Source: an uncultured bacterium (GTDB lineage: Bacteria; Cyanobacteriota; Vampirovibrionia; Gastranaerophilales; Gastranaerophilaceae). From it: DNA of 64,000 nucleotides. Below the pieces are notes generated by a model, which had not been told where the DNA came from, did no database searches, and was given only the letters and a program-made list of their open reading frames with translations. The stretch lies in NCBI GenBank assembly GCA_949282215.1, contig CASDPF010000001.1:124001-188000 (forward strand), written 5' to 3'. Positions 1 to 64,000 of this stretch are shown piece by piece. Every line of letters begins with the position of its first letter. Within the stretch, counting starts at the first letter, position 1. The position numbers were made by a program, and so were the translations under genes.

Positions 1-93
1 ATGTTAACTTTAGGTGATTTAATTTTAAAAGCAGAAACAGCAGTAATCGTAGCGTTAGGAAATATTATTTATGAATACTCTAATCAAAACTAA
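1..93 (+). CDS. possible 3' end of an upstream gene (partial)
   Basis: The first 93 bases are open in frame 1 and end at TAA; the other two forward frames stop at once. The 30 residues are hydrophobic and include a run like VIVALGNIIYEY. If real, this is the C-terminus of a gene that begins before the window, overlapping the start of cca by 23 bases. No family can be recognised from so short a piece. It could equally be a chance open frame. Confidence 0.35.
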   Translation: MLTLGDLILKAETAVIVALGNIIYEYSNQN

Positions 94-1492
94 AATTGCA
101 TCAGATAGTGTCTTATCTAAAATTATAACCTCCTGTAATAACGAAATTTATTTGGTAGGCGGTACTGTTAGGGATTTCCTAATGGGTAAGGACAGCTTTG
201 ATAAAGATATTATTGTTGTAGATGAAGATGCAAAAGATTTTGCACTAAAGTTACAAAAAGTTTTTGATGCAGTCTATGTTCCTCTTGATGAAGAAAATAA
301 AATCTATCGTCTAGTTTTACCTGATAAAATTAATTATATCGATATAACAAATCCTATTGAAGGCTCATTGCATAAAGATTTAATGCGTAGGGATTTAACG
401 ATTAATGCTGTTGCAGTGAATATAAGAACTGCTGAAGTAATTGACCTTTGCGGCGGTGTGACTGATATTCATAACCACACCATTAACTATATCAATGAAC
501 ATAATTTTGAAGACGATCCTTTGAGGCTTTTGAGGGTATATCGATTTCAGGCAACACTTGGGTTTGAGCTTACTCCTGATACTATTCATGCTGTTTGTAA
601 ATTCGTAAAACTAATCCATAAGCCTGCTGTTGAACGCATTGTTCATGAATTAGTTTTGCTTTTTGGCGGGAAATATGCAGATAAAGCTCTTTTGAATATG
701 AATAAAACCTGGCTTTTAGAGGAGATTTTCCCTGTTGTAAATGAATTAAAGCAAGTACCTCCAAATACTCACCATCATTTGGATTTGTTTCATCATTCCG
801 TAGAAACTGTAAGACAAATTCAATTAATTTATGAAAGTGCTCCTGATGTTGTGAGAGAACATATGGATAAAGTTGATTTCGGTGGAGCTTCAAGGTTAGC
901 TCATTTGAAACTTGCTGGATTTTTACATGATATTGGAAAATTCTCAACTTGGACAATTGAAGAAGATACAGGTCGACATAGATTTATAAAACATGATGAT
1001 GTTGGGGCAAAGATGTCTGTTAAATTATTGAAAAATATGAATTTTTCTAATAAGCAGATAGATTATATATCTTCTATGATTAGAAATCACATATACCCAT
1101 CTCAGGTTATGGCTGCTCCTGAAGTTGATTATAACTCTCCAAACGGTGAAAAAGTTATGATGAGATACGTTAGAAAGATGGAAGATAACTCTATTGATAA
1201 CATTATCCTTGCTCAGGCTGATAGATTATCAGCACGCGGGGAGGCTGTATCTGATGAAATGGTTGAAAAAAATATTTCAAACCTAAATAAACTTTTGAAT
1301 TTTTACTTGAGTGTTAAAGATATTCTGGAGCCTTTGCCTATTTTACTTGATGGTAATGATGTTATGAACCTCCTAAATATTAAACCTTCCAAAAAGCTTG
1401 GAGAAATAATGAATGCTCTTCATGAAGCTCAATTATCAGGTGATGTTGTTACCAAAGAACAAGCTGTCGAATTCGTTAATAACTTACCTTAA
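71..1492 (+). CDS. cca: CCA-adding enzyme / poly(A) polymerase family tRNA nucleotidyltransferase with HD domain
   Basis: Class II nucleotidyltransferase of 473 residues that adds or repairs the 3'-CCA of tRNA in the cytoplasm. The head has the G-G-x-V-R-D signature at residues 30-35, followed by the acidic metal-binding pair (DKD at about 44-46). The template-binding motif RRDLTINA lies at about 106-113. A C-terminal HD phosphohydrolase domain carries HDIGKF near residue 288, as in the long bacterial and cyanobacterial forms. Length and motif order fit a complete enzyme. Its last 17 bases overlap the 3' end of the convergent pseudopilin gene. Whether the product adds CCA, A only, or CC only cannot be read from motifs alone. 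Confidence 0.93.
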   Translation: MNTLIKTKIASDSVLSKIITSCNNEIYLVGGTVRDFLMGKDSFDKDIIVVDEDAKDFALKLQKVFDAVYVPLDEENKIYRLVLPDKINYIDITNPIEGSLHKDLMRRDLTINAVAVNIRTAEVIDLCGGVTDIHNHTINYINEHNFEDDPLRLLRVYRFQATLGFELTPDTIHAVCKFVKLIHKPAVERIVHELVLLFGGKYADKALLNMNKTWLLEEIFPVVNELKQVPPNTHHHLDLFHHSVETVRQIQLIYESAPDVVREHMDKVDFGGASRLAHLKLAGFLHDIGKFSTWTIEEDTGRHRFIKHDDVGAKMSVKLLKNMNFSNKQIDYISSMIRNHIYPSQVMAAPEVDYNSPNGEKVMMRYVRKMEDNSIDNIILAQADRLSARGEAVSDEMVEKNISNLNKLLNFYLSVKDILEPLPILLDGNDVMNLLNIKPSKKLGEIMNALHEAQLSGDVVTKEQAVEFVNNLP

Positions 1493-2180
1493 ATGGATAA
1501 TCATCCGGTATTTTCCATCCGTTATACTGAATTAATGCCCCGCAAAAGACTTTATTCATTTTACCTTCATTATTATTGCACCCTAAGCCGTTTTTGTCAT
1601 ATAAGCCTTGTTTTGTTTCGTCCCAACTTGCCTTATAAGGTTCAAATCCTTTTTTATAGTGATGCGGAAATGCTTCATTTGTTGGTGCATAAAGAAATGG
1701 AAAAGAGCATTTTCCTCTGCTTTCATCTTCTGAGCCGTATTTTTTTATGCATTTATCTCTATCTGTGGTATAAAATATCCAATCTCTCATTGCACTGGTT
1801 TGATTTGCTTTTAATGAAGATCCATCTGCGAATATAAAAATTGGAAGTCCGTTGGTATCATATTTTATTTCTATAGTTTTCATATAAGGTGCAATATACT
1901 TATTCCACCATTTTTCTACAGTTGTGCTTCCATTTATAGGCTTACCTTCTTCATCAGTATCAATATTGTTTGTGTCCTGATACCAGTAAGATTTATCTCC
2001 ATAATCGACTTCGGCTAATTTGATTGCTTGATTAATCCCTGAATAAAACTTTGCTAGTCTTGTCTCAACTACTTTATTAGCGTTTTTTTGAATTAGTGAA
2101 GGCAGTGTCATTGCTGCAACAATTCCGATTATCCCCAATGTTATAAGTACTTCAGCTAATGTAAATGCTTTATTTTTCAT
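1476..2180 (-). CDS. orphan type IV pseudopilin-like protein (locus 1)
   Basis: Predicted exported filament-type protein of 234 residues. It opens with a short charged leader and KAFTLAEVLITLGIIG, a class III prepilin signal: cleavage before the Phe, with Glu at +5 of the mature protein. The hydrophobic alpha-1 helix continues to about residue 30. The globular part is rich in Lys, Asp and Tyr and ends with a Cys-x-A-L-I...W-x-I-x-x-D-Y-P motif shared with the pseudopilins at 39586-40260 and 62077-62721. No pilus assembly ATPase, prepilin peptidase or platform gene is near. A good ribosome site (AAGGAGG) precedes the ATG. It is divergent from the small XRE gene at 2293, with repeated palindromes in the gap. 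Substrate or ligand is unknown. Confidence 0.85.
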   Translation of the reverse strand: MKNKAFTLAEVLITLGIIGIVAAMTLPSLIQKNANKVVETRLAKFYSGINQAIKLAEVDYGDKSYWYQDTNNIDTDEEGKPINGSTTVEKWWNKYIAPYMKTIEIKYDTNGLPIFIFADGSSLKANQTSAMRDWIFYTTDRDKCIKKYGSEDESRGKCSFPFLYAPTNEAFPHHYKKGFEPYKASWDETKQGLYDKNGLGCNNNEGKMNKVFCGALIQYNGWKIPDDYPFKVSY

Positions 2181-2210
2181 TTAACCTCCTTATAAATCAA
2201 GTATTATGAA

Positions 2211-2298
2211 TTGCATGTATGCAAAATACATATTAACATAAAATTTGCACGCATGCAAATTTTGCCGATATATTAACATTAAAATTGCATGTATGCAA
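2211..2298. promoter_or_regulatory. three copies of a 14-bp palindromic operator in a divergent gap
   Basis: The near-palindrome TTGCATGTATGCAA occurs exactly at 2211-2224 and 2285-2298, and as TTGCACGCATGCAA at 2245-2258. The copies start 34 and 40 bp apart. Each is two inverted TTGCAT half-sites around a 2-bp centre, as expected for a dimeric XRE repressor. A TATTAACAT element follows the first and second copies. The third copy contains the ATG (2293) of the regulator gene itself. Binding by the adjacent regulator is an inference. Confidence 0.8.
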
Positions 2299-2514
2299 GA
2301 AAATGATTTTGTGGAACTCAAAAGACTCGGTGAAAGAATAAAATTATTAAGAAAGTCTAAAAAGTATACACTTACCGAGCTATGTTATAAGAACGGGCTT
2401 GAGCCATCTACTCTTTCAAGAATTGAGCAGGCAATTGTAGAGCCTAAATATCTTACGCTTTTAAAAATAGCTTCTGCATTTAATATGTCTGTCGGAGAGC
2501 TTTTAGATTTTTAA
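2293..2514 (+). CDS. small XRE-family helix-turn-helix regulator (locus 1)
   Basis: A 73-residue single-domain Cro/CI-type DNA-binding protein. The five-helix fold is visible as LGERIKLLRKSKKYTLTELC, then LEPSTLSRIEQ (recognition helix) and LTLLKIASAFNMSVGELL. There is no sensor or oligomerisation domain. I chose the ATG at 2293 rather than the in-frame TTG at 2245 because homology to XRE domains begins just after it and the region upstream is made of operator repeats. No Shine-Dalgarno sequence precedes this ATG, so the message may be leaderless. It is divergent from the pseudopilin gene; local autoregulation and control of that gene is the likely role. Confidence 0.85.
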   Translation: MQENDFVELKRLGERIKLLRKSKKYTLTELCYKNGLEPSTLSRIEQAIVEPKYLTLLKIASAFNMSVGELLDF

Positions 2515-2849
2515 GTCTAAGCATGTATTTCATTCTGTTTTTTATATACTTTGTCTATATTTGCTAACGGAAATTTAATAAAAATTTACAAAATTTAACA
2601 AAAATTTTTTAGAAATTTTTTGTAAAATTTGCCTCAATAAGACTTTTTTTTATTAAATTTTTTGTAAAAATTTAATAAATTTATTTAAAAATACTTTATT
2701 TTTAAATAAAAATGCAAAAACTACTCTTAATATTCTCTTTACATTTAGCTGTGTAGACGCAACTTTTTTTATTTACTACTTTTAATCTGTTTGTAGTGTT
2801 GTTATAATTAAGTGTACATTAGACAACAAAAATTCCAGACGAAATATTT
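2515..2849. other. AT-rich intergenic region with probable promoter for the tandem paralogues
   Basis: No convincing gene is seen in these 335 bases, which are dominated by A/T runs (for example repeated AAATTTTT and TTTAATAAA blocks at about 2575-2700). A perfect -10 box TATAAT lies at 2803-2808, which would start transcripts near 2815, 35 bases before the next gene; the matching -35 (TTTAAT at 2781-2786, 16-bp spacing) is weak. The A/T blocks could form weak hairpins but no GC-rich terminator stem is present. Confidence 0.4.
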
Positions 2850-4574
2850 ATGATTGATAAGATTAGTGTAGGTACAAAACAATACGCCCCTAAGAAGGAC
2901 AATAAAAAGAATTTTAATAAGCAAACTGCTTTTAAAGGCTTAGTGGATACTCCTTTAAAAGCTTTGGGTGAGCTAACTTTAAAAGGTATTCAGGCTTGTG
3001 AACGTGAGCCTATGTGGAATGTTACTTTCTTGGATTTGTCTACCGCTATTCTTCCACGTACTTATTTTGAAACATTTATAGGTTCAAAGAAAAAAGATGA
3101 AAATGGTAATGAAAAAGAGAAAAGACAGCTCAATTTAATTGGTGGGTTTGAAGCATTTAGAAGAGAATCTTCCGGATTAATTATTAACTGTATTATTCCG
3201 AGTTTTATTGTAGCTGGTGTTGCTTCTGTGTTGCAAAAACCTATAATGGGAGATTTTGTAAAAAACAAAGCCGGACTTTCTTGGTGTTGGGCAAACGGTG
3301 ATGCTTTAAATAAGATTGAAAAATTTTATAAAGAGTCTAAAGGTGCAAATAAAGAAGAACGTGTATTTAATACTTTAAAAAATACATTTGATAATCTTTC
3401 AGGTGTTGTAGATGATATTGATAAAGGCGGTATCAAAAACTTTAAAGATATATTGGCTGATGACAGTGAATATATTAATACGTTAAAGGATTGGGCAAAA
3501 AATCTTGTTGCAGACAAACCGGATAAGAAATTAAATAAAAAATATTATCAAGCTATAGTCAACAAAGTAGGTGCTTCTGAAAATATAAAATTTACAGGGG
3601 ATAAAGGATATTTTTCTAATAATCTAAGTTCCTTGTGTGATAGTTTGTCGACGGTTTTACATAATATAGTAAAAATTGATTTAGATGATGCAAATATTTC
3701 GAAATACTTTTCTAAGGCAAAAAAACTTGTTAACTGGAAAAGTGCTGCGGGTCTTGGGGTAATTATTCCGCTTGCAATATCAGCTCAACCTATTAACAGA
3801 TGGATTACTCATAAACTATCTGGTAAAAAGGGAGCTCCTATATACAATGATAACAAGGAAAGAGTTCTTACTCCTGAAGAAAAAAGAAAATTAACAGCTC
3901 AAAAATTCTTTGCAGTTCCATTGATGGCAGGGGTTGCAGGGCTTTCAATGTGGATGGACAGACCGAGTTTGAAGATGTTCCAGTTTAAGAATATATTCCC
4001 TACAATGGATCAGGCAAGAATTATTTCAGCAGCAACATTTTCAAGTCGTATTGCAGCGGCTGAAGATTCAAATGAATTGAAAGAAAATACAATTAGAGAT
4101 ATTGCGACATTTTCAAGTTTTTATTTCTTAGGTGACTATGCAGCAAAAGGTATTGCTACATTGCTTGATAAGTATATTAACGGTTCTCAATTACTTACCC
4201 GCTTGAAAAATTCTAAAGATGGTGATAATATGTTCAAACGCTTCTGGAATTGGGCTAAACATACATCAATTAAATCTACTGATGAAATAATGGCTATTAA
4301 AGATGAAGCGTTAAGATCCAAAAATAAAAATTTACGTTCAATTTGTCAATTGGGTAATATAGCATTCTCATTGCTTTCATTAGGAATTTTCATTCCTGTA
4401 TATACAAGAACTCAAGTTAATAAAAAAGAACGTGAAAAAATGGAAGCATTGAAAAAAGAACAACTCAAAAATAATTCTCATGAAAATAATGTGTCAATAA
4501 AAAAGGAATTACCAAATTCAAGTAATTTAAAAATAGCTAAAAATACAGCTTTTCAAGCATTTTTTAATTCATAA
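2850..4574 (+). CDS. membrane-associated protein of unknown function, tandem paralogue 1
   Basis: I do not recognise a named family for this 574-residue protein. It has no signal peptide. After a polar Lys/Asn-rich start comes QTAFKGLVDT, then ILPRTYFE, RRESSG, a hydrophobic stretch near residue 115 (CIIPSFIVAGVASVL), a Lys-rich central region, an Ala/Gly hydrophobic segment with QPINRWITHK, another (FFAVPLMAGVAGLSMW), a block with FSSRIAAAEDSNELKENTIRD, and a last hydrophobic segment (IAFSLLSLGIFIPVY) before a Lys/Asn-rich tail. The next gene is a clear paralogue with all these landmarks in the same order. The tail ends NTAFQAF, echoing the N-terminal QTAFKGL. Confidence 0.7.
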   Translation: MIDKISVGTKQYAPKKDNKKNFNKQTAFKGLVDTPLKALGELTLKGIQACEREPMWNVTFLDLSTAILPRTYFETFIGSKKKDENGNEKEKRQLNLIGGFEAFRRESSGLIINCIIPSFIVAGVASVLQKPIMGDFVKNKAGLSWCWANGDALNKIEKFYKESKGANKEERVFNTLKNTFDNLSGVVDDIDKGGIKNFKDILADDSEYINTLKDWAKNLVADKPDKKLNKKYYQAIVNKVGASENIKFTGDKGYFSNNLSSLCDSLSTVLHNIVKIDLDDANISKYFSKAKKLVNWKSAAGLGVIIPLAISAQPINRWITHKLSGKKGAPIYNDNKERVLTPEEKRKLTAQKFFAVPLMAGVAGLSMWMDRPSLKMFQFKNIFPTMDQARIISAATFSSRIAAAEDSNELKENTIRDIATFSSFYFLGDYAAKGIATLLDKYINGSQLLTRLKNSKDGDNMFKRFWNWAKHTSIKSTDEIMAIKDEALRSKNKNLRSICQLGNIAFSLLSLGIFIPVYTRTQVNKKEREKMEALKKEQLKNNSHENNVSIKKELPNSSNLKIAKNTAFQAFFNS

Positions 4575-4584
4575 AGGAAAAATA

Positions 4585-6279
4585 ATGAAAGTCCAAAGTG
4601 TATCCCCGAAATTAGTAAATAGCAAAAATGATAATAATGAAAATATAAGATTTAAAGGCTTTGTCGATACAGCAGCTGTAGCAGGTTCTACTGCATTAAG
4701 GTTTTTCGACGTTAATCAGGCTGTTGGGGCAAATACTATGGATATATGTACGATGGTGCTTCCTCGTACTATTTATGATTTTACAAACAGGGGACCTTTA
4801 GCAGGTATTGAGACTGGGCGTCGTGAGTCTGCCGGAACTTTTAACCATGCAATGGTAGGTGTATATGGTACTGTTGCAGGTGCTGCTTTAGCTTATACTT
4901 TAAGAGATAAGTATGGATTTAATCTTAATCATATTTTTGCTGATAACGGCACTATTGATATTTTATCAGGATATCATAACGAGTCTTATATAGAAAAAGC
5001 TCAAAATCCATTAAGAAGTACTTTGAAAAAAATTGCCGAAAACCTTGAATTCAGAAATTCTGAAGCTGAAGTTGAAAAAGGTTGGGTAAAACTCGATGAA
5101 AAAACTCAAGATGAGTTTGTTGATAAGTTATACCAAAAACTTAATGACCCTAATCTTAAACAATTAGACAAAGAATCAAAAGAATATTTATATTCTATAA
5201 TGACTTCCTCTACAGGAGCTGAAAAAACTGTTAAATTAACAGGCTTCAATAAAGAATCTCAAACTTCGCTAAAGAATATGATTTCTAATATCTATAATGT
5301 TATGAAATCTTTTGAAACTGATAATGTTAAGACAATTTTTGAAAAAGCATCTGACCTTAAGTCAAATGATTACGTTAAAGCTCTGAGAAAATTTAATATC
5401 AATAGAGCTGCAGCAGGTCTTGGTTTTGCTACTTTATTCGGTGTATCGGTACAGCCGTTAAATATGTATTTGACAAAGAAGAAAACAGGTCAAGACGGTT
5501 TTGTTGGTGTACCTGGACGAGAAAAAGATAATTCATTTGGCTTTAAGATGCAAAAAATTATATCAGGACTAGTTTTTGCAACAGCTGCAATTGCAACTAT
5601 CACAACAAAACCTAAAGAATTATTATCGAAGGTACAATTCCAAGGGATGATGCCTACTATAAATCAGTTAAAAATGGTATATGGTATCACTATCGCTTCA
5701 AGATTATTTTCTGCAAGAGATAAGGATGAACTTAGAGAATCTGCAGTAAAGGATACTTTAGGATTTTTAAGTTTGCTTGTTCTTGGCAGTCTTATTACAA
5801 AAGGTACAGCAAAACTTCTTGATAAGAGCGGTTCTTTGATTAATATGGCTAAACAGGATGGGGAAGGGTTCTTTAAGTGGATGACAAATTCATCTTTAAA
5901 AACTCGTGATGAGGTTTTATATTCTGCTCTTAAAAAGCATGGAATATCTACTGTTAAAGATGGTAAAGCTTTGAAATTTAGTGAATTAATGAATTTATTA
6001 CCAAAAGAAGATAAGCTGACAAGAGTTAAATTGCGTAATTTAAATATTGCACAACTCGTTGGATATGCTTATTCAGCTGTTGTTCTAGGTTGGGGAATTC
6101 CTAAGATAAACGATTATATGACCAGAAAGAATGAAGCAAAACGACTTGCTAAGTTAGCTTCAAAAGAAAATATTCAAAAGCAACCAGCTCTTTCAAACGA
6201 AAAAAGTGTAGATACTAACAAAGCTCAAAACTTTACTTCTAATTTTATAATTGAAAAAGACAAATTCCTAAGAGCTTAA
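4585..6279 (+). CDS. membrane-associated protein of unknown function, tandem paralogue 2
   Basis: A 564-residue paralogue of the protein encoded just upstream, 10 bases away and so probably co-transcribed. Shared landmarks in order: RFKGFVDT, VLPRTIYDF, RRESAG, AGLGFATLFGVSVQPLNMYLTKKKTG, FQGMMPTINQLK, IASRLFSARDKDELRESAVKD, a Gly/Leu hydrophobic segment, TRDEVLYSA, and a final hydrophobic segment before a Lys/Asn-rich tail. Hydrophobic stretches near residues 90-105, 275-290, 330-345, 390-405 and 495-510 suggest several membrane contacts. No enzyme motif is visible. Its 3' end overlaps the convergent atpG by 4 bases. Confidence 0.7.
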   Translation: MKVQSVSPKLVNSKNDNNENIRFKGFVDTAAVAGSTALRFFDVNQAVGANTMDICTMVLPRTIYDFTNRGPLAGIETGRRESAGTFNHAMVGVYGTVAGAALAYTLRDKYGFNLNHIFADNGTIDILSGYHNESYIEKAQNPLRSTLKKIAENLEFRNSEAEVEKGWVKLDEKTQDEFVDKLYQKLNDPNLKQLDKESKEYLYSIMTSSTGAEKTVKLTGFNKESQTSLKNMISNIYNVMKSFETDNVKTIFEKASDLKSNDYVKALRKFNINRAAAGLGFATLFGVSVQPLNMYLTKKKTGQDGFVGVPGREKDNSFGFKMQKIISGLVFATAAIATITTKPKELLSKVQFQGMMPTINQLKMVYGITIASRLFSARDKDELRESAVKDTLGFLSLLVLGSLITKGTAKLLDKSGSLINMAKQDGEGFFKWMTNSSLKTRDEVLYSALKKHGISTVKDGKALKFSELMNLLPKEDKLTRVKLRNLNIAQLVGYAYSAVVLGWGIPKINDYMTRKNEAKRLAKLASKENIQKQPALSNEKSVDTNKAQNFTSNFIIEKDKFLRA

Positions 6280-7208
6280 TTATTTTGCGTATTAGCACCT
6301 GATACAACTTCAACAATCTCTTGAGTAATAGCAGTCTGTCTTGTTTTGTTGTATTCAATAGATAATGATGTAATCATTTTTTCTGCATTTGATGTCGCAG
6401 CAGACATTGCAGTCATTCTGGACGCTAATTCACTAGCCTGGGCTTCCAACATTGCCTGATAAATTATATTCGTTACATACATAGGAACTATTTTTTGCAA
6501 AATATGGTGCATATCCGGCTCAAATTCCATAATAGGATCAACTATATTATCATGAAGTCTTTCGTAATCTTCTTCCGGAGTTTTTAATGGCAAAACTTCC
6601 CATTCTTCAACAAAATAGCTCATCATGTTTTTAAATCTTGTTGTTACAAGTTCAATTTTATCAATTTTTTTCTCAACAAAATATTCCGCTAAATCTTCAA
6701 CTACCATTAAACAAGCATTCCCTGATGGGTTGTTAGCTACATTTAGGTAGGTTTGTGCAATCTCACAATCATAATTGTTTATTTTGCGTTTTAGGGCAGA
6801 AATCCCTTTTTGTCCAATTATAAATAAATGTACATGAATACCTTGCTCATTATATTCCTGAATTTTGCTAATTGTTTTTCTTATAACGTTAGCATTATAA
6901 GCCCCAGCAAGTCCCTTGTTTGAAGTTATTACAAGCAACCCGACCGATTTAATATGTCTTACCTGAAGCAGTTCAGGGTAGTTATCAACTGCAGATTTTA
7001 TTTTAAGTGTATGAGCACTATATGTACCAACTGAATTTAATAATTTTTTGAACATGGTATTTAATTCAGCAGTAAAAGGCCTTGATGCTTTTACAGTGCT
7101 TTCAGCTTTTTTTACTTTTGCAGCTGCAACCATTTTCATTGCTCGTGTAATTTTTTTAGTACTTTCAACACTTTTTATTCTGTTTTTAATATCTTTAAGA
7201 TTACTCAT
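6276..7208 (-). CDS. atpG: ATP synthase F1 gamma subunit
   Basis: Central stalk subunit of F1, which couples rotation of the c-ring to catalysis in the alpha/beta head. The 310-residue product has the conserved N-terminal helix (LKDIKNRIKSVESTKKITRAMKMVAAAK) and the C-terminal helix (MTAMSAATSNAEKMITSLSIEYNKTRQTAITQEIVEVVSGA). The middle holds TSNKGLAGAYNANV, the usual Rossmann-like region. It is the last gene of the minus-strand atp operon. A zinc-finger membrane protein gene separates it from atpA, unlike the usual atpA-atpG adjacency. It overlaps the convergent upstream neighbour by 4 bases. Confidence 0.97.
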   Translation of the reverse strand: MSNLKDIKNRIKSVESTKKITRAMKMVAAAKVKKAESTVKASRPFTAELNTMFKKLLNSVGTYSAHTLKIKSAVDNYPELLQVRHIKSVGLLVITSNKGLAGAYNANVIRKTISKIQEYNEQGIHVHLFIIGQKGISALKRKINNYDCEIAQTYLNVANNPSGNACLMVVEDLAEYFVEKKIDKIELVTTRFKNMMSYFVEEWEVLPLKTPEEDYERLHDNIVDPIMEFEPDMHHILQKIVPMYVTNIIYQAMLEAQASELASRMTAMSAATSNAEKMITSLSIEYNKTRQTAITQEIVEVVSGANTQNN

Positions 7209-7210
7209 TT

Positions 7211-7555
7211 TTATACCTTATTTTTCATTGAATAAGCATTTTTTATATAAATAATACCAATTATAACGAATGTAATGCCGACTACTCCGGGAATGTTTGC
7301 GATTAAAGGTAATGACATAATAAGTCCTATGATACCAAAAATAACAAATAAAATTCCAATAGCCAAAAATATATTCTTGTTATTAGAAAGTTGATTGTAA
7401 GCTTGATTTACCAGATCTGACTTGATAGCACAGGTCTTTGAATTTTTACAAAGAATACTGTCATTTCTTGTATCAAGGCATTCAAGACATAAACCTTTTC
7501 CACAATACTGACATATAGCAAAAGCATCTCTATCATGATGGTTATAGCATTTCAT
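7211..7555 (-). CDS. small B-box-like zinc-finger membrane protein inside the atp operon
   Basis: A 114-residue protein. The N-terminal 45 residues are rich in paired Cys/His: MKCYNHHDRDAFAICQYCGKGLC followed by two more cysteines spaced like a B-box zinc finger (C3, H6/H7, C15, C18, C23, C26, C36, C42). After a polar linker, two hydrophobic helices (about residues 62-80 and 86-104) suggest a small integral membrane protein with a cytoplasmic zinc domain. A clear ribosome site (AAAGGAG) precedes the start. It sits between atpA and atpG, 14 and 2 bases from its neighbours, so it is almost certainly co-transcribed with ATP synthase. A role in assembly or regulation is a guess from position only. 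Confidence 0.75.
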   Translation of the reverse strand: MKCYNHHDRDAFAICQYCGKGLCLECLDTRNDSILCKNSKTCAIKSDLVNQAYNQLSNNKNIFLAIGILFVIFGIIGLIMSLPLIANIPGVVGITFVIIGIIYIKNAYSMKNKV

Positions 7556-7569
7556 AATACACTCTCCTT

Positions 7570-9081
7570 TTAAAAAGTTTTCTTAAATGATTCAATGCTT
7601 TCCTTTAATTGTTTTTTATCATCATCAGAAAGTGCACTTCCTGCATTCAGATTATCAACTAACTCTTTTAAATTTGCATTCAAATGAACGAACCAATCTT
7701 TTTTGAATCGGTTGATATCATTATTAGGAACGTCATCCAACAATCCTTCGTTTGCAGCAAATAAAATACTTACTTGTTCAGCAACACTTAGCGGATTATA
7801 TTGAGGTTGTTTTAGAACTTCAGTTAATTTTTCGCCTCTTAATAATTGATTTTTAGTCGCTTGATCCAAATCAGATGCAAATTGTGCAAAAGCTTCCAAT
7901 TCCCTGAATTGAGCTAAATCAAGTCTTAATTTACCTGCTACTTGTTTAATAGCTTTAGTCTGTGCCGCACCGCCGACACGGGATACTGAGATCCCTGCAT
8001 TAATTGCAGGACGTACACCCGAGTTAAACAGGTTTGTTTCAAGGAATATCTGACCATCCGTAATTGAAATTACGTTTGTTGGAATATAAGCTGAAACGTC
8101 ACCAGCTTGGGTTTCAATAATCGGCAAAGCTGTAATACTGCCACCGCCTAAATTATCATTAAGCTTAACCGCACGTTCAAGCAGTCTTGAGTGTAAATAG
8201 AATACATCCCCAGGGTATGCTTCACGTCCAGGCGGTCTTTTTAACAGTAAACTCATAGCACGGTACGCTTGAGCGTGTTTACTCAAATCGTCATATACAA
8301 TTAAAACATCTTTACCCTGTTCCATAAACTCTTCACCGATTGTAACTCCGGCGAATGGTGCAATATATTGCAAAGGTGCAGATTCATTTGCAGTCGCTGA
8401 AACTATTATTGAATATTCCATAGCACCATGGTCTTCAAGTGTTTTTGCAATTTGAGCTACAGTTGAAGCCTTTTGTCCGATTGCAACATATATACAAATA
8501 ACATTTTTACCTTTTTGGTTGATAATTGTATCAACAGCAATTGCAGTTTTACCTGTTTGTCTGTCCCCGATAATAAGTTCTCTTTGACCTCGACCTATAG
8601 GTGTCAATGCATCAATAGATGTTAATCCGGTTTGTAAAGGTTGATGAACGGACTTTCTGGTGACAATACCAGGTGCTACTCTTTCGATAGGACGCGTTTT
8701 TGTATATTCATAATCACCTTTACCATCAATAGGTTTACCGGTTGGATCTATAATTCTTCCGATAAGCCCATCCCCAACAGGAACTGAAGCAATTCTACCT
8801 GTTGTTCTTACTGTCATACCTTCTTTAATCTGAGTATATTCACCAAGAATTACTACGCCCACATTGTCTTCGTCAAGATTTAATGTAATTCCGAGCGTAT
8901 CCTTGCCGTCATCAAAGACTACAAGTTCATTTGACATTACATTATTTAATCCGTAAATTCTTGCAATTCCGTCGCCTAACTCTATGACGGTGCCTGTATT
9001 AGCAATTTCTGTTTTAGATTCAAAATTTTCAATTTTGTTTTTAATTATTGAACTTATTTCATCGGGTTTTATCAGTACCAT
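7570..9081 (-). CDS. atpA: ATP synthase F1 alpha subunit
   Basis: Non-catalytic nucleotide-binding subunit of F1, 503 residues, the standard length. Walker [10 protein letters not shown] lies near residue 170. The region [20 protein letters not shown] and the alpha-type signature [17 protein letters not shown] near residue 360 are intact. The N-terminal crown domain ([29 protein letters not shown]) is present. It follows atpH by 17 bases in the operon. The beta and epsilon genes (atpD, atpC) are not in this window, in line with the separate atpBE operon of cyanobacteria. Confidence 0.98.
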
Positions 9082-9098
9082 ATTTAACCTCTTATCTG

Positions 9099-9656
9099 TT
9101 ACTTTAACATTAATTCTTTTTTAAGTTTTGAAAGTCTATTTTTTAGACTCATATCTACAATATTGTCTCCGATTTGAACAATTAAACCTGCAATTATATC
9201 TTCATCAAGTTCCCATTCTGGTTTGATTGTTTTATTTAATTTTTCTTCGAGTTTTTTTATTACTTGTAATTTTTTATCATCACTCAACTCAATTGCAGAT
9301 ACAACCTTTACCTGCTGAATATTGGATATTTCATTCAGCTTTTCAAGATATGCTCTATATATTTGAGAAAATTCTTTAAATCTTTTTTTATCAATTAAGA
9401 TTTTAATAAAATCAAGCATAATAATGCTTACTTCACTTTTAAATACATCAATTGCGATATCAGTCTGTGTCTGTAATGAAATTGTCGGATTATTAAGAAT
9501 TTCACGCAATTCAGGTGACATATTCAATATTTCTCTGACATTTTCAAAGTCTTTACTGATTTCATCAAATGTTGATTTTTTATCTCTCACAACTTCTATT
9601 AGAGCATTGGCATAATTTTTTGCGGAAATTGAAATTTTTTCTGTTGAATTTTTCAT
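9099..9656 (-). CDS. atpH: ATP synthase F1 delta subunit
   Basis: Stator subunit of 185 residues that joins the b subunits to the top of the alpha/beta head. The N-terminal helical bundle begins [12 protein letters not shown], and the C-terminal part has the family pattern [29 protein letters not shown] followed by [25 protein letters not shown]. Length is normal. Its ATG overlaps the end of atpF by 4 bases, the usual coupled arrangement. Confidence 0.95.
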
Positions 9657-10165
9657 ATCAACTGTATCCTGTCTAATTCTTGTATACTTTCGTTAATATA
9701 TCTTTCATGAAGATCCGGTCTGTTTATTAAGGTAGTAATAATATGGTTTTGAGCAATAAGAATAGCAGCTTGAGCCGTTTTTTCAGTTAAGGCAGAAGAA
9801 AGGCTTTTTTCTTCAGTTGAAATTACTTTATCGACATTTTTGTTAATTAACTCAATACTTTTATCTGTATTTTGAAATATAGTATCAGCAATAGATTGTG
9901 CAGTTTTATTTGCTTGAGCCATTTGATTTTCAATATCTTTGTCAAGATTTTTTATAGACTCTTTAGCTTTAGATAATTTTAGGTCTGCAATATTTTTGCT
10001 GTTTTTAACATTTTCAATTGCATTTATAATGTCGTTTTGTAATTTTTCAAGAATTTTTGAAATATTTATTTTTTTGAATATAAAGCAAAAAATTGCCACA
10101 AGTAATACAAAATTAAAAGTGTTACTTTTTACTATTAAATCCCATATTTCTAAAAATTCTTTCAT
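9653..10165 (-). CDS. atpF: ATP synthase F0 b subunit
   Basis: Peripheral stalk subunit, 170 residues: one N-terminal membrane helix (FNFVLLVAIFCFIFKKI) followed by a long charged helix with heptad-like Lys/Asp/Gln/Ala repeats to the C-terminus. It is the second b-type gene in the operon, lying after the b' gene as in cyanobacteria and chloroplasts, which points to a b/b' heterodimeric stalk. Separated from the b' gene by one base and overlapping atpH by 4. Confidence 0.92.
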   Translation of the reverse strand: MKEFLEIWDLIVKSNTFNFVLLVAIFCFIFKKINISKILEKLQNDIINAIENVKNSKNIADLKLSKAKESIKNLDKDIENQMAQANKTAQSIADTIFQNTDKSIELINKNVDKVISTEEKSLSSALTEKTAQAAILIAQNHIITTLINRPDLHERYINESIQELDRIQLI

Positions 10166-10166
10166 A

Positions 10167-10634
10167 TTAACTGATTACCTTATTTATAATTTCATCATTA
10201 GCAGACTCAATTTTGCAATCTTCTCCCAGTATTTTTTGAGAAATTGATTCTGCAAGATTTTTAACGCTACCTTTAAGAATTTCTTTTGTTTGTTCAGCTT
10301 GAGAGTGAAGTTCTTCTTTAGCTTTGATAATAGAACTGCTACTTTCTTGTTTAGCTTCATCGGTTTTAATTTTAGCATTTTCTTTTGCTTCAGCAACCTT
10401 TGAGTTAATCAAATTTTTAGCGTTCTCGTTAGCTTTTGAAAGTTTATCTTCTTTATCAGCTGTTATTTTATCTGCTTCATTGGATATATCCTGTGCAACT
10501 TTAGTTGTTTCATTAATAAATTCCTGTCTTTCAGAGATTATACTGCCGATTGGCTTGTAAAATATCATGTTCATAATCCACGTGAACATGACAAAGCTTA
10601 TTATTGAAACTAAAAATGTTGCATTGAATTCCAT
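10167..10634 (-). CDS. atpF': ATP synthase F0 b' subunit
   Basis: A 155-residue peripheral stalk subunit with an N-terminal membrane helix (FLVSIISFVMFTWIMNMIFYKP) and the b/b' family motif KPIGSIISERQEFI, then a long charged coiled coil rich in Lys, Glu and Ala. Two consecutive b-type genes are typical of cyanobacteria and some alpha-proteobacteria. Its position between atpE and atpF matches the cyanobacterial order. The b' versus b assignment rests on order and length and could be swapped. Confidence 0.88.
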   Translation of the reverse strand: MEFNATFLVSIISFVMFTWIMNMIFYKPIGSIISERQEFINETTKVAQDISNEADKITADKEDKLSKANENAKNLINSKVAEAKENAKIKTDEAKQESSSSIIKAKEELHSQAEQTKEILKGSVKNLAESISQKILGEDCKIESANDEIINKVIS

Positions 10635-10636
10635 TA

Positions 10637-10879
10637 TTACATAAGTCCTATTAATTTAGCTGCTACTACGAATGCATAAAGAGCACAAGCTTCTGATAAA
10701 GCTGCACCGAGCAAGAAGAAACCGAAAGCTTTACCTGCAATTTCAGGTTGTCTGGAAATTGCATCCATAAGACCTTTTGTAGCAAATCCGATACCAAGTC
10801 CGGCTCCGATTGCACCAAATCCGATTGCAATACCGCCGCCAAGTTTTGCTAATTCCATAGTTGTGTTTGTGTCAATCAT
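10637..10879 (-). CDS. atpE: ATP synthase F0 c subunit
   Basis: Rotor ring subunit, 80 residues, two hydrophobic hairpin helices joined by the polar loop with RQPE. The ion-carrying glutamate is in GAALSEACALYAF on helix 2. Residues that build the known Na+ site (Gln in helix 1 and a Ser/Thr right after the Glu) are absent: the helix 1 position reads Ile in GLGIGFA, and the Glu is followed by Ala-Cys. I therefore infer a proton ring. That is notable because the next operon encodes a Na+ pump. Confidence 0.96.
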   Translation of the reverse strand: MIDTNTTMELAKLGGGIAIGFGAIGAGLGIGFATKGLMDAISRQPEIAGKAFGFFLLGAALSEACALYAFVVAAKLIGLM

Positions 10880-10909
10880 TTTTCTCTCCTTATTTTTGTG
10901 TTTAAAATA

Positions 10910-11608
10910 TTAATGTTCTTCTCCTGTCGCAGATGAAATATAAGCAATAGTGAGCATCATAAATACTGTTGCCTGAATAAACGCTACAAGTATCTCAAAT
11001 AACATTACAGGTAAAGGCAATAAATATGCCGATAAACCTAATGCAACAGATACTAATATTTCTCCTGCAAAAATATTTGCAAAAAGACGGATTGCAAGAC
11101 TTAACGGTCTTGTAATCATCTCTAATATCTCAACAAGTGCCATTATTATGCCGGTAAAGCTAAATTCATGCAAGAGATATTTTAAACCTTTTGTTTTAAA
11201 TCCCATGAATAAATAATATACAAGTACAATAATAGCCATTGCTGCAGTCAAGTTTAAATCATTAGTCGGCGATGCTAATTCACCGGTTTTTAAATGTATA
11301 ATTCTAAGAGGTAATTGCCCCATTAAATTTGCAAATAATATAAATAAAAATAAGGAAGCAACTAAAGGAACATGCTGTCTGTTTTTATTCGGAATCATGG
11401 TATCAAGTGTACCCCAGAAAAACTGCATTATATTTTCACATAAAGCTTGTAATTTACTAGGAATAAGGGTTAATTTTCTGGTAGCTATAATTGCAAATAT
11501 GATAATTACTCCCATGGCAAACCACATGGTAAAAATGGTATCAAGATTAAAACTCATTTGATGCCCTGCAATTACTGTATTATAAACCCAATGACCCATT
11601 TGACTCAT
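10910..11608 (-). CDS. atpB: ATP synthase F0 a subunit
   Basis: Ion-channel subunit of 232 residues with about five to six membrane helices. The essential arginine is in TRPLSLAIRLFANIFAGE, and the last helix carries the usual Gln (VAFIQATVFMMLTIAYI). It is the first gene of the operon. No atpI lies upstream. The operon promoter lies at 11633-11660. Confidence 0.96.
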   Translation of the reverse strand: MSQMGHWVYNTVIAGHQMSFNLDTIFTMWFAMGVIIIFAIIATRKLTLIPSKLQALCENIMQFFWGTLDTMIPNKNRQHVPLVASLFLFILFANLMGQLPLRIIHLKTGELASPTNDLNLTAAMAIIVLVYYLFMGFKTKGLKYLLHEFSFTGIIMALVEILEMITRPLSLAIRLFANIFAGEILVSVALGLSAYLLPLPVMLFEILVAFIQATVFMMLTIAYISSATGEEH

Positions 11609-11632
11609 GTAAATTCCCCTCTTTTTGATTTT

Positions 11633-11660
11633 ATTCTAACTCATAAAAAAAAAATCGCAA
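11633..11660 (-). promoter_or_regulatory. probable sigma-70 type promoter of the atp operon
   Basis: Read on the minus strand, TTGCGA (-35, 11655-11660) and TAGAAT (-10, 11633-11638) are 16 bp apart, with a T-rich spacer including ten consecutive T. Transcription would start near 11626, about 18 bases before the atpB ATG. The gap of 109 bp also serves the divergent birA gene. Confidence 0.6.
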
Positions 11661-11717
11661 ATTTTTTTTGTTTGCGTTAGAATTATAACATATTGAAATT
11701 GTATAAGAAGGGGAGTT

Positions 11718-12440
11718 ATGGAAACGATCAGCTTAGATACTGTCGAATCTACAAATTTGTACGTTAAGACTCACATTGATGAACTTAGCGATATGACGGT
11801 TGTGCATGCTCAAAAGCAATCTAACGGTCGTGGAAGATTACAACGTAAATGGGTGGATTTAGGTGAGGGTAACTTATTTTTGACCTTTGTTTTAAAACCT
11901 TCTAATATGTTTAGTAATATTTACTCTAATTTGACTCAGTATCTGGCAGTTGTTTTATGCAGAGTACTTGAAAATTATGGTTTAAAACCTGAAATTAAAT
12001 GGCCGAATGATGTTTTGGTAAACGGGAAAAAAATAGCCGGAATTCTTTCTGAAACTGTCATGCAAGGTTCATTATTTAAAGGTCTTGCTCTTGGGATAGG
12101 TGTGAATTTGCGTGCTGATAATGAGTCTGTTAAATTGGTTAAAGATAAAGATATTACTGCTTTAAATATGGAAATTAACAAAGATGTTGATACTGGAGCT
12201 TTTAGAGAAGATTTGTGCTCTTATTTTTTCTCTGAATATAACAACTTTTTAAATCGTGGTTTTGAGCTTATTCAGGACGATTATATTTTAAGAGCATGCT
12301 TTCTTGGAAAAGAAATCACAGTTAAGCTTTTTAATTCTGAATTAAAAGGTGTTGCCAAGTCAATTACCGGAAATGGTGAGCTTGTGCTTATTGATAAAAA
12401 TAATAAAGAATTTGTACTTACAATAGGAGATATATTATGA
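11718..12440 (+). CDS. birA: biotin--[carboxyl carrier protein] ligase, single-domain type
   Basis: Attaches biotin to the lysine of carrier domains using ATP. The 240-residue protein has the biotinyl-5'-AMP loop (GRGRLQRKWVDLGEGNLFLTF) and KWPNDVLVNGKKIAGILSE. It lacks the N-terminal winged helix of the E. coli protein, so it should not act as a repressor. A small C-terminal SH3-like domain is present (GKEITVKL...GELVLIDK). Its stop overlaps the start of oadG, and the biotin acceptor lysine of OadA is encoded only two genes downstream, an economical pairing of enzyme and substrate. Confidence 0.93.
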   Translation: METISLDTVESTNLYVKTHIDELSDMTVVHAQKQSNGRGRLQRKWVDLGEGNLFLTFVLKPSNMFSNIYSNLTQYLAVVLCRVLENYGLKPEIKWPNDVLVNGKKIAGILSETVMQGSLFKGLALGIGVNLRADNESVKLVKDKDITALNMEINKDVDTGAFREDLCSYFFSEYNNFLNRGFELIQDDYILRACFLGKEITVKLFNSELKGVAKSITGNGELVLIDKNNKEFVLTIGDIL

Positions 12441-12682
12441 TGGAACAATTTATTCTACATTTAGAAGAAGGAAGCATACTCCTTGGAATTGGTATGGGGG
12501 TTGTATTTGCATTCCTTTGTATTATGGTAGTTGCGATGAAAGGTATGTCTGTAGTCGTAAAATGGTTAAATCAACTTTTCCCTGAAGAAGTGGAAGTTGT
12601 TGAAAAGAAAGGTACTAAAAAGAATGTATCTGAGGACGAAGCAATCGCTGTTGCTATTGCAGTTGCGAGAGCTCAGGGATAA
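12437..12682 (+). CDS. oadG: Na+-pumping decarboxylase gamma subunit (OadG family)
   Basis: An 81-residue protein with one N-terminal membrane helix (GIGMGVVFAFLCIMVVAMKGM) and a short polar tail (about residues 45-81) ending DEAIAVAIAVARAQG, the form typical of OadG/MmdD subunits that hold the alpha subunit to the membrane beta subunit. It is coupled to birA by overlap and is followed by oadA after 32 bases. Confidence 0.85.
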   Translation: MMEQFILHLEEGSILLGIGMGVVFAFLCIMVVAMKGMSVVVKWLNQLFPEEVEVVEKKGTKKNVSEDEAIAVAIAVARAQG

Positions 12683-12714
12683 TATTTGTATTAATTACGA
12701 AAGGATATAAAACT

Positions 12715-14502
12715 ATGGGAAAAAAACTGATTAAAGTTATGGATACCTCATTCAGAGACGGTTTCCAATCTGTTTACGGAGCAAGAGTATTTGTAGATGA
12801 CTTTATTCCTGCTTTACAATCAGCTGTAAATGCTGGTATTAAACATTTTGAAGTTGCAGGTGGTGCGAGATTTCAATCACCTATTTTCTATTGCAACGAA
12901 AATGCATTTGAAACTATGGATAAAATCAGAGCTGCTGTTGGTCCTGATATCAACTTACAATCATTAGCTCGTGGTGTTAACGTAGTAGGTCTTGATTCTC
13001 AACCAAGAGATATTATTAATTTGCACGCTAAAATGTTTAAAAAACACGGCGTAACTACTGTTAGAAACTTTGATGCTTTGAACGATGTAAATAATTTGAT
13101 TTATTCTGGTCAATGTATCAGAGATAACGGGCTAAAACATGAAGTTACTATCACAATGATGGAATTACCTATCGGATGTGAAGGTGCTCATGATGTTGCT
13201 TTCTATGAAAAAGTTTTAAGAAACATTCTTGATGCAGGTATTCCTTTTGACAGCTTGGCATTCAAAGATGCTTCCGGTACTTCAAATCCTAGAAAAGTTT
13301 ATGAAACTCTTAAACGTACAAGAGAAATTCTTGGTGCTGATGCTCACATCAGATTCCACTCTCATGAAACGGCAGGTACTGGTCTTGCTGCTTACCTTGC
13401 AGCTCTTGATGGCGGTGCTGATGGTATTGATTTGTCTATGAAACCTGTATCAGGCGGAACTGCACAACCTGATATTGTTTCTATGTGGCACGCATTAAAA
13501 GGTACTGAATACGATCTCGGTATCGATATTGAAAAAATTCTTGAAACTGAAGAAGTATTTAAAGAATGCATGAAAGATTACTTCTTGCCTCCGGAAGCTT
13601 TGGCAGTAAACCCAATGATTATCCAATCCCCATTACCGGGTGGTGCATTAACTGCTAATACTCAAATGCTTCGTGATAACAACTTAATGGATAAATATCC
13701 TGAAGTCGTTGCTGCTATGAAAGAAGTTGTTGAAAAAGGCGGTTTTGGAACATCAGTTACTCCAGTATCACAATTCTATTTCCAACAAGCTTTTAATAAC
13801 GTTATGTTTGGACCTTGGAAAAAAATTGCTGAAGGTTACGGAAAAATGGTTCTCGGATATTTTGGAAAAACTCCTTGTGAACCAGATGCTGAAGTTATCA
13901 AAATTGCTTCCGAACAATTAAATCTTCAACCAACTACAGAATTAGTTGTTGACTTAAATGATAAAGATGAAACTAAAGGTATTAAAGCTGCTACAAAACG
14001 TCTTGAAGAAGCAGGTCTTCCTGTAAATGATGAGAATATCTTTATTTCTGCAGCTTGTAAAGAAAAAGGTATTTTATTCTTGGAAGGTAAAGCAACTATT
14101 GGTGTCAGAAAATGCGAAAAAGGTGCTAATGAACCTAAAGTTGATACACCAAACGGTTATACAGTTTCTGTTAACGGTAAAAAATATGCAGTTGCTATTG
14201 AAGGTAAGAAAGCTACTGTTAACGGAAAACTTTATGATATTGATGTTAAAGCAGGTATTGAAGCAAATACTCATTCAGCAGGCGGTGAAGGTACTCCTAT
14301 TAAGGCTGCATTGCCAGGTAACGTGTTAAAAGTTCTTGTTTCAAACGGTGACAGTATTTCTGAAGGCGATGTAATTGCTGTCGTAGAAGCTATGAAAATG
14401 GAAACAGAAATTAAATCTCCTGTATCAGGTACCGTTCAATCTGTTGAAATTGAAGTAGGAAGTAAAGTTAAAACCGGTGACGTATTGGTTACTATCGGTT
14501 AG
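12715..14502 (+). CDS. oadA: oxaloacetate decarboxylase alpha subunit (biotin carboxyltransferase)
   Basis: A 595-residue carboxyltransferase fused to a biotin carrier domain. The DRE-TIM barrel opens with KVMDTSFRDGFQS, followed by RFHSHETAGTG and ADGIDLSMKPVSGGTAQPD, the metal and carboxybiotin site. The conserved PYC_OADA region follows. The C-terminal lipoyl-like domain carries the biotin lysine in VEAMKMETEI near residue 560. Together with OadB and OadG it would decarboxylate oxaloacetate to pyruvate and export Na+. Methylmalonyl-CoA or glutaconyl-CoA decarboxylases have different alpha subunits, so the oxaloacetate/pyruvate carboxylase B type is favoured. Substrate is inferred, not shown. 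Confidence 0.92.
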   Translation: MGKKLIKVMDTSFRDGFQSVYGARVFVDDFIPALQSAVNAGIKHFEVAGGARFQSPIFYCNENAFETMDKIRAAVGPDINLQSLARGVNVVGLDSQPRDIINLHAKMFKKHGVTTVRNFDALNDVNNLIYSGQCIRDNGLKHEVTITMMELPIGCEGAHDVAFYEKVLRNILDAGIPFDSLAFKDASGTSNPRKVYETLKRTREILGADAHIRFHSHETAGTGLAAYLAALDGGADGIDLSMKPVSGGTAQPDIVSMWHALKGTEYDLGIDIEKILETEEVFKECMKDYFLPPEALAVNPMIIQSPLPGGALTANTQMLRDNNLMDKYPEVVAAMKEVVEKGGFGTSVTPVSQFYFQQAFNNVMFGPWKKIAEGYGKMVLGYFGKTPCEPDAEVIKIASEQLNLQPTTELVVDLNDKDETKGIKAATKRLEEAGLPVNDENIFISAACKEKGILFLEGKATIGVRKCEKGANEPKVDTPNGYTVSVNGKKYAVAIEGKKATVNGKLYDIDVKAGIEANTHSAGGEGTPIKAALPGNVLKVLVSNGDSISEGDVIAVVEAMKMETEIKSPVSGTVQSVEIEVGSKVKTGDVLVTIG

Positions 14503-14531
14503 TTTAATCATAATTTGAAAAGGATAGAAAA

Positions 14532-15707
14532 ATGAATATTACAGACAGTTTAATAAAATTATGGCAATCTACCGGTCTTGCTAATTTTGTACAACCGGTT
14601 GATCCTTCTATCACAAACGGATTTGAGCAATTCTTGCACCAATTCGGTTCTCCGATTATGCTTGTAGTATGCTGCTTCCTTTTGTGGTTAGGTATTAAAA
14701 AACAATTTGAGCCGCTATTGTTGGTTCCTATCGCATTTGGCGGCTTGTTATCAAATATTCCTGTAGCAGATATTGCTGGTCCTCACGGATTTTTGGGAAT
14801 TATTTACGAAGCAGGTATTCATCAGGGTCTATTCCCATTGATTATCTTTATGGGTGTTGGTGCAATGACGGATTTCGGTCCGTTGATTGCAAACCCTAAA
14901 ACAGCATTATTAGGTGGTGCAGCTCAATTCGGTATTTTTGGAGCTTTACTTCTTGCTCTTTGCTGTTTTGGATTTACATTGCCTCAATCTGGTGCTATTG
15001 GTATCATAGGTGGTGCTGATGGTCCGACTTCAATTTATGTTACAACTAAGCTTGCTCCTGAATTATTAGGTGCAATTGCTGTTGCTGCATATTCTTATAT
15101 GGCTTTGGTTCCTGTTATACAACCTCCTATTATGAAGGCTTTAACAACAGAAGCTGAACGTAAAATTGAAATGAAACAATTGAGAGAAGTTTCAAAACGT
15201 GAAAAAATTATATTCCCGCTTGTTGTACTGGGGCTTTGTATAATCCTATTACCTGATGCTTGTCCTCTTATCGGGGCTTTGACATTCGGGAATTTATGTA
15301 AAGAATCCGGCGTTGTAGAAAGACTTTCTGATACTATGCAAAATGCATTAATTAATATAGTGACTATTTTCTTAGGACTTTCTGTTGGTTCAAAATTGTC
15401 AGCTGAACAGTTTTTAACTACTCAAACACTATTTATTCTTGTACTTGGCATATTAGCATTTAGTTTTGCAACAGCAGCAGGTGTATTATTTGCTAAAATT
15501 ATGAACCTGTTCTCAAAGGAAAAAATCAATCCGTTAATCGGTTCAGCAGGTGTATCAGCTGTGCCTATGGCTGCACGTGTTTCTAATAAAGTCGGTTTAG
15601 AGGCTAATCCTCAAAACTACTTGTTAATGCACGCTATGGGACCAAATGTTGCAGGTGTTATCGGTTCCGGTGTTGCAGCAGGTATTTTGCTTGCTTTATG
15701 TCACTAA
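14532..15707 (+). CDS. oadB: Na+-transporting decarboxylase beta subunit
   Basis: Integral membrane subunit of 391 residues with about nine to eleven hydrophobic segments. It releases CO2 from carboxybiotin and moves Na+ across the cytoplasmic membrane. The signature [16 protein letters not shown] near residue 160 and the C-terminal [14 protein letters not shown]...[23 protein letters not shown] block are both intact. It is the last gene of birA-oadG-oadA-oadB and is followed by a strong terminator. Confidence 0.93.
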
Positions 15708-15723
15708 TTTTTTGTTTATAATA

Positions 15724-15754
15724 AAAAGACCGCTTTATTAAGCGGTCTTTTTTA
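15724..15754. terminator. rho-independent terminator, usable from both sides
   Basis: Stem GACCGCTT/AAGCGGTC (15728-15735 with 15740-15747), loop TATT, flanked by A-runs before and a run of T after. It ends the oad operon and, read on the minus strand, could also end transcripts of the convergent gene at 15768-16208. Confidence 0.9.
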
Positions 15755-15767
15755 TTTCTAAATTTGA

Positions 15768-16208
15768 TTATTTATGTGATTTTCCGACTGAAATTTTCCC
15801 GTCTATGACACTGTATGTTTTTATATTGTCATCAATAACTACATTTAATGTATTACCTATCCTATTTGAAATGTTTTTAATTTCCTGAAGTTGAATTGAC
15901 TTTGGCATTTCATCTATTTTTTGTGAAATTTTTAAAATCTCAGGATTATTTGCTTTAATCATTGTGCCTGTAGATACAGTGTAAATATTAAATCCCAGAG
16001 GAACTTCATGGAGATCCATTAAACTTTTCATTGGAATACTATGTATTTGAGAGAAAATTGACAGTATCCCTTTCGGATTTTCAAGTGTTTCTAAGCTTAC
16101 TCTGCCTGTTGCACATTCTAACACTTCTCTTGTAGGAAGTTTAAATGTTTTTATAGATTGAAAATTTGGGGTAAAATTTTTGGTTTGTTGTACATTTTGA
16201 ATTTGCAT
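15768..16208 (-). CDS. small protein of unknown function with N-terminal NFxPNFxS motif
   Basis: A 146-residue soluble-looking protein with no signal peptide or membrane helix. It begins MQIQNVQQTKNFTPNFQS, a Gln/Asn-rich start with the short Phe motif seen in other unknown proteins of this window. The rest alternates charged and hydrophobic segments (FSQIHSIPMKSLMDLHEVPLG). I recognise no family. It stands alone between the oad terminator and the divergent purN-like gene. Confidence 0.6.
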   Translation of the reverse strand: MQIQNVQQTKNFTPNFQSIKTFKLPTREVLECATGRVSLETLENPKGILSIFSQIHSIPMKSLMDLHEVPLGFNIYTVSTGTMIKANNPEILKISQKIDEMPKSIQLQEIKNISNRIGNTLNVVIDDNIKTYSVIDGKISVGKSHK

Positions 16209-16319
16209 ATATACTCCTTTTTAATTATAATCTGCATGTATAAAGTCCTATGAAATATTTTTTTGTTATATTTCTTTTTTTTTATTAAGATTGTAAACTT
16301 TGATTTTTAGGAGGATTAC

Positions 16320-16943
16320 ATGAAAAAAATAGCGATTCTTGGTTCTGATAAAGTTGAATTATTTGAAAATATTTATAGATATTTCAAAGGCAAAGATGTT
16401 GATATTACTGTGATATCAGATAATGTCAATTCAGAATTGCTTTTTCTTGCTAAAAATTTAGGAGTCTCATTTAAACATGTTCCTGAAAAAGAAAATGTTG
16501 AATATTTTGGCTCAAATAATTTTGATTTAATTGTTCTCACAGACTATAGACATAATTTGAGCGAAGAAGTAATTGAATCTGGAAAATTTATAAATATTCA
16601 TCCATCATTACTTCCTGCATTCAAGGGTGAAGATGCGATATATAGGGCTTTTGTGGCTGGTGTAAAAGTTTCAGGCGTTACTGTGCATTGGATTACTAAT
16701 GAACCTGATGGCGGGAAAATCTTAGCTCAATATCCGGTTTTAATAGGTAATACTACTCATTATGATGAGTTTGAAACAGAAATTCATGACTTACAAAATT
16801 TTCTTTATCCAAAAGTTATTGATGCAATTTTAAATGATAAAGTATTTGATTTTACCGATCTGTTTGAAAACGCTAAATGCCACTCCGGCGGTTGTGGAAA
16901 TTGCAGTTCGCATTGTAATAATAATTCTGCTGAAAAACCTTAG
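16320..16943 (+). CDS. formyltransferase-family protein, PurN-like
   Basis: A 207-residue protein of the glycinamide ribonucleotide transformylase fold. The key block is FINIHPSLLPAFKGEDAIYRAF followed by SGVTVHWITNEPDGGKILAQYPV, which supplies the catalytic Asn-His-Asp of PurN (N in NIHPS, H in NIHPS, D in EPDGG). The N-terminal half is divergent and short. An unusual tail after residue 185 has five cysteines and a histidine (CHSGGCGNCSSHC), which could bind metal and is not part of ordinary PurN. No other purine gene is nearby. True PurN activity is plausible but not certain; another formyltransferase is possible. Confidence 0.7.
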   Translation: MKKIAILGSDKVELFENIYRYFKGKDVDITVISDNVNSELLFLAKNLGVSFKHVPEKENVEYFGSNNFDLIVLTDYRHNLSEEVIESGKFINIHPSLLPAFKGEDAIYRAFVAGVKVSGVTVHWITNEPDGGKILAQYPVLIGNTTHYDEFETEIHDLQNFLYPKVIDAILNDKVFDFTDLFENAKCHSGGCGNCSSHCNNNSAEKP

Positions 16944-16947
16944 TTAT

Positions 16948-17097
16948 TTAGCCTTTAATTCTTTTTACTATTATACAATCCTTTTCTACGGAAAATTCCA
17001 ATTTATCTTTAACGGGATTGATTTTTAATAATTCCAGTATGGGCAATGGTATTATTACCCCCCAACTGTTGCCTATTTGTATTATTTTTCTTATCAT
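16948..17097 (-). CDS. 49-residue AbrB/MazE-type DNA-binding protein (locus 2 regulator)
   Basis: A complete open frame of 49 codons, missed by common length cut-offs. The product starts MIRKIIQIGNSWGVIIPLPI and continues ELLKINPVKDKLEFSVEKD, which matches the swapped-hairpin SpoVT/AbrB domain of MazE and AbrB: a beta strand, GNSWGV-IIP turn, a short helix and two more strands. It is divergent from the pseudopilin gene at 17192, in the same arrangement as the small HTH genes beside the other five pseudopilins. A weak ribosome site (AGAGAG) lies just before the ATG. No toxin gene is adjacent, so a toxin-antitoxin role is unlikely. Confidence 0.85.
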   Translation of the reverse strand: MIRKIIQIGNSWGVIIPLPILELLKINPVKDKLEFSVEKDCIIVKRIKG

Positions 17098-17108
17098 AAC
17101 TCTCTTTA

Positions 17109-17179
17109 TATAATATTGTAACAATATTATAACTATTATGCCAAATATTTTCTTCTGTAGGTTATAATATTGTTATAAC
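17109..17179. promoter_or_regulatory. palindromic operators between AbrB-type gene and pseudopilin
   Basis: The 11-mer TATAATATTGT occurs at 17109-17119, inverted at 17121-17131 (a 23-bp palindrome with a single-base centre), and again at 17163-17173. The third copy is within GTTATAA-5bp-TTATAAC at 17161-17179, only 13 bases before the pseudopilin ATG and next to its ribosome site GGAGGG. Each 11-mer contains TATAAT, so operators and -10 boxes probably coincide. Binding by the 49-residue AbrB-type protein is inferred. Confidence 0.75.
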
Positions 17180-17191
17180 AGGAGGGATATT

Positions 17192-17919
17192 ATGAAAAAG
17201 GCATTTACGCTTGCAGAAGTGTTGATTACTCTTGGGATAATCGGTGTTGTTGCATCAATGACACTGCCTGCACTAATTCAAAAAAATAATGAAAAACAAA
17301 TTGTAGTAAGACTAAAGAAATTATATTCAATGCTGCAGCATGCACACTTGAACATAATTAATGAATATGGACCTTTAGATGTTTAATTACTTCAAATACT
17401 TCGACAGATGAAGTAGATGAAAACGGCGATACAATACTTGATTACACGAATACCGAATATATGAAAAGTTTGTTTGCAAAGCAGCTAAAAGTGGTAAAAT
17501 CTTGTGATGCAGGTGTTAATTGTTTAGGTAAATTAGTTTACAAACTGGACGGTAATATAACCAGTAGAGAAGGTGTGTATAAGGATCCAACTTTGATATT
17601 AGCTGATGGAACTCGACTTTTTTTCGGTTGGACTATGTCTAATTGCAGTAATACACAAGAATGTCTTGTAGTCGGAGTTGCTCTGCCAAATTCTACAAAG
17701 GATCGTTATGTTTTGGGCAAAGATATTTTTTATTTTGACATATACAAAGATAAGATTGTTCCAGAAGGAAATACCAGAGGAAAACTTTCAGATTCTAGTT
17801 GTAATACATCATTTGGCTGAACATGCAGGTATTGCACAGCGTGGGTTATAATGAATGAAAATATGGATTATCTGCACTGCAACGATTTAGAGTGGGATAA
17901 AAAAACAAGATGTAAATAA
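17192..17919 (+). pseudogene. decayed orphan pseudopilin (locus 2)
   Basis: The frame starts well, with GGAGGG before the ATG and MKKAFTLAEVLITLGIIGVV. It runs 64 codons to a TAA at 17384-17386. The rest of the gene continues in another frame from about 17383 through TSNTSTDEVDENG and MKSLFAKQLK to a TGA at 17818-17820. Beyond that TGA, still in the same frame, the typical C-terminus follows (YCTAWVIMNENMDYLHC) and ends at 17919. So one frameshift near 17375-17386 and one nonsense codon separate three parts of what was a protein of about 240 residues. Two independent lesions argue against a single sequencing error. Its regulator and operators look intact. Confidence 0.85.
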
Positions 17920-17996
17920 AAATAGTTATTAAGAATTAGTGCATTTTTTTATTTAGTTGTGTATAATTTATATATACAGTTGAAAAGAGGGTTAAT

Positions 17997-19232
17997 ATGT
18001 CTATAGATGATGCATTGGTTATGATTTTGGCAGGCGGGGAAGGTAAAAGATTGCTTCCGTTAACTAAGGATAGAGCAAAACCTGCTGTTCCGTTCGGAGG
18101 AAGATACAGAATTATTGATTTCGTGTTGAATAATTTTATCAATTCTGGATTTTTCAAGATTAAGGTTTTAACCCAGTATAAATCAGATTCTTTAAATAAA
18201 CATATAACAAGAGGCTGGGCATTATCTCCGTTTTTAAATCAATATGTTGATTTAGCTCCTGCACAGATGAGAACCGGACTTGATTGGTATAGAGGGACAG
18301 CTGATGCTATTTTTCAAAATGTTTTTCATATAACTGATGAAGATCCTGATTATGTTTGTATTTTTGGCGGAGACCATATTTATAAGATGGATGTATCTCA
18401 AATGCTTGATTTCCACAAAAATAAAAATGCTGATTTAACTATTTCCGCTATTCCTATTCCAATTGAAGATGCTTCTGAATTTGGAATTATTGAAGTTGAT
18501 GATAATTGGAAATTGACTAATTTTGTAGAAAAACCTCAAAACAGACCAAAATGTATTCCAGGTCATCCTGATAAGTGTCTTGCGTCTATGGGAAATTATA
18601 TTTTTAACAAAAATGTTCTTTTGAATGCTTTGAATGAAGATGAGCGTATTGAATCATCAAGTCATGATTTCGGCAAAAATGTTATTCCAATGCTTTTAAA
18701 TCAAGGTAGAGATATTTATATTTATAATTTTGCAAACAATGAATTTCCTGGGATTACCGATGCTGAACGTGGTTATTGGAGAGATGTAGGTAGTATTGAC
18801 GCTTATTGGCAAGCGAATATGGATTTGTTGGATTCGAATCCTGAATTGAATTTGTATTCAAAAGATTGGCCTTTGAGAACATTTAATTATAACTATCCGC
18901 CTGCAAAATTTATATGGCAAGAAGGAGATAGAGTCGGTATGGCTACAAATTCTATGGTATCAGAAGGCTGTGTAGTATCCGGCGGAAGCATTTCAAGATG
19001 TGTCCTTTCTCCTAAGGTAAGAGTAAACAGCTACTCTCAAGTTTATGAAAGTATACTGATGGAAAATGTTGATGTGGGACGATATTCAAGAATTAAAAGA
19101 GCTATAATCGACAAAAATGTTAAGATTCCGCCTAATACTAGAATAGGGTATGATAGAGAAGAAGATTTAAGACGGGGCTTTCATGTTTCACCAAATGGTG
19201 TAACTGTTGTACCAAAGGGGGCTATTCTCTAA
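17997..19232 (+). CDS. glgC: glucose-1-phosphate adenylyltransferase (ADP-glucose pyrophosphorylase)
   Basis: Makes ADP-glucose from glucose-1-phosphate and ATP, the committed step of glycogen synthesis. The 411-residue protein has the nucleotidyl-transferase loop [25 protein letters not shown] near the N-terminus, [19 protein letters not shown] (Asp of the active site), and FVEKPQ. The C-terminal half forms the left-handed beta-helix typical of bacterial GlgC ([19 protein letters not shown]). TATAAT at 17962-17967 and AGAGGG before the ATG suggest its own promoter. No other glycogen gene is in the window. Confidence 0.95.
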
Positions 19233-19344
19233 ATCTTTTTTAATATATAATTACTGTTACCGAAATATTGTAAAAATTTCTTAAAATTACTATTTTTTTA
19301 GGCAATTTTGGGACTTTATTATCTTTATTGATTTGGGTAGTAGT

Positions 19345-19878
19345 ATGGCGTCAATAAACGGAATATCTAAAATAAGCTTTGGAAACTCATTTACCTCAAG
19401 TATTAAAAATGCAGGCAGACGAGTCTATAATGCTATTCCAAATTTTAAACCTATAGCAGGTGATAATATGATTGGCTGGATTGAAAAATTTGGTCGAAAA
19501 TGTTCTTCTGCTGAGCAAAGACTTATACTCGGTGCTACAGCTATTTTTATGCAGCCTGCGATTGATGCTCATAACAAAAATGTTGATGAAAAAACAAGAA
19601 AAGTCTCTGTTGCAAGGACAATCGGAAAAGTTATTGCAGGAACTTTAACAGGATTTCTTATTCGTAAAGCCTGTATTAAAGCTATGGATTTAAAAATGTT
19701 TAAGCCTTCAAATGCTGCAAAAGTTTCAAAAGATGCTTACGATCAATATAAAAATGCTATGGGTACTATTGTAGCATTGGTTGTTATGTCATTTACTAAC
19801 TTTATTATTGATGCACCTTTAACAAAATTTATTACTAATTTACTTATAGAAGAAGATAAATCCGGAGGTAAAAAATGA
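19345..19878 (+). CDS. membrane-associated protein of unknown function with ISFGNS N-terminus
   Basis: I chose the ATG at 19345 over an in-frame TTG at 19333; the product is then 177 residues beginning MASINGISKISFGNSF. There is no cleavable signal. Hydrophobic stretches near residues 62-75 and 130-155 (ALVVMSFTNFIIDAPLTKFI) suggest membrane association; the rest is rich in Lys and Ala. No family is recognised. Its last bases overlap the next gene by 4, so the two are probably translated together and may form a complex. Confidence 0.6.
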   Translation: MASINGISKISFGNSFTSSIKNAGRRVYNAIPNFKPIAGDNMIGWIEKFGRKCSSAEQRLILGATAIFMQPAIDAHNKNVDEKTRKVSVARTIGKVIAGTLTGFLIRKACIKAMDLKMFKPSNAAKVSKDAYDQYKNAMGTIVALVVMSFTNFIIDAPLTKFITNLLIEEDKSGGKK

Positions 19879-20555
19879 AAAACTCCGGTTTGATGAATGA
19901 TGCTTTTCAGTGGGTTTCTAAAAAGTGCGGTACCTTTAAAAATGTTATTTTGGAAAAGTATGGTGAGCAGCCGGGAAAAATGCTTGTTCACACAGGTGTT
20001 TTAGGTTGGATCTTATCTTCTGCAGCACAGGTAGCTGCTGTTGTATTCAACGATAAAATCTCAAAAGAACAAAAAGTTTTTCTTATTCCTCAAGAAATTG
20101 CCGATGCTGCTGTGAATATTGTTTCATTTTATGCAATTACAAATTCCGTGAAAGCTATTGCATCAAAACTTGTTAAAACAGGTAAACTAACTACCCCTGC
20201 GATACTTGATTATTTAAAGAAAACAGGAATTAAAATTCTTAAAAATTCAAAGGATGTGTCACCTATTGGAAAGTGGGATTTTGATATTACAAAATTGTCA
20301 AATTTTGATGAAATAGAAAAGCAATTTAAACCTTTCAAAAATGGAGTTGATGTTGCGGCCAGTCTGTTAGGTTCAATTATTTCATGCAACTTGGTTACAC
20401 CAATATTGAGAAATGAATATGCCGCTCGTCAACAAAAATTAGCTTTAACTAAAATGCATGACAAACAGATGAAAAATTTAGAGCATCCTAGAGGTATTTC
20501 TATGGCAGAATATCAAAGACGTGCTTATGCAAAGGCTTCAGGTTTAAAAGTGTAA
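19875..20555 (+). CDS. membrane-associated protein of unknown function, coupled to the gene upstream
   Basis: A 226-residue protein with several amphipathic or hydrophobic segments (LGWILSSAAQVAAVVF near residue 40, PQEIADAAVNIVSFYAITNSV near 75, and a segment near 165-185 ending NLVTPILRN). It ends in a basic tail (MSMAEYQ-like, RRAYAKASG). Segments such as SLLGSIISCNLVTPILRN resemble in style the hydrophobic blocks of the paralogues at 2850-6279, but I cannot show homology. It begins within the stop of the previous gene. Its 3' end overlaps the convergent anti-sigma gene by 12 bases. Confidence 0.6.
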   Translation: MKNSGLMNDAFQWVSKKCGTFKNVILEKYGEQPGKMLVHTGVLGWILSSAAQVAAVVFNDKISKEQKVFLIPQEIADAAVNIVSFYAITNSVKAIASKLVKTGKLTTPAILDYLKKTGIKILKNSKDVSPIGKWDFDITKLSNFDEIEKQFKPFKNGVDVAASLLGSIISCNLVTPILRNEYAARQQKLALTKMHDKQMKNLEHPRGISMAEYQRRAYAKASGLKV

Positions 20556-21095
20556 AATCGTTATTATTCCTAAAATCATAAAAGAGATAATACCAAAAAA
20601 TATGCCCACAAGTTTGTAAAATGGGTTAAATTTTTCTTGTTGTGTGTTTAAATACATTTTTTCCAGTGTTTTTTTTGCATAATCCTGTTTTAAATTTGAT
20701 TTTGTCTTATTAAAAGATGAATGTAATAACTGTTTAAACGCATATACTTCTTCCAAATCTTTTCTTGCAAGAGGATTTGATATTGCAATTTTTTTAATTT
20801 TAATATTTTCATTGTCACTTAATTCATTGTCAACATATGCGGAAAGATTTTCTTTAAAAGTTGCATATTGTGTTGTATCATATTGCTTCATATCATATAT
20901 TTCTTCTTCATTTATTTTTGATTGGATTTCTGAGAAATTTTCTAAAATTCTTTTTAATTTAAGATACTTTTCTTGACAGTTCTTGCATTTATTTAAGTGT
21001 TCCCTGACACAGTGACTAAGCTTTTCATCAAGCTTATTCTCGATATAAAATGTGAGTAGAGTGACTACTTGATTGCAGTTTAGTTCATGATTCAT
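20544..21095 (-). CDS. anti-sigma factor with zinc-binding (ZAS/zf-HC2) domain
   Basis: A 183-residue single-pass membrane protein. The N-terminal domain has the ZAS motif H-x3-C-x2-C in VREHLNKCKNCQEKY, preceded by another Cys in NCNQVVTLL. A middle charged segment with SAYVDNELSDNE resembles a second anti-sigma-like helix set. One membrane helix (VGIFFGIISFMILGIITILHF) closes the C-terminus, so the sigma-binding part is cytoplasmic. The ECF sigma gene lies 13 bases upstream in the same operon. Cys in the ZAS motif suggests, but does not prove, redox control. Confidence 0.85.
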   Translation of the reverse strand: MNHELNCNQVVTLLTFYIENKLDEKLSHCVREHLNKCKNCQEKYLKLKRILENFSEIQSKINEEEIYDMKQYDTTQYATFKENLSAYVDNELSDNENIKIKKIAISNPLARKDLEEVYAFKQLLHSSFNKTKSNLKQDYAKKTLEKMYLNTQQEKFNPFYKLVGIFFGIISFMILGIITILHF

Positions 21096-21108
21096 AATAT
21101 AACTCCTT

Positions 21109-21708
21109 TTATATATAAGATTTTAATCCGTCTTTTAATTTTAGTCTTGCTCGTGAAATTCTTGATTTTACAGTCCCGACAGTCGTATTTGTTGCTTCTG
21201 CGATTTCTTCATAACTTAATCCCTGCAACTCTCTCAGAACTATTACAATTCTAAATTGTTCAGGTAGAGCCCTTATTGCATTTTTTATAATTTGCTCCAA
21301 TTCTGATGATATACATTTTTCTGCGGGTTTACATTTTTTATCGGGAATAATTGATTTTAAAGAAAAATTAGTATTTTCATCAGGTTCTTCATCCATTGAT
21401 ATAATGTCGGGTTTTCTTGATGCTTTTCTTAGCTCATCATAAAAAAGATTTGTAACAATTTGATTAAGCCAGCTTTTGAAATGTTTTGGATTTTTTAATG
21501 AGTGAATATTTTTCGCAACACGAAGTAATGCTTCTTGAGTCAGGTCTGCTACATCTTCACGTTTTTTTGTCAGATAGGAAAATGTTGCAAACACATTTCT
21601 TTGCTCTCGCCTGATTAATTCTTCAAGAGCTTTAAAATCATTTTGCTGTGATAACACGACGAGTTCATCTAAAGTAAGTTTTCGATATTGCAGTTTATGT
21701 GAAGACAT
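21109..21708 (-). CDS. ECF-type RNA polymerase sigma factor
   Basis: A 199-residue group 4 sigma factor. Region 2 is visible as FATFSYLTKKREDVADLTQEALLRVAKNI and HFKSWLNQIVTNLFYDELRK. Region 4 is near residues 140-195 with RALPEQFRIVIVLRELQGLSYEEIA and TTVGTVKSRISRARLKLK. The linker (residues 105-135) is acidic and contains two Cys. It is followed by a membrane anti-sigma gene, the usual pairing for control by a surface signal. No target promoter could be identified. Confidence 0.93.
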   Translation of the reverse strand: MSSHKLQYRKLTLDELVVLSQQNDFKALEELIRREQRNVFATFSYLTKKREDVADLTQEALLRVAKNIHSLKNPKHFKSWLNQIVTNLFYDELRKASRKPDIISMDEEPDENTNFSLKSIIPDKKCKPAEKCISSELEQIIKNAIRALPEQFRIVIVLRELQGLSYEEIAEATNTTVGTVKSRISRARLKLKDGLKSYI

Positions 21709-21808
21709 AAGAAAATCTCCCTACTCAAATAGTAAGGAATTTTTCAACTTAAATGAACAGGCTAAAATATACCTGCAATGGATTATATTTTTTATAGTAA
21801 GATTATAA

Positions 21809-23050
21809 TTATTTGGCTGAAATATATCCGCGTAAAGCTGTATAAGCAGCTACATAAGGTGAAGCAAGATATATAAATCCGTTCACATTCCCCATTCGAC
21901 CTTGGAAGTTTCTGTTTTGAGTCGCAAGACAAACTTCGCCGTCAGCTAATGTTCCTGCATGAACCCCTACACAAGGTCCGCACCCAGGCGGTAAAATCGT
22001 TGCATTTGCTTCTACAAATATTTTAATTAATCCTTCATCAAGTGCTTGGATATAGACATCTTTCGAGGCAGGACAAATTAACATTCTAACATCAGGATGT
22101 ACTTTATTACCCTTTAAAATTTCTGCGACAGTCCTTAAATCTTCAATACGTCCGTTAGTGCAAGTTCCTACAAAAACTTGATTTACTTTGATATCTTTAA
22201 GTTCTTCTACAGGTTTTGTATTGTCAACAGTATGAGGGCAAGAAACGGTATGTCCAACATCTTCTGCGTTAATTTTTATTATTCTTTCATAAACAGCATC
22301 AGAATCAGGTTTTAATGTTCTGAACTTATCTGCTCTGCCTCTGGATTTTAAGAATTCTTTTGTTTTTTCATCAGCAACAAAAAGACCTGCCTTAGCTCCT
22401 GCCTCTACTGCCATATTAGCTAATGTGAAACGTTCTGACATAGACATATTGTCAATTGTATCACCGCAGAATTCTAAAGCTTTATAAGTAGCACCGTCTG
22501 CTCCTATCATACCGATTAAATGAAGCATTAAATCTTTTGAACAAATACCCGCTTTAAATTTGCCTGTTACTTCAATTTTAAAAGTTGCTGGAACTTTTAA
22601 CCAAGTTTTTCCAAGTGCCATTGCGACAGCAATATCAGTAGAACCCATTCCTGTTGCAAAAGCCCCTAATGCACCTGATGTGCAGGTATGGGAATCAGCA
22701 CCTACAAGAATTTCACAAGGGTTTACGAAAGTTTCGACGAGTCTTTGATGGCAGACTCCTGCTCCTACATCTGATAAAACAGCTCCATATTCCTTTGAAA
22801 ATTCTCTTAGTACTGTATGTGTGTTAGATAATTCTTTTCTCGGGCTTGGAGATGCATGGTCAATAAATAGAATACTTCTTTCAGGATTGTGCAATTTAGG
22901 GATACCAAGCTTTTTAAATTCCTGAACTGTCAAAGGTCCTGTTCCGTCTTGTACTGCTGCTACATCAACATTAGCGATAACAAGTTCCCCAGCCTTAACG
23001 TCGTGTCCTGCGTGTTCAGAAATTATTTTTTCAGCCAAAGTCATTCCCAT
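21809..23050 (-). CDS. leuC: 3-isopropylmalate dehydratase large subunit (LeuC / HacA type)
   Basis: Aconitase-superfamily large subunit, 413 residues from the chosen start. Three Fe-S ligand cysteines are visible in GTCTNGRIEDL and PPGCGPCVG. The domain order (DHASPSPR, GAGVCHQ, GADSHTCTSGALGAFATGMGSTDIA) is that of the short LeuC/homoaconitase class found in archaea, clostridia and many anaerobes. I moved the start to the third in-frame Met (MGMTLAEK) because AGGAG lies 8 bases before it, whereas the first ATG is too close. The small-subunit gene is 40 kb away at 63219-63710. Leucine synthesis is likely; a homoaconitase role is possible given the synthase at 24672. Confidence 0.9.
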   Translation of the reverse strand: MGMTLAEKIISEHAGHDVKAGELVIANVDVAAVQDGTGPLTVQEFKKLGIPKLHNPERSILFIDHASPSPRKELSNTHTVLREFSKEYGAVLSDVGAGVCHQRLVETFVNPCEILVGADSHTCTSGALGAFATGMGSTDIAVAMALGKTWLKVPATFKIEVTGKFKAGICSKDLMLHLIGMIGADGATYKALEFCGDTIDNMSMSERFTLANMAVEAGAKAGLFVADEKTKEFLKSRGRADKFRTLKPDSDAVYERIIKINAEDVGHTVSCPHTVDNTKPVEELKDIKVNQVFVGTCTNGRIEDLRTVAEILKGNKVHPDVRMLICPASKDVYIQALDEGLIKIFVEANATILPPGCGPCVGVHAGTLADGEVCLATQNRNFQGRMGNVNGFIYLASPYVAAYTALRGYISAK

Positions 23051-23116
23051 ATACATATCTCCTTATTTATTGTTGATATTATTTTATCATAAAAAATAAA
23101 TTTGATATCAATGGAA

Positions 23117-23911
23117 TTATTTATTTTTCCCTAAAAAATCCTGCCAGTAATTGCCTTCTCCTTGCGGATTTATATTTTGCATAGCATAATACGCACATGC
23201 TGCCTGATTTTTTACATTAGAAGTACTTTTGCAATATTCTTTGCCAGTAAGAAAGAAATTGGTAGAATTGCTATCCCCAACACCTGTACTGCTTGGATTA
23301 TCTTTGTGAGGCTGCCCCATTGGTAAAACAAATCCATCTGTTGTAAAATAAAATATATGTAAGTCATAGCCATATTTATTAGGTCTTTTCATCCCATTTA
23401 TATCAACACATACAACCGGTCCGTCATCACCTTCATATATTGTATCTCCAACAAAAGAATAAATTCTGCCCCCGTTTTCTGAATAAAATCCGACATCATC
23501 ACAAGGTCCCATCGTTAATTTTGTTCCATCCATAGTGTAAATATTGTATCTAACGCTTTTCTTGTTTCCATCTTTGTCTGTTGAAGAATATGTTGTATTA
23601 TCAATTAACTTTGAGCCTTTATAATATTTTAAAAGAAGTGGGACAACTTTTTTCCCTCCGTTTGACCCCATTGTTTGAGTATACTCAGAAACACTAATTC
23701 CATAATCTTTTTTAAATAATTGTGCTATCTGATTTAGCTCAGTATAAACTTTTTTATATTGAGTCTCAAGCTCTTTACTTTGAGTTTTATTTATTACTGC
23801 AGGCAAGGTTAGTGCTGCAATTACTCCGATAATACCAAGCGTAATAAGAACTTCTGCAAGTGTAAAAGCATTTTGGGTTATAAATTGTTTACTTATAATT
23901 ATACTCCTCAT
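23117..23911 (-). CDS. orphan type IV pseudopilin-like protein (locus 3)
   Basis: A 264-residue protein with NAFTLAEVLITLGIIGVIAALTLP at residues 14-37, a prepilin-type signal helix. The C-terminal region ends with a Cys-rich segment (KEYCKS, AACAYYAMQNINPQGEGNYW) similar to the protein at 44805-45593 and different from the W-x-I-x-x-D-Y-P group. The start is uncertain: the only upstream ATG overlaps an AGGAG sequence that begins at its second base, so translation may start at a rare codon a little downstream. It is divergent from the XRE gene at 23973 with a gap of only 61 bp. No pilus machinery is nearby. Confidence 0.82.
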   Translation of the reverse strand: MRSIIISKQFITQNAFTLAEVLITLGIIGVIAALTLPAVINKTQSKELETQYKKVYTELNQIAQLFKKDYGISVSEYTQTMGSNGGKKVVPLLLKYYKGSKLIDNTTYSSTDKDGNKKSVRYNIYTMDGTKLTMGPCDDVGFYSENGGRIYSFVGDTIYEGDDGPVVCVDINGMKRPNKYGYDLHIFYFTTDGFVLPMGQPHKDNPSSTGVGDSNSTNFFLTGKEYCKSTSNVKNQAACAYYAMQNINPQGEGNYWQDFLGKNK

Positions 23912-23972
23912 AGATTAAATTGTAAGGTGATATCTTATATATTTATCTATATTATTGTTGCAAAATAGAAAT

Positions 23973-24182
23973 ATGTCAAGACTTTTACTTTTGGGGCAGA
24001 ATATAAAAAAATACCGCAAAGAAAAAAAGCTATCTCAAAACAAACTCGCAGAGATGATAGATTTATCACGCGAACATTTGGCATGTGTTGAGACGGGCAA
24101 GGAGTATATAAGTCTTAGGAAATTGTTTTTAATTGCAGATATATTGGAAGTTCCGCTTTCAGAATTAGTCAATTTTAATTAA
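23973..24182 (+). CDS. small XRE-family helix-turn-helix regulator (locus 3)
   Basis: A 69-residue Cro/CI-type domain: LGQNIKKYRKEKKLSQNKLAEMIDLSREHLACVETGKEYISLRKLFLIADILEVPLSELVNF. The HTH occupies about residues 20-42. I chose ATG 23973 rather than the TTG pair at 23955-23958 because the domain starts there. No Shine-Dalgarno sequence is present. It is divergent from the pseudopilin gene and presumably controls that 61-bp gap, in which I see only short imperfect repeats (TATCTTATAT/TATCTATATT) and no clean palindrome. Confidence 0.82.
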   Translation: MSRLLLLGQNIKKYRKEKKLSQNKLAEMIDLSREHLACVETGKEYISLRKLFLIADILEVPLSELVNFN

Positions 24183-24208
24183 TTTATCGGCTAAAATAAG
24201 TCCAAATT

Positions 24209-24670
24209 TTAAGTTACGTCAATCCAGGCTGTAAATTTGCTAAATTTTTCCATTTCATCCATAGTAAGTTCAATCGCGGAATTTCCGTTTCCACAGGCAG
24301 GATAAACTGTTTTGAATCTTTTTAATGATTCATCCAAATATACTTTGATATTCTTGTCAGGAAGTCCAAATGGACAAACTCCTCCAATCTTGTGTCCTGT
24401 ATATTCATAGACTTCATCAGGAGTTAACATTTTAGCTTTGATTGAAAAAGTTTGTTTGAATTTTTTATTGTCAATTCTTTTATCTCCTGATACAACAACA
24501 AGAATAGCTCCGTCATTTGTTTTGAATGATAGTGTTTTAGCAATTCTCGCAGGCTCTACTCCAAGAGCTTCAGCGGCTAACCCTACAGTAGCACTTGAGT
24601 ATTTAAGCTCTAATATATCATTTTCTTTATTGAATTGTTTAAAATACTCTTTTACTTTTTCTATTGACAT
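24209..24670 (-). CDS. YbaK/EbsC-type aminoacyl-tRNA editing protein
   Basis: A 153-residue protein of the YbaK/ProX deacylase family, which removes wrongly attached amino acids from tRNA. Characteristic segments: STATVGLAAEALGVEPARIAKTL-type start (here SSATVGLAAEALG), VVSGDKRIDNKKFKQ (invariant Lys), and GHKIGGVCPFGLP, the substrate-binding loop. The start at 24670 (MSIEKVKEYF) fits family length and lies one base after the stop of the synthase gene upstream, so they are co-transcribed. Which mis-charged tRNA it edits cannot be told from sequence. Confidence 0.88.
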   Translation of the reverse strand: MSIEKVKEYFKQFNKENDILELKYSSATVGLAAEALGVEPARIAKTLSFKTNDGAILVVVSGDKRIDNKKFKQTFSIKAKMLTPDEVYEYTGHKIGGVCPFGLPDKNIKVYLDESLKRFKTVYPACGNGNSAIELTMDEMEKFSKFTAWIDVT

Positions 24671-24671
24671 A

Positions 24672-25976
24672 TTAAATAATATTTTTAGGTGCTTGTGCTG
24701 TTTCAATGCGTTCTTTAATAGCACCTTGAGGTTCATAGTACGGCTCTACTGTCATGATTTTTGCAGCAATATCAGGATAATAATAGATAAATCTTAATTC
24801 ACTTGAAGTAAGCGGTTTTTGGGTATGAACATTTGCATATCTTACAAGTTCAAGGATATTTCTTGCTTCATGTTCATCTTTAAACTCAAGTTCAAGATTG
24901 TTATAAACGTTTCTGAAACCTTTAATACCGCCATATTCGCCTGTTGTAATCATTCTGCCTGTTTCAATTATCTCAGGTTCGCCGCGTCCTAATTCTTCAA
25001 AATCATAAAGCTCATAGTTTCTGCGATCTTTTAATGCGCCATCAGCATGAATTCCTGATTCATGTGCAAAAGCGTTATCTCCAACTGCAGGCTGATTCAT
25101 CGGGATTGGAACTCCAAATGCATAAGATGTATATTTTGCAAGCTGCCATGCTTTGCTTAAATCAATATTAGGATCAATTTGGTATTTGTCTTGAAATCCT
25201 GCAGATTTCAGAATTGCAAGAAGACACGAAACCAAATCCGCATTCCCGGCTCGCTCGCCCATGCCGTTTATTGCTGTATTAATATAAGCATCGACTCCTG
25301 CGTCAATAGCAGCTTTTGCCCCCATTACAGAACAGCTTACAGCCATCCCTAAATCGTTGTGGAAGTGCAATTCAATTGCCATATCAGTTTCTTTAGCAAT
25401 TCTATAAATTCTGTCATAAGTTGTCTTAGGATCTTCGTAACCTAATGTGTCACAATATCTAAATCTTTGGGCTCCTGCATCTTTTGCGGCTTTTGCATAT
25501 TTTATTAAAAATTCAATATCACTTCTCGATGCATCTTCAGCATTTACACCTATTATTTCCGCACCTTTGGATACTGCACACTTCACTGCCTCTTGAGTCA
25601 TAGCAATTATATCAGCAGGAGTTTTCTTACCTAAATACTTACCATGAATCATTTGTTCCGATGTCGATTGAGATAAGTTAACGTTTTTAAGTTTTGGAAC
25701 ATTATTAAAAGATAATTCAACATCTTCAGCAATACCTCTCATCCAGCCTGAGAGTTTTGTTGTACTAATTGCACCTCTTTCAACAAGCTCAAGATTGCCG
25801 TTTAGATAATTGATTTCATGCTTTGTAGTTGGAAAACCAAACTCGGATTGAGTAATTCCCATATCATTCAACATAAGATTAATAATTGTTTTTTCCAGTT
25901 TTGCCAGACCTAATCTTGATGTTTGAACCCCGTCTCTGTTTGTAACGTCTACAAAGTAAATTTTATTTTCTTTCAT
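24672..25976 (-). CDS. homocitrate synthase / 2-isopropylmalate synthase family enzyme
   Basis: A 434-residue DRE-TIM metallolyase that condenses acetyl-CoA with a 2-oxoacid. The opening DVTNRDGVQTSR is the metal-binding start of the barrel, ELHFHNDLGMAVS carries the His-x-His ligands, and NTAINGMGERAGNADL is the conserved closing signature. It lacks the C-terminal leucine-binding regulatory domain of LeuA, as in NifV/AksA/homocitrate synthase enzymes. Its upstream gap is 141 bp. With leuC and leuD in the same window it could serve leucine, citramalate-type isoleucine or alpha-aminoadipate synthesis; sequence alone does not decide. Confidence 0.83.
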   Translation of the reverse strand: MKENKIYFVDVTNRDGVQTSRLGLAKLEKTIINLMLNDMGITQSEFGFPTTKHEINYLNGNLELVERGAISTTKLSGWMRGIAEDVELSFNNVPKLKNVNLSQSTSEQMIHGKYLGKKTPADIIAMTQEAVKCAVSKGAEIIGVNAEDASRSDIEFLIKYAKAAKDAGAQRFRYCDTLGYEDPKTTYDRIYRIAKETDMAIELHFHNDLGMAVSCSVMGAKAAIDAGVDAYINTAINGMGERAGNADLVSCLLAILKSAGFQDKYQIDPNIDLSKAWQLAKYTSYAFGVPIPMNQPAVGDNAFAHESGIHADGALKDRRNYELYDFEELGRGEPEIIETGRMITTGEYGGIKGFRNVYNNLELEFKDEHEARNILELVRYANVHTQKPLTSSELRFIYYYPDIAAKIMTVEPYYEPQGAIKERIETAQAPKNII

Positions 25977-26117
25977 ATCTGCTCCTTGTTCTGCTCATCT
26001 CAAAAGGCAGACTACTTATGCAAAGTATTATTAAATAACTTGCTTTTTTATATAAAGTTATTTACAATGTTTAGTATGAATATTTTCTAGGAAAATGTCA
26101 AGAATTTAAGAATAATT

Positions 26118-27710
26118 ATGAATAATACTAAACAGTTAGAGAAGAAGATTAATAAAGAGTATAAGACCGGTAATGTCAAATGTGCCATAGAGCTTTGTCA
26201 AATCGGTTTGCAGGAAGACCCCACTAATGCAGATTTGCATGTAAGACTAGGGGATTTATATCTTGCATGGCATCTTGATATTTATAATTCCTGTCAGTAT
26301 ATTGATGAGGCAATTACTGAATATCAAAGAGCTTTGGAATCATATATTGACAGTGCTGAAATTTATTTCAAAATCGGTCAAGCTCATTTTTATAAAGGTG
26401 ATTTGGATAAGGCTATCAATTACTTGGATATGGCTATTTCTAAAAAGCCTAAACTTGCAAAAGCGTATTATCTTCTCGCTGAGACTTATACTAAGAAGTC
26501 AAGATTTATGGAAGCTGCTATAAATGCCAGAAAGGCTATTAAATATAAGCCTTTTGCTAATTCTTGTGCTCACTTTTTACTTTCAAATCTTTATAATGTA
26601 TCTTCGGTTAAGTCCTTTAAATTGAAAATGAAATCTCAATATGAGTATATTCTTTCTTTGTTAACTTTACCTTTTGATGTTCAAGCTTTGAAAAATGTAG
26701 GGCGATTTATTTCTTATATGAAATTTTTCCCGATGCTTGTCAATAGTATGTATTTAGTTCAGACTAGAAAGTTTGAAAAGGCAATTGAAACTTATGCTGC
26801 TGCAATTGATAAAGCTCCGGGATTTGTGCCTTTGTATTCTCTGTTGGGTGATGTGTATTGTGCTATTGGCAGATATGATGATGCTATTACCGAATATAAA
26901 ATGGCTATCTGGCTGGATTGTTTGAATATTGAGGCTTACCGCCATTTATGTCAGGCTTATGAAGAAATTGGTGATTATGACAGTGCTGTTGAAATTTATC
27001 AAAAACTTATTCAAATTATGCCTAATATGCCTGATGTACATTCAAACTTAGCAAATATTTTGTTTGTTAAAGGTGATATTGATGGTGCTATTTCACATTT
27101 TCAAACTGCGGTTACTCTTAATCCTAAAAAGCAATGGACAAGCGTTATTAACCAAACATTAGGTTTTGTATATCAAGAATCTAAAAAAGATTTAGATGCA
27201 GCAATCACTTCTTATCAAAGTGCTTATTTGCAAACGCCTGAGGATATTGATATTTATATTAATCTCGGAAGTGCTTTTTATGACAAAGAAGATTTTAATA
27301 ATGCATTACAAGTCTATAGAAATGCACTTGACTTGGAACCAAATAATCCGAAAATTCATTGTAATCTAGGCTTTTTGTATTGGGGGAACGGTGAATTAGA
27401 CGAAGCTATTAAAGAATATGAATTAGCTATTGAATTTGATAATAATTATGATATTGCTTATAACAATTTGGGTGTTATTTATCTTGATGATTTAGGAAGG
27501 GTTCAAAAAGCTATTGAGCTATTTAAAAAATCTATCGAATGTAATCCTAATTATGCTCTAGCTCATTTTAATCTTGCTCGAGCTATTACTATTACAGGAG
27601 ATAAGATTGAAGCTGCAAAGCTGTATCAGATAGCACAGGATATTAATAAAGTCACTGGTGAAATTGACCCGCAGGAAATTATTGATAAAATCAATGGATT
27701 ATTCAGTTAA
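26118..27710 (+). CDS. tetratricopeptide-repeat protein
   Basis: A 530-residue all-helical scaffold protein with roughly ten TPR units, for example ADLHVRLGDLYLAW, AEIYFKIGQAHFYKGDLDKAINYL, VPLYSLLGDVYCAIGRYDDAITEY and PKIHCNLGFLYWGNGELDEAIKEY. A break near residues 165-215 (SQYEYILSLLTLPFDVQALKNVG) separates two TPR blocks. No signal peptide or membrane helix is clear, so it is likely cytoplasmic and a protein-interaction platform. The partner is unknown. Its last 12 bases overlap the convergent gene. Confidence 0.85.
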   Translation: MNNTKQLEKKINKEYKTGNVKCAIELCQIGLQEDPTNADLHVRLGDLYLAWHLDIYNSCQYIDEAITEYQRALESYIDSAEIYFKIGQAHFYKGDLDKAINYLDMAISKKPKLAKAYYLLAETYTKKSRFMEAAINARKAIKYKPFANSCAHFLLSNLYNVSSVKSFKLKMKSQYEYILSLLTLPFDVQALKNVGRFISYMKFFPMLVNSMYLVQTRKFEKAIETYAAAIDKAPGFVPLYSLLGDVYCAIGRYDDAITEYKMAIWLDCLNIEAYRHLCQAYEEIGDYDSAVEIYQKLIQIMPNMPDVHSNLANILFVKGDIDGAISHFQTAVTLNPKKQWTSVINQTLGFVYQESKKDLDAAITSYQSAYLQTPEDIDIYINLGSAFYDKEDFNNALQVYRNALDLEPNNPKIHCNLGFLYWGNGELDEAIKEYELAIEFDNNYDIAYNNLGVIYLDDLGRVQKAIELFKKSIECNPNYALAHFNLARAITITGDKIEAAKLYQIAQDINKVTGEIDPQEIIDKINGLFS

Positions 27711-28538
27711 GGTATTTTTATTTTGGTGCTTTAATTCAACAAGATAATCTTTGACTTTTACTCCGGCAGCTATTCCTAGAGCTCCTATTGTTGCAGAAAT
27801 CAAGTAGCATAAGCCCCCGTATATATTTGTTTTTTTAACAGCTTTGGCCAAATTTTCAGGCATAACCTTTGCAGCAAGCTTGTTTCCCTTTGCAGAGGCA
27901 ATAAATTCTTCCAAAAGAATTGGAATTGACGCTGCAAATGCCAGTTTGCCAGCATTGTTGTGTATAAAGTTTTTGAACTTATCGCTCTTACTTAGTTCAT
28001 TTTCATTAGATTTAGGTTTTATACTTGTGCAAATACCGGTAATAGTAATTGCAGGTAATACAAGATTTGACAATGGCATTCTTAAATATTGTATTGCTTT
28101 TAATGCAGGATTAAAGTTTTTATTCATTGCATGACCCATTTCATGAAAAATTGCTCCCTGCAGCCTTTTATATGGTAAAATTAAAGTGTTAACTATTGGA
28201 TTATAACCTGCATTTCTTCCAAATCTTGCACCTGTTTCGACGTTTATTAGCGAAGAAATCTTCTGGAGGTATTTTACATTATCATTTACCTTAAAAGCTT
28301 TGATTTTAAGTCCGGTTTGTTTGAGGTTTGTTTCTTGGAAAGCTTTATTTAAATATTTATCAATTTCAGGAACATTTGCACTTTTTACAAGCTTATCCTG
28401 ACAAGCAACCTCAATTGGCATACCGACTGCCGTCTCGAAAATTAAAGGTGTTGCCAAACCTACTGCATTTTGAAGATAATTATTTCTTTTATGTTCGTTT
28501 TTATTAGTTTGAGGTGCGGACGTAAAAGTTACTTTCAT
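27699..28538 (-). CDS. membrane protein with HExxH zinc-peptidase-like motif, unknown family
   Basis: A 279-residue protein beginning MKVTFTSAPQTN, the short Phe motif seen in other unknowns here. Near residue 135 it has GAIFHEMGHAMNKNF, an H-E-x-x-H zinc-binding motif. Hydrophobic segments follow (LSNLVLPAITITGICTS, KLAFAASIPILLEEFIASA with a possible third-ligand Glu, and LCYLISATIGALGIAAGVKV). This layout is compatible with a small membrane-embedded metallopeptidase, but the third ligand is only guessed. It has a usable ribosome site (AAGGAT) and stands alone between a TPR gene and a sensor kinase. Confidence 0.6.
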   Translation of the reverse strand: MKVTFTSAPQTNKNEHKRNNYLQNAVGLATPLIFETAVGMPIEVACQDKLVKSANVPEIDKYLNKAFQETNLKQTGLKIKAFKVNDNVKYLQKISSLINVETGARFGRNAGYNPIVNTLILPYKRLQGAIFHEMGHAMNKNFNPALKAIQYLRMPLSNLVLPAITITGICTSIKPKSNENELSKSDKFKNFIHNNAGKLAFAASIPILLEEFIASAKGNKLAAKVMPENLAKAVKKTNIYGGLCYLISATIGALGIAAGVKVKDYLVELKHQNKNTLTE

Positions 28539-28591
28539 TCACAAATATCCTTTCTACTGGTTTCTATAAATCCTGTAAAGAAAAATTTTTG

Positions 28592-30373
28592 CTACTGAAC
28601 TGTAATTTCAACAGGCAGTGTAGGCAGGATAAATCCAAAAGTCGAACCTTTACCAGGCTCTGAATGCACAAAAACTCGACCTGAATGATGTTTTTCGATA
28701 GTGGTCTTAACAAGATTTAAGCCAAGACCTGTACCTTTTATTGTGTGCGTATTATTTTCAACTCGATAAAATCTATCAAAAATTTTCTTTTGGTGTTCTT
28801 GTGAAATTCCGCAACCCTGATCAGTTACTGCAACTTCAACTTCATTTTTATCGGGTGAATAATTCAAAGATATTTTTATTTCACCATTTTCAGGCGAATA
28901 TTTTATGGCATTTGAAAGATAATTTGTCAAAGCTCTTTCAATGCTGTCATAGTTGAAGATAAATTCCGGCGGCGTTGCGAGTTTTTCAATAATTATTTTT
29001 AAATTATGCTCTTTAGTTAAAACTTCAACCTGTTTTGCACATTCTTCTATCAAATGTTCAATATTATTAGGTTCTTTTTCTAATTCAGTATTTGCTTCCA
29101 AACGTGAAAAATCTAATATGTCATTCACCATTCGATTAAGTCTTATAATTTCTTGATTTATAGTACCGATAAATTCTTTTTGCGTTTCATAATCAAATTC
29201 ATTGCCGTAATTGTAAAGAGTATCAATGTAGCTTCTGAGAACCGTTACAGGTGTTCTTAATTCGTGAGATACGTTAGAAATAAACCCTGCTCTCATTTGT
29301 TCCATTTCTGCTTCTTTAGTCATATCAATTAAGACAATTATATACCCGACATAATCTTTGTTTCTTGTAAACATTGGTGAAATTATTGATTTTATTACTC
29401 GTTTATCTACATTTATGTTAAATTCAATAGGCTTTTTCTCAATAATCTCAAGCGGAGTATCTTTAAATTGTTCAATCTTATCTTTGAAACATTCATTTCC
29501 TGAAGTGTCAATATATTCTTGAATTTTTGTATTAAGAAGCTGTTCTTCAGATACTTCAAGAAGAGTTTGAGCATGGTTGTTGACCAAAACCACATTGTCA
29601 TTATCGTCGCATACAACAACTCCGTTTGCAATACTCATCAAAACAGATTCAAATTTATTTCTTTCAAGCATTATTCTATCAATATTTTGTTCTTCATAAA
29701 TATGAAGCCTTGCAGACATATCGTTAAATGCATTAAATAACTCTTCGATTTCAGAACTTACATCTTTAGTCTGTATTTTATAGCCGAATTCGCCTGAAGA
29801 TATTTTCTTTACTCCGTTTTGTAAAATTCTTAATTCTCTGGTAATTAGATAAGTATTTATAAGAATTACAAAAGCAAATACAAGCCAAGCAACTGAAAAT
29901 ACAAATAACAATGATGCACGTGTTGTAGATGAAATTTGACTGATTATACTTCCTGACAATCCGACTGTGACAGAACCTATAGGATTTGTATCCCCTATTG
30001 CAGTAAGTGGTGAAGTTACTCTTATGTTGGTTTTATTAGTTGAGGACAGCTCATTTTTACCTGAATATATTACATCTCCGTTTTTATCTCTAAATTCAAT
30101 AAATACAATATCATTATGACTTTTTAAAATACTGTCTGAATGTGTTTTTAGAGTCTCTTTTATTTTATTTTCAGGTAAATTTTTTGTGATTTCAACACTT
30201 TCAATAGCCAGTGTCTTTGAGAGAACCTGACCGAAATTCTGATACCCTTCGTTTAGTTTTTTTTGAATGTTAAAAATTGCAAATACCGCTATTGCAATAA
30301 TCAAAATGGTACTTAACAGTAAACCAAAAATTATTAAACGATTTTGAGCCGTCAAACTAACCTTATTATTCAT
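28592..30373 (-). CDS. membrane sensor histidine kinase with HAMP and PAS domains
   Basis: A 593-residue kinase resembling the PhoR/WalK/NblS group. Order: TM1 near residues 14-34, extracytoplasmic part to about 150, TM2 (LLFVFSVAWLVFAFVILINTYLI), HAMP near 178-230, PAS near 240-345 (SIANGVVVCDDNDNVVLVNNHA), phospho-acceptor His in SNVSHELRTP near 365, and the ATPase domain with NYLSNAIKYSPENGEI, VTDQGCGI and GTGLGLNLVK. No response regulator gene is adjacent, so it is an orphan kinase here. The promoter sits so close to the ATG that the transcript may be leaderless. Confidence 0.93.
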   Translation of the reverse strand: MNNKVSLTAQNRLIIFGLLLSTILIIAIAVFAIFNIQKKLNEGYQNFGQVLSKTLAIESVEITKNLPENKIKETLKTHSDSILKSHNDIVFIEFRDKNGDVIYSGKNELSSTNKTNIRVTSPLTAIGDTNPIGSVTVGLSGSIISQISSTTRASLLFVFSVAWLVFAFVILINTYLITRELRILQNGVKKISSGEFGYKIQTKDVSSEIEELFNAFNDMSARLHIYEEQNIDRIMLERNKFESVLMSIANGVVVCDDNDNVVLVNNHAQTLLEVSEEQLLNTKIQEYIDTSGNECFKDKIEQFKDTPLEIIEKKPIEFNINVDKRVIKSIISPMFTRNKDYVGYIIVLIDMTKEAEMEQMRAGFISNVSHELRTPVTVLRSYIDTLYNYGNEFDYETQKEFIGTINQEIIRLNRMVNDILDFSRLEANTELEKEPNNIEHLIEECAKQVEVLTKEHNLKIIIEKLATPPEFIFNYDSIERALTNYLSNAIKYSPENGEIKISLNYSPDKNEVEVAVTDQGCGISQEHQKKIFDRFYRVENNTHTIKGTGLGLNLVKTTIEKHHSGRVFVHSEPGKGSTFGFILPTLPVEITVQ

Positions 30374-30379
30374 GATTAA

Positions 30380-30408
30380 ATTATATCACTTTCAAATTAT
30401 ACAAGCAA
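30380..30408 (-). promoter_or_regulatory. strong promoter of the sensor kinase, leaderless geometry
   Basis: On the minus strand TTGCTT (30403-30408) and a perfect TATAAT (30380-30385) are separated by exactly 17 bp. Only 6 bases lie between the -10 box and the kinase ATG at 30373, so the predicted start point coincides with the start codon. Confidence 0.7.
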
Positions 30409-30427
30409 TAATTCTTACCTTTATTAT

Positions 30428-30460
30428 AAGAAAAGACTGCTTTTAATGCAGTCTTTTTGT
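30428..30460 (-). terminator. rho-independent terminator of the FAD-dehydrogenase gene
   Basis: Perfect 10-bp arms AAAAGACTGC (30431-30440) and GCAGTCTTTT (30448-30457) with a 7-base loop, followed on the minus strand by TTTTCTT. It lies 16 bases after the stop at 30476. Confidence 0.85.
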
Positions 30461-30475
30461 AAAAATCAAATATTT

Positions 30476-31849
30476 CTATCTAGCACAAATTGTTCTTGCA
30501 ACATGTACACCTGATGCTGAAGCTTGAATCAGACCTCTTGTAACTCCAGCCCCATCACCTATTGTAAATAAGTTTTTAACGCCTTCAGTTTCAAGCTCAT
30601 TTGTTAACTTAACTCTTGCGGAATAGAATTTAACTTCAATTCCATATAAAAGAGTATATCTTGAAGCCGTTCCTGGACAAATTTTATCAAGTGCATAAAG
30701 CATTTCTATAATACTTGTCATTTGTCTGTATGGAATTACAAGGCTTAAATCTCCGGGAGTTGCACAGCTTAAAGTCGGAGTGAGTACGCTAGATTTAATT
30801 CTTTCAGGAGTAGAGCGTCGACCGTCAAGCAAGTCTCCAAAGCGTTGAACTAAAATTCCTCCGCCTAACATATTTGCTAAACGTGCGATATGTTGACCAT
30901 ACTGAATAGGTTCTTTGAAAGGTTCAGTAAATTTTTCACTTACAAGAAGTGCAAAATTCGTGTTGTTTGTCGTCTTTTCAGCATAGCTGTGACCGTTTAC
31001 AGTAGAGATACCGTTGTAATTTTCTTGTACAACTTCTCCATTCGGATTCATACAGAATGTTCTTACCTCATCTCCAAATGTTGGAGAATGATAGATAAGT
31101 TTTGATTCATATAATTTATCAGTAAGCGGTTGGAACACAGGTGCTGGAAGCTCAACTCGAACCCCCACATCTACTGCATTATTGACCATACCGATTTTAT
31201 TTTTTGCAAATTCTTGAGTTAACCAATCTGCCCCTTCTCTTCCAGGTGCGATAATTGTGTATTCTGCAGAAATTGTCTCACCGTTATCAAGAATAATTCC
31301 CTTTACCTGTTCACATTCTACTATTAAACTTTTAGCAGAGACATTATTTAAAATAGTGATTCTTTCAGCTAAATAGTCCTGCATATTTTTCAATACATCA
31401 AGACTTCTTTCTGTTCCCAAATGTCTTACAGGGGAATATACAAGTTTTAATTCTGCAAGAACTGCTTCTCTTTCCAGTTCTTTATAAGTTTTTAAATCAG
31501 TTCCGAAAACTTCTTCTGTTGCTCCAAAATCAAGATATAACTGGTCTGAATAGCTAATTAAATCTTCTACTTTTTCTCTTGACATGTAATCTACAAGGTG
31601 TCCCCCAACATCAGGAGTAAGTGTTAATTTCCCGTCAGAAAATGCTCCTGCTCCTCCCCAGCCGCATAACAGACCGCATTTTTTACAGGTTGGACATTTT
31701 TCCCAGCCTTCTCTTAAAAGACATTTTCTTTTTTCAATTTTTTCCCCTTTTTCGATTAATACAACTTTCCATTCAGGCTTCAGTTTCATAATTTCAAGGG
31801 CGGCAAAAATGCCTGCAGGTCCAGCACCGATTATCGCAACATTATACAT
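30476..31849 (-). CDS. FAD-dependent dehydrogenase of the COG2509 type
   Basis: A 457-residue flavoprotein of unknown substrate. The N-terminus has the dinucleotide-binding motif VAIIGAGPAGIFAALE. A cysteine cluster follows (CLLREGWEKCPTCKKCGLLCGW), then GGAGAFSDGKLTL, a hallmark of the uncharacterised FAD dehydrogenase family. The C-terminal FAD motif is FTIGDGAGVTRGLIQASASG. The protein looks cytoplasmic. The Cys group resembles an iron-sulfur or zinc site and is a family feature. It is a single-gene unit with its own terminator. Confidence 0.85.
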   Translation of the reverse strand: MYNVAIIGAGPAGIFAALEIMKLKPEWKVVLIEKGEKIEKRKCLLREGWEKCPTCKKCGLLCGWGGAGAFSDGKLTLTPDVGGHLVDYMSREKVEDLISYSDQLYLDFGATEEVFGTDLKTYKELEREAVLAELKLVYSPVRHLGTERSLDVLKNMQDYLAERITILNNVSAKSLIVECEQVKGIILDNGETISAEYTIIAPGREGADWLTQEFAKNKIGMVNNAVDVGVRVELPAPVFQPLTDKLYESKLIYHSPTFGDEVRTFCMNPNGEVVQENYNGISTVNGHSYAEKTTNNTNFALLVSEKFTEPFKEPIQYGQHIARLANMLGGGILVQRFGDLLDGRRSTPERIKSSVLTPTLSCATPGDLSLVIPYRQMTSIIEMLYALDKICPGTASRYTLLYGIEVKFYSARVKLTNELETEGVKNLFTIGDGAGVTRGLIQASASGVHVARTICAR

Positions 31850-31937
31850 TTTCTTTCCTCTTTTTTGTTATACTGCCAACTTATTAAACATATTATAAAA
31901 GTGATTTAAATTAAAGCCTTTGTGAAGAATTTGTAAA

Positions 31938-32561
31938 TCAATTTTTACCGTAAGGTTTAAATTCTATACCGTCTAACTCCAATTTAAAACTCTTTTTTCC
32001 GTACTTTTTATTAGATTTTAGAAATATATTTAAAACAGTTTCTTTCCCTAAATTTTTTCCTGTAGAAGAATCATACCCTTCTCGTACTCTAATAGCACGA
32101 TTTGTTGTCAATCTATTAATCAATTCGCTGTATATACGTTTTGCCTGAAATAGTTCAAAGCTGTCTTTTACATCTGTTTGATTAGCAGATGCTTTTGCTT
32201 TACCCAGTTCTTTGCCGCTTTGAGCTAATTTTTCTGCCTGCGGACCTGTAATTATGAAGTTTTTATTGTCAGAATTTATAAATCTAAAAAAGTCCGAAGC
32301 TGTTTTTTTGATTACTTTTCCATATTGATATATTTTCAGTTTGTAACCATTTATTGCCCTAAAGTAGCTATAATCTTTATCAACTGCAGCAAATTTTTTA
32401 GCAATGCTTTGAGCTTTTAAATCATTTTTAATTGGCCCGGCTAAAACTTCAATGAGTTTTCTGCAGCCTTTTTGGATATTTTGGCTTTCAATTGCTTCTT
32501 TTCCATCTATAAAAACTCTAGTCGGAATTACTCCAGTAAAAGAAACCTTTGATATTTCCAT
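31938..32561 (-). CDS. protein of unknown function with VSFTG N-terminus
   Basis: A 207-residue, Lys-rich, soluble-looking protein that starts MEISKVSFTGVIPTRVFIDG. No signal peptide, membrane segment or enzyme motif is seen. The N-terminal strand-like segment matches the short motif shared by several other unknown proteins in the window. A segment FIITGPQAEKLAQSGKELGKAKA in the middle and a basic C-terminus are the only other features. It stands 45 bases downstream of the metallopeptidase gene, on the same strand, and could be co-transcribed with it. Confidence 0.6.
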   Translation of the reverse strand: MEISKVSFTGVIPTRVFIDGKEAIESQNIQKGCRKLIEVLAGPIKNDLKAQSIAKKFAAVDKDYSYFRAINGYKLKIYQYGKVIKKTASDFFRFINSDNKNFIITGPQAEKLAQSGKELGKAKASANQTDVKDSFELFQAKRIYSELINRLTTNRAIRVREGYDSSTGKNLGKETVLNIFLKSNKKYGKKSFKLELDGIEFKPYGKN

Positions 32562-32605
32562 TTTATACTCCTTTTGAATATAAAAACACGTAAAATAGTT
32601 TTTTG

Positions 32606-33952
32606 CTAGTTAGAAATAAAATTATCTTCAAAAGGCTTTTTTTTAGTATTAACTGCATGTGAAATATTGCTGATCAGCTCAGAAACTTCTTCTGTATTAT
32701 TAATCTGTTGGGCATGTTGAGCATATTCCATAGCTTTACCTAAATCTCCTATGTTCATTTCAACAACTGCCATATTAAAATATGCTATAAATTGATCATC
32801 CGGAGTATTTGACAATTCTAGTGCTTTTGTTAGAGCCTGTATTGATTTTTGTCTTTTACCTAATTCTGCATAAGCAATCCCTAAATCGATATACCCTATT
32901 GGTAGATTTGGTGCTTTTTTTACATAATTTTGGGCTTCTTTTAATTTATCCATTTGTCTGTCTTCAAGACTTCCAAGTATAATTGGCGGATATATAAGTT
33001 TATCTTTTTTGATTGAAGCAATTGCAACATTGGATATATCAGGTGCCAGATTATATAAAAGTGTTATTGTATTAACATCTTTTGGTGAAATATATTGAAA
33101 ACTGCTTCTAAATCTTACGTATATATTATTGTTTTGCTGTTCTTCATTTGACATATACATTAAATCATCAGTACTGTAGCTGTGTCCCATAATTCCAAGA
33201 GAATGTCCTATTTCATGCAAAATAGTATTATAAAGTTCTTTGTCAGAAAAATAATTTCCGTAAGCATCTTTATCATACATTGTTATAGTCATTTTTTTGA
33301 GCTTATCATTTTTAATTGTCGGTTCGGTGTAGGCAACAACATATTTACAACCGGATTTTGTGCAATTATTTTTAGGTAATGGTAAAAACTTAACTACAAT
33401 TTGTGCATCTTTTGCGTTATTAACAAAAGTAAATTTTAAAAATGATGTTGAGTTTTGCCATTGATAAAAAGCTTTTGTGATTTCTGCACGATAATATTGT
33501 GGAAGATTATCTTCCATTGGAAAGTCAATACTTACTTTCAGCGGAAATGTTGATATATCCCATCTTAAAATATTATTGTTAAACGGAGTTTGCTCTATGT
33601 AGTTATGTCCATAAGTATTCATAAGCCGCCTTTTCCAAAAGTCAACTTGAACTTGTGCTAATCTGGCAGAACTGTCTTCAATTTTGTTTTTAGCTAATTC
33701 AAACATTTCTTTTTGAACATTATAAGTAGGTGTGATTCCGGCAAGTGCCATAACATAATTATATTTGTATTCTTTATTATTAGGCTTCATTTTTCTGGCG
33801 ACGTTTAGATATTTATGAGCTTGTTCATAATTTTTTGAATTTAGCTCAGAAATTCCTTTTTTAAAAAAGAATCCAGGTATCAAATTCACAACAATAAGAC
33901 AACAAACAATAACCGTTGCCATTATGGAATAAAAACAAATTTTCTTACGCAT
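32606..33952 (-). CDS. membrane-anchored matrixin-like zinc metallopeptidase with TPR tail
   Basis: From the ATG at 33952 (good site AAGGAT) the product is 448 residues. An N-terminal signal anchor (CFYSIMATVIVCCLIVVNLIPGF) is followed by a short TPR-like pair, then a metzincin-type catalytic region with HEIGHSLGIMGHS, the H-E-x-x-H-x-x-G-x-x-H zinc signature, and a downstream Met (DDLMYM) as Met-turn. The C-terminal third contains at least two TPR units. It probably acts outside the cytoplasmic membrane. Its start lies inside the end of scpB, so it is at the tail of the smc-scpA-scpB operon. Confidence 0.85.
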   Translation of the reverse strand: MRKKICFYSIMATVIVCCLIVVNLIPGFFFKKGISELNSKNYEQAHKYLNVARKMKPNNKEYKYNYVMALAGITPTYNVQKEMFELAKNKIEDSSARLAQVQVDFWKRRLMNTYGHNYIEQTPFNNNILRWDISTFPLKVSIDFPMEDNLPQYYRAEITKAFYQWQNSTSFLKFTFVNNAKDAQIVVKFLPLPKNNCTKSGCKYVVAYTEPTIKNDKLKKMTITMYDKDAYGNYFSDKELYNTILHEIGHSLGIMGHSYSTDDLMYMSNEEQQNNNIYVRFRSSFQYISPKDVNTITLLYNLAPDISNVAIASIKKDKLIYPPIILGSLEDRQMDKLKEAQNYVKKAPNLPIGYIDLGIAYAELGKRQKSIQALTKALELSNTPDDQFIAYFNMAVVEMNIGDLGKAMEYAQHAQQINNTEEVSELISNISHAVNTKKKPFEDNFISN

Positions 33953-34460
33953 TATCCTTAATACCTTTATCAACTTCCAATAATTTGGCTAAAGAACGGG
34001 TATCACCCTTGAGTTTAAAATACTCAGAAAATTTTGGTGTTGTTTTTAAATTATAACTTCTGCCATTTTTGTCACGATTTCTGCTTATAAGTCCTTTTTC
34101 AAGCAATTCTTGAACATGTTCATAAGCATTTGACCCTCTTAATTCTTTTAAATCAGATTGTCTGATTGGCTCTTTAAGTGCGATAACCGAAAGAGTTCTT
34201 AAAACAGCAGGTTTTAATTCAACAGGACAAAGCTTTTCTACAATGTCCATGTGCTCTTCTTTAACCTGAAGTATGTATCCGTTTTCGTCATCAATTTCTA
34301 ATGCTCCGTCACGTGATGCATAGTCCATAATTAATTCTAACATGGCTTCTTCTACTTTTTCCACATCTTCTTCATTCAAAATTTCAGCTATATCTTTTAT
34401 GGAAAGAGCCTGTGCTGTTGTGAATAAAACAGCCTCAATCCGTGCTTTCAACTGTTCCAT
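33945..34460 (-). CDS. scpB: segregation and condensation protein B
   Basis: A 171-residue winged-helix protein, kleisin-interacting part of the SMC complex that compacts and separates chromosomes. It has the family start MEQLKARIEAVLFTTAQALSIKDIAEIL and AVLRTLSVIALKEPIRQSDLKELRGSNA, followed by LLEKGLISR. I chose the ATG at 34460 rather than GTG 34466 because AGAGG is spaced for it. It overlaps scpA by 26 bases and the metallopeptidase start by 8. Confidence 0.93.
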   Translation of the reverse strand: MEQLKARIEAVLFTTAQALSIKDIAEILNEEDVEKVEEAMLELIMDYASRDGALEIDDENGYILQVKEEHMDIVEKLCPVELKPAVLRTLSVIALKEPIRQSDLKELRGSNAYEHVQELLEKGLISRNRDKNGRSYNLKTTPKFSEYFKLKGDTRSLAKLLEVDKGIKDNA

Positions 34461-35250
34461 GTTCACCTCTGACTACATACAAATCGGAATAAAATTCATC
34501 CTGAACTAAATCATAATCTGATTCAGCTGATAGAAATAATAGAGCGATATATGCACTGATTTTATCCATCCCGAGGAGCGTAAGCTCATTTAATTCAATT
34601 TTATCTTCACGTTCAAAAATTTGAGAGAGATTTTCTTTTAATCTTAATACACAATCCTCAATATACTCTTCATGAGCAAGATTAATAATATCATCAGGAG
34701 TAAATCTTGCGTAAGAACGAACTCTGTTTTTAGCTCTTTCATGAGCTTGTTTTAAAGATTGTTTTTTCTCTAATTTTTCATAAAATTCCAATTGACGGAT
34801 CAAATCACGCAATGTGACAACTCGATTTCTGTTTAAGCGAACACTTGTACGTCTTTGCAAAACATCATCAATAGTCATTGCATTTGCAGTTGGAATATAA
34901 TCTTCCTCAGGGTACTCAACAAGGAATCCGTCATCATCAAATTCAAGATTATTTTCCGGTTCATCTTGGAATTGTAATACATCGACGCCGTCAAGAACAC
35001 GGGATTTCATATTCAACAGAACAGAAGCAAATAAAAGTGTACGACCGGTTAGTCTAAGGTTTTGAGATTTCATTTCACACAAATGAGCAAGATATTTATC
35101 TGTAATATCAACAATATTAATATTCCAAGGATCGATTTTTCCGGCTTTCGCCATATTAACAAGAAAACCTATGCCTTCGTTATCAACATGTTTTTCAATT
35201 TCAGGTAAATCTATTTGATTATAACTTAATGTAACTGCCTCTGTACTCAT
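34435..35250 (-). CDS. scpA: segregation and condensation protein A (kleisin)
   Basis: A 271-residue kleisin that bridges the two SMC heads. Recognisable blocks are GIGFLVNMAKAGKIDPWNINIVDITDKYL near residue 25 and RTLLFASVLLNMKSRVL near 66; the acidic linker and a C-terminal winged helix (LTLLGMDKISAYIALLFLSAESDYDLVQDEFYSDLYV) follow. It starts at the last base of smc and overlaps scpB, forming a tight smc-scpA-scpB unit. Confidence 0.93.
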   Translation of the reverse strand: MSTEAVTLSYNQIDLPEIEKHVDNEGIGFLVNMAKAGKIDPWNINIVDITDKYLAHLCEMKSQNLRLTGRTLLFASVLLNMKSRVLDGVDVLQFQDEPENNLEFDDDGFLVEYPEEDYIPTANAMTIDDVLQRRTSVRLNRNRVVTLRDLIRQLEFYEKLEKKQSLKQAHERAKNRVRSYARFTPDDIINLAHEEYIEDCVLRLKENLSQIFEREDKIELNELTLLGMDKISAYIALLFLSAESDYDLVQDEFYSDLYVVRGEHGTVESTD

Positions 35251-38200
35251 CAGTCTCTTAATTTAACTCCTGTTACTCTCGTGATACCTTTTTCTTTTTG
35301 AGTTACACCAATTGTCCTATTAGCTGATTCTATCATAGGTTTTCTGTGACTAACTACTATAAATTGCGTATCTTTTGATTGGTTCTGCACCATTTGGGCG
35401 ATACGTTCAACATTCATTGTATCCAGACTTGCATCTACTTCATCAAATGCATAGAATGGTGACGGCATATATCGTTGAATTGCAAATACAAATGCTAATG
35501 CAGTAAGTGCTTTTTCTCCGCCAGACATACTTTCCAATCTTTGTAATTTTTTATCTCTAGGCTGAGCTTCAATTGTAAGTCCTCCATTAAGCGGATCGTC
35601 AGGAAATTCAAGTTTTAATTCGCCTTCACCTTCTGATAATTGATGAAATACCGCTTTGAAGTTTTCATTTATGTTATTGTATGTTTTCATAAATGTTTCT
35701 TTTTTCAACTGTTCATATCCATGCATTCTGTCTAAAATTTCTTTACGTTCTTTTGATAGCACATCAATTTGTTCTTTAATTTCCTGCTGTCGTGCAAGCT
35801 TTTCGTCATAAGTCGTCAACGCTCTCATATTGACATCACCAAGTTCTTGCATTTTTTTATCTAAACGCTGAATTTTTGAGGTGATTTCTTCGATAGAAAT
35901 TTCTACAGGCTCTAATTTATTTACTTCAACTCCTGAATCTTCAAGTTCCTTTTTAGCATTATCAAGTTGAGGTTCTAATTCCCTACGGCGAGCTTTGAAT
36001 GATTCAATTTGTTCACCGATTTTTTCGATGTCACTTTCACTTATGTGTTTTTGTTTTTCTATATCCATAAGCTCAGTATTAATTTCGTCACGCTGTTTTA
36101 AAAGTTCCCCGAGTTTTTCTTCTATAACTGCTATTTCTTCTTTTAGAACTTCTACTTTTTTATTTAAATCTTCAATTTCTTTTTTGAAAATTTCCTTTTC
36201 TTCTTCAAGTTTTACATTCGCTTCATTTTTTGCAGTGATTTCTTCTTCCTTTGTATTAATCAAGCTCAAATTGAAAGCAATTTCACGTTCGAATTCGTTT
36301 TTGTCGTTTTGAGTCTGCATCAACTGAGCCTCAAGACGTTTAATCTCGTGTTCAACACCTTCAGTCTTTTCTTTTAAATCTTTCAAATCCTGATCATTAA
36401 TAAGCTTCTCAATTTCTTCGATTTGCTCTTTAAGCTCAAGGATTTTATCATTTACCTGAATATTTTTTTCTTCTAACTTATCAAGTTTTTTATTTAATTC
36501 TGTAATTTGAGGCTCTGCGTTTTTAATAAACTCAGCTTTTTCAGTTAAAATATTTTCGCTGTTTTCATAGTTACGCTGCATATTATCAAGTTCAACTTTA
36601 GCTTTTGAATGCTCACTAACGGCATCGGAATAATTTTGTCTGATAGTTTGTAATTTACTTTCAAGTGTATTCTTTTTATTTTCAAGAGTTCCGAGCCTTT
36701 GTTCAAGTTCTTTTACTTTCCCTTTGAATTCTTCTAATTCGGCATCATCATTTTGAGAAAAGCTGAGTCCGCTTTTTCTCATAGAACCACCTGTTATAGC
36801 ACCTGATTTTTCAAATAATTCACCGGCAAGTGTGACCATTCTGTATTTACCGATTAATTTTTTAGCACATTCCATATCTTCAACAACAATTGTGTCACCT
36901 ACAGCATAATAAAATGCATTGATATACTCATCATCAAAGTCTACAAGATTAATAGCAAAATCTATAACCCCTCTGTCTTTTGGCAAAGAAAGACGAGTAG
37001 GAGCTTTTTGAACTTTATTTAACGGAATGAATGTTGTTCTACCGCCACCTGAGGATTTCAAAAGCTCAATAGCAACTGATGCAACATGTTCATCGTCTAC
37101 AACTATATGAGCCATTCTGCCGCCAAAAGCAACTTCCATAGCAGTTGAATATTCCTTGTCAACTTTCCCTAACTTAACAAGCGGAGCATGAACACCTCGT
37201 AACTTAGCATTCATAACAGTATCTATGGCATTTCCCATACCGGCTTGTGCCATTTGTTTTGTAGCTTCCATTCTTGAAAGCTTATTATATGCCATACGGA
37301 TATTATAATTTAGATCATTTATTTCATTATTTGTTTTATCAAGGTCTTGGAGCGTATTTTGCTGGATTGACTTAAAGTCCTGTAACTCTTTTGAAAGGTC
37401 TTCTACCTGCTGTTTTTTTAAGTCAAAATTAGACGTAAAATTAGCTTTTAACTCTTCCAATTCAGTAAGTTTTGTTTTAGCAAGTGCTAATTGTTCTGTT
37501 AAATTTTTTAACTCATTTTCAAGCGGAAGTTTTTCTTTTAACAAATTTGTTTCATTATCTTGAAGATTTTCAAGCTCTTTTCTTAGTGCATTTCTGCGTT
37601 CAATATGCTGCTCAGCAGTGCTGTTCAAGCCTGTCATATCTTCAAGAATTTTCTTTAATTCATTTCGTTTTGCAACTATATCTAATTCGATTTTTGCAAT
37701 ATTTTCTTCTTTTAGTTTTATATTTAATTTAGTATTTTCAATTTTTTGTTTAAAGTTCTCAATACCGTTTTTAGCGTTTTCAACGGTTTTCATATTTTCT
37801 AATATCTGTTTATCAGCAAAATTTAAAGCATTTTGCTTTCTGTCTATTTCACCTTTAACTGTTTCTTCTTGACGTTTTAATTCAAGTTGCTGGGCTTCAC
37901 CTTTTTCTTTTACAAGAGCTGATACTTCTTGATATTTTGATTTGATAAGTGTCAAACGTTCTTCTAAATCTTTGCTTTTCAACTCTTCTTCTTTTTTCTT
38001 TTTGGTAAATTCAAGAATGTTAGAGTGAGCCTGTTCAAGACTTTTTTTTATATCAAAAAAACGGACTTTAGTAATCTGGCTTTCCAACCCGTTTTTTTCT
38101 TCTCTCAATTTTTGATATTTGATTGCAACTTCTCGTTCTTCTTTTAATTGCTCAAGCATGGAATCAATTTCGGTTAAAATAACCGAAGATCTTTCTACTC

Positions 38201-38741
38201 TTTGTTCAACATCAGTTAATTCGTTTGTTGCTTGTTCTATTCTGCGGTCAAAATCTGCGATACCTGCGATTTCATCTATTATTTTACGTCTGTTTTTTGG
38301 AGTACAATTCGTAATCCCTTGTACATCACCTTGCATCATTACATTATAACTGTTTGGAGTTACGTTATATTTTTCAAGAATAGCATGCACATTCGTTAGT
38401 GTTGTGACACTGTCATTAAGATAATATGTACTTGCATAGCCTTGTGAAGATTTGCGAATTCTTCTTGCTATACTTAAATCCTGCCCGTCTTCCATATCAC
38501 CGAAAGTTACTTTAACAAAGGCTTCATTCCTTTTGGTATATGTTGAGATAAAATGTGACAGGTTTTCAGCTCTTAACTCACTTGCATTTGCGAGTCCCAA
38601 AGCAAATAAAACACTGTCAATTATATTACTTTTTCCTGATCCGTTCGGCCCAGATACAGTAGTGAACCCTTTTAACAAAGGTATCTCTGATCGGTTGGCA
38701 AATGATTTGAAATTATCTATCTCTAATTGTTTTATATACAT
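35250..38741 (-). CDS. smc: chromosome segregation SMC ATPase
   Basis: From the Met of MYIKQLEIDNFKSF (38741) the product is 1163 residues, normal for bacterial SMC. The N-terminal head has Walker A GPNGSGKSN. Two long coiled coils flank a hinge near the middle (RGVHAPLVKLGKVDKEYSTAMEVAFGG and GAITGGSMRKSG). The C-terminal head has LSGGEKALTALAF and Walker B FYAFDEVDASLD. Longer upstream frames lack support; the chosen start fits the promoter at 38764-38792. First gene of smc-scpA-scpB. Confidence 0.96.
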   Translation of the reverse strand: MYIKQLEIDNFKSFANRSEIPLLKGFTTVSGPNGSGKSNIIDSVLFALGLANASELRAENLSHFISTYTKRNEAFVKVTFGDMEDGQDLSIARRIRKSSQGYASTYYLNDSVTTLTNVHAILEKYNVTPNSYNVMMQGDVQGITNCTPKNRRKIIDEIAGIADFDRRIEQATNELTDVEQRVERSSVILTEIDSMLEQLKEEREVAIKYQKLREEKNGLESQITKVRFFDIKKSLEQAHSNILEFTKKKKEEELKSKDLEERLTLIKSKYQEVSALVKEKGEAQQLELKRQEETVKGEIDRKQNALNFADKQILENMKTVENAKNGIENFKQKIENTKLNIKLKEENIAKIELDIVAKRNELKKILEDMTGLNSTAEQHIERRNALRKELENLQDNETNLLKEKLPLENELKNLTEQLALAKTKLTELEELKANFTSNFDLKKQQVEDLSKELQDFKSIQQNTLQDLDKTNNEINDLNYNIRMAYNKLSRMEATKQMAQAGMGNAIDTVMNAKLRGVHAPLVKLGKVDKEYSTAMEVAFGGRMAHIVVDDEHVASVAIELLKSSGGGRTTFIPLNKVQKAPTRLSLPKDRGVIDFAINLVDFDDEYINAFYYAVGDTIVVEDMECAKKLIGKYRMVTLAGELFEKSGAITGGSMRKSGLSFSQNDDAELEEFKGKVKELEQRLGTLENKKNTLESKLQTIRQNYSDAVSEHSKAKVELDNMQRNYENSENILTEKAEFIKNAEPQITELNKKLDKLEEKNIQVNDKILELKEQIEEIEKLINDQDLKDLKEKTEGVEHEIKRLEAQLMQTQNDKNEFEREIAFNLSLINTKEEEITAKNEANVKLEEEKEIFKKEIEDLNKKVEVLKEEIAVIEEKLGELLKQRDEINTELMDIEKQKHISESDIEKIGEQIESFKARRRELEPQLDNAKKELEDSGVEVNKLEPVEISIEEITSKIQRLDKKMQELGDVNMRALTTYDEKLARQQEIKEQIDVLSKERKEILDRMHGYEQLKKETFMKTYNNINENFKAVFHQLSEGEGELKLEFPDDPLNGGLTIEAQPRDKKLQRLESMSGGEKALTALAFVFAIQRYMPSPFYAFDEVDASLDTMNVERIAQMVQNQSKDTQFIVVSHRKPMIESANRTIGVTQKEKGITRVTGVKLRD

Positions 38742-38763
38742 AATTATCCCTAGTCTTATACCT

Positions 38764-38792
38764 ATTAGACTATACTTATAAATAATTGTCAA
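38764..38792 (-). promoter_or_regulatory. probable promoter of smc-scpA-scpB
   Basis: On the minus strand a consensus TTGACA (38787-38792) is 17 bp from TCTAAT (38764-38769). Transcription would begin near 38757, about 16 bases before the smc ATG at 38741. Confidence 0.7.
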
Positions 38793-38874
38793 AATGTTAA
38801 TAGCTTCTTAATATAATCTGAGGCTTATATGTTTGTTGATAGAAAAATTTTTCAAAGTCTATAAATTAGTTTAT

Positions 38875-39585
38875 ATGAGGAAAATATTTTTATTTTTTAT
38901 GTTAATTTGTTTGCCTGTATTTGCAAGTGAATACGGAGTATATAGACCTGATAATTATAACTATTCATCTGATAATCAAGAGATGACTCTTTTTATATTG
39001 GATTTTTCAAACAGTATGACAGAATATCTTGATGGTGTAAGTAAGCTTGATCTTATGCTTGATACTATGCGTCAAATACTTCCTAAAATAAGTTCAGAAA
39101 GCAGAGTTGGCTTAAGAGTTTACGGGCATAAAATGGGTTTTACACCTATAGATTCCTGCAGAGCGTCATCTTTGATAGTTCCGATTACGAAAGCCAATAG
39201 TCTTAATATTATGAATTCATTGTCCACAGTACATCCAAGAGGGATGACGCCTATTACATTTTCGTTAAAAGAAGCTGTAAGAAATGATTTTATCGGATTT
39301 ACAGGAAAAAAGCATATTATACTACTCACTGATGGCGGAGAAAACTGTGATGAAAGCCCTTGTAAGTTTGTTATGGAGCTTATTAAAGTAAGAAAAGATA
39401 TTTCTATTGATGTAATTGCTTTTAATATTGACAATCCCGATGACTTGGATCAGCTTGAATGCACTGCACTTGTTACAAGCGGAAAATTCTATACTGCAAA
39501 TACTGCAGCGGAACTTGCAAGAAGTTTGAATAATTCAATTAATGCACATAAAGAGGTCGAAGCAAAAATTATTCCTAACAGATAG
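38875..39585 (+). CDS. secreted von Willebrand factor A domain protein
   Basis: From ATG 38875 the product is 236 residues with a signal peptide (MRKIFLFFMLICLPVFAS) and likely cleavage after VFA. The vWA fold shows a MIDAS metal site: DFSNSM near residue 52, a Thr in RGMTPITFSL, and LLTDGGENCD. Three Cys downstream of the signal could form a disulfide outside the cell. It is a probable extracytoplasmic ligand-binding or protein-complex factor. It ends exactly where the convergent pseudopilin gene ends, with no gap. Confidence 0.85.
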   Translation: MRKIFLFFMLICLPVFASEYGVYRPDNYNYSSDNQEMTLFILDFSNSMTEYLDGVSKLDLMLDTMRQILPKISSESRVGLRVYGHKMGFTPIDSCRASSLIVPITKANSLNIMNSLSTVHPRGMTPITFSLKEAVRNDFIGFTGKKHIILLTDGGENCDESPCKFVMELIKVRKDISIDVIAFNIDNPDDLDQLECTALVTSGKFYTANTAAELARSLNNSINAHKEVEAKIIPNR

Positions 39586-40260
39586 CTAAAATTTTATAGG
39601 ATAATCTTCTGGAATACTCCAATTATGGAATTGGATAAGTGCAGTACAATAATCAGCCTGCTGTCCTGTATATTTTATAAGTTTGTCACATCCGTATATT
39701 CCGTTATGCAAATCTTCTTCAGTACCTTCCCAAGCATATTTGTAAGGTTCAAACCCTTTACCTTTATGATATTTTGCAGCTTCAGCCGTTTGTGCTCCTA
39801 AATTATTATTAAATCTAAATGTAAAAACATCTTTTCCCATTAATAATCCGTTCGGATTTTTTTTAAAATTCTTTTGATCAATAATAAAATTATAATCTCT
39901 GCCTTGTCTGAAAGACTTAAGCAGACTGCCATCTGCAAAATATATCAAAATAGCATCATCATTGCCAGCTGGCATTTCTTCTATTTTGGTAACTTTTAAG
40001 TATCCTTTATAATATTTATTATAAAAGTCGATAGGCTTTAATGTAGTTTCCCAATATAAACATTCGCCATTCACAAGCTCTGACTGCTTTATAGCTTGAT
40101 TCATTACGGAATAAATTCTTTTTAGCTTTGTCAGGACTACTTGTTCTCTATATTTTGATAAAACAGTCGGAAGAGTCATTGCTGCCACTATTCCTATTAT
40201 ACCTAATGTAATAAGTACTTCTGCCAGCGTAAAAGCTCTATATCCCGTATTTTTTTTCAT
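39586..40260 (-). CDS. orphan type IV pseudopilin-like protein (locus 4)
   Basis: A 224-residue protein with RAFTLAEVLITLGIIG at residues 8-23 and the C-terminal motif Y-C-T-A-L-I-x4-W-x-I-x-E-D-Y-P, as in loci 1 and 6. The segment GFEPYKYAWEGTEEDLHNGIYGCDK is close to GFEPYKASWDETKQGLYDKNGLGCN of locus 1, so these are paralogues. No pilus assembly genes are close. It is divergent from the small gene at 40379 across a 118-bp gap with one 12-bp perfect palindrome. Confidence 0.85.
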   Translation of the reverse strand: MKKNTGYRAFTLAEVLITLGIIGIVAAMTLPTVLSKYREQVVLTKLKRIYSVMNQAIKQSELVNGECLYWETTLKPIDFYNKYYKGYLKVTKIEEMPAGNDDAILIYFADGSLLKSFRQGRDYNFIIDQKNFKKNPNGLLMGKDVFTFRFNNNLGAQTAEAAKYHKGKGFEPYKYAWEGTEEDLHNGIYGCDKLIKYTGQQADYCTALIQFHNWSIPEDYPIKF

Positions 40261-40319
40261 ATTCTCTCCCTTTACATAATTTAAATAATACCTTTATTAA
40301 TAAAAACATACTTTTAATA

Positions 40320-40370
40320 ATGAAACAATTGTTTTATTTTGTCAATATTGTAAATCCTTATTTGTATAAT
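40320..40370. promoter_or_regulatory. palindromic operator and -10 box between locus 4 genes
   Basis: AAACAATTGTTT at 40323-40334 is a perfect palindrome and extends as an 18-bp near-palindrome at 40320-40337. A perfect TATAAT lies at 40365-40370, only 8 bases before the regulator ATG at 40379, which would give a nearly leaderless message. The -35 is weak (TTGTCA at 40339-40344 is 20 bp away). Confidence 0.55.
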
Positions 40371-40378
40371 TAAAAAAT

Positions 40379-40615
40379 ATGAAAGATAACGATTTAGAAA
40401 TTATAGATTCACATAAAACTGTGAAAATACTTTTGGCTCATAGAGCTTGGACTTTAAAAAAACTTGCAGAAAAACTCTCTGAAGTCAGTGGAAAATATTA
40501 CTCTCAGCAAAACTTAAATTATCGTTTGAAAACCAATTCTTTAAAACTGTCTGAGATGGATTATATTTGTAAAATTTTGGGCTTTAAAATTACTTTTGAA
40601 GATGTTCAAAAATAA
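40379..40615 (+). CDS. small helix-turn-helix protein (locus 4 regulator)
   Basis: A 78-residue protein with HKTVKILLAHRAWTLKKLAEKLSE and a later YSQQNLNYRLKTNSLKLSEMDYICKILGFKI. The order of helices is XRE-like: first helix, LKKLAEKL as the positioning helix, QQNLNYRL as recognition helix, then a two-helix cap. A loop between the HTH helices is longer than usual. It carries no other domain. It is divergent from the pseudopilin at 39586-40260 and ends 2 bases before the convergent PLD gene. No Shine-Dalgarno sequence is seen. Confidence 0.75.
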   Translation: MKDNDLEIIDSHKTVKILLAHRAWTLKKLAEKLSEVSGKYYSQQNLNYRLKTNSLKLSEMDYICKILGFKITFEDVQK

Positions 40616-40617
40616 AA

Positions 40618-42396
40618 TTATTTACACCCCTCATCATTTTTATCAATTTTGCCGTCAAAATCATTATCTATCCCATCAAAACAGGAACCGATAGAATATT
40701 TGCTTTCTGCTGGAGGGTTAAATTTTAAGTATTTATCAGGAATTTTTTTCCACAAATATTCAAAATAATCCGAGTAAAATTTAGCTATTTTAGGATTTTC
40801 TATAATAAGCATATTTTCATCATTTTTATTTTCACCGCTGTCAGAAAAATTTGTAGAGCCTGTAATCAGATATGTATTATCAATGATTATGACTTTTGAA
40901 TGCATTTTACCTGCATAATTTTCAACTTTAACAGGTATGCCTGCTTGTTTAAGTTCTTTAACAGTCGAATGCCTTACTCCGGTATTCGTGGCATCAAGTA
41001 TTATTTTTATATTTACTCCTTTTTTATATGAGTTTATAAGTGCAGTTGTAAGTTCCTTATGTGTTATTAAAAAAGCAGGGATATATATTGTTTTTTGTGC
41101 AGAATTGACAAGCGGGATTACTCGTTTTGTAATTGCTTTATCCTGCGGTGAAAAATAAATTTCGATATTCATTCCGTTTGAGTTAATTACAGTTAAAACA
41201 GAAGCTTTTTTCTTTAAATCGTGAAATTTACCTGAATACATTTGCTCAAACTCTTTCGTATAAATAGAAGCAATCTGGGGCGAACTGATAATCAAAATGT
41301 TATTTTGATTAAATCCGGAAAAGCCTGTTTTTGAAAAATTCATAGAACCAGTAAAGACTTTTTTATTGTCTGATATTGCAAATTTATTATGCATAAGATA
41401 ATTTGTAAGTGAAGCCTTCTCCGGTATTTCATCGGATTTTGTATTTTTAAACTCTTTTATAAAATTTTCAGTATCAGGATAGTAATTCTCTTTTGAAGTT
41501 TGTGTATCATAAATTATTCTTATATTTACTCCTCGTTTTTCAGCATTTTTAATCGCATTTTTAACCTTTGGTATGTTAGTCCAGCCGTATAGTGCGATAT
41601 CAAGAGTTTCTTTTGTATTATCAACTAAAGAAACAAACTCCTTGCATACAGAATGGTTACAGTTCAAATCGGGTTTTAAAATTTCTGTAAAATCAGTTAG
41701 GATAACCTTTATATTTCCTGCAGTCAGAATTGTTGGTGGAGGTAATAATATTTTCTTTTCAGATTTAATTTTATTGCTCGCATTAATATGACAGAATTTA
41801 CAAGGGGTTGAATTAACAGGTAAATCTTTTTCGGGAAGAACTACCGCATCATGAGCAATTTGTCCGTATTTGCAATTTAATTTATGATACTTATTACTTG
41901 TGTGATTATAAATCACAAGATGAAGTTTTTTAGCCTTTAATTTAATTTGTTCAAAAGCATTTTTATCAATTTCTTTTCCGTCAATAATGGCAAAACCTGA
42001 TTTTTTAAGTAAATCTGAATAATCTTTATTCTCAATAAATAGTTCAGCTTCAGTACATTGCGGCTTTTTTATGCCATTATATTTTAATTTAATTTCTTTA
42101 TATGCAAGTATTGAGTTAGCAAATTCATCTGCCAAATACCCGATAGCAAGCCCGTCAGCTGTCGATATTGTATTAATTTCATTCTTAAAATATTGAAGGT
42201 TTGAAGTGTATGAGGTAATTTTCGGAATACATATTGTTTCATCTTCATCAACAATTCCGTTATTATTTATATCAATTTGAACGATAGCAGGTGTAATAAC
42301 TTTTAAGACTTGCTTTACGTTTGAGTTAATAAAATAAAATATCGAAAATGATATATAGAAAATAATAATTGTTACTATACTTATTTTTTCTTTCAT
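40618..42396 (-). CDS. membrane-anchored phospholipase D-superfamily protein with calcium-loop-like ends
   Basis: A 592-residue protein. An N-terminal anchor (IVTIIIFYISFSIFYFI) is followed by an EF-hand-like loop (DINNNGIVDEDE). Near residue 170 a Cys/His segment (YHKLNCKYG ... CKFCH) resembles a small metal site. Two HKD catalytic motifs follow: MHNKFAISDNKKVFTGSMNFS and MHSKVIIIDNTYLITGSTNFSDSGENKNDENM. The C-terminus repeats a calcium-loop pattern (CFDGIDNDFDGKIDKNDEGC). The PLD pair suggests a phosphodiesterase acting on lipid or nucleic acid outside the cytoplasmic membrane; substrate unknown. It overlaps the deacetylase gene by 4 bases. Confidence 0.85.
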   Translation of the reverse strand: MKEKISIVTIIIFYISFSIFYFINSNVKQVLKVITPAIVQIDINNNGIVDEDETICIPKITSYTSNLQYFKNEINTISTADGLAIGYLADEFANSILAYKEIKLKYNGIKKPQCTEAELFIENKDYSDLLKKSGFAIIDGKEIDKNAFEQIKLKAKKLHLVIYNHTSNKYHKLNCKYGQIAHDAVVLPEKDLPVNSTPCKFCHINASNKIKSEKKILLPPPTILTAGNIKVILTDFTEILKPDLNCNHSVCKEFVSLVDNTKETLDIALYGWTNIPKVKNAIKNAEKRGVNIRIIYDTQTSKENYYPDTENFIKEFKNTKSDEIPEKASLTNYLMHNKFAISDNKKVFTGSMNFSKTGFSGFNQNNILIISSPQIASIYTKEFEQMYSGKFHDLKKKASVLTVINSNGMNIEIYFSPQDKAITKRVIPLVNSAQKTIYIPAFLITHKELTTALINSYKKGVNIKIILDATNTGVRHSTVKELKQAGIPVKVENYAGKMHSKVIIIDNTYLITGSTNFSDSGENKNDENMLIIENPKIAKFYSDYFEYLWKKIPDKYLKFNPPAESKYSIGSCFDGIDNDFDGKIDKNDEGCK

Positions 42397-43235
42397 AAGT
42401 TTTTACAGTTAGTAATTTCAAAACCAAGTCTAAAAATTGTATCTTTTAATATTTTATCTTGTGTAAGCTGAAATTCTGAGAAATGACTGTCAGACTTCAG
42501 ACTAGTATATTTACAAGGATGTATAAGACATTCGACTGTACAATTAGTATCCTCTAGTGCTTTTAATCCATATTCTAAAGTCATTGAATCCATCATCCCT
42601 GTATATCCGACACCAATCAGATAATCATTTGACTTTAATCCGAATTCTTTAACCGTATTTTTATTTTTTGCTGTAAACATATTAAGCAAATTAACTTTTA
42701 CAATATTTATAAAAAAGGCAGGTGAATAATTCTTTTTTGCGTTCGGTGCAACGTAAAATTCTTCATACTGAGTTCTAATATACGGAATCCCGTATTCTTT
42801 AGCAAGTTTTGCAGTTAATCTGAATATAGCAGGTATTGCATGAACGTGTACATGTGAGTCTATATGATCAATTTTTGCAACGCTTTGTACTTTTTCAATC
42901 TGTGCACGAAATTCTTTTTCTATAGCATTAAGAACTTCTTTTTTACTGCTGTTTAGAATAAACCACAAATATCCCTTATTAAAATTTGAATGATTATCAG
43001 TCAAACAATCTACATGAGTAAGTGATTTTCCTTCAATTATGTTTAAATGAACTCCTAGACCCAGATTCTGGCATTCAGGCAATATTTCGTTAACCGCACT
43101 GTCAAATGCAGTGCCGTTAGCACAAATACTTGCACTTGTTAAAAATCCATAATTATACCCATCTAGAACAGCTCTGTTAAAATCAGAACTCATTCCAAAA
43201 TCATCAGCATTTAAAATAAATTGTCTTTTATTCAT
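42393..43235 (-). CDS. YdjC/ChbG/HpnK-family carbohydrate deacetylase
   Basis: A 280-residue metal-dependent deacetylase. The N-terminal ADDFGMSSDFNRAV gives the Asp ligands, and HIDSHVHVHAIPAIF the His ligands; GLGVHLNI is also typical. HpnK members act in hopanoid synthesis and ChbG on chitobiose, but neither context is present. A glycosyltransferase gene of the undecaprenyl/dolichyl type is divergent from it, a common pairing for lipid-linked sugar modification. It is translationally coupled to the PLD gene. Confidence 0.85.
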   Translation of the reverse strand: MNKRQFILNADDFGMSSDFNRAVLDGYNYGFLTSASICANGTAFDSAVNEILPECQNLGLGVHLNIIEGKSLTHVDCLTDNHSNFNKGYLWFILNSSKKEVLNAIEKEFRAQIEKVQSVAKIDHIDSHVHVHAIPAIFRLTAKLAKEYGIPYIRTQYEEFYVAPNAKKNYSPAFFINIVKVNLLNMFTAKNKNTVKEFGLKSNDYLIGVGYTGMMDSMTLEYGLKALEDTNCTVECLIHPCKYTSLKSDSHFSEFQLTQDKILKDTIFRLGFEITNCKNL

Positions 43236-43319
43236 CTTAATGTTCTATTGCACTCCAATCTTAATTATTATATTATAGAATCGTCTGTTTAGGCAAGTTG
43301 TTACAGAATTGAGGTTTTT

Positions 43320-44273
43320 ATGAATAAGCCGACTTTAGCTATAATTATCCCTTGTTTTAATGAAGAACTATGCATTAATAATACTGTCGAAAAATTATTT
43401 TTAGTCATTAATTCTTTAATAGCAAAAGATAAAATCAAGTCAGACAGTTATATATATCTTGTTGATGACGGGTCAACTGATGCGACTTGGGAAATTATTA
43501 AAGAACTTCATTCAAAAAACAATCTAGTAAAGGCACAAAAATTTATTAGAAATTATGGTAATCAAAAGGCCCTTATTGCAGGGCTTGAAGGAGTGCGAGC
43601 CATAGGATGCGATTGTGTAGTATCTATTGATGCAGATCTTCAGCAAGATGAATGGGCAATTGAGAGATTTGTAGATGAGTATATGAAAGGGTTTGATATT
43701 GTCTCAGGTATTAGAAATGACAGAAATACTGATTCTTTTTTAAAAAAAACTACTGCCTTGTTGTTCTATAAGTTAATGAATTTAATGGGCGTAAAAATTC
43801 CTGTAAATCATTCAGACTATAGACTGATAAGTAAGCGTGCACTTGAGTTAATGTCTCAGTATCATGAAAATGCCTTATTTCTTCGTGGATTTTTTCACGA
43901 ATTAGGATTAAAAACATCTTACATTCATTTTGATGTAAAACAGCGTATGGCAGGAAAATCTAAATTCAATTTTGTAAAATTAGTGGAATTATCTCTTAAC
44001 GGTATTACATCATTTAGTATAGTCCCTTTGCGTTTTATAACAGTGCTTGGCTTTTTAATGGCACTATTCGGTTTTGTTGTTGGAGTAGAGGCAGTTTTTG
44101 AAAAATTCTTGCATAACAATGCTCCTAACGGAATGACGACAACCATAATTCTGTTATGCGTATTTGGCGGAATACAGATATTTTGTAGCGGGATTATTGG
44201 AGAGTATGTGGGTCAAGTATTTAGAGAAGTGAAAGCTCGTCCTAGATATATTAAAGAAACTGAATTAAAATAA
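43320..44273 (+). CDS. membrane glycosyltransferase family 2 (GtrB/ArnC/DPM1-like)
   Basis: A 317-residue enzyme that probably moves a sugar onto a polyprenyl phosphate. The GT-A domain shows IIPCFNEE near the start, YLVDDGSTD, and VVSIDADLQQD, followed by MAGKSKFNFVKLVELSLNGI. Two membrane helices close the protein (LRFITVLGFLMALFGFVVGVEAV and TIILLCVFGGIQIFCSGIIGEYVG). A GAGG site precedes the ATG. Its neighbour is the divergent YdjC-type deacetylase. Confidence 0.92.
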   Translation: MNKPTLAIIIPCFNEELCINNTVEKLFLVINSLIAKDKIKSDSYIYLVDDGSTDATWEIIKELHSKNNLVKAQKFIRNYGNQKALIAGLEGVRAIGCDCVVSIDADLQQDEWAIERFVDEYMKGFDIVSGIRNDRNTDSFLKKTTALLFYKLMNLMGVKIPVNHSDYRLISKRALELMSQYHENALFLRGFFHELGLKTSYIHFDVKQRMAGKSKFNFVKLVELSLNGITSFSIVPLRFITVLGFLMALFGFVVGVEAVFEKFLHNNAPNGMTTTIILLCVFGGIQIFCSGIIGEYVGQVFREVKARPRYIKETELK

Positions 44274-44508
44274 TTGAGATACTGTTTGACTATTCTGAAA
44301 TTTTGCTGTTACGGAAAAGTCGTTTTAAAATTTGCTGGTAGTTTTCTTTAAAAAACTATTATCAAAATTGATTGAATCAGTTCAAAAAATATTTCAGCTT
44401 ATATTTTCGTAAAAGATAATGAAATAATAAAATCATTCCATTTGGAAATGCTATAAAAATAAAGTTTTATCCTATGTAAACTTATAGAAAATAAAATATA
44501 AATAAAAA

Positions 44509-44766
44509 AGCCGTGCATTCTGTCTATCGAATTCAATAAGAAATATCTACGATTAAATTATCTACTTTTAAAAACAAAACACCCGCAAGGATTGTCTTAG
44601 TGCTGCTATGTTTCCATCCTGACACGGTTCGACAGCTTACGCCATCTTGTCCTTAAACCTCAACAATAATTTAATTTTCAATAATGCTTACCAAACCCTC
44701 ACAACAGACTCTGCACCCCGCATTAACTTCGGGTCGAGGGATTGCAATTCCCCGTGGAGCACGGCT
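44509..44766 (-). ncRNA. ffs: signal recognition particle RNA, long form with Alu-like domain
   Basis: On the minus strand the 5' end AGCCGTGC pairs with the 3' end GCACGGCT, and T-run termination follows directly. The S-domain hairpin GTCAGGATGGAAACATAGCAGC (44602-44623) has the GNRA loop GAAA and the invariant asymmetric AGCAGC/CAGG internal loop; it is followed by ACTAAG as in other bacteria. The 5' part GCTCCACGGGG...TGCAATCCCTCG matches the long scRNA of Bacillus subtilis rather than the short 4.5S RNA. Length is about 258 nt. An extended -10 (TGATATAAT on the minus strand, -10 box at 44773-44778) sits at the right distance from the 5' end. Confidence 0.92.
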
Positions 44767-44804
44767 AAGTTTATTATATCATAAAAATTTATTATTTGTA
44801 TAGT

Positions 44805-45593
44805 TTATGGTAAATTCTTCCAGTATCCTTTTACGCCAGTCGCTGGATTAATATCATTAATAGCAAACCAGCCGCACCCAACTCCATTAGCAGTTGAGCC
44901 TGAATTTATATTACAAGGATATCCTGCCAGTGCTTTTTGATATTCCTCCTCAAAATCCATATTTTCTAATTCTTCATCTGTATATATTTTATTTTGTTTT
45001 AAACCTGTTACCATATCTTTTTTGTTGTCTATCACTAAAACAAAGACATCATGCCCGAGTTGATTTGGACCTTTGACTCCGTTAACGTCTATGTTTATGT
45101 TTATGCGATAACCGTTTATTCTAAAATTAGCCAGCAACCCGTCTTGAGCTTGCCTCATAATCCATAATGCCGTTAATCCAGCCAACCCGCTTGCCTCTGT
45201 AACAACTTTTTTTCTGTTATATGTCATAATGGAATCTTTATCCCTTGATATTGAGTGCTCATCTTTATTCCATGGTTTTGTTGTAGTTTCTTTTACAAAT
45301 GCATAATTTAGTGCTGATAAGCATTTTTCGCTATTTATATAACTGGCATCCTCTCCAGGATGATCAACTTGTATGCAATACTCATACATACTGTTTACAC
45401 CTAAATTATATCTGGCTGTTAACACAACTTGTTGCATAATTGAGTATGCTTTTTTAAATTGATTTTCCAGTACATAATATCTATACTTTTTAATCAACTG
45501 TGGAAATGTCAGTGCTGCGACTATTCCAATTATCCCAAGTGTAATCAAAACTTCTGCAAGTGTGAAAGCATTTTTTTTAGAAAATATTGTCAT
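44805..45593 (-). CDS. orphan type IV pseudopilin-like protein (locus 5)
   Basis: A 262-residue protein with NAFTLAEVLITLGIIGIVAALTFP near its start (Phe+1, Glu+5). The C-terminus has GCGWFAINDINPATGVKGYW, sharing the C-x3-A-x-x-(D/N)-I-N-P...Y-W pattern with locus 3. The middle contains YRININIDVNGVKGPNQLGHDVFVLVID, a beta-strand run also close to locus 3 (DINGMKRPNKYGYDLHIFYF). It lies 38 bases upstream of the SRP RNA gene on the same strand. It is divergent from the XRE gene at 45681; an operator overlaps its own start codon. Confidence 0.83.
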   Translation of the reverse strand: MTIFSKKNAFTLAEVLITLGIIGIVAALTFPQLIKKYRYYVLENQFKKAYSIMQQVVLTARYNLGVNSMYEYCIQVDHPGEDASYINSEKCLSALNYAFVKETTTKPWNKDEHSISRDKDSIMTYNRKKVVTEASGLAGLTALWIMRQAQDGLLANFRINGYRININIDVNGVKGPNQLGHDVFVLVIDNKKDMVTGLKQNKIYTDEELENMDFEEEYQKALAGYPCNINSGSTANGVGCGWFAINDINPATGVKGYWKNLP

Positions 45594-45675
45594 TATAACA
45601 ATCCCTTCGTCAATATATCAACATGCTTACTACAATAGCGTATTGTCGTTATAATGTCAAGGTGTTAATATAACA
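45587..45675. promoter_or_regulatory. three related palindromes between locus 5 genes
   Basis: TTGTCATTATAACAA at 45587-45601 is a 15-bp near-palindrome that spans the pseudopilin start codon (45591-45593). TTGTCGTTATAATGTCAA at 45643-45660 is an 18-bp near-palindrome and contains the -10 box TATAAT (45650-45655) of the regulator gene. TGTTAATATAACA at 45663-45675 is a perfect palindrome just before the regulator ATG. The sites differ in sequence from those of loci 1 and 2. Confidence 0.7.
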
Positions 45676-45680
45676 GCATT

Positions 45681-45914
45681 ATGAGCAATATATCAACTCT
45701 AGCTAAAAAGTTTGCAACGAGAGTTCGTTTTGAACGTATTAAAAGACGTTATTCACAAGAAAAACTTGCTGAACTGGCTGGTATCGGACGTTCAACTCTT
45801 ACACAGATTGAAGCTCATTCATCTTCCCCAACGTTAGATGTAGTTGAGAAAATAGCCAATGCTCTCGGATACGAGCCTTATGAGCTTTTAATTTTTACTA
45901 ATTTAGAAATTTAA
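45681..45914 (+). CDS. small XRE-family helix-turn-helix regulator (locus 5)
   Basis: A 77-residue Cro/CI-type protein: FATRVRFERIKRRYSQEKLAELAGIGRSTLTQIEAHSSSPTLDVVEKIANALGYEPYELL. The recognition helix is GRSTLTQIEAH. No Shine-Dalgarno site precedes the ATG, and the operator region reaches to 6 bases before it. It is divergent from the pseudopilin gene at 44805-45593 and ends 4 bases before the convergent unknown gene. Confidence 0.87.
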   Translation: MSNISTLAKKFATRVRFERIKRRYSQEKLAELAGIGRSTLTQIEAHSSSPTLDVVEKIANALGYEPYELLIFTNLEI

Positions 45915-45917
45915 TCT

Positions 45918-46655
45918 TTAATCTATTAATTTGGTTACCAATACAGGCAAATTATTATAATACATTGGTATTGATTTTGTGTTGTTTGTCCAAGCTGTCC
46001 AAACAATCCCTGAATAAACATTTTTGTTAATTTCGATAAGTTTATCTTCTATTGCACTGTTTTTAGCTTTAACAATTTTTAAATCAACAAGGTTGTCAAG
46101 GTTGCCAATGTTTATTATGGTAAATTGGTTTGTTTCCTTATAGTGATTTTCAGCTTCTTTAATTGCATTGAATACCCATTTTCTGCGTTCTGGTTTATTT
46201 AGATTGTCAGGTATTTCTTTTGTTCTTATTCCAAGAGCCTCTGCATGTTCGCTAAATGACGATAAGACTTCTTTTAAGGGTTTATCTTTTGTATCTGATA
46301 AAATAAGCCCTGTATTGAATGTTCCTTTTTTGTTTGTTGTTTCAGTCTTTATAGGATATAAAATTTTCTTTTTAAGTTCTATTGCAGTTCTGCGAAAATT
46401 AATAGAATTAAGCCCTTTAGATTTATCTTCTATATCTACCACACTTAGAGGAACTTTATTTTTTCTAAGATTATATAGAGTTACTCCAACAGCAATCGCA
46501 GCAAATGAACCGAGAATTTTTAGTATTAGAGGTTTATAATTATGTTCTTCATTTTTTTTAGGGTAATATAAAAATTCTCGATTACTTCCTGCTATATCAG
46601 GAGTTATACTCATATTATTTGAATAAGAACCAAAAGAAATGCACTGAATTTTCAT
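45918..46655 (-). CDS. single-pass membrane protein of unknown function with ISFGS N-terminus
   Basis: A 245-residue protein starting MKIQCISFGSYSNN. A single hydrophobic helix (PLILKILGSFAAIAVGVTLYNL) lies near residues 42-62 and is followed by basic residues. The rest is soluble-looking and Lys/Asn-rich, with no recognisable motif. The short N-terminal Phe motif places it in the group of such proteins in this window. It is convergent with the XRE gene at 45681. Confidence 0.6.
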   Translation of the reverse strand: MKIQCISFGSYSNNMSITPDIAGSNREFLYYPKKNEEHNYKPLILKILGSFAAIAVGVTLYNLRKNKVPLSVVDIEDKSKGLNSINFRRTAIELKKKILYPIKTETTNKKGTFNTGLILSDTKDKPLKEVLSSFSEHAEALGIRTKEIPDNLNKPERRKWVFNAIKEAENHYKETNQFTIINIGNLDNLVDLKIVKAKNSAIEDKLIEINKNVYSGIVWTAWTNNTKSIPMYYNNLPVLVTKLID

Positions 46656-46786
46656 AATATTATTTTAAGAGTAAACAAAAATAATTTTGCCTATATATTA
46701 AGAATTATTAATTAATTTACTTAGTCAAGATGTCGAATGTATTTCGCAATAAAAGAGAATAATATTTCGATGAAAGGGAGAAATTT

Positions 46787-47179
46787 ATGACAGAAAAATT
46801 AGAAATGTACCGCTGTGAAATCTGCGGTAACTTAGTGCAAGTCATATTATCCGGAGCGGGAGAACTGGTCTGTTGCGGACAACCAATGAAATTGCTAAAA
46901 CCTAATACAATGGATGAGGTAGCTACAGAAAAACACGTACCTGTATATATTCAAAAAGAAAATGGTTATGAAATTCAGGTTGGCACTGTCCTTCATCCGA
47001 TGAATGACGATCATTATATTATGTTTATTGAATCAATTTCTGAAGATAAAAACAGAATAAAACTTCAATATTTACATCCTGGAGATGAAGCAAAAATCTT
47101 TCTTGAAGAAAAAATCGGGAAAGAAAAAGCTTTAGAATTTTGTAACTTACACGGTCTATGGGAGGGCGAAAGTGATTAA
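46787..47179 (+). CDS. dfx: desulfoferrodoxin (superoxide reductase)
   Basis: A 130-residue periplasm- or cytoplasm-located iron protein that reduces superoxide to peroxide without making oxygen. The N-terminal desulforedoxin domain has C-x2-C (YRCEICG) and adjacent CC (LVCCGQPM). The neelaredoxin domain has the iron ligands EKHVPV, HPM-x3-HYI, and CNLHGLW. Length is standard for the two-iron class. A good ribosome site (AAGGGAG) is present. It overlaps the ferritin gene by 8 bases, an operon against oxidative stress in an anaerobe. Confidence 0.96.
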   Translation: MTEKLEMYRCEICGNLVQVILSGAGELVCCGQPMKLLKPNTMDEVATEKHVPVYIQKENGYEIQVGTVLHPMNDDHYIMFIESISEDKNRIKLQYLHPGDEAKIFLEEKIGKEKALEFCNLHGLWEGESD

Positions 47180-47684
47180 TAAAAAAATCGAGGAAATCTT
47201 AAATGCACAAATTAATAAGGAATTCCATTCCGCTTATTTGTATCTTGCTATGTCTGCTTATTTTGACGAAATTGGTCTTAAAGGATTTTCTAATTGGACA
47301 AAAATTCAAGCACGTGAAGAAGTAGATCATGGGATGATTCTTTTTGATTATTTAATAACAAGAAACGGTAATGTAGAATTAAAGCAAATTGAAGCACCTG
47401 AATGCGATTTACAAAATCCGCTACAGGTATTTGAAAAAATATATGAACATGAAAAAACTGTCACGGAAAGCATTGAATGCGTTGCAGGGATGACAGAAGA
47501 AGAGTGTGATCTTGCCACAAGAAACTTTATTGACTGGTATATAGCAGAACAAGTAGAAGAGGAAGCAAATGTATTTGAAATAATCAAAAAACTAAAAATG
47601 TTCGGGGAAGAAAAGTCAATTCTTTATCATATCGATATTGAACTTTCAAAACGAGAATATAAACATCACGATTATTCAAACTAA
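47172..47684 (+). CDS. ftn: ferritin, non-haem type
   Basis: A 170-residue iron-storage protein that begins at GTG with GGAGGG before it. Ferroxidase ligands are present: E in INKEFHSAYLYLAM, and E-x2-H in AREEVDHGMILFDYL, then the second set in ATRNFIDWYIAEQVEEEANV. It is co-transcribed with desulfoferrodoxin, so iron freed or needed during oxidative stress can be stored safely. A hairpin follows the stop. Confidence 0.95.
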   Translation: MINKKIEEILNAQINKEFHSAYLYLAMSAYFDEIGLKGFSNWTKIQAREEVDHGMILFDYLITRNGNVELKQIEAPECDLQNPLQVFEKIYEHEKTVTESIECVAGMTEEECDLATRNFIDWYIAEQVEEEANVFEIIKKLKMFGEEKSILYHIDIELSKREYKHHDYSN

Positions 47685-47690
47685 AATTTT

Positions 47691-47724
47691 AAGGCGGTTC
47701 AAACTTTATGAACCGCCTTAATTA
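47691..47724 (+). terminator. terminator after dfx-ftn
   Basis: Perfect 11-bp arms AAGGCGGTTCA (47691-47701) and TGAACCGCCTT (47709-47719) with a 7-base loop, six bases after the ferritin stop. The T-run that follows is short (TTAATTATT), so termination may be partial. Confidence 0.75.
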
Positions 47725-47743
47725 TTGCAATTTTGTAAACAAT

Positions 47744-47772
47744 TTGTCCATATATAAAAAATAACGTATCAT
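47744..47772 (+). promoter_or_regulatory. promoter of the phosphorelay operon
   Basis: TTGTCC (47744-47749) and TATCAT (47767-47772) are separated by exactly 17 bp. The predicted start is only about 2-3 bases before the ATG at 47782, and no Shine-Dalgarno site is present, so the first gene is probably translated from an almost leaderless message. Confidence 0.55.
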
Positions 47773-47781
47773 AGTATTATT

Positions 47782-49362
47782 ATGATAGACGGGAAAATTG
47801 TAATTGTTGATGATGAAAAAATGGTAACATCATCCTTCAAAACTTTGCTAAAGGTTGAAGGGTTTAGTGATATTAACTGTTTTAACAATCCTATTGAAGC
47901 TGTTGAATTCTTAAAATCAAATACTCCTGATATCATAATTTCAGATTTTATAATGCCTGAAATGAACGGCTTGGAATTCCTTACAGAAGCAAAAAAACTT
48001 TATCCTGAAGTAAGTATGATTTTACTTACAGGCTATGCTGATAAAGAAAATGCAATCAGAGCGATTAATGAAATAGGGTTATATAAATATATTGAAAAAC
48101 CTTGGGATAATGATGATTTACTTTTTAATATACGTAACGGCATTGAAAGAAGTCATATTCTGAGTGATTTGCGAGAAAAAATTGATGAGCTTGAAAAGGC
48201 TAAAAAACAGCTCGAGATATATTCAACTTCTTTAGAAGAACTTGTAGCTGAAAGAACTAAAGATTTAACTGTTGCTAACAGTAAATTATCAGGAATTATT
48301 AATTATTGTGCTGACGGAATTATTATAATAGATTCCAAAGGCAATATTGAACAAGCTAATCCGGCTTGTGAAAATATGACTGGCTTAAGTGAAATCGCTC
48401 TATGCAAAAAGAAATTTCAAGAAATAGCATCAATGGGCAAGTTTTCAGAAAATATCAGAGAAAATTCTAACGGAAATATTATGGGGCTGTCCAATGATAC
48501 AAACGATTTACTTATTAAGGATTGCTATATAAGAAATTCATTAGGCGACAGTAAAATCCCAGTTGAAATTAACTTTGCTTCCATAAATGATGAAAGTAAT
48601 AAATTTGTCGGAGTAATAAGAGATGTTAGCAAACATAAAGAAACTGAACGTCTGCGAGATGATTTTATAGCTACCTTAACACATGATTTAAGGACTCCGC
48701 TTTTAGCAGCTATTCAAACTTTGAAATTTTTCTTAGACGGCTCATTAGGCCCTGTTGAGGAAAAACAAGAGGTTTTACTTTCTACTATGCTAAAGAGCAA
48801 TGAAGATCTTTTAGGTCTTGTTAATGCACTTTTAGAGGTATATCGCTTTGAAAGCGGTAAATTGGAACTTTGCAAGACTGTTTTTTCAGTGAAAGATCTT
48901 GTAGTTCAATGCTATGACGAGTTAAAACCTTTAGCTGCTAAGAAAAATATTAATTTTAAGCTTGATTTAGGTGATATTACTGATACGACGGAAATTCTTG
49001 CAGATAAGGCTGAACTTAAGCGTGTAATTATAAATTTATGCGGAAATGCTGTTAATTACACTAATAAAGATGGTGAAATAGAAATTCTTGCTAAAGTTCA
49101 ATCAGGCGATTTTATTTTCTCTGTTTCAGATAATGGAAATGGTATTCCAAAAGAAGATATCCCTAATTTATTTAACAGATTTTCGCAAGGTACAAGCAAA
49201 AAACGTTCTACTGGAACTGGTTTGGGACTTTATTTGTCACGACAAATAATAGAAGCTCATGGTGGTAAGATTTGGCTTGAAAGTAAATTAAATAAAGGAA
49301 GCGAGTTTACCTTTTTGTTAACCGATGTAGTTAAAGAAGAAAGACAGGTAATAAATGGTTAA
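47782..49362 (+). CDS. response-regulator-receiver/PAS/histidine kinase hybrid
   Basis: A 526-residue soluble kinase. The receiver domain is at residues 1-120 with phospho-acceptor Asp in IISDFIMPEMNG near 54 and Lys in IEKPWDND near 104. A coiled coil (KKQLEIYSTSLEELVAERTKDL) links to a PAS domain (IINYCADGIIIIDSKGNIEQANPA). The His is in TLTHDLRTPLL near 297. The ATPase domain has NLCGNAVNYT, VSDNGNGIP and GTGLGLYLS. No membrane segment is present. It overlaps the response regulator gene by 8 bases, its probable phosphorelay partner. Confidence 0.93.
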   Translation: MIDGKIVIVDDEKMVTSSFKTLLKVEGFSDINCFNNPIEAVEFLKSNTPDIIISDFIMPEMNGLEFLTEAKKLYPEVSMILLTGYADKENAIRAINEIGLYKYIEKPWDNDDLLFNIRNGIERSHILSDLREKIDELEKAKKQLEIYSTSLEELVAERTKDLTVANSKLSGIINYCADGIIIIDSKGNIEQANPACENMTGLSEIALCKKKFQEIASMGKFSENIRENSNGNIMGLSNDTNDLLIKDCYIRNSLGDSKIPVEINFASINDESNKFVGVIRDVSKHKETERLRDDFIATLTHDLRTPLLAAIQTLKFFLDGSLGPVEEKQEVLLSTMLKSNEDLLGLVNALLEVYRFESGKLELCKTVFSVKDLVVQCYDELKPLAAKKNINFKLDLGDITDTTEILADKAELKRVIINLCGNAVNYTNKDGEIEILAKVQSGDFIFSVSDNGNGIPKEDIPNLFNRFSQGTSKKRSTGTGLGLYLSRQIIEAHGGKIWLESKLNKGSEFTFLLTDVVKEERQVING

Positions 49363-50020
49363 GGTGCTTATAATTGAAGATCAGGATATGGCTAGAGTTG
49401 CTTTATCTGTGGTATTAAGCAAAAATCCTAATATTGAAATTACAGATATGGCTGTCGATGGTCAGGAAGGGGTTGATAAGGCTTTAGCAATAAAACCTGA
49501 TTTAGTAATAATGGATATAGGATTACCTACTATTGACGGAATTGAAGCTACCAGACTTATTAAAGAGAAAAATCCAGAAATAAAAGTTTTGATGTATACC
49601 TCAAGAGAAGATGAAAATGACATATTTGATGCATTTCAAGCAGGTGCTGACGGGTATATAACAAAAGGTGCTACTGTAGAGCAGACTATTTCTGCTGTGC
49701 TTGCGGTAAGTGAAGGTACAGGATGGCTTGATCCTGCTATTGCAAAAGTAGTTTTAACAAATATCAGACGTACTAATGTCACAGAAGGGCGTCGGGGTGA
49801 AATTAATTATAAGCTCGGTAAAAATTTATATGGTCTTACTGAAAGAGAAATGGATGTATTAGCTCTTATCGTGGACGGATTGACTAATCCTCAAATTGCT
49901 GATAAACTTTGTATCACAATTTCTACAACGAAAACTCATGTGCATAGTATTTTACAAAAATTGTATGTTCGAACAAGAGCTAAAGCTACAGCAATGGCAA
50001 TGAAAGAAGGACTTGTTTAG
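49355..50020 (+). CDS. NarL/FixJ-family response regulator
   Basis: A 221-residue DNA-binding response regulator. The receiver has LIIEDQD, the phosphorylatable Asp in VIMDIGLPTIDG near residue 55, and the Lys in GYITKGAT. The C-terminal LuxR-type HTH (YGLTEREMDVLALIVDGLTNPQIADKLCITISTTKTHVHSILQKL) is complete. It is coupled to the hybrid kinase gene by overlap and followed after one base by a secreted-protein gene, a likely target or co-regulated function. Confidence 0.95.
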   Translation: MVKVLIIEDQDMARVALSVVLSKNPNIEITDMAVDGQEGVDKALAIKPDLVIMDIGLPTIDGIEATRLIKEKNPEIKVLMYTSREDENDIFDAFQAGADGYITKGATVEQTISAVLAVSEGTGWLDPAIAKVVLTNIRRTNVTEGRRGEINYKLGKNLYGLTEREMDVLALIVDGLTNPQIADKLCITISTTKTHVHSILQKLYVRTRAKATAMAMKEGLV

Positions 50021-50021
50021 A

Positions 50022-51491
50022 ATGAGGAAGTATATTCCTGTGCTATTGGTATTAGGTTTTACTGTTCTACCTTCATTGGCTTGGGAAATGCCTGATTGGG
50101 ATTTACCTGATATTAACATTGATATGAGCAAAATTAAAAAGAATATATCTGCTCCTTTTAAGGGTGATGCCAGAGAACAGGAAATGAGATATATTCATAA
50201 TCTTCAAAAACAGGAAGTTAAGGAAAAATATGAGAAAAGAGTCCTTGATAGGAATCCATCAGGCTTTATGACAGTTGAAGAATATGAAATGCTTTCTGCT
50301 CCCAAAGATAAAACTACTTTAGATATTGAAATTCCTAAAGTAGAAAAAGGTTCTGATATGAAGTATGTTCCCCAGCCCACATACAAAATAGTAAGATATA
50401 ATAATCCTCCAGGAAGTCCCGAACTGTCAATAAAACAAAAATTTTATGCTAAAAGGCAACAAAATGAACAGGGAATTACATCTCCAGACTTTTCAATTCT
50501 TGTCTATCCTGCTATCTATTATTATCCATCAAGTGCATCCGTTGCGTGTGATTTATTCGTTATACCACTTGAGAAAAATGAAACTAATTTGAATAAAATT
50601 ATGAAGGCAAACGTTATGCATCGCTGGCCCGATGCTATACTTTCTACTGATAAATCAATTTCGGATAATTATTCTTTTAGAACGCTTACTCCAATTGATT
50701 TTTCTACTGACGGTACAAAACTTTTAGTTAAAGAGAAAGTCGGATATTCTAAAGATGGAATATGGCAAACAAATGCTATTGTGTATGATTTTACAACTAA
50801 AACTTCTTATGATCTGAAAGAATTGAGAGCAGCTATTGTTTATTATTGGAAACAATACAAAGATGTTAATCTTGATGATAAACGATGGGATATATATCCT
50901 TTAGGATTTGATATTAATGAACCGGACAGGGTAGTTTCTTATGCTTACGCTTACACAGGAGCAGAGCCTGTATTTCTCGGCTCATGGAGCATAGACAGTA
51001 AAGGTGAACAGACAAGACTTATTTCATTCGATAACAAAGATGTACAAATTAGTATCAATGGCTTTAAAATAGTTCAAGATGGTGTTGTTCCGCCAGATCA
51101 GCTGCAAGTTGAAGAACAGCAAGCTAAACGGTTTGAAAAGGCAGAAGAAAAGCGTAAAAAAGCAGAAGAAAAAGCTGATCTGAAAGAAATGGAAACTGAA
51201 TATAAAACAACTATTAAACAAATGAATGCCGATTATAAAAAAGATTTAAAAGAGTACAAATATCAAAATAAAGTAGAAGGTTCTACAACTCAAAATGATA
51301 CAGTTCAAAAATATGAAGAACAAAAGGCTATAAGAGATCAAAAAGAAGCTGAAAAATTAGAAAAGAAAAAACAGCGTGATGCTGAAAAAGCTCAGCGTAA
51401 ACTTCAAAAAGAACAGGAAAAAGCGGCTAAGGAGCAAGAAAAACTCCAACAACAGTCAAATTCAACGAATAATAACGATTCTACGCTGTAG
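50022..51491 (+). CDS. exported protein of unknown function with coiled-coil tail
   Basis: From ATG 50022 the product has 489 residues. It has a signal peptide (RKYIPVLLVLGFTVLPSLAW) and a middle domain of about 300 residues with beta-strand style sequences (FSILVYPAIYYYPSSASVACDLFVIPL, FSTDGTKLLVKEKVGYSKDGIWQT), possibly a beta-propeller-like fold. The last 130 residues are a Lys/Glu/Gln-rich coiled coil (KRFEKAEEKRKKAEEKADLKE). No enzyme motif is seen. It follows the kinase/regulator pair by one base, so it belongs to that operon. It may be cell-wall or outer-membrane linked. Confidence 0.75.
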   Translation: MRKYIPVLLVLGFTVLPSLAWEMPDWDLPDINIDMSKIKKNISAPFKGDAREQEMRYIHNLQKQEVKEKYEKRVLDRNPSGFMTVEEYEMLSAPKDKTTLDIEIPKVEKGSDMKYVPQPTYKIVRYNNPPGSPELSIKQKFYAKRQQNEQGITSPDFSILVYPAIYYYPSSASVACDLFVIPLEKNETNLNKIMKANVMHRWPDAILSTDKSISDNYSFRTLTPIDFSTDGTKLLVKEKVGYSKDGIWQTNAIVYDFTTKTSYDLKELRAAIVYYWKQYKDVNLDDKRWDIYPLGFDINEPDRVVSYAYAYTGAEPVFLGSWSIDSKGEQTRLISFDNKDVQISINGFKIVQDGVVPPDQLQVEEQQAKRFEKAEEKRKKAEEKADLKEMETEYKTTIKQMNADYKKDLKEYKYQNKVEGSTTQNDTVQKYEEQKAIRDQKEAEKLEKKKQRDAEKAQRKLQKEQEKAAKEQEKLQQQSNSTNNNDSTL

Positions 51492-52767
51492 CCATAAAAT
51501 TTTTCAATTCTGCTTCACATTCAGCTTTGGTAACTCCTGGCATATAAAGATCAAATGCTTCTTTATTGCCATTTGGTGCTGGTTCTGAGATTTGTTGCCA
51601 TGCCCAATCCGCAATTTGATTGTAAGTGTCAAAGTAGTGAGTAACACCTAACTGGTAGTAAGTTACACCATTGTCAAGACCAACGAATGTTTGTTTGATA
51701 TAATTCATAGTTTCAGTTGAGAAACCTTCAATCAGTACGTCTGCAATATCATCTTCAAAAGCGTCTGTAGCATAGTAGGTTACAAATTCATTGTAAATGT
51801 GAGTTGAGTGAATTAATTCATGCCAAAGTGTAGTTGCTAAATTTGTTTTGCAGTAGTTATTATAAGCTTCATCATCTACAAGAAGATCTAAATATGTAAC
51901 AGATGCACCGTTTTGAACAGCTGCTTTTAATTCATCAAGACTCGTATATGTTCTGTCCGGCATAAAATAAGTAGGATTAAGTTTTATGTTACGAGATGGG
52001 GCATTCAAGTGATATGTATCATAACCAACAAGCTCACCATTGGTATATTGTTGTAAATTAGGTTGGTATGAACCTAGCGTATTAGAGTTTGTTTGATAAT
52101 CTTCTTTGTATATTGGTTCACCATTTTCATCGGTACCGATTATTGTATCACCTACAGTGCCGAATCCTACTTCAAAGTCACAATTTTCAATTGCTTTTCT
52201 AATTTCAAGTAGAAAAGACAATTTAACTTCAGAATCTCCAGAATTGTTACCTTGTGCAACACGAACATTATAATTATTTATGTAATCATCCAACCATTCA
52301 ATCATAGTATCAATTGCATCAGAAATAAGTTGTTTTTCTTTTTCATTATTTGCAACAATAGAATTTTTTATAGATGAGGTATCAGTTGTAGCATTAATTT
52401 TTGATTTTGCTGTATACTGAACAAAACCGATAGTTTTAGCTGTTGTAGCTCTAAGAGTTTGATCAAGAGTTGTTATTGTTTGAGAGTTGAAAACATTAGT
52501 ATTTTCTTTTAAAACAGCAGAAATCTGGTCTGCTTCGCTTACAATTTTGTCAATTTCAGCTTCCACAGTTCCGTCATACACATCAGCATCAGTCATAATT
52601 CTTTCAACATCCATTAGGGCATTTTTGTTATATCGAGATGTTATGGATAGTAACCAAGCATCCTCGGTTACTACAGAAGTCGAAGAAGATAGTTCAGAAT
52701 CTTTTTTTACATTTTCTTCTTGAACTATTGTAGTATTAAATTTTAATGTTGTTGCATCTATTGTCAT
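51481..52767 (-). CDS. zinc-peptidase-like protein with HELIH motif, no signal peptide
   Basis: A 428-residue protein with H-E-x-x-H in TTLWHELIHSTHIYNE near residue 315. The downstream region contains ADVLIEGFSTETM, whose Glu could be the third ligand. The N-terminal 190 residues are helical and polar (TIDATTLKFNTTIVQEE). No classical signal peptide or membrane segment is present, so export, if any, uses another route. It lies directly downstream of the gene at 52782 and is probably in one operon with it. A catalytic role is inferred from the motif only; family unknown to me. Confidence 0.65.
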   Translation of the reverse strand: MTIDATTLKFNTTIVQEENVKKDSELSSSTSVVTEDAWLLSITSRYNKNALMDVERIMTDADVYDGTVEAEIDKIVSEADQISAVLKENTNVFNSQTITTLDQTLRATTAKTIGFVQYTAKSKINATTDTSSIKNSIVANNEKEKQLISDAIDTMIEWLDDYINNYNVRVAQGNNSGDSEVKLSFLLEIRKAIENCDFEVGFGTVGDTIIGTDENGEPIYKEDYQTNSNTLGSYQPNLQQYTNGELVGYDTYHLNAPSRNIKLNPTYFMPDRTYTSLDELKAAVQNGASVTYLDLLVDDEAYNNYCKTNLATTLWHELIHSTHIYNEFVTYYATDAFEDDIADVLIEGFSTETMNYIKQTFVGLDNGVTYYQLGVTHYFDTYNQIADWAWQQISEPAPNGNKEAFDLYMPGVTKAECEAELKNFMATA

Positions 52768-52781
52768 ATTATACCCTATTA

Positions 52782-54812
52782 TTAACCGAATGTTTTGAAT
52801 GATCTTTCTACGTTTTTATCTAATACTGATTTTAGACTTTCTTCTTCTGCAATTAGTGCGTCATACTGAGTATCAATCTTTTTCTGATCCATTTCATATC
52901 TTTTATCTTGTGCTTGAATTGCTTCCATACCTTTTTCATATTCAGCTTCAGCCAAAGCAAGTGCATTATCATCTTGTTTGTCAACTATTGCAGTACAGCT
53001 GTCTAGTGAAACCAATTCATAATCTGTACCATTTATATTAAATCCTTGAGTTGAATCCTCAGCGGCAGGGGATACAAGTTGATATCTCCCGTTTCTGATA
53101 CCTGTTTCAAGCTCTAATGAAGTTAATCCGCCAAAATCCTTATCTTCAACCAATACATTCTCATAGACAGGTACTTCTTTTTCAATTGGTTTTTGTTCAT
53201 AACCGATTGGAGGTTGAGTTGTATCAGGAGTTTCTTTTGTATCTTCTTTTGCAAGTGCATCTTCTTGTAATTCTGTTAAGTTTAGTACAGGAAGTTTATT
53301 TGCTTGAGATGTTGCCTGTTCTTGGTCTTTATACCCATCTCCGCCTTCCTGAATCCAAACATTAACTTTTGATCCATCAGACAATGTTTCTGTTGCTGAA
53401 GTACCTAAAACACCCTTGTTAGATGAACCGCTATCATAAGTAGGCGATTTTGAATTACTCCAGTAAAGTACGTTATTGTTATTTCTGGTATCTAAAGCCA
53501 TCATATTTGTTACATCTGATTCTAAAACAGGTCCTCTGCAAGCTAAATCTGATGCGTTTATATTTGCTCCTGAAGCATTAGTAATTGCACCCATTGCAAC
53601 ACAATTCTTAATTGTTGTTTCGTGAGAATCATCACCGATAAAGTTATTGATTGAATTTGAATAATCCAGTCCTGAGCCTAATTTTATATCAACATCTGAA
53701 TAGCAATTTTTGATTTCACTTTCACCTTTAACAATATTAGTGTTAGCACCAATGAAACCTCCAATAAAACCAAAACTGTCGTCTGCATTTGGAACATTGA
53801 TTTGACCGGTTACACTTGAATTGCTAACGTTACCATTACTTAAGCCTACAAGACCACCAACCGATGCTCTTTCCGGCACATATCCCATAGCATAAGTAGT
53901 GTCAGGTTTTAAATTGCATGTAATATTTACATTTGTAGCATTACAGTTTTCTATAGACGCTCCATCAGCCAAATAGTTTGAAAGTGCACCTAAGGCATCT
54001 CTTTCAGCAGTTACGTTAGCACCTTCAAGATTAATATTCTTCGCAACACCGTATAATGAATCAAAGAAGCCAGAATCACCATTTAAGCCTTGTATAGTTT
54101 CACCATTACCATCAAAAATACCTTTGAATGCAGGAATACCATGCCAGTTATACCCGCTCAAATCAATTACTTCTCCGTCATCTAAATCTAATACGTAGTT
54201 TTGAGAAGTAGCATCAGGATTTTTGCCCATCTGATCAATAATTGCATCAAATCCTGCCTGTGATCTTATTGAAATTGCATTAACTTCTTTTTCCTGACCA
54301 TCAATAACCGTAGTATAAGATACCGTTTTTAAATCATCTTCACCAAGACCGGTTGCTGCTACAATACTATTCATAGCATCTAAACTTTCCGGCCCGTATG
54401 CAGGAATCGAATTACTAGGATCTCTAAATGTGTCTGTTTCTGTTTTTGTAGGATAAATTGGTTTTGTCAAATCATCTTCATAACCTACAATTACAGTTTC
54501 TGTTTTTCCTGTATCAACTTTTTCGTAAGTATAACCAAGAATTTTGCTTCCATCATATACAAACAAGTTTTGGGCTTTTAAATTTTCCAAAGTAATTAGT
54601 TCACATTTAGTAGATGCACCATCAACAGTGAAGATATTTGGATTTATGTAAAGTCTGCTATTTGACAAAGCACGAGTATATTTTTCTTGAATTCTTTCAG
54701 AATCCATTGAAAGTCTAATCTTAGCATCTGAAACATTTTGACCTTGTAAAGACAAATTGTTTAGTTGTGCTGTGATGTACAATAATCTTGCTTGTGTTGC
54801 TGACATTCCCAT
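52782..54812 (-). CDS. large repeat protein with GLUG-like beta-helix region
   Basis: A 676-residue protein. The start MGMSATQARLLYITAQLNN is followed by a Gln/Ser-rich helix (SLQGQNVSDAKIRLSMDSERIQEKYTRAL) seen in style in other predicted surface proteins of this lineage. From about residue 215 to 420 it has Gly-rich repeats typical of GLUG/beta-helix adhesins: HGIPAFKGIFDGNGETIQGL, NLEGANVTAERDALGALSN, VGGLVGLSNGNVSNSSVTGQ, and FIGGFIGANTNIVKG. A polar linker with Gln and Thr follows, then a charged helix. No classical signal peptide is present. It probably forms an elongated extracellular or secreted rod; role unknown. Confidence 0.65.
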   Translation of the reverse strand: MGMSATQARLLYITAQLNNLSLQGQNVSDAKIRLSMDSERIQEKYTRALSNSRLYINPNIFTVDGASTKCELITLENLKAQNLFVYDGSKILGYTYEKVDTGKTETVIVGYEDDLTKPIYPTKTETDTFRDPSNSIPAYGPESLDAMNSIVAATGLGEDDLKTVSYTTVIDGQEKEVNAISIRSQAGFDAIIDQMGKNPDATSQNYVLDLDDGEVIDLSGYNWHGIPAFKGIFDGNGETIQGLNGDSGFFDSLYGVAKNINLEGANVTAERDALGALSNYLADGASIENCNATNVNITCNLKPDTTYAMGYVPERASVGGLVGLSNGNVSNSSVTGQINVPNADDSFGFIGGFIGANTNIVKGESEIKNCYSDVDIKLGSGLDYSNSINNFIGDDSHETTIKNCVAMGAITNASGANINASDLACRGPVLESDVTNMMALDTRNNNNVLYWSNSKSPTYDSGSSNKGVLGTSATETLSDGSKVNVWIQEGGDGYKDQEQATSQANKLPVLNLTELQEDALAKEDTKETPDTTQPPIGYEQKPIEKEVPVYENVLVEDKDFGGLTSLELETGIRNGRYQLVSPAAEDSTQGFNINGTDYELVSLDSCTAIVDKQDDNALALAEAEYEKGMEAIQAQDKRYEMDQKKIDTQYDALIAEEESLKSVLDKNVERSFKTFG

Positions 54813-54903
54813 ATCATGTTCCCTTTATATTAATTTCCTTAATTGGAATGTCGGCATATTTTAGTTTATACTTTAATAAATAAGGATTTTTATTACAAAT
54901 TTG

Positions 54904-55158
54904 TTACAATTCTGCATCTATTAATTTTAGCTTATCATTATGCGAAAGATGTTTAATTCGAAATTCTTCTTTCATAGCTTCTGATTTTGTTGCAAATTCT
55001 TTTTGGTATACAACTTTAACCGGTCTATGAGCACGTGTGTATTTTGCACCTTTTCCTTCAATGTGTGCTTTAAATCTTTTTTCAACATCATCTGTATAAC
55101 CACAATAAAATGAATTATTTTCAGTTAGCAAAATATAAGTATAATATTTTTTTTCCAT
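54904..55158 (-). CDS. GIY-YIG domain endonuclease-like protein
   Basis: An 84-residue single-domain protein from the ATG at 55158. It shows the variant GIY-YIG core YYTYILL and FYCGYTDDVEKRFKAH, followed by KGAKYTRAHRPVKVVY and EFRIKHLSHNDKLKLI, as in UPF0213/YhbQ-like proteins. The catalytic Arg (in EKRF) and Glu (in AMKEEFRIK) are present. Its biological role in such stand-alone proteins is not settled. Confidence 0.85.
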   Translation of the reverse strand: MEKKYYTYILLTENNSFYCGYTDDVEKRFKAHIEGKGAKYTRAHRPVKVVYQKEFATKSEAMKEEFRIKHLSHNDKLKLIDAEL

Positions 55159-55173
55159 AATATTTAAAATACA

Positions 55174-55203
55174 ATAAAAAAGGCGGTTTGAAATCAACCG
55201 CCT
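55174..55203 (-). terminator. rho-independent terminator of the 119-residue Gly/Cys-rich protein gene
   Basis: Arms AGGCGGTT (55181-55188) and AACCGCCT (55196-55203) with a 7-base loop; read on the minus strand it is followed by TTTTTTATTG. It lies 42 bases after the stop at 55245 and just upstream of the GIY-YIG gene. Confidence 0.85.
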
Positions 55204-55244
55204 ATATTAATCCATTTTCTTTTATTTCTTTACATCAAACCTTA

Positions 55245-55604
55245 TTATACGAACGAGGAGAATCCGCCGCCGGATGAGCATGAAGATGCACATCCTCCTG
55301 AAAAACCTGCAGATGCTCCGCCGCTAAATCCGCAATCACCGCCGCCAATTGTAGATACAGCACTTGAAAAGCTTGCTAAAAATCCTGTACACGCAACTGT
55401 TGTGCCTTCTGATGAAGAATAATTAGAATAATCAATTGATGGTGCAAAAGGATTCGAAGATGTAAAAGTATCATATTGCGGTATTGAAATTAAACTCTTT
55501 TCTGTATTAAAAGCCAATGAACCTGCTGTTTCTACTGATTCAACAGGACGTTGATTAATTCCTGTATTAAGATTGTTAGAAGATTTAGCATTAATCGAAT
55601 TCAT
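55245..55604 (-). CDS. 119-residue protein with Gly/Ser/Cys-rich C-terminal tail
   Basis: The first 65 residues are polar and Asn/Ser-rich (MNSINAKSSNNLNTGINQRP). The last 50 residues are Gly, Ser and Cys rich: a segment with Cys near TTVACTG, then GGGDCGFSGGASAGF and SGGCASSCSSGGGFSSFV. No signal peptide or membrane segment is present. The tail resembles low-complexity metal-binding or peptide-precursor tails, but no modification enzyme is nearby. Its own terminator follows. Function unknown. Confidence 0.55.
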   Translation of the reverse strand: MNSINAKSSNNLNTGINQRPVESVETAGSLAFNTEKSLISIPQYDTFTSSNPFAPSIDYSNYSSSEGTTVACTGFLASFSSAVSTIGGGDCGFSGGASAGFSGGCASSCSSGGGFSSFV

Positions 55605-55702
55605 ATTTTACTCCTCAATATCTAATTAACATTCTCGTGACATATATATAAAAAAAATTTATTAATTACGATTTCAGCATGCCCTTTTTCTCTTAACATT
55701 CC

Positions 55703-55731
55703 TTTACATAAATAGCAAAAAATAATATTAT
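55703..55731 (+). promoter_or_regulatory. predicted promoter in front of an orphan hairpin
   Basis: TTTACA (55703-55708) and TATTAT (55726-55731) are exactly 17 bp apart, giving a start near 55738. The nearest gene on the plus strand starts only at 55913, after a terminator-like hairpin. Confidence 0.5.
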
Positions 55732-55737
55732 AAGTTT

Positions 55738-55806
55738 TATACAAGTTATCGGAAACACGATTTTATATATTAATGAAGACCTTTAAAGAAATTTAGAGGT
55801 CTTTTG
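55738..55806 (+). ncRNA. candidate small RNA or attenuator leader, about 69 nt
   Basis: From the predicted start near 55738 the transcript contains a short hairpin (ATCG-GAAACA-CGAT) and ends at a hairpin AAGACCT (55776-55782) / AGGTCTT (55797-55803) with an AT-rich internal stem, followed by TTTTGC. This would be a small RNA, or a leader whose terminator is bypassed to express the gene at 55913. No Rfam family is recognised. Confidence 0.35.
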
Positions 55807-55912
55807 CTATTAAATATAAATCTATAGATCTATAAAATTTAGACTAATGATTGATGAATTCCTATAAGAAAACATATATTCTTGTTATGTGAAGATTAGG
55901 GAAATAGGAATC

Positions 55913-56560
55913 ATGAAAAAGCTAATTTTAATAGTATCAATATTTTTCTTGGCTACTACAATGGCATTAGCAGGAGATAATTTTTTAAACGCAGTTATTT
56001 TAGAGGATACAGATAGCGGATATAATATAATATTACGTTCAGATGCTCTTGCAACTGTAAAAAGGAATTCAGAAGGAGAAAATAAGCTTACACTTGAGCT
56101 AAAAGGGATTTCTGCCGCATCAAATCTTAGCACTTTATATAAGAATACATCTAATGCGAACAGCGTAATTGTTGAAAATACAGGTTCAAATTCCGTTAAA
56201 ATTCATGTGAACGCAGAAAACATAGCAAATTCAAATATAATATTTGATACACCAGCATCATCACCTGTAGTTGTAACGGATAGTATTTCACGTAACACAC
56301 TTTTATGGAGTATTCTGGCTTTTATTGCTCTAAGTGCAATATTCTTTATGAGCAAAAATATTAAAGATGATCCACATGAAGATGTTGCCGAAGCCATCCA
56401 AAAAAGCATGAGAGATAGAGAAATTGAAATTTATAAAAATTATAGGAAAGAACTTTTAACAATACCTAGTATAGACTATAAAATCAAAAATCCTAGAGTT
56501 AAAGAAGCAATAAGACGTGCTGATACAATAAGACATTTACAGAGAGTAGTTAATAAATAA
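55913..56560 (+). CDS. exported protein with C-terminal membrane helix, unknown function
   Basis: From the ATG at 55913 (AGGAAT before it) the product is 215 residues. A cleavable signal (MKKLILIVSIFFLATTMALAG) is followed by an extracytoplasmic part of about 110 residues with beta-strand-like sequence (NIILRSDALATVKRNSEGENKLTLELKGI), then one membrane helix (TLLWSILAFIALSAIFFMSKN) and a charged cytoplasmic tail ending in RRADTIRHLQRVV. No family is recognised. The strand-rich part resembles an AMIN-like domain in style only. It heads a three-gene plus-strand cluster with a two-helix peptide and an SPFH protein. Confidence 0.7.
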   Translation: MKKLILIVSIFFLATTMALAGDNFLNAVILEDTDSGYNIILRSDALATVKRNSEGENKLTLELKGISAASNLSTLYKNTSNANSVIVENTGSNSVKIHVNAENIANSNIIFDTPASSPVVVTDSISRNTLLWSILAFIALSAIFFMSKNIKDDPHEDVAEAIQKSMRDREIEIYKNYRKELLTIPSIDYKIKNPRVKEAIRRADTIRHLQRVVNK

Positions 56561-56582
56561 GGAAGTAAAAGAGAGATAAAAT

Positions 56583-56774
56583 ATGGCAATCAGAGTATTA
56601 TTTTTACTGTTATCACTTGTAATTATTACAAATATTGTAATTATAGTTTGCAGTTATTTATTCAATGTTAACTTATACCAAAAACACGGCAAAGCAATTC
56701 TTAGCGGATTTGGTATATTAGCAGTCCTAATTGTTGTTGTATATGTAATACTTGCAGTTCTCGGATTAGTTTAG
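56583..56774 (+). CDS. 63-residue small membrane protein
   Basis: Two hydrophobic helices (VLFLLLSLVIITNIVIIVCSYLF and ILSGFGILAVLIVVVYVILAVLGLV) joined by a short polar turn with Asn, Tyr, Gln, Lys and His. It lies 22 bases after the previous gene and 22 before the SPFH gene, so it is probably a partner of one of them in the membrane. No family recognised. Confidence 0.65.
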   Translation: MAIRVLFLLLSLVIITNIVIIVCSYLFNVNLYQKHGKAILSGFGILAVLIVVVYVILAVLGLV

Positions 56775-56796
56775 CTTTTAAATAAAGGAATTATAT

Positions 56797-57804
56797 ATGA
56801 ATTCGGATATTGTATTTATAGGTATTTTTATATCATTTTTTGTCATTACTATTTTAATAGATTCCCTTAAAAAACTGTGGGAAAAGAAAAAGAGCCGCAG
56901 GAGAAAGAAAAGAATCAAAAAAGAAATTAATATTAATGAAATTGAACAACAATTTAACTACATACCAACAATAAGAAATTATATAAAAGAGAGGGTTAAT
57001 TTTATGGAAGGAAAAAATTTAGCAACACCGGTTATGGTAACAGTACTTTTGATAGTATTTATCATAATTTGCAATCCTATTGCGATTGTAGGAGTCGGCG
57101 AAAGAGGTGTAAAAGTGACTCTTGGCCAAGTTTCACCTCAAAGTTATACTGAAGGTATTCATCTTATTACTCCATTTATTTCAAAAATTAAAAACATGGA
57201 TGTAAAGACTCAAAAGTCTTATATTGAGACTGATTTATACACCAAAGATATCCAGCAGGCAAAAATATCTTATGTAATAAATTATAATCTCCAGCCACAA
57301 AACGCTCATAAAATGTATAGAGAAGTCGGTACCGGCTATGTTGATAATATTTTAATGCCAGTAGTCGAAGGTACAATCAAAGATGTAATCGGGAGATGGA
57401 ATGCACAGGATTTGGTTGCAAACAGAGAAACTGCTACTGTAGATATTTTGAAAAAACTGCAAAAGCAACTTGAACCAAGATATATTAACGTTACAGGGTT
57501 TCAAATTACAGATATAAATTACTCAGGAGGTTTTGAACGAGCAATTGAAAGCAAAGTTACAGCAGAGCAAGAAGCATTAAAAGCTAAAAACAGAACAGTC
57601 CAAATTCAAGAAGAAGCTAAACAAAAAATTATTTCAGCAGAAGCTGAAGCAAAATCTATGGCAATCAGAGCAAATGCACTTACCCAAAACAAAGCTCTTG
57701 TTGAATATGAAGCTGTTCAAAAATGGGATGGACATCTCCCTCAATATATGATGGGCAACACTGTACCATTTTTGAATATGTCAACAGGAAATTTTAAGAG
57801 ATAG
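56797..57804 (+). CDS. SPFH/band 7 (prohibitin-like) membrane scaffold protein
   Basis: A 335-residue protein. After a first hydrophobic segment (IVFIGIFISFFVITILI) and a very basic stretch (KKKSRRRKKRIKKEI) comes a second helix (MVTVLLIVFIIICNPIAIVGVG) and the band 7 domain (GVKVTLGQV...GIHLITPFISKIKNMDVKTQ), a coiled coil (AEQEALKAKNRTVQIQEEAKQKIISAEAEAKSMAI) and a short tail. Such proteins form membrane microdomain scaffolds. Two starts are possible: 56797, or ATG 57004 preceded by GAGAGGG, giving a standard prohibitin of 266 residues without the first helix. A terminator follows. Confidence 0.9.
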   Translation: MNSDIVFIGIFISFFVITILIDSLKKLWEKKKSRRRKKRIKKEININEIEQQFNYIPTIRNYIKERVNFMEGKNLATPVMVTVLLIVFIIICNPIAIVGVGERGVKVTLGQVSPQSYTEGIHLITPFISKIKNMDVKTQKSYIETDLYTKDIQQAKISYVINYNLQPQNAHKMYREVGTGYVDNILMPVVEGTIKDVIGRWNAQDLVANRETATVDILKKLQKQLEPRYINVTGFQITDINYSGGFERAIESKVTAEQEALKAKNRTVQIQEEAKQKIISAEAEAKSMAIRANALTQNKALVEYEAVQKWDGHLPQYMMGNTVPFLNMSTGNFKR

Positions 57805-57834
57805 ATAATTTAACCTAAATAATAATCCTTGATC

Positions 57835-57863
57835 ATCCGCTTCATAATGAAGCGGATTTTTTT
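57835..57863. terminator. rho-independent terminator after the SPFH gene
   Basis: Perfect 10-bp arms ATCCGCTTCA (57835-57844) and TGAAGCGGAT (57848-57857), loop TAA, followed by TTTTTTT. It separates the plus-strand SPFH gene from convergent wecB and could serve the SPFH side best. Confidence 0.9.
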
Positions 57864-57885
57864 ATATATAAAGAAAAATAAAAAA

Positions 57886-59010
57886 TTATATATCAAAATA
57901 ATTATCTATTATATTCCTGATTTGCATAGCAGAAGTTCCATCCCCATAAGGATTGGAAGCTTTTAATCTTGAATTTTCTCTTGAGTTGGAAAGTATATTT
58001 TCACTCAGTATAACTATTTTCTCATAATCAGCACCGACTAGGGTTGATACTCCTGCATCAATCCCTTCTTGACGCTCTGTTTCATATCGCATAACAAGTG
58101 TCGGACATCCGAAAGATGGTGCTTCTTCTTGAATTCCACCTGAATCTGTTAAAATCAATTTAGCATTTTTCATTAAATACACCAAATAAGGGTAATCCAA
58201 AGGTGTTAAAAGTTTTACATTACTAAAACGACCTAATCTTTCGTGAATTTTGTTTTTAACATTTGGGTTTGGATGTACAGGGATAACAAAAGTATGATTC
58301 TCATATTTTTGAACCAGATACTTGATAGAATCAATAATTCTATCAATTCTTTCACCATGATTTTCTCTGCGGTGAGCAGTAATCAATACAAGCTTATCAT
58401 CAACTGTCACACCTAAATCTTTAAAATAATTTTTTGCAGTTTCCATTGTATCACTGGAAAGACAGAATAAAGCATCTATTACGGTATTTCCGACAACATG
58501 AATTTTGTTTTCAGGAATATTTTCTTTTAAAAGTGCTTGGCGATTTTTTTCTGTAGGAGCAAAATGAATTTCTGCAACGCGAGACGTCATTTGCCGCATA
58601 ACTTCCTCTGGAAACGGCTCATAAATATCATAAGAGCGTAATCCTGCTTCTACATGAAATACAGGAATTTTATTATAAAAACTTGCCAAAGCTCCGCAAA
58701 GAACAGTCATTGTATCGCCTTGCACAATAGTAGCATCAACTTTGTTTTCTGAATAAACTGTATTTAAAGCACTTAAAATTCTTGTCTGAACTTCTAATAA
58801 TGATTGATTTGGCTTCATTACATCTAAATTTATATCCGCTTTTAAATCAAAATAAGCAAGTGTTTGATTTGACAGCTCTTTTTGCTGCTCAGTATTACAA
58901 ATAATAACATTATATTTTTCAGGGTACTTTTTTAACTCCAAAATTACAGGAGCAAGTTTTATTACTTCAGGTCTAGTACCAAAAACCACCAATATATTTC
59001 TTTTTTCCAT
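57886..59010 (-). CDS. wecB: UDP-N-acetylglucosamine 2-epimerase, non-hydrolysing
   Basis: From the ATG at 59010 the product is 374 residues. It converts UDP-GlcNAc to UDP-ManNAc for cell-surface polysaccharide. Signatures: VVFGTRPEVIKLAPVI at the N-terminus, VQGDTMTVLCGAL, HVEAGLRSYDIYEPFPEE (catalytic residues), TAHRRENHGERI and LTDSGGIQEEAPSFGCPTLVMR, all intact. It stands alone between a terminator and the divergent glutaredoxin-like gene. Confidence 0.95.
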   Translation of the reverse strand: MEKRNILVVFGTRPEVIKLAPVILELKKYPEKYNVIICNTEQQKELSNQTLAYFDLKADINLDVMKPNQSLLEVQTRILSALNTVYSENKVDATIVQGDTMTVLCGALASFYNKIPVFHVEAGLRSYDIYEPFPEEVMRQMTSRVAEIHFAPTEKNRQALLKENIPENKIHVVGNTVIDALFCLSSDTMETAKNYFKDLGVTVDDKLVLITAHRRENHGERIDRIIDSIKYLVQKYENHTFVIPVHPNPNVKNKIHERLGRFSNVKLLTPLDYPYLVYLMKNAKLILTDSGGIQEEAPSFGCPTLVMRYETERQEGIDAGVSTLVGADYEKIVILSENILSNSRENSRLKASNPYGDGTSAMQIRNIIDNYFDI

Positions 59011-59106
59011 AGCATAAAGTTTAATATAAAAATTAATCTTATGCAATCATATCGGGGGATATAATTTTTCTGTGAATAAATATAATAATTGCAAAAGGAG
59101 ATAAAA

Positions 59107-59343
59107 ATGTACGATTTATACTATTCGGAAACCTGTCCATATTGCAGGAAAGTAATTAACTATTTTGAAGAAAATAACATTAAATTTAATCCTAAAGAAA
59201 TAAACAATCCCTCTTATTATGATGAATTACTAAAAATAGGCGGAAAAGCTCAAGTTCCGTTTGTTGTTGACATAAAAAGCGGAGTTAGTATGTACGAATC
59301 AGATGATATAATTGATTACTTAAAAAAGAATAATAAGGTTTAA
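59107..59343 (+). CDS. glutaredoxin-like protein
   Basis: From ATG 59107 (AAAAGGAG before it) the product has 78 residues: MYDLYYSETCPYCRKVINYF with the C-P-Y-C redox motif, a cis-Pro in AQVPFVVD, and ESDDIIDYL for substrate binding. It reduces disulfides or carries an Fe-S cluster. It lies 5 bases before the degenerate hybrid-cluster-protein gene, so the two are co-transcribed and may act together. Confidence 0.85.
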   Translation: MYDLYYSETCPYCRKVINYFEENNIKFNPKEINNPSYYDELLKIGGKAQVPFVVDIKSGVSMYESDDIIDYLKKNNKV

Positions 59344-59348
59344 TAACT

Positions 59349-60944
59349 ATGTTTTATAACTACGATAAAAATAACATAAACGAATATAATGAGTGTGATG
59401 CGAGAGGTGCTTGCTCTATTGCACCAAAAATTTCTTCTTTACAGGAAGTTATAATAATTTTCCTAAAACAGCTTTCATACTATGCACTAATGTTGATTAA
59501 ATTTGATGAAGACATTAGCAAAATAAGCGGGAACATTGCAGAAACACTTTCCTCATTGGTTTGTACAACTGACTACACTGATGAAGAACTTTTAGGGCTT
59601 GTAAGCAAACAATATGCATTACTAATCAAAACAAAACGTCAATATTTAAATATATGTAAAAAAAATAACCTTGAATGTAAGGAATTAAAAGCAGATATTT
59701 CAATTAAACCGGAAATGACGTTATCCTCTATTATATCACAAGGTGAAAAAATTTTTTTAAAAAAAACAAATAAAATGACAATTCATGAGAAAAATATATA
59801 TGATATTCTTTTATCCGTTCTAAAGTCGATTGCTGCAAATATTATGCAATTAAAGGATAATAATATATCATTTAATGATGCTGAAATAACACTATTAAAA
59901 GGTCTAAATTTATTAAATTCAAATAAAATTACTGAAAAGAAAATTAAACAAAAATTAAAAGAACTCTCAAAAATCAATGACAATGCAGTACTTAAACTAT
60001 ACGATGTACTGATTGAACAATATGGACAATTTGATGAAACCTTAGTTTCGCACTCAACACGAGAGGGAAAGTCAATCTTGGTTTCAGGCGGTTCATTAAA
60101 TGAACTAAAAATGCTTCTTGATGCAGCTAAACAAGAAAAAATAGATATTTATACTCACGGAGAATTACTTATTGCACATGCGTTTGAATTCTTTAAAAGA
60201 TATGAAAATTTAAAAGGTCATTACGGAAAATGCAATGAAAAATGCATACTAGACTTTGCAACATTTCCAGGAGCAATCTTACTCACAAGCAATTCATCTC
60301 AAAATCTTGAGTATGTCTACAGAGGAAGAATTTTTACAACAGAAAAATTTAAGCCTAAAGGTATAGAACAGATTGTAAATAATAATTTTAAACCATTAAT
60401 TGTATCTGCCAAATCTGCAAAAGGATTTGCTAAAGGTCAAGCAAGAGAGGATGAGCTTATAGGCTTTAATCAAAAACAACTGGAAATAAAGCTTACAGAA
60501 ATCGCAGAAAAGTTTAAAACAAAAGAAATAGAAAAGTTGTTAATACTCGGAATTTCAAATTACACAAGAGAACAGGAACAATATTTTAACACATTACTGC
60601 GGCTATTACCTCAACGCACTTTTGTATTGAGTTTTTCTTATGGGAAAATGTCAGATAATATTTTAAAAATAAATATAGTTAAAAGTTTACCAATGGCATA
60701 TAGGATACTTGATAAATTATTTGAAAAAATCTCTATAAAATCTGATAGAATTTTATATTTTTTAACTAAATGTGACTCAACTTCTATTACTAAAATAATT
60801 TCATTAAAAGAAAACGGAGCAAAGAATGTTTATTTATCTCACTGTCCTCCAAATATAATTAACCCATCAGTATTATCAACACTAAAAAATGTGTATGGAA
60901 TAAAAACAACTTCAACACCGGAAAATGATGCCAAGCTCATATAA
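59349..60944 (+). CDS. hybrid-cluster-protein (Hcp)-like protein lacking the hybrid-cluster ligands
   Basis: A 531-residue protein whose whole length lines up with hydroxylamine reductase/Hcp: ECDARGACSIAPKISSLQE (N-terminal cluster region), ILVSGGSLNELKMLLD, IYTHGELLIAH, YENLKGHYGK, FATFPGAILLTSNS, YRGRIFTTEKFKPKG, FNTLLRLLPQRTFVLSFSYGKM and the end NVYLSHCPPNIINPSVLSTL...TTSTPENDA. Canonical ligands of the 4Fe-2S-2O cluster are nearly all changed: SGHD is SGGS, TTNC is TSNS, the GGCDGA and LxxxCGK cysteines are Ser and Tyr, and the WYEQKA motif is lost. Only the Glu of the THxE motif remains. Two of four N-terminal cluster cysteines remain. It is unlikely to reduce hydroxylamine or NO; a structural, sensor or scaffold role is inferred. 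Confidence 0.78.
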   Translation: MFYNYDKNNINEYNECDARGACSIAPKISSLQEVIIIFLKQLSYYALMLIKFDEDISKISGNIAETLSSLVCTTDYTDEELLGLVSKQYALLIKTKRQYLNICKKNNLECKELKADISIKPEMTLSSIISQGEKIFLKKTNKMTIHEKNIYDILLSVLKSIAANIMQLKDNNISFNDAEITLLKGLNLLNSNKITEKKIKQKLKELSKINDNAVLKLYDVLIEQYGQFDETLVSHSTREGKSILVSGGSLNELKMLLDAAKQEKIDIYTHGELLIAHAFEFFKRYENLKGHYGKCNEKCILDFATFPGAILLTSNSSQNLEYVYRGRIFTTEKFKPKGIEQIVNNNFKPLIVSAKSAKGFAKGQAREDELIGFNQKQLEIKLTEIAEKFKTKEIEKLLILGISNYTREQEQYFNTLLRLLPQRTFVLSFSYGKMSDNILKINIVKSLPMAYRILDKLFEKISIKSDRILYFLTKCDSTSITKIISLKENGAKNVYLSHCPPNIINPSVLSTLKNVYGIKTTSTPENDAKLI

Positions 60945-60947
60945 ATA

Positions 60948-60977
60948 AAAAATCCCGTCAAAAGACGGGATTTTTTT
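60948..60977. terminator. rho-independent terminator, shared by convergent genes
   Basis: Arms AATCCCGTC (60951-60959) and GACGGGATT (60964-60972) with loop AAAA, flanked by A-run and T-run. It ends both the Hcp-like gene (plus) and rpsG (minus). Confidence 0.92.
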
Positions 60978-60996
60978 GTTTATATTAATAATAATA

Positions 60997-61467
60997 TTAA
61001 TATCTGTAATGAGCAAAAGCCTTGTTAGCTTCAGCCATTTTGTGAGTATCTTCACGTTTTTTGCAAGCAGAACCTGAACCATTTGAAGCATCAATTAACT
61101 CATTAGTTAATTTGTCAATAAATGATTTACCGCTGCGTTTTTTAGCTGATTCAATAAGCCAAGAAGACGCAAGAGCAAAACCTCTGTCAGCTTTAACTTC
61201 GATTGGAACTTGGTAAGTGGAACCACCAATACGTCTAGCTTTAACTTCCAATAGAGGAGTTGCATTTGATAAAGCTTTTTGGAAAATTTCCATAGCTTTT
61301 TCATTAGTTCTTTCTTCAATTTTTTGCATAGTAGCATAGAAGATTTTTTCAGCTAATGATTTTTTACCGCGTCTCATAATACGGTTAATAAATTTTGATA
61401 TATCAACGCTGTTGTATACCGGATCTGCTAAAGGTATTCTTTTAGCTGGTTTAGAACGTCTGGACAT
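60997..61467 (-). CDS. rpsG: 30S ribosomal protein S7
   Basis: A 156-residue small-subunit head protein that binds 16S rRNA. The N-terminus [20 protein letters not shown], then RRGKKSLAEKIFY and GGSTYQVPIEVKADRGFALASSWL, are the typical RNA-binding parts. It starts at the last base of rpsL. The fusA and tuf genes that usually follow in the str operon are not here; a terminator comes directly after. Confidence 0.97.
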   Translation of the reverse strand: MSRRSKPAKRIPLADPVYNSVDISKFINRIMRRGKKSLAEKIFYATMQKIEERTNEKAMEIFQKALSNATPLLEVKARRIGGSTYQVPIEVKADRGFALASSWLIESAKKRSGKSFIDKLTNELIDASNGSGSACKKREDTHKMAEANKAFAHYRY

Positions 61468-61853
61468 TATTTCTTACCTCCTTTAGCATTTTTCTTAGCA
61501 CCGTATTTAGATCTGCTTTGAGCTCTGTTAGCAACACCTGCAGTATCTAAAGTACCACGGATAATGTGATAACGAACACCAGGAAGGTCTTTAACCCTTC
61601 CGCCTCTTATAAGAACAACACTGTGTTCCTGGAGGTTGTGACCGATACCTGGGATATATGAAGTAACTTCAAATCCGTTTGTTAATCTAACCCTTGCAAC
61701 TTTTCTCAAAGCTGAGTTAGGTTTTTTAGGGGTTGTAGTATAAACCCTTGTACATACTCCACGTCTTTGAGGACAATCCATCAAAGCAGGAGATTTTGTT
61801 TTGTCAGTAAGCTTTTTACGTTCTTGACGTACAAGCTGATTAATTGTAGGCAT
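61467..61853 (-). CDS. rpsL: 30S ribosomal protein S12
   Basis: A 128-residue decoding-centre protein. [34 protein letters not shown] is intact, as are the [21 protein letters not shown] and [16 protein letters not shown] loops. The Lys in TPKKPNS, where streptomycin-resistance changes arise in other bacteria, is the wild type Lys. It is the first gene of a short str operon with a leader of about 165 nt. Confidence 0.98.
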
Positions 61854-62018
61854 TTTTTTCTCCTTTATTAAGTAACATCATTTGTGAAGATTGAATCCTG
61901 AAACCCTTACGCATTCCGGTTCAACGAGCCATTCTTTCAATAGGGCAAAAATTGCTTCTTGTTTCGGCTCTGCTTCACTCACCAGAGTAATTTCAGCACG
62001 AAAATTCGACTATGGTGT
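61854..62018 (-). promoter_or_regulatory. rpsL leader, unusually GC-rich, with a 34-codon open frame
   Basis: The predicted 5' leader runs from about 62018 to the ribosome site of rpsL. The part at about 61890-62010 is visibly richer in G/C than the surroundings. It holds a short frame from GTG at 61982 to TGA at 61878 (34 codons) with protein-like content (EAEPKQEAIFALLKEW). It can also fold CTCTG/CAGAG around a 10-base loop, or pair GAGCC with GGCTC further on, two mutually exclusive folds. Either a leader peptide or a ribosomal-protein binding site is possible; neither is a known motif to me. Confidence 0.45.
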
Positions 62019-62024
62019 ACTATA

Positions 62025-62053
62025 ATTAAACAATGATGAATACTTTATGTCAA
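62025..62053 (-). promoter_or_regulatory. promoter of rpsL-rpsG
   Basis: On the minus strand a consensus TTGACA (62048-62053) is exactly 17 bp from TTTAAT (62025-62030), giving a start near 62018. Confidence 0.75.
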
Positions 62054-62076
62054 GTAGGACGGAACAATATGTAAAG

Positions 62077-62721
62077 TTAAAAATTAATAGGATAGTCTGA
62101 TTTAATCTGCCAACCGTCATTCATTATAAGAGCAGCACAATAACGTCTGTTTGAATTACTTTGTCTGCCACATCCAAAAGTAGAATTACTAATCAGATCA
62201 TTTCGGTTCTTAGCCTTTGCTGCATCGTGCTGACCATAAGGTATCAGCATTCTTTTTGACTTGTCTAATACAAAATAAAATGTATCTTTTCCGTCAACTC
62301 CTTCATCAACACTTGCAACAGGATAAAAAAGTACATGAGAAGTTCCGTAAAGAGCAGCAGAACCGTCGCTAAAATACATTTTAATCCCGCCTAAAGGAGC
62401 TTTTGTATCATAATAATATTCAGTTTTTATTGTTTTTATATATTTTTTCAGATAATTATTAAAAAACTCAATAGAACCTTCTGGGGTATTATAATTTCCA
62501 CCCCCCATCATATTCCATGTACTCATTTCGCCGTTATCTAGCTCAGACAATTTAATTGCTTGATTAAAAGACGAATAAAATTTTTGCATTCTTGTTACTA
62601 CTACCTGCTTCCTATATTTTCCTACTAGTGTTGGAATTGTCATTGAAGCTACTATACCTATGATTCCTAGCGTTATTAACACTTCAGCTAAAGTAAACCC
62701 CATCCTTTTTATATGTATCAT
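62077..62721 (-). CDS. orphan type IV pseudopilin-like protein (locus 6)
   Basis: A 214-residue protein with MGFTLAEVLITLGIIGIVASMTIP, the most canonical prepilin signal in the window (Gly at -1). The start at 62721 is preceded by GGGAGG; a second Met just before the GFTLAE motif is an alternative. The C-terminus Y-C-A-A-L-I-x4-W-x-I-x-x-D-Y-P places it with loci 1 and 4. It has a short N-terminal leader and no pilus machinery nearby. It is divergent from the XRE gene at 62856. Confidence 0.85.
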   Translation of the reverse strand: MIHIKRMGFTLAEVLITLGIIGIVASMTIPTLVGKYRKQVVVTRMQKFYSSFNQAIKLSELDNGEMSTWNMMGGGNYNTPEGSIEFFNNYLKKYIKTIKTEYYYDTKAPLGGIKMYFSDGSAALYGTSHVLFYPVASVDEGVDGKDTFYFVLDKSKRMLIPYGQHDAAKAKNRNDLISNSTFGCGRQSNSNRRYCAALIMNDGWQIKSDYPINF

Positions 62722-62801
62722 TTGTATTCCTCCCGATTAATTTATAGTAACACTTAATATTATACAACTATTACATATATTTTTCAATATATTTTACAAG
62801 C

Positions 62802-62812
62802 AACACTGTGTT
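62802..62812. promoter_or_regulatory. short palindrome in the locus 6 gap
   Basis: AACACTGTGTT is an 11-bp palindrome with a single-base centre, 44 bases before the regulator ATG. It is the only clear inverted repeat in this 134-bp gap, so its role as operator is tentative. Confidence 0.35.
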
Positions 62813-62855
62813 TTGAAAATTTAAAAAGATACGTAAAATATTATTAGAGGCTAAG

Positions 62856-63176
62856 ATGCAGCTAAAAAAAGAATTAGGAAAAAATATACAAAAATATAGA
62901 AAACTAAATAAAATAACTCAGGAAAAATTAGCTGAGGCGGTTGGACTGGAAATTAACAGTATAAGTTCAATAGAAACTGGCAAATATTTTCCGTCTCCTG
63001 ATAACCTTGTTAAAATAGCAACCGTTCTTAATATCAGTTTAAGTGAGCTTTTTGAATTCAATGAAGAATATTCCTGCGAAGATTATCTGACAGAAATTAA
63101 CAAAAAAATTAATCTTATTAAAAATGACAAAACAAAACTGTCAGCGATAAATTCATTTATAAAGACACTATATTAA
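62856..63176 (+). CDS. XRE-family helix-turn-helix regulator with C-terminal extension (locus 6)
   Basis: A 106-residue protein. The XRE domain is LGKNIQKYRKLNKITQEKLAEAVGLEINSISSIETGKYFPSPDNLVKIATVLNISLSELFEF. A 35-residue tail of charged helices (EEYSCEDYLTEINKKINLIKNDKTKL) is longer than in the other five regulators and could mediate dimerisation. Unlike most of them it has a recognisable ribosome site (AGAGG). It is divergent from the pseudopilin at 62077-62721. Confidence 0.88.
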   Translation: MQLKKELGKNIQKYRKLNKITQEKLAEAVGLEINSISSIETGKYFPSPDNLVKIATVLNISLSELFEFNEEYSCEDYLTEINKKINLIKNDKTKLSAINSFIKTLY

Positions 63177-63218
63177 ATATTTAATGCAAAAATGGAATTG
63201 TAAATCCAAAGAGCAAAT

Positions 63219-63710
63219 TTAAAGTTTAAACCCGCCATTTTTCTTAATATGTTCAACTAGTCCGCCATCTTCAAGCATTTTAATCATAACAGGCGGAAGC
63301 GGTTCAATAGGTATTATAGCTCCATTTGTAAGATTTTTAAGAATACCTTTTTCAATATCCAAATCTAACTCATCGCCGGCATTTATGCCGTCTGTATCAC
63401 ATTCAATAGCTAATAACCCGATATTAATAGAATTTCTGTAAAAAATTCTGGCAAAAGATTTAGCAATAACTGCACCCACGCCTGCTATTTTAATTATTTG
63501 CGGAGCATGTTCCCGAGAAGAACCAAGACCAAAGTTATTACCGGCAACAACAAAGTCGCCTTTAGACATTTTTGAAGCAAATTCAGGATCAGCATCTTCT
63601 AAAACATGCTTTGCAAACTCAGGCAAATTAGACCTTAAATGAAAAAGTCTGCCAGGTGCAATATGATCTGTAGAAATATTATCTCCGAATTTGAATGCTT
63701 TTCCCTTCAT
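63219..63710 (-). CDS. leuD: 3-isopropylmalate dehydratase small subunit (LeuD / HacB type)
   Basis: A 163-residue swivel-domain subunit. GDNISTDHIAPGR near the N-terminus and NNFGLGSSREHAPQIIKIAGVGAVIAKSFARIFYRNSINIGLLAIE are the typical block. It pairs with the large subunit encoded at 21809-23050. The short archaeal/clostridial type fits the short LeuC. It stands alone and is not next to leuC. Confidence 0.92.
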   Translation of the reverse strand: MKGKAFKFGDNISTDHIAPGRLFHLRSNLPEFAKHVLEDADPEFASKMSKGDFVVAGNNFGLGSSREHAPQIIKIAGVGAVIAKSFARIFYRNSINIGLLAIECDTDGINAGDELDLDIEKGILKNLTNGAIIPIEPLPPVMIKMLEDGGLVEHIKKNGGFKL

Positions 63711-63803
63711 AAAATCCTCTTTTCTATCTATTTATAATTATATTTTACTACAAAATAAGAAATCTGTGATATAATTAAGAAAAATGAAGATTTGAGGTAA
63801 ATT

Positions 63804-64000
63804 ATGTATTTTAGCAGAAAATGTAAAATAACTTATATATGCCATGGAGCGACAATATATTCTGATGAATTCAGATTTTCGGATGTAGATAACTATCCGC
63901 CTATAACAGAGAACGGATATGAGGAAATGGAAAAAATTTGTGACTATTTACGCAAAAGAGGTGTTAAAAATGATAAAATCTATTCATCACCTGCTACAAG
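63804..64000 (+). CDS. histidine-phosphatase family protein, N-terminal part (runs off the window)
   Basis: Sixty-five codons are visible, starting with TTGAGG before the ATG. ITYICHGATIYSDE aligns with the R-H-G-x-T catalytic motif of phosphoglycerate-mutase-like phosphatases, but the first Arg is Cys. PPITENGYEEMEKICDYL and KIYSSPATR follow as expected (L-T-x-x-G and the S-P-x-x-R motif). The replaced Arg could reduce activity. The rest lies beyond the window. Confidence 0.75.
   Translation, partial: MYFSRKCKITYICHGATIYSDEFRFSDVDNYPPITENGYEEMEKICDYLRKRGVKNDKIYSSPAT

Follow-up and report, generated by a model that had tools for sequence, protein, structure and literature searches.

We detected in a member of the gut-bacterial family Gastranaerophilaceae a hybrid cluster protein (Hcp) paralogue that is part of a family-wide clade of cluster-less Hcp paralogues in the Gastranaerophilales, keeping its place in the superfamily but falling short of the ligand set that defines Hcp. 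We infer, with a probability of roughly 0.4, that the fold of this protein (here termed pseudo-Hcp) has been repurposed around a dithiol/disulfide formed by two new cysteines, C475 and C499, in thiol-redox chemistry, with a glutaredoxin as one of its reductants. The gene lies in the window, i.e., the whole stretch of 64 kb of DNA analyzed here, for which the open reading frames were tabulated; it belongs to contig CASDPF010000001.1 of a 2.19 Mb draft genome, and Hcp ligands are numbered throughout as in D. vulgaris. Among named records that contain an orthologue, the nearest, at 80% identity, is a Candidatus Gastranaerophilales MAG. As reported in the first-pass annotation, 5 bases separate the stop codon of a glutaredoxin-like gene with a CPYC motif from the ATG of pseudo-Hcp (stop at 59343, ATG at 59349). 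A terminator-like hairpin closes this two-gene transcription unit (Table 1). Elsewhere in the window, a small ORF on the reverse strand (55245-55604) has a C-terminal part rich in Gly, Ser, and Cys.

Table 1. Features of the pseudo-Hcp locus (positions in the window)
Feature	Position	Strand	Basis
AAGGAG, probable ribosome-binding site of the glutaredoxin gene	59095..59100	+	read directly
Glutaredoxin, 78 aa, CPYC active site (C10, C13) and YESD motif	59107..59343	+	ORF and profiles
Cluster-less Hcp paralogue (pseudo-Hcp), ATG start, 531 aa	59349..60944	+	ORF, profiles, alignment, fold match
Codon of C16 (Hcp Cys15), kept in 98/111 clade members (88%)	59394..59396	+	alignment
Codon of C22 (Hcp Cys21), kept in 100/111 clade members (90%)	59412..59414	+	alignment
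Codon of C103, cysteine new to the clade	59655..59657	+	alignment
Codon of E272 (ligand Glu268), sole hybrid-cluster ligand left in the window protein	60162..60164	+	alignment
Codons of C475 (at Hcp Tyr493) and D476 (at ligand Glu494)	60771..60776	+	alignment
Codon of C499 (first T of the canonical GPTLPAF motif)	60843..60845	+	alignment
Terminator-like hairpin between pseudo-Hcp and convergent rpsG, z -8.0	60947..60976	both	

The full-length homology to Hcp is borne out by the profiles, with NF003658 aligning residues 12-529 of 531 (E 4.7e-62) and TIGR01703 matching at E 5.6e-59, and by the alignment with PDB 7de4, which spans residues 16-529. Pfam Prismane (PF03063, 94.8 bits vs. a gathering cut-off of 27) places the protein in the Prismane/CODH superfamily, while both equivalog cut-offs are missed (TIGR01703, 200.0 vs. 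360.8 bits; NF003658, 210.3 vs. 367 bits). An AlphaFold model built from three sequences (pLDDT 62.7; poor at the N-terminus and at residues 224-254 and 311-373) was compared with known structures, as the first-pass annotation had proposed. The best matches of this modest-quality model were Hcp structures, aligned over most of the chain (Z 22.6-24.1); VIA-align scored 1e1d highest (Z 24.1, 395 residues aligned), and the top CODH reached 17.2. The model thus suggests that the three-domain Hcp fold is kept. Pseudo-Hcp resembles the class I Hcps (D. vulgaris 1e1d/1e2u and E. coli 7de4) in fold, in homology over the full length, and in having a full-length helical first domain, but it lacks both their hybrid-cluster and N-terminal ligand sets and carries the new cysteines C103, C475, and C499.

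In Hcp of D. vulgaris, the hybrid cluster is bound by H244, E268, C312, C406, C434, C459, E494, and K496, and the N-terminal cluster by C3, C6, C15, and C21. The aligned columns of the window protein hold G at H244, E at E268, S at C312 and C406, Y at C434, D at E494, and T at K496, with the stretch around C459 deleted, and N, K, C, and C at the four N-terminal positions. The tally of one of eight hybrid-cluster ligands and two of four N-terminal cysteines, which falls short of the ligand set of an Hcp, agrees with the earlier reading that only the Glu in THxE and two cysteines (C16 and C22) remain. Misalignment as the source of the missing ligands was ruled out, as pairwise alignments place the flanking motifs just as the multiple alignment does. 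All 19 canonical Hcps from the same class keep the eight hybrid-cluster ligands; two of these are encoded by the window genome itself and have all 12 ligands present. Among the 111 family members, the window protein included, 79 keep no hybrid ligand, 21 keep one, 10 keep two, and one keeps three. Because the E268 column varies across the 99 full-length clade members (D 37, E 19, N 18, G 9, S 7), the Glu in THxE of the window protein is incidental and not a conserved remnant. C16 and C22 are mostly kept or lost together (both in 99 of 116 rows, neither in 11, one in 6).

The tree set comprised 135 sequences, i.e., 19 canonical Hcps and 116 others (99 full-length and 12 shortened sequences of the window's family, and five half-degraded ones of two other families of the order). 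The resulting tree, from a quick search with no bootstrap, separates the 19 canonical Hcps from the 116 others with an SH-aLRT of 100. The first-pass annotation had described a single degenerate homologue; the degeneracy stands for the window protein, but this protein is one of 111 members of a family-wide clade. A search of 194 relatives' genomes gave a match in 134, with canonical Hcps counted in. When the TIGR01703 search and the relatives' search were combined for 72 genomes of the family, with canonical presence judged by the TIGR01703 family cut-off, 28 had both kinds, 41 only the cluster-less kind, one only a canonical Hcp, and two neither. A clade-profile search of 382 genomes of the class, the weak matches of which include canonical Hcps, is consistent with a near-universal presence of pseudo-Hcp in the family; a scan of viral contigs with the same profile found no relative. 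The clade is under purifying selection: NG86 omega ranges from 0.025 to 0.142 for pairs with computable dS (dS being saturated in several), compared to 0.054-0.091 for pairs of canonical Hcps, and the earlier suggestion that the fold is under selection is upheld (dN/dS about 0.03-0.14). Several residues other than ligands are also strongly conserved in the clade (G247, D302, F306, G308, G338, and G359).

Tandem arrays of cluster-less Hcp genes occur at three loci (L055; L057, two copies; L060, three copies), and the copies at L060 differ in the loss of C16/C22. A shortened subclade (L101, L102, L104, and L124-L132) has proteins of about 480-530 aa that have lost part of domain 3. The half-degraded Hcps of the two other families (L103 in G130; L109 and L111 in G127 and G122; L113 and L115 in G126 and G129) keep two to three of the eight ligands in differing combinations.

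Cysteine conservation in the clade is highest at C475 (95%), C499 (95%), C103 (91%), C22 (90%), and C16 (88%), against an overall cysteine frequency of 1.7%. In the 19 canonical Hcps, cysteine never occurs at the C475 and C499 columns and occurs once at that of C103. C475 and C499 behave as a pair, as both are present in 105 of the 116 rows, neither in 10, and one alone in a single row; on the tree, they were lost five times independently, nearly always together (p 0.0625 by sign test, the lowest value that five pairs can give). Even in the shortened subclade, they persist in 11 of 12 members. C295/C299, which are only 18% and 40% conserved, were ruled out as a clade-wide new site. The column of C475 directly precedes that of the lost ligand Glu494. 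The first-pass annotation had read the protein as a fold maintained without its active site and had named other cysteines at the cluster site as an observation that would speak against this; the kept fold and the loss of ligands stand, but C475 beside E494 comes close to that very observation, the site being not merely empty, with C475 and C499, as well as C103, among the best conserved columns.

In the model, C475 and C499 follow directly after strands 468-472 and 493-497, respectively, which are successive strands of the third domain (block pLDDT about 60-86). Altering residue 559 of CODH-II shifts I580 out of its place, and V582 and N448 become engaged in hydrogen bonds (PMC12338426). If K563 of CODH corresponds to K496 of Hcp, an equivalence taken from a shared motif and not from superposition, residue 559 would correspond to Hcp W492 and C475 would fall at CODH-II position 560, while C499 would fall at about position 581 by alignment with two CODHs of the order. 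Since residue 559 of CODH-II contacts 580 and 582, C475 and C499 may be expected, by analogy, to be neighbors at the old substrate channel.

Considering these observations, we hypothesize that, early in the Gastranaerophilales, an Hcp paralogue gave up both of its metal clusters and was then repurposed with its Hcp/CODH fold kept, so that the former cluster pocket would now hold the pair C475 and C499. This pair would cycle between dithiol and disulfide, acting on a putative substrate in disulfide reduction or in redox sensing. The neighboring CPYC glutaredoxin would be one of its reductants, a likely although not obligatory partner; the inherited pair C16/C22 may be a second thiol site. Redox cycling of pseudo-Hcp is suggested because a glutaredoxin gene is linked to it.

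A rather unlikely alternative is that pseudo-Hcp is a new metal-binding protein, in which a single metal ion or small cluster, delivered or protected by the glutaredoxin, is bound by C475, C499, the acidic residue D476, and possibly also by residue 272 or His270/His277. The E494 column is acidic in 77 of the 99 full-length members (D 71, E 6), H277 and H270 are largely conserved, residue 272 is mostly D, E, or N, and a precedent exists in CODH scaffolds whose ligands and clusters have both changed (PMC9311411; PMC6344411). On the other hand, D476 is replaced by N, H, T, or A in proteins that keep both cysteines and stays D in three sequences without them, and a full set of three to four conserved pocket ligands is not visible. 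The dithiol/disulfide fits better than a metal site because only two candidate residues of the pocket co-vary strictly, and a metal would need more conserved ligands.

The upstream gene passes the Pfam cut-offs of GST_N_3 (58.6 vs. 22) and Glutaredoxin (PF00462, 36.1 vs. 22.9), and these profiles together with C10-P-Y-C13 assign it to the glutaredoxins and GST N-terminal proteins of thioredoxin fold. It differs from a typical glutaredoxin in reaching no NCBIfam cut-off and in that the second Cys is Ser in 10 of the 55 linked copies (CPYC 43, CPYS 10, CPFC 2). A glutaredoxin lies directly upstream of pseudo-Hcp in 57 of the 116 rows, a trait that changes six times along the tree. This adjacency carries less weight because the largest subclade conserves the whole block epimerase, glutaredoxin, pseudo-Hcp, rpsG, and rpsL. 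Glutaredoxin and pseudo-Hcp also remain paired at loci whose outer neighbors differ, and a distant subclade, whose genomes among the matches listed lack the first type, has a different, unrelated GrxC-like glutaredoxin in the same place. About half of the clade is without an adjacent glutaredoxin, some of those genomes carrying one elsewhere; the first type is unlinked in about 16 genomes and is also present in genomes without pseudo-Hcp. C475/C499 are lost at some loci with a glutaredoxin (L053, L098, and L099). A strict dependence on the adjacent glutaredoxin was ruled out by the unlinked and absent cases; the coupling first noticed in the window is real but facultative. Besides, a glutathione-like thiol is possible in the host because the window genome encodes a GCS2-family ligase (L136, 1351-2676), a homologue of the plant-type glutamate-cysteine ligase (TIGR01436, 288 bits, below the NCBIfam cut-off); a search of this genome for PF04262 and GshF found neither.

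Equally unlikely is a non-catalytic scaffold or regulator, for which the fold would be kept for protein-protein contact, with the cysteines either playing a structural part or switching the contact in response to redox state. The maintenance of the fold with a largely rewritten pocket, the conserved residues outside the ligand positions, and the tandem copies in a few genomes point in this direction, but a purely structural role alone does not predict that two cysteines of the old pocket are conserved and lost jointly. Canonical Hcp would not be the specific partner in general, and pseudo-Hcp as a general subunit of canonical Hcp was ruled out, as 41 of the 72 family genomes have pseudo-Hcp with no canonical Hcp over the cut-off. 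A decaying gene without function, which the long branches and variable former ligand positions might indicate, is highly improbable, being contradicted by an omega far below 1, by an ORF in nearly all sampled family genomes, and by shared conserved motifs. A working Hcp that holds its hybrid cluster on substitute ligands is just as improbable: many members have E or D where two carboxylate ligands used to be, but all four cluster cysteines, the His, and the Lys have given way to residues that differ among the members, the C459 stretch being deleted.

Precedents for pseudo-Hcp are known among the deviant CODHs, e.g., CooS-V (PMC9311411) and groups with non-conserved motifs (PMC6344411), which share with it the superfamily and a scaffold kept with changed active-site ligands, and some of which carry added cysteines. 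CooS-V lacks one motif cysteine and still holds a metal cluster (PMC9311411), whereas practically all ligands are gone in pseudo-Hcp. Our literature search (Hcp with glutaredoxin, Hcp of Gastranaerophilales/Melainabacteria, and Hcp pseudoenzymes), which covered a minority of subscription journals, found no such clade described. A survey of HCP genes checked doubtful sequences for key clusters (PMC13056359) and, judging from its methods, may have missed such proteins. If true, our reading would provide a clear case of a metalloenzyme fold that stayed under selection once its cofactor was gone; a graded series runs from canonical through half-degraded to fully cluster-less proteins within one bacterial order. 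It also opens to experiment what functions an Hcp/CODH fold may have in the absence of metal. The wider claim that this fold, so far known as a carrier of metal clusters, has evolved a cluster-free thiol-disulfide active site, served by the linked glutaredoxin and more widespread in the family than the parent metal enzyme, is more doubtful than the repurposing itself. Annotation by homology only misleads here, as the half-degraded L103 passes the NCBIfam cut-off for hydroxylamine reductase (374 vs. 360.8 bits) though five of its eight ligands are gone. CODH-like genes also occur in a sister family within this order (L137 and L138, in G117 and G123).
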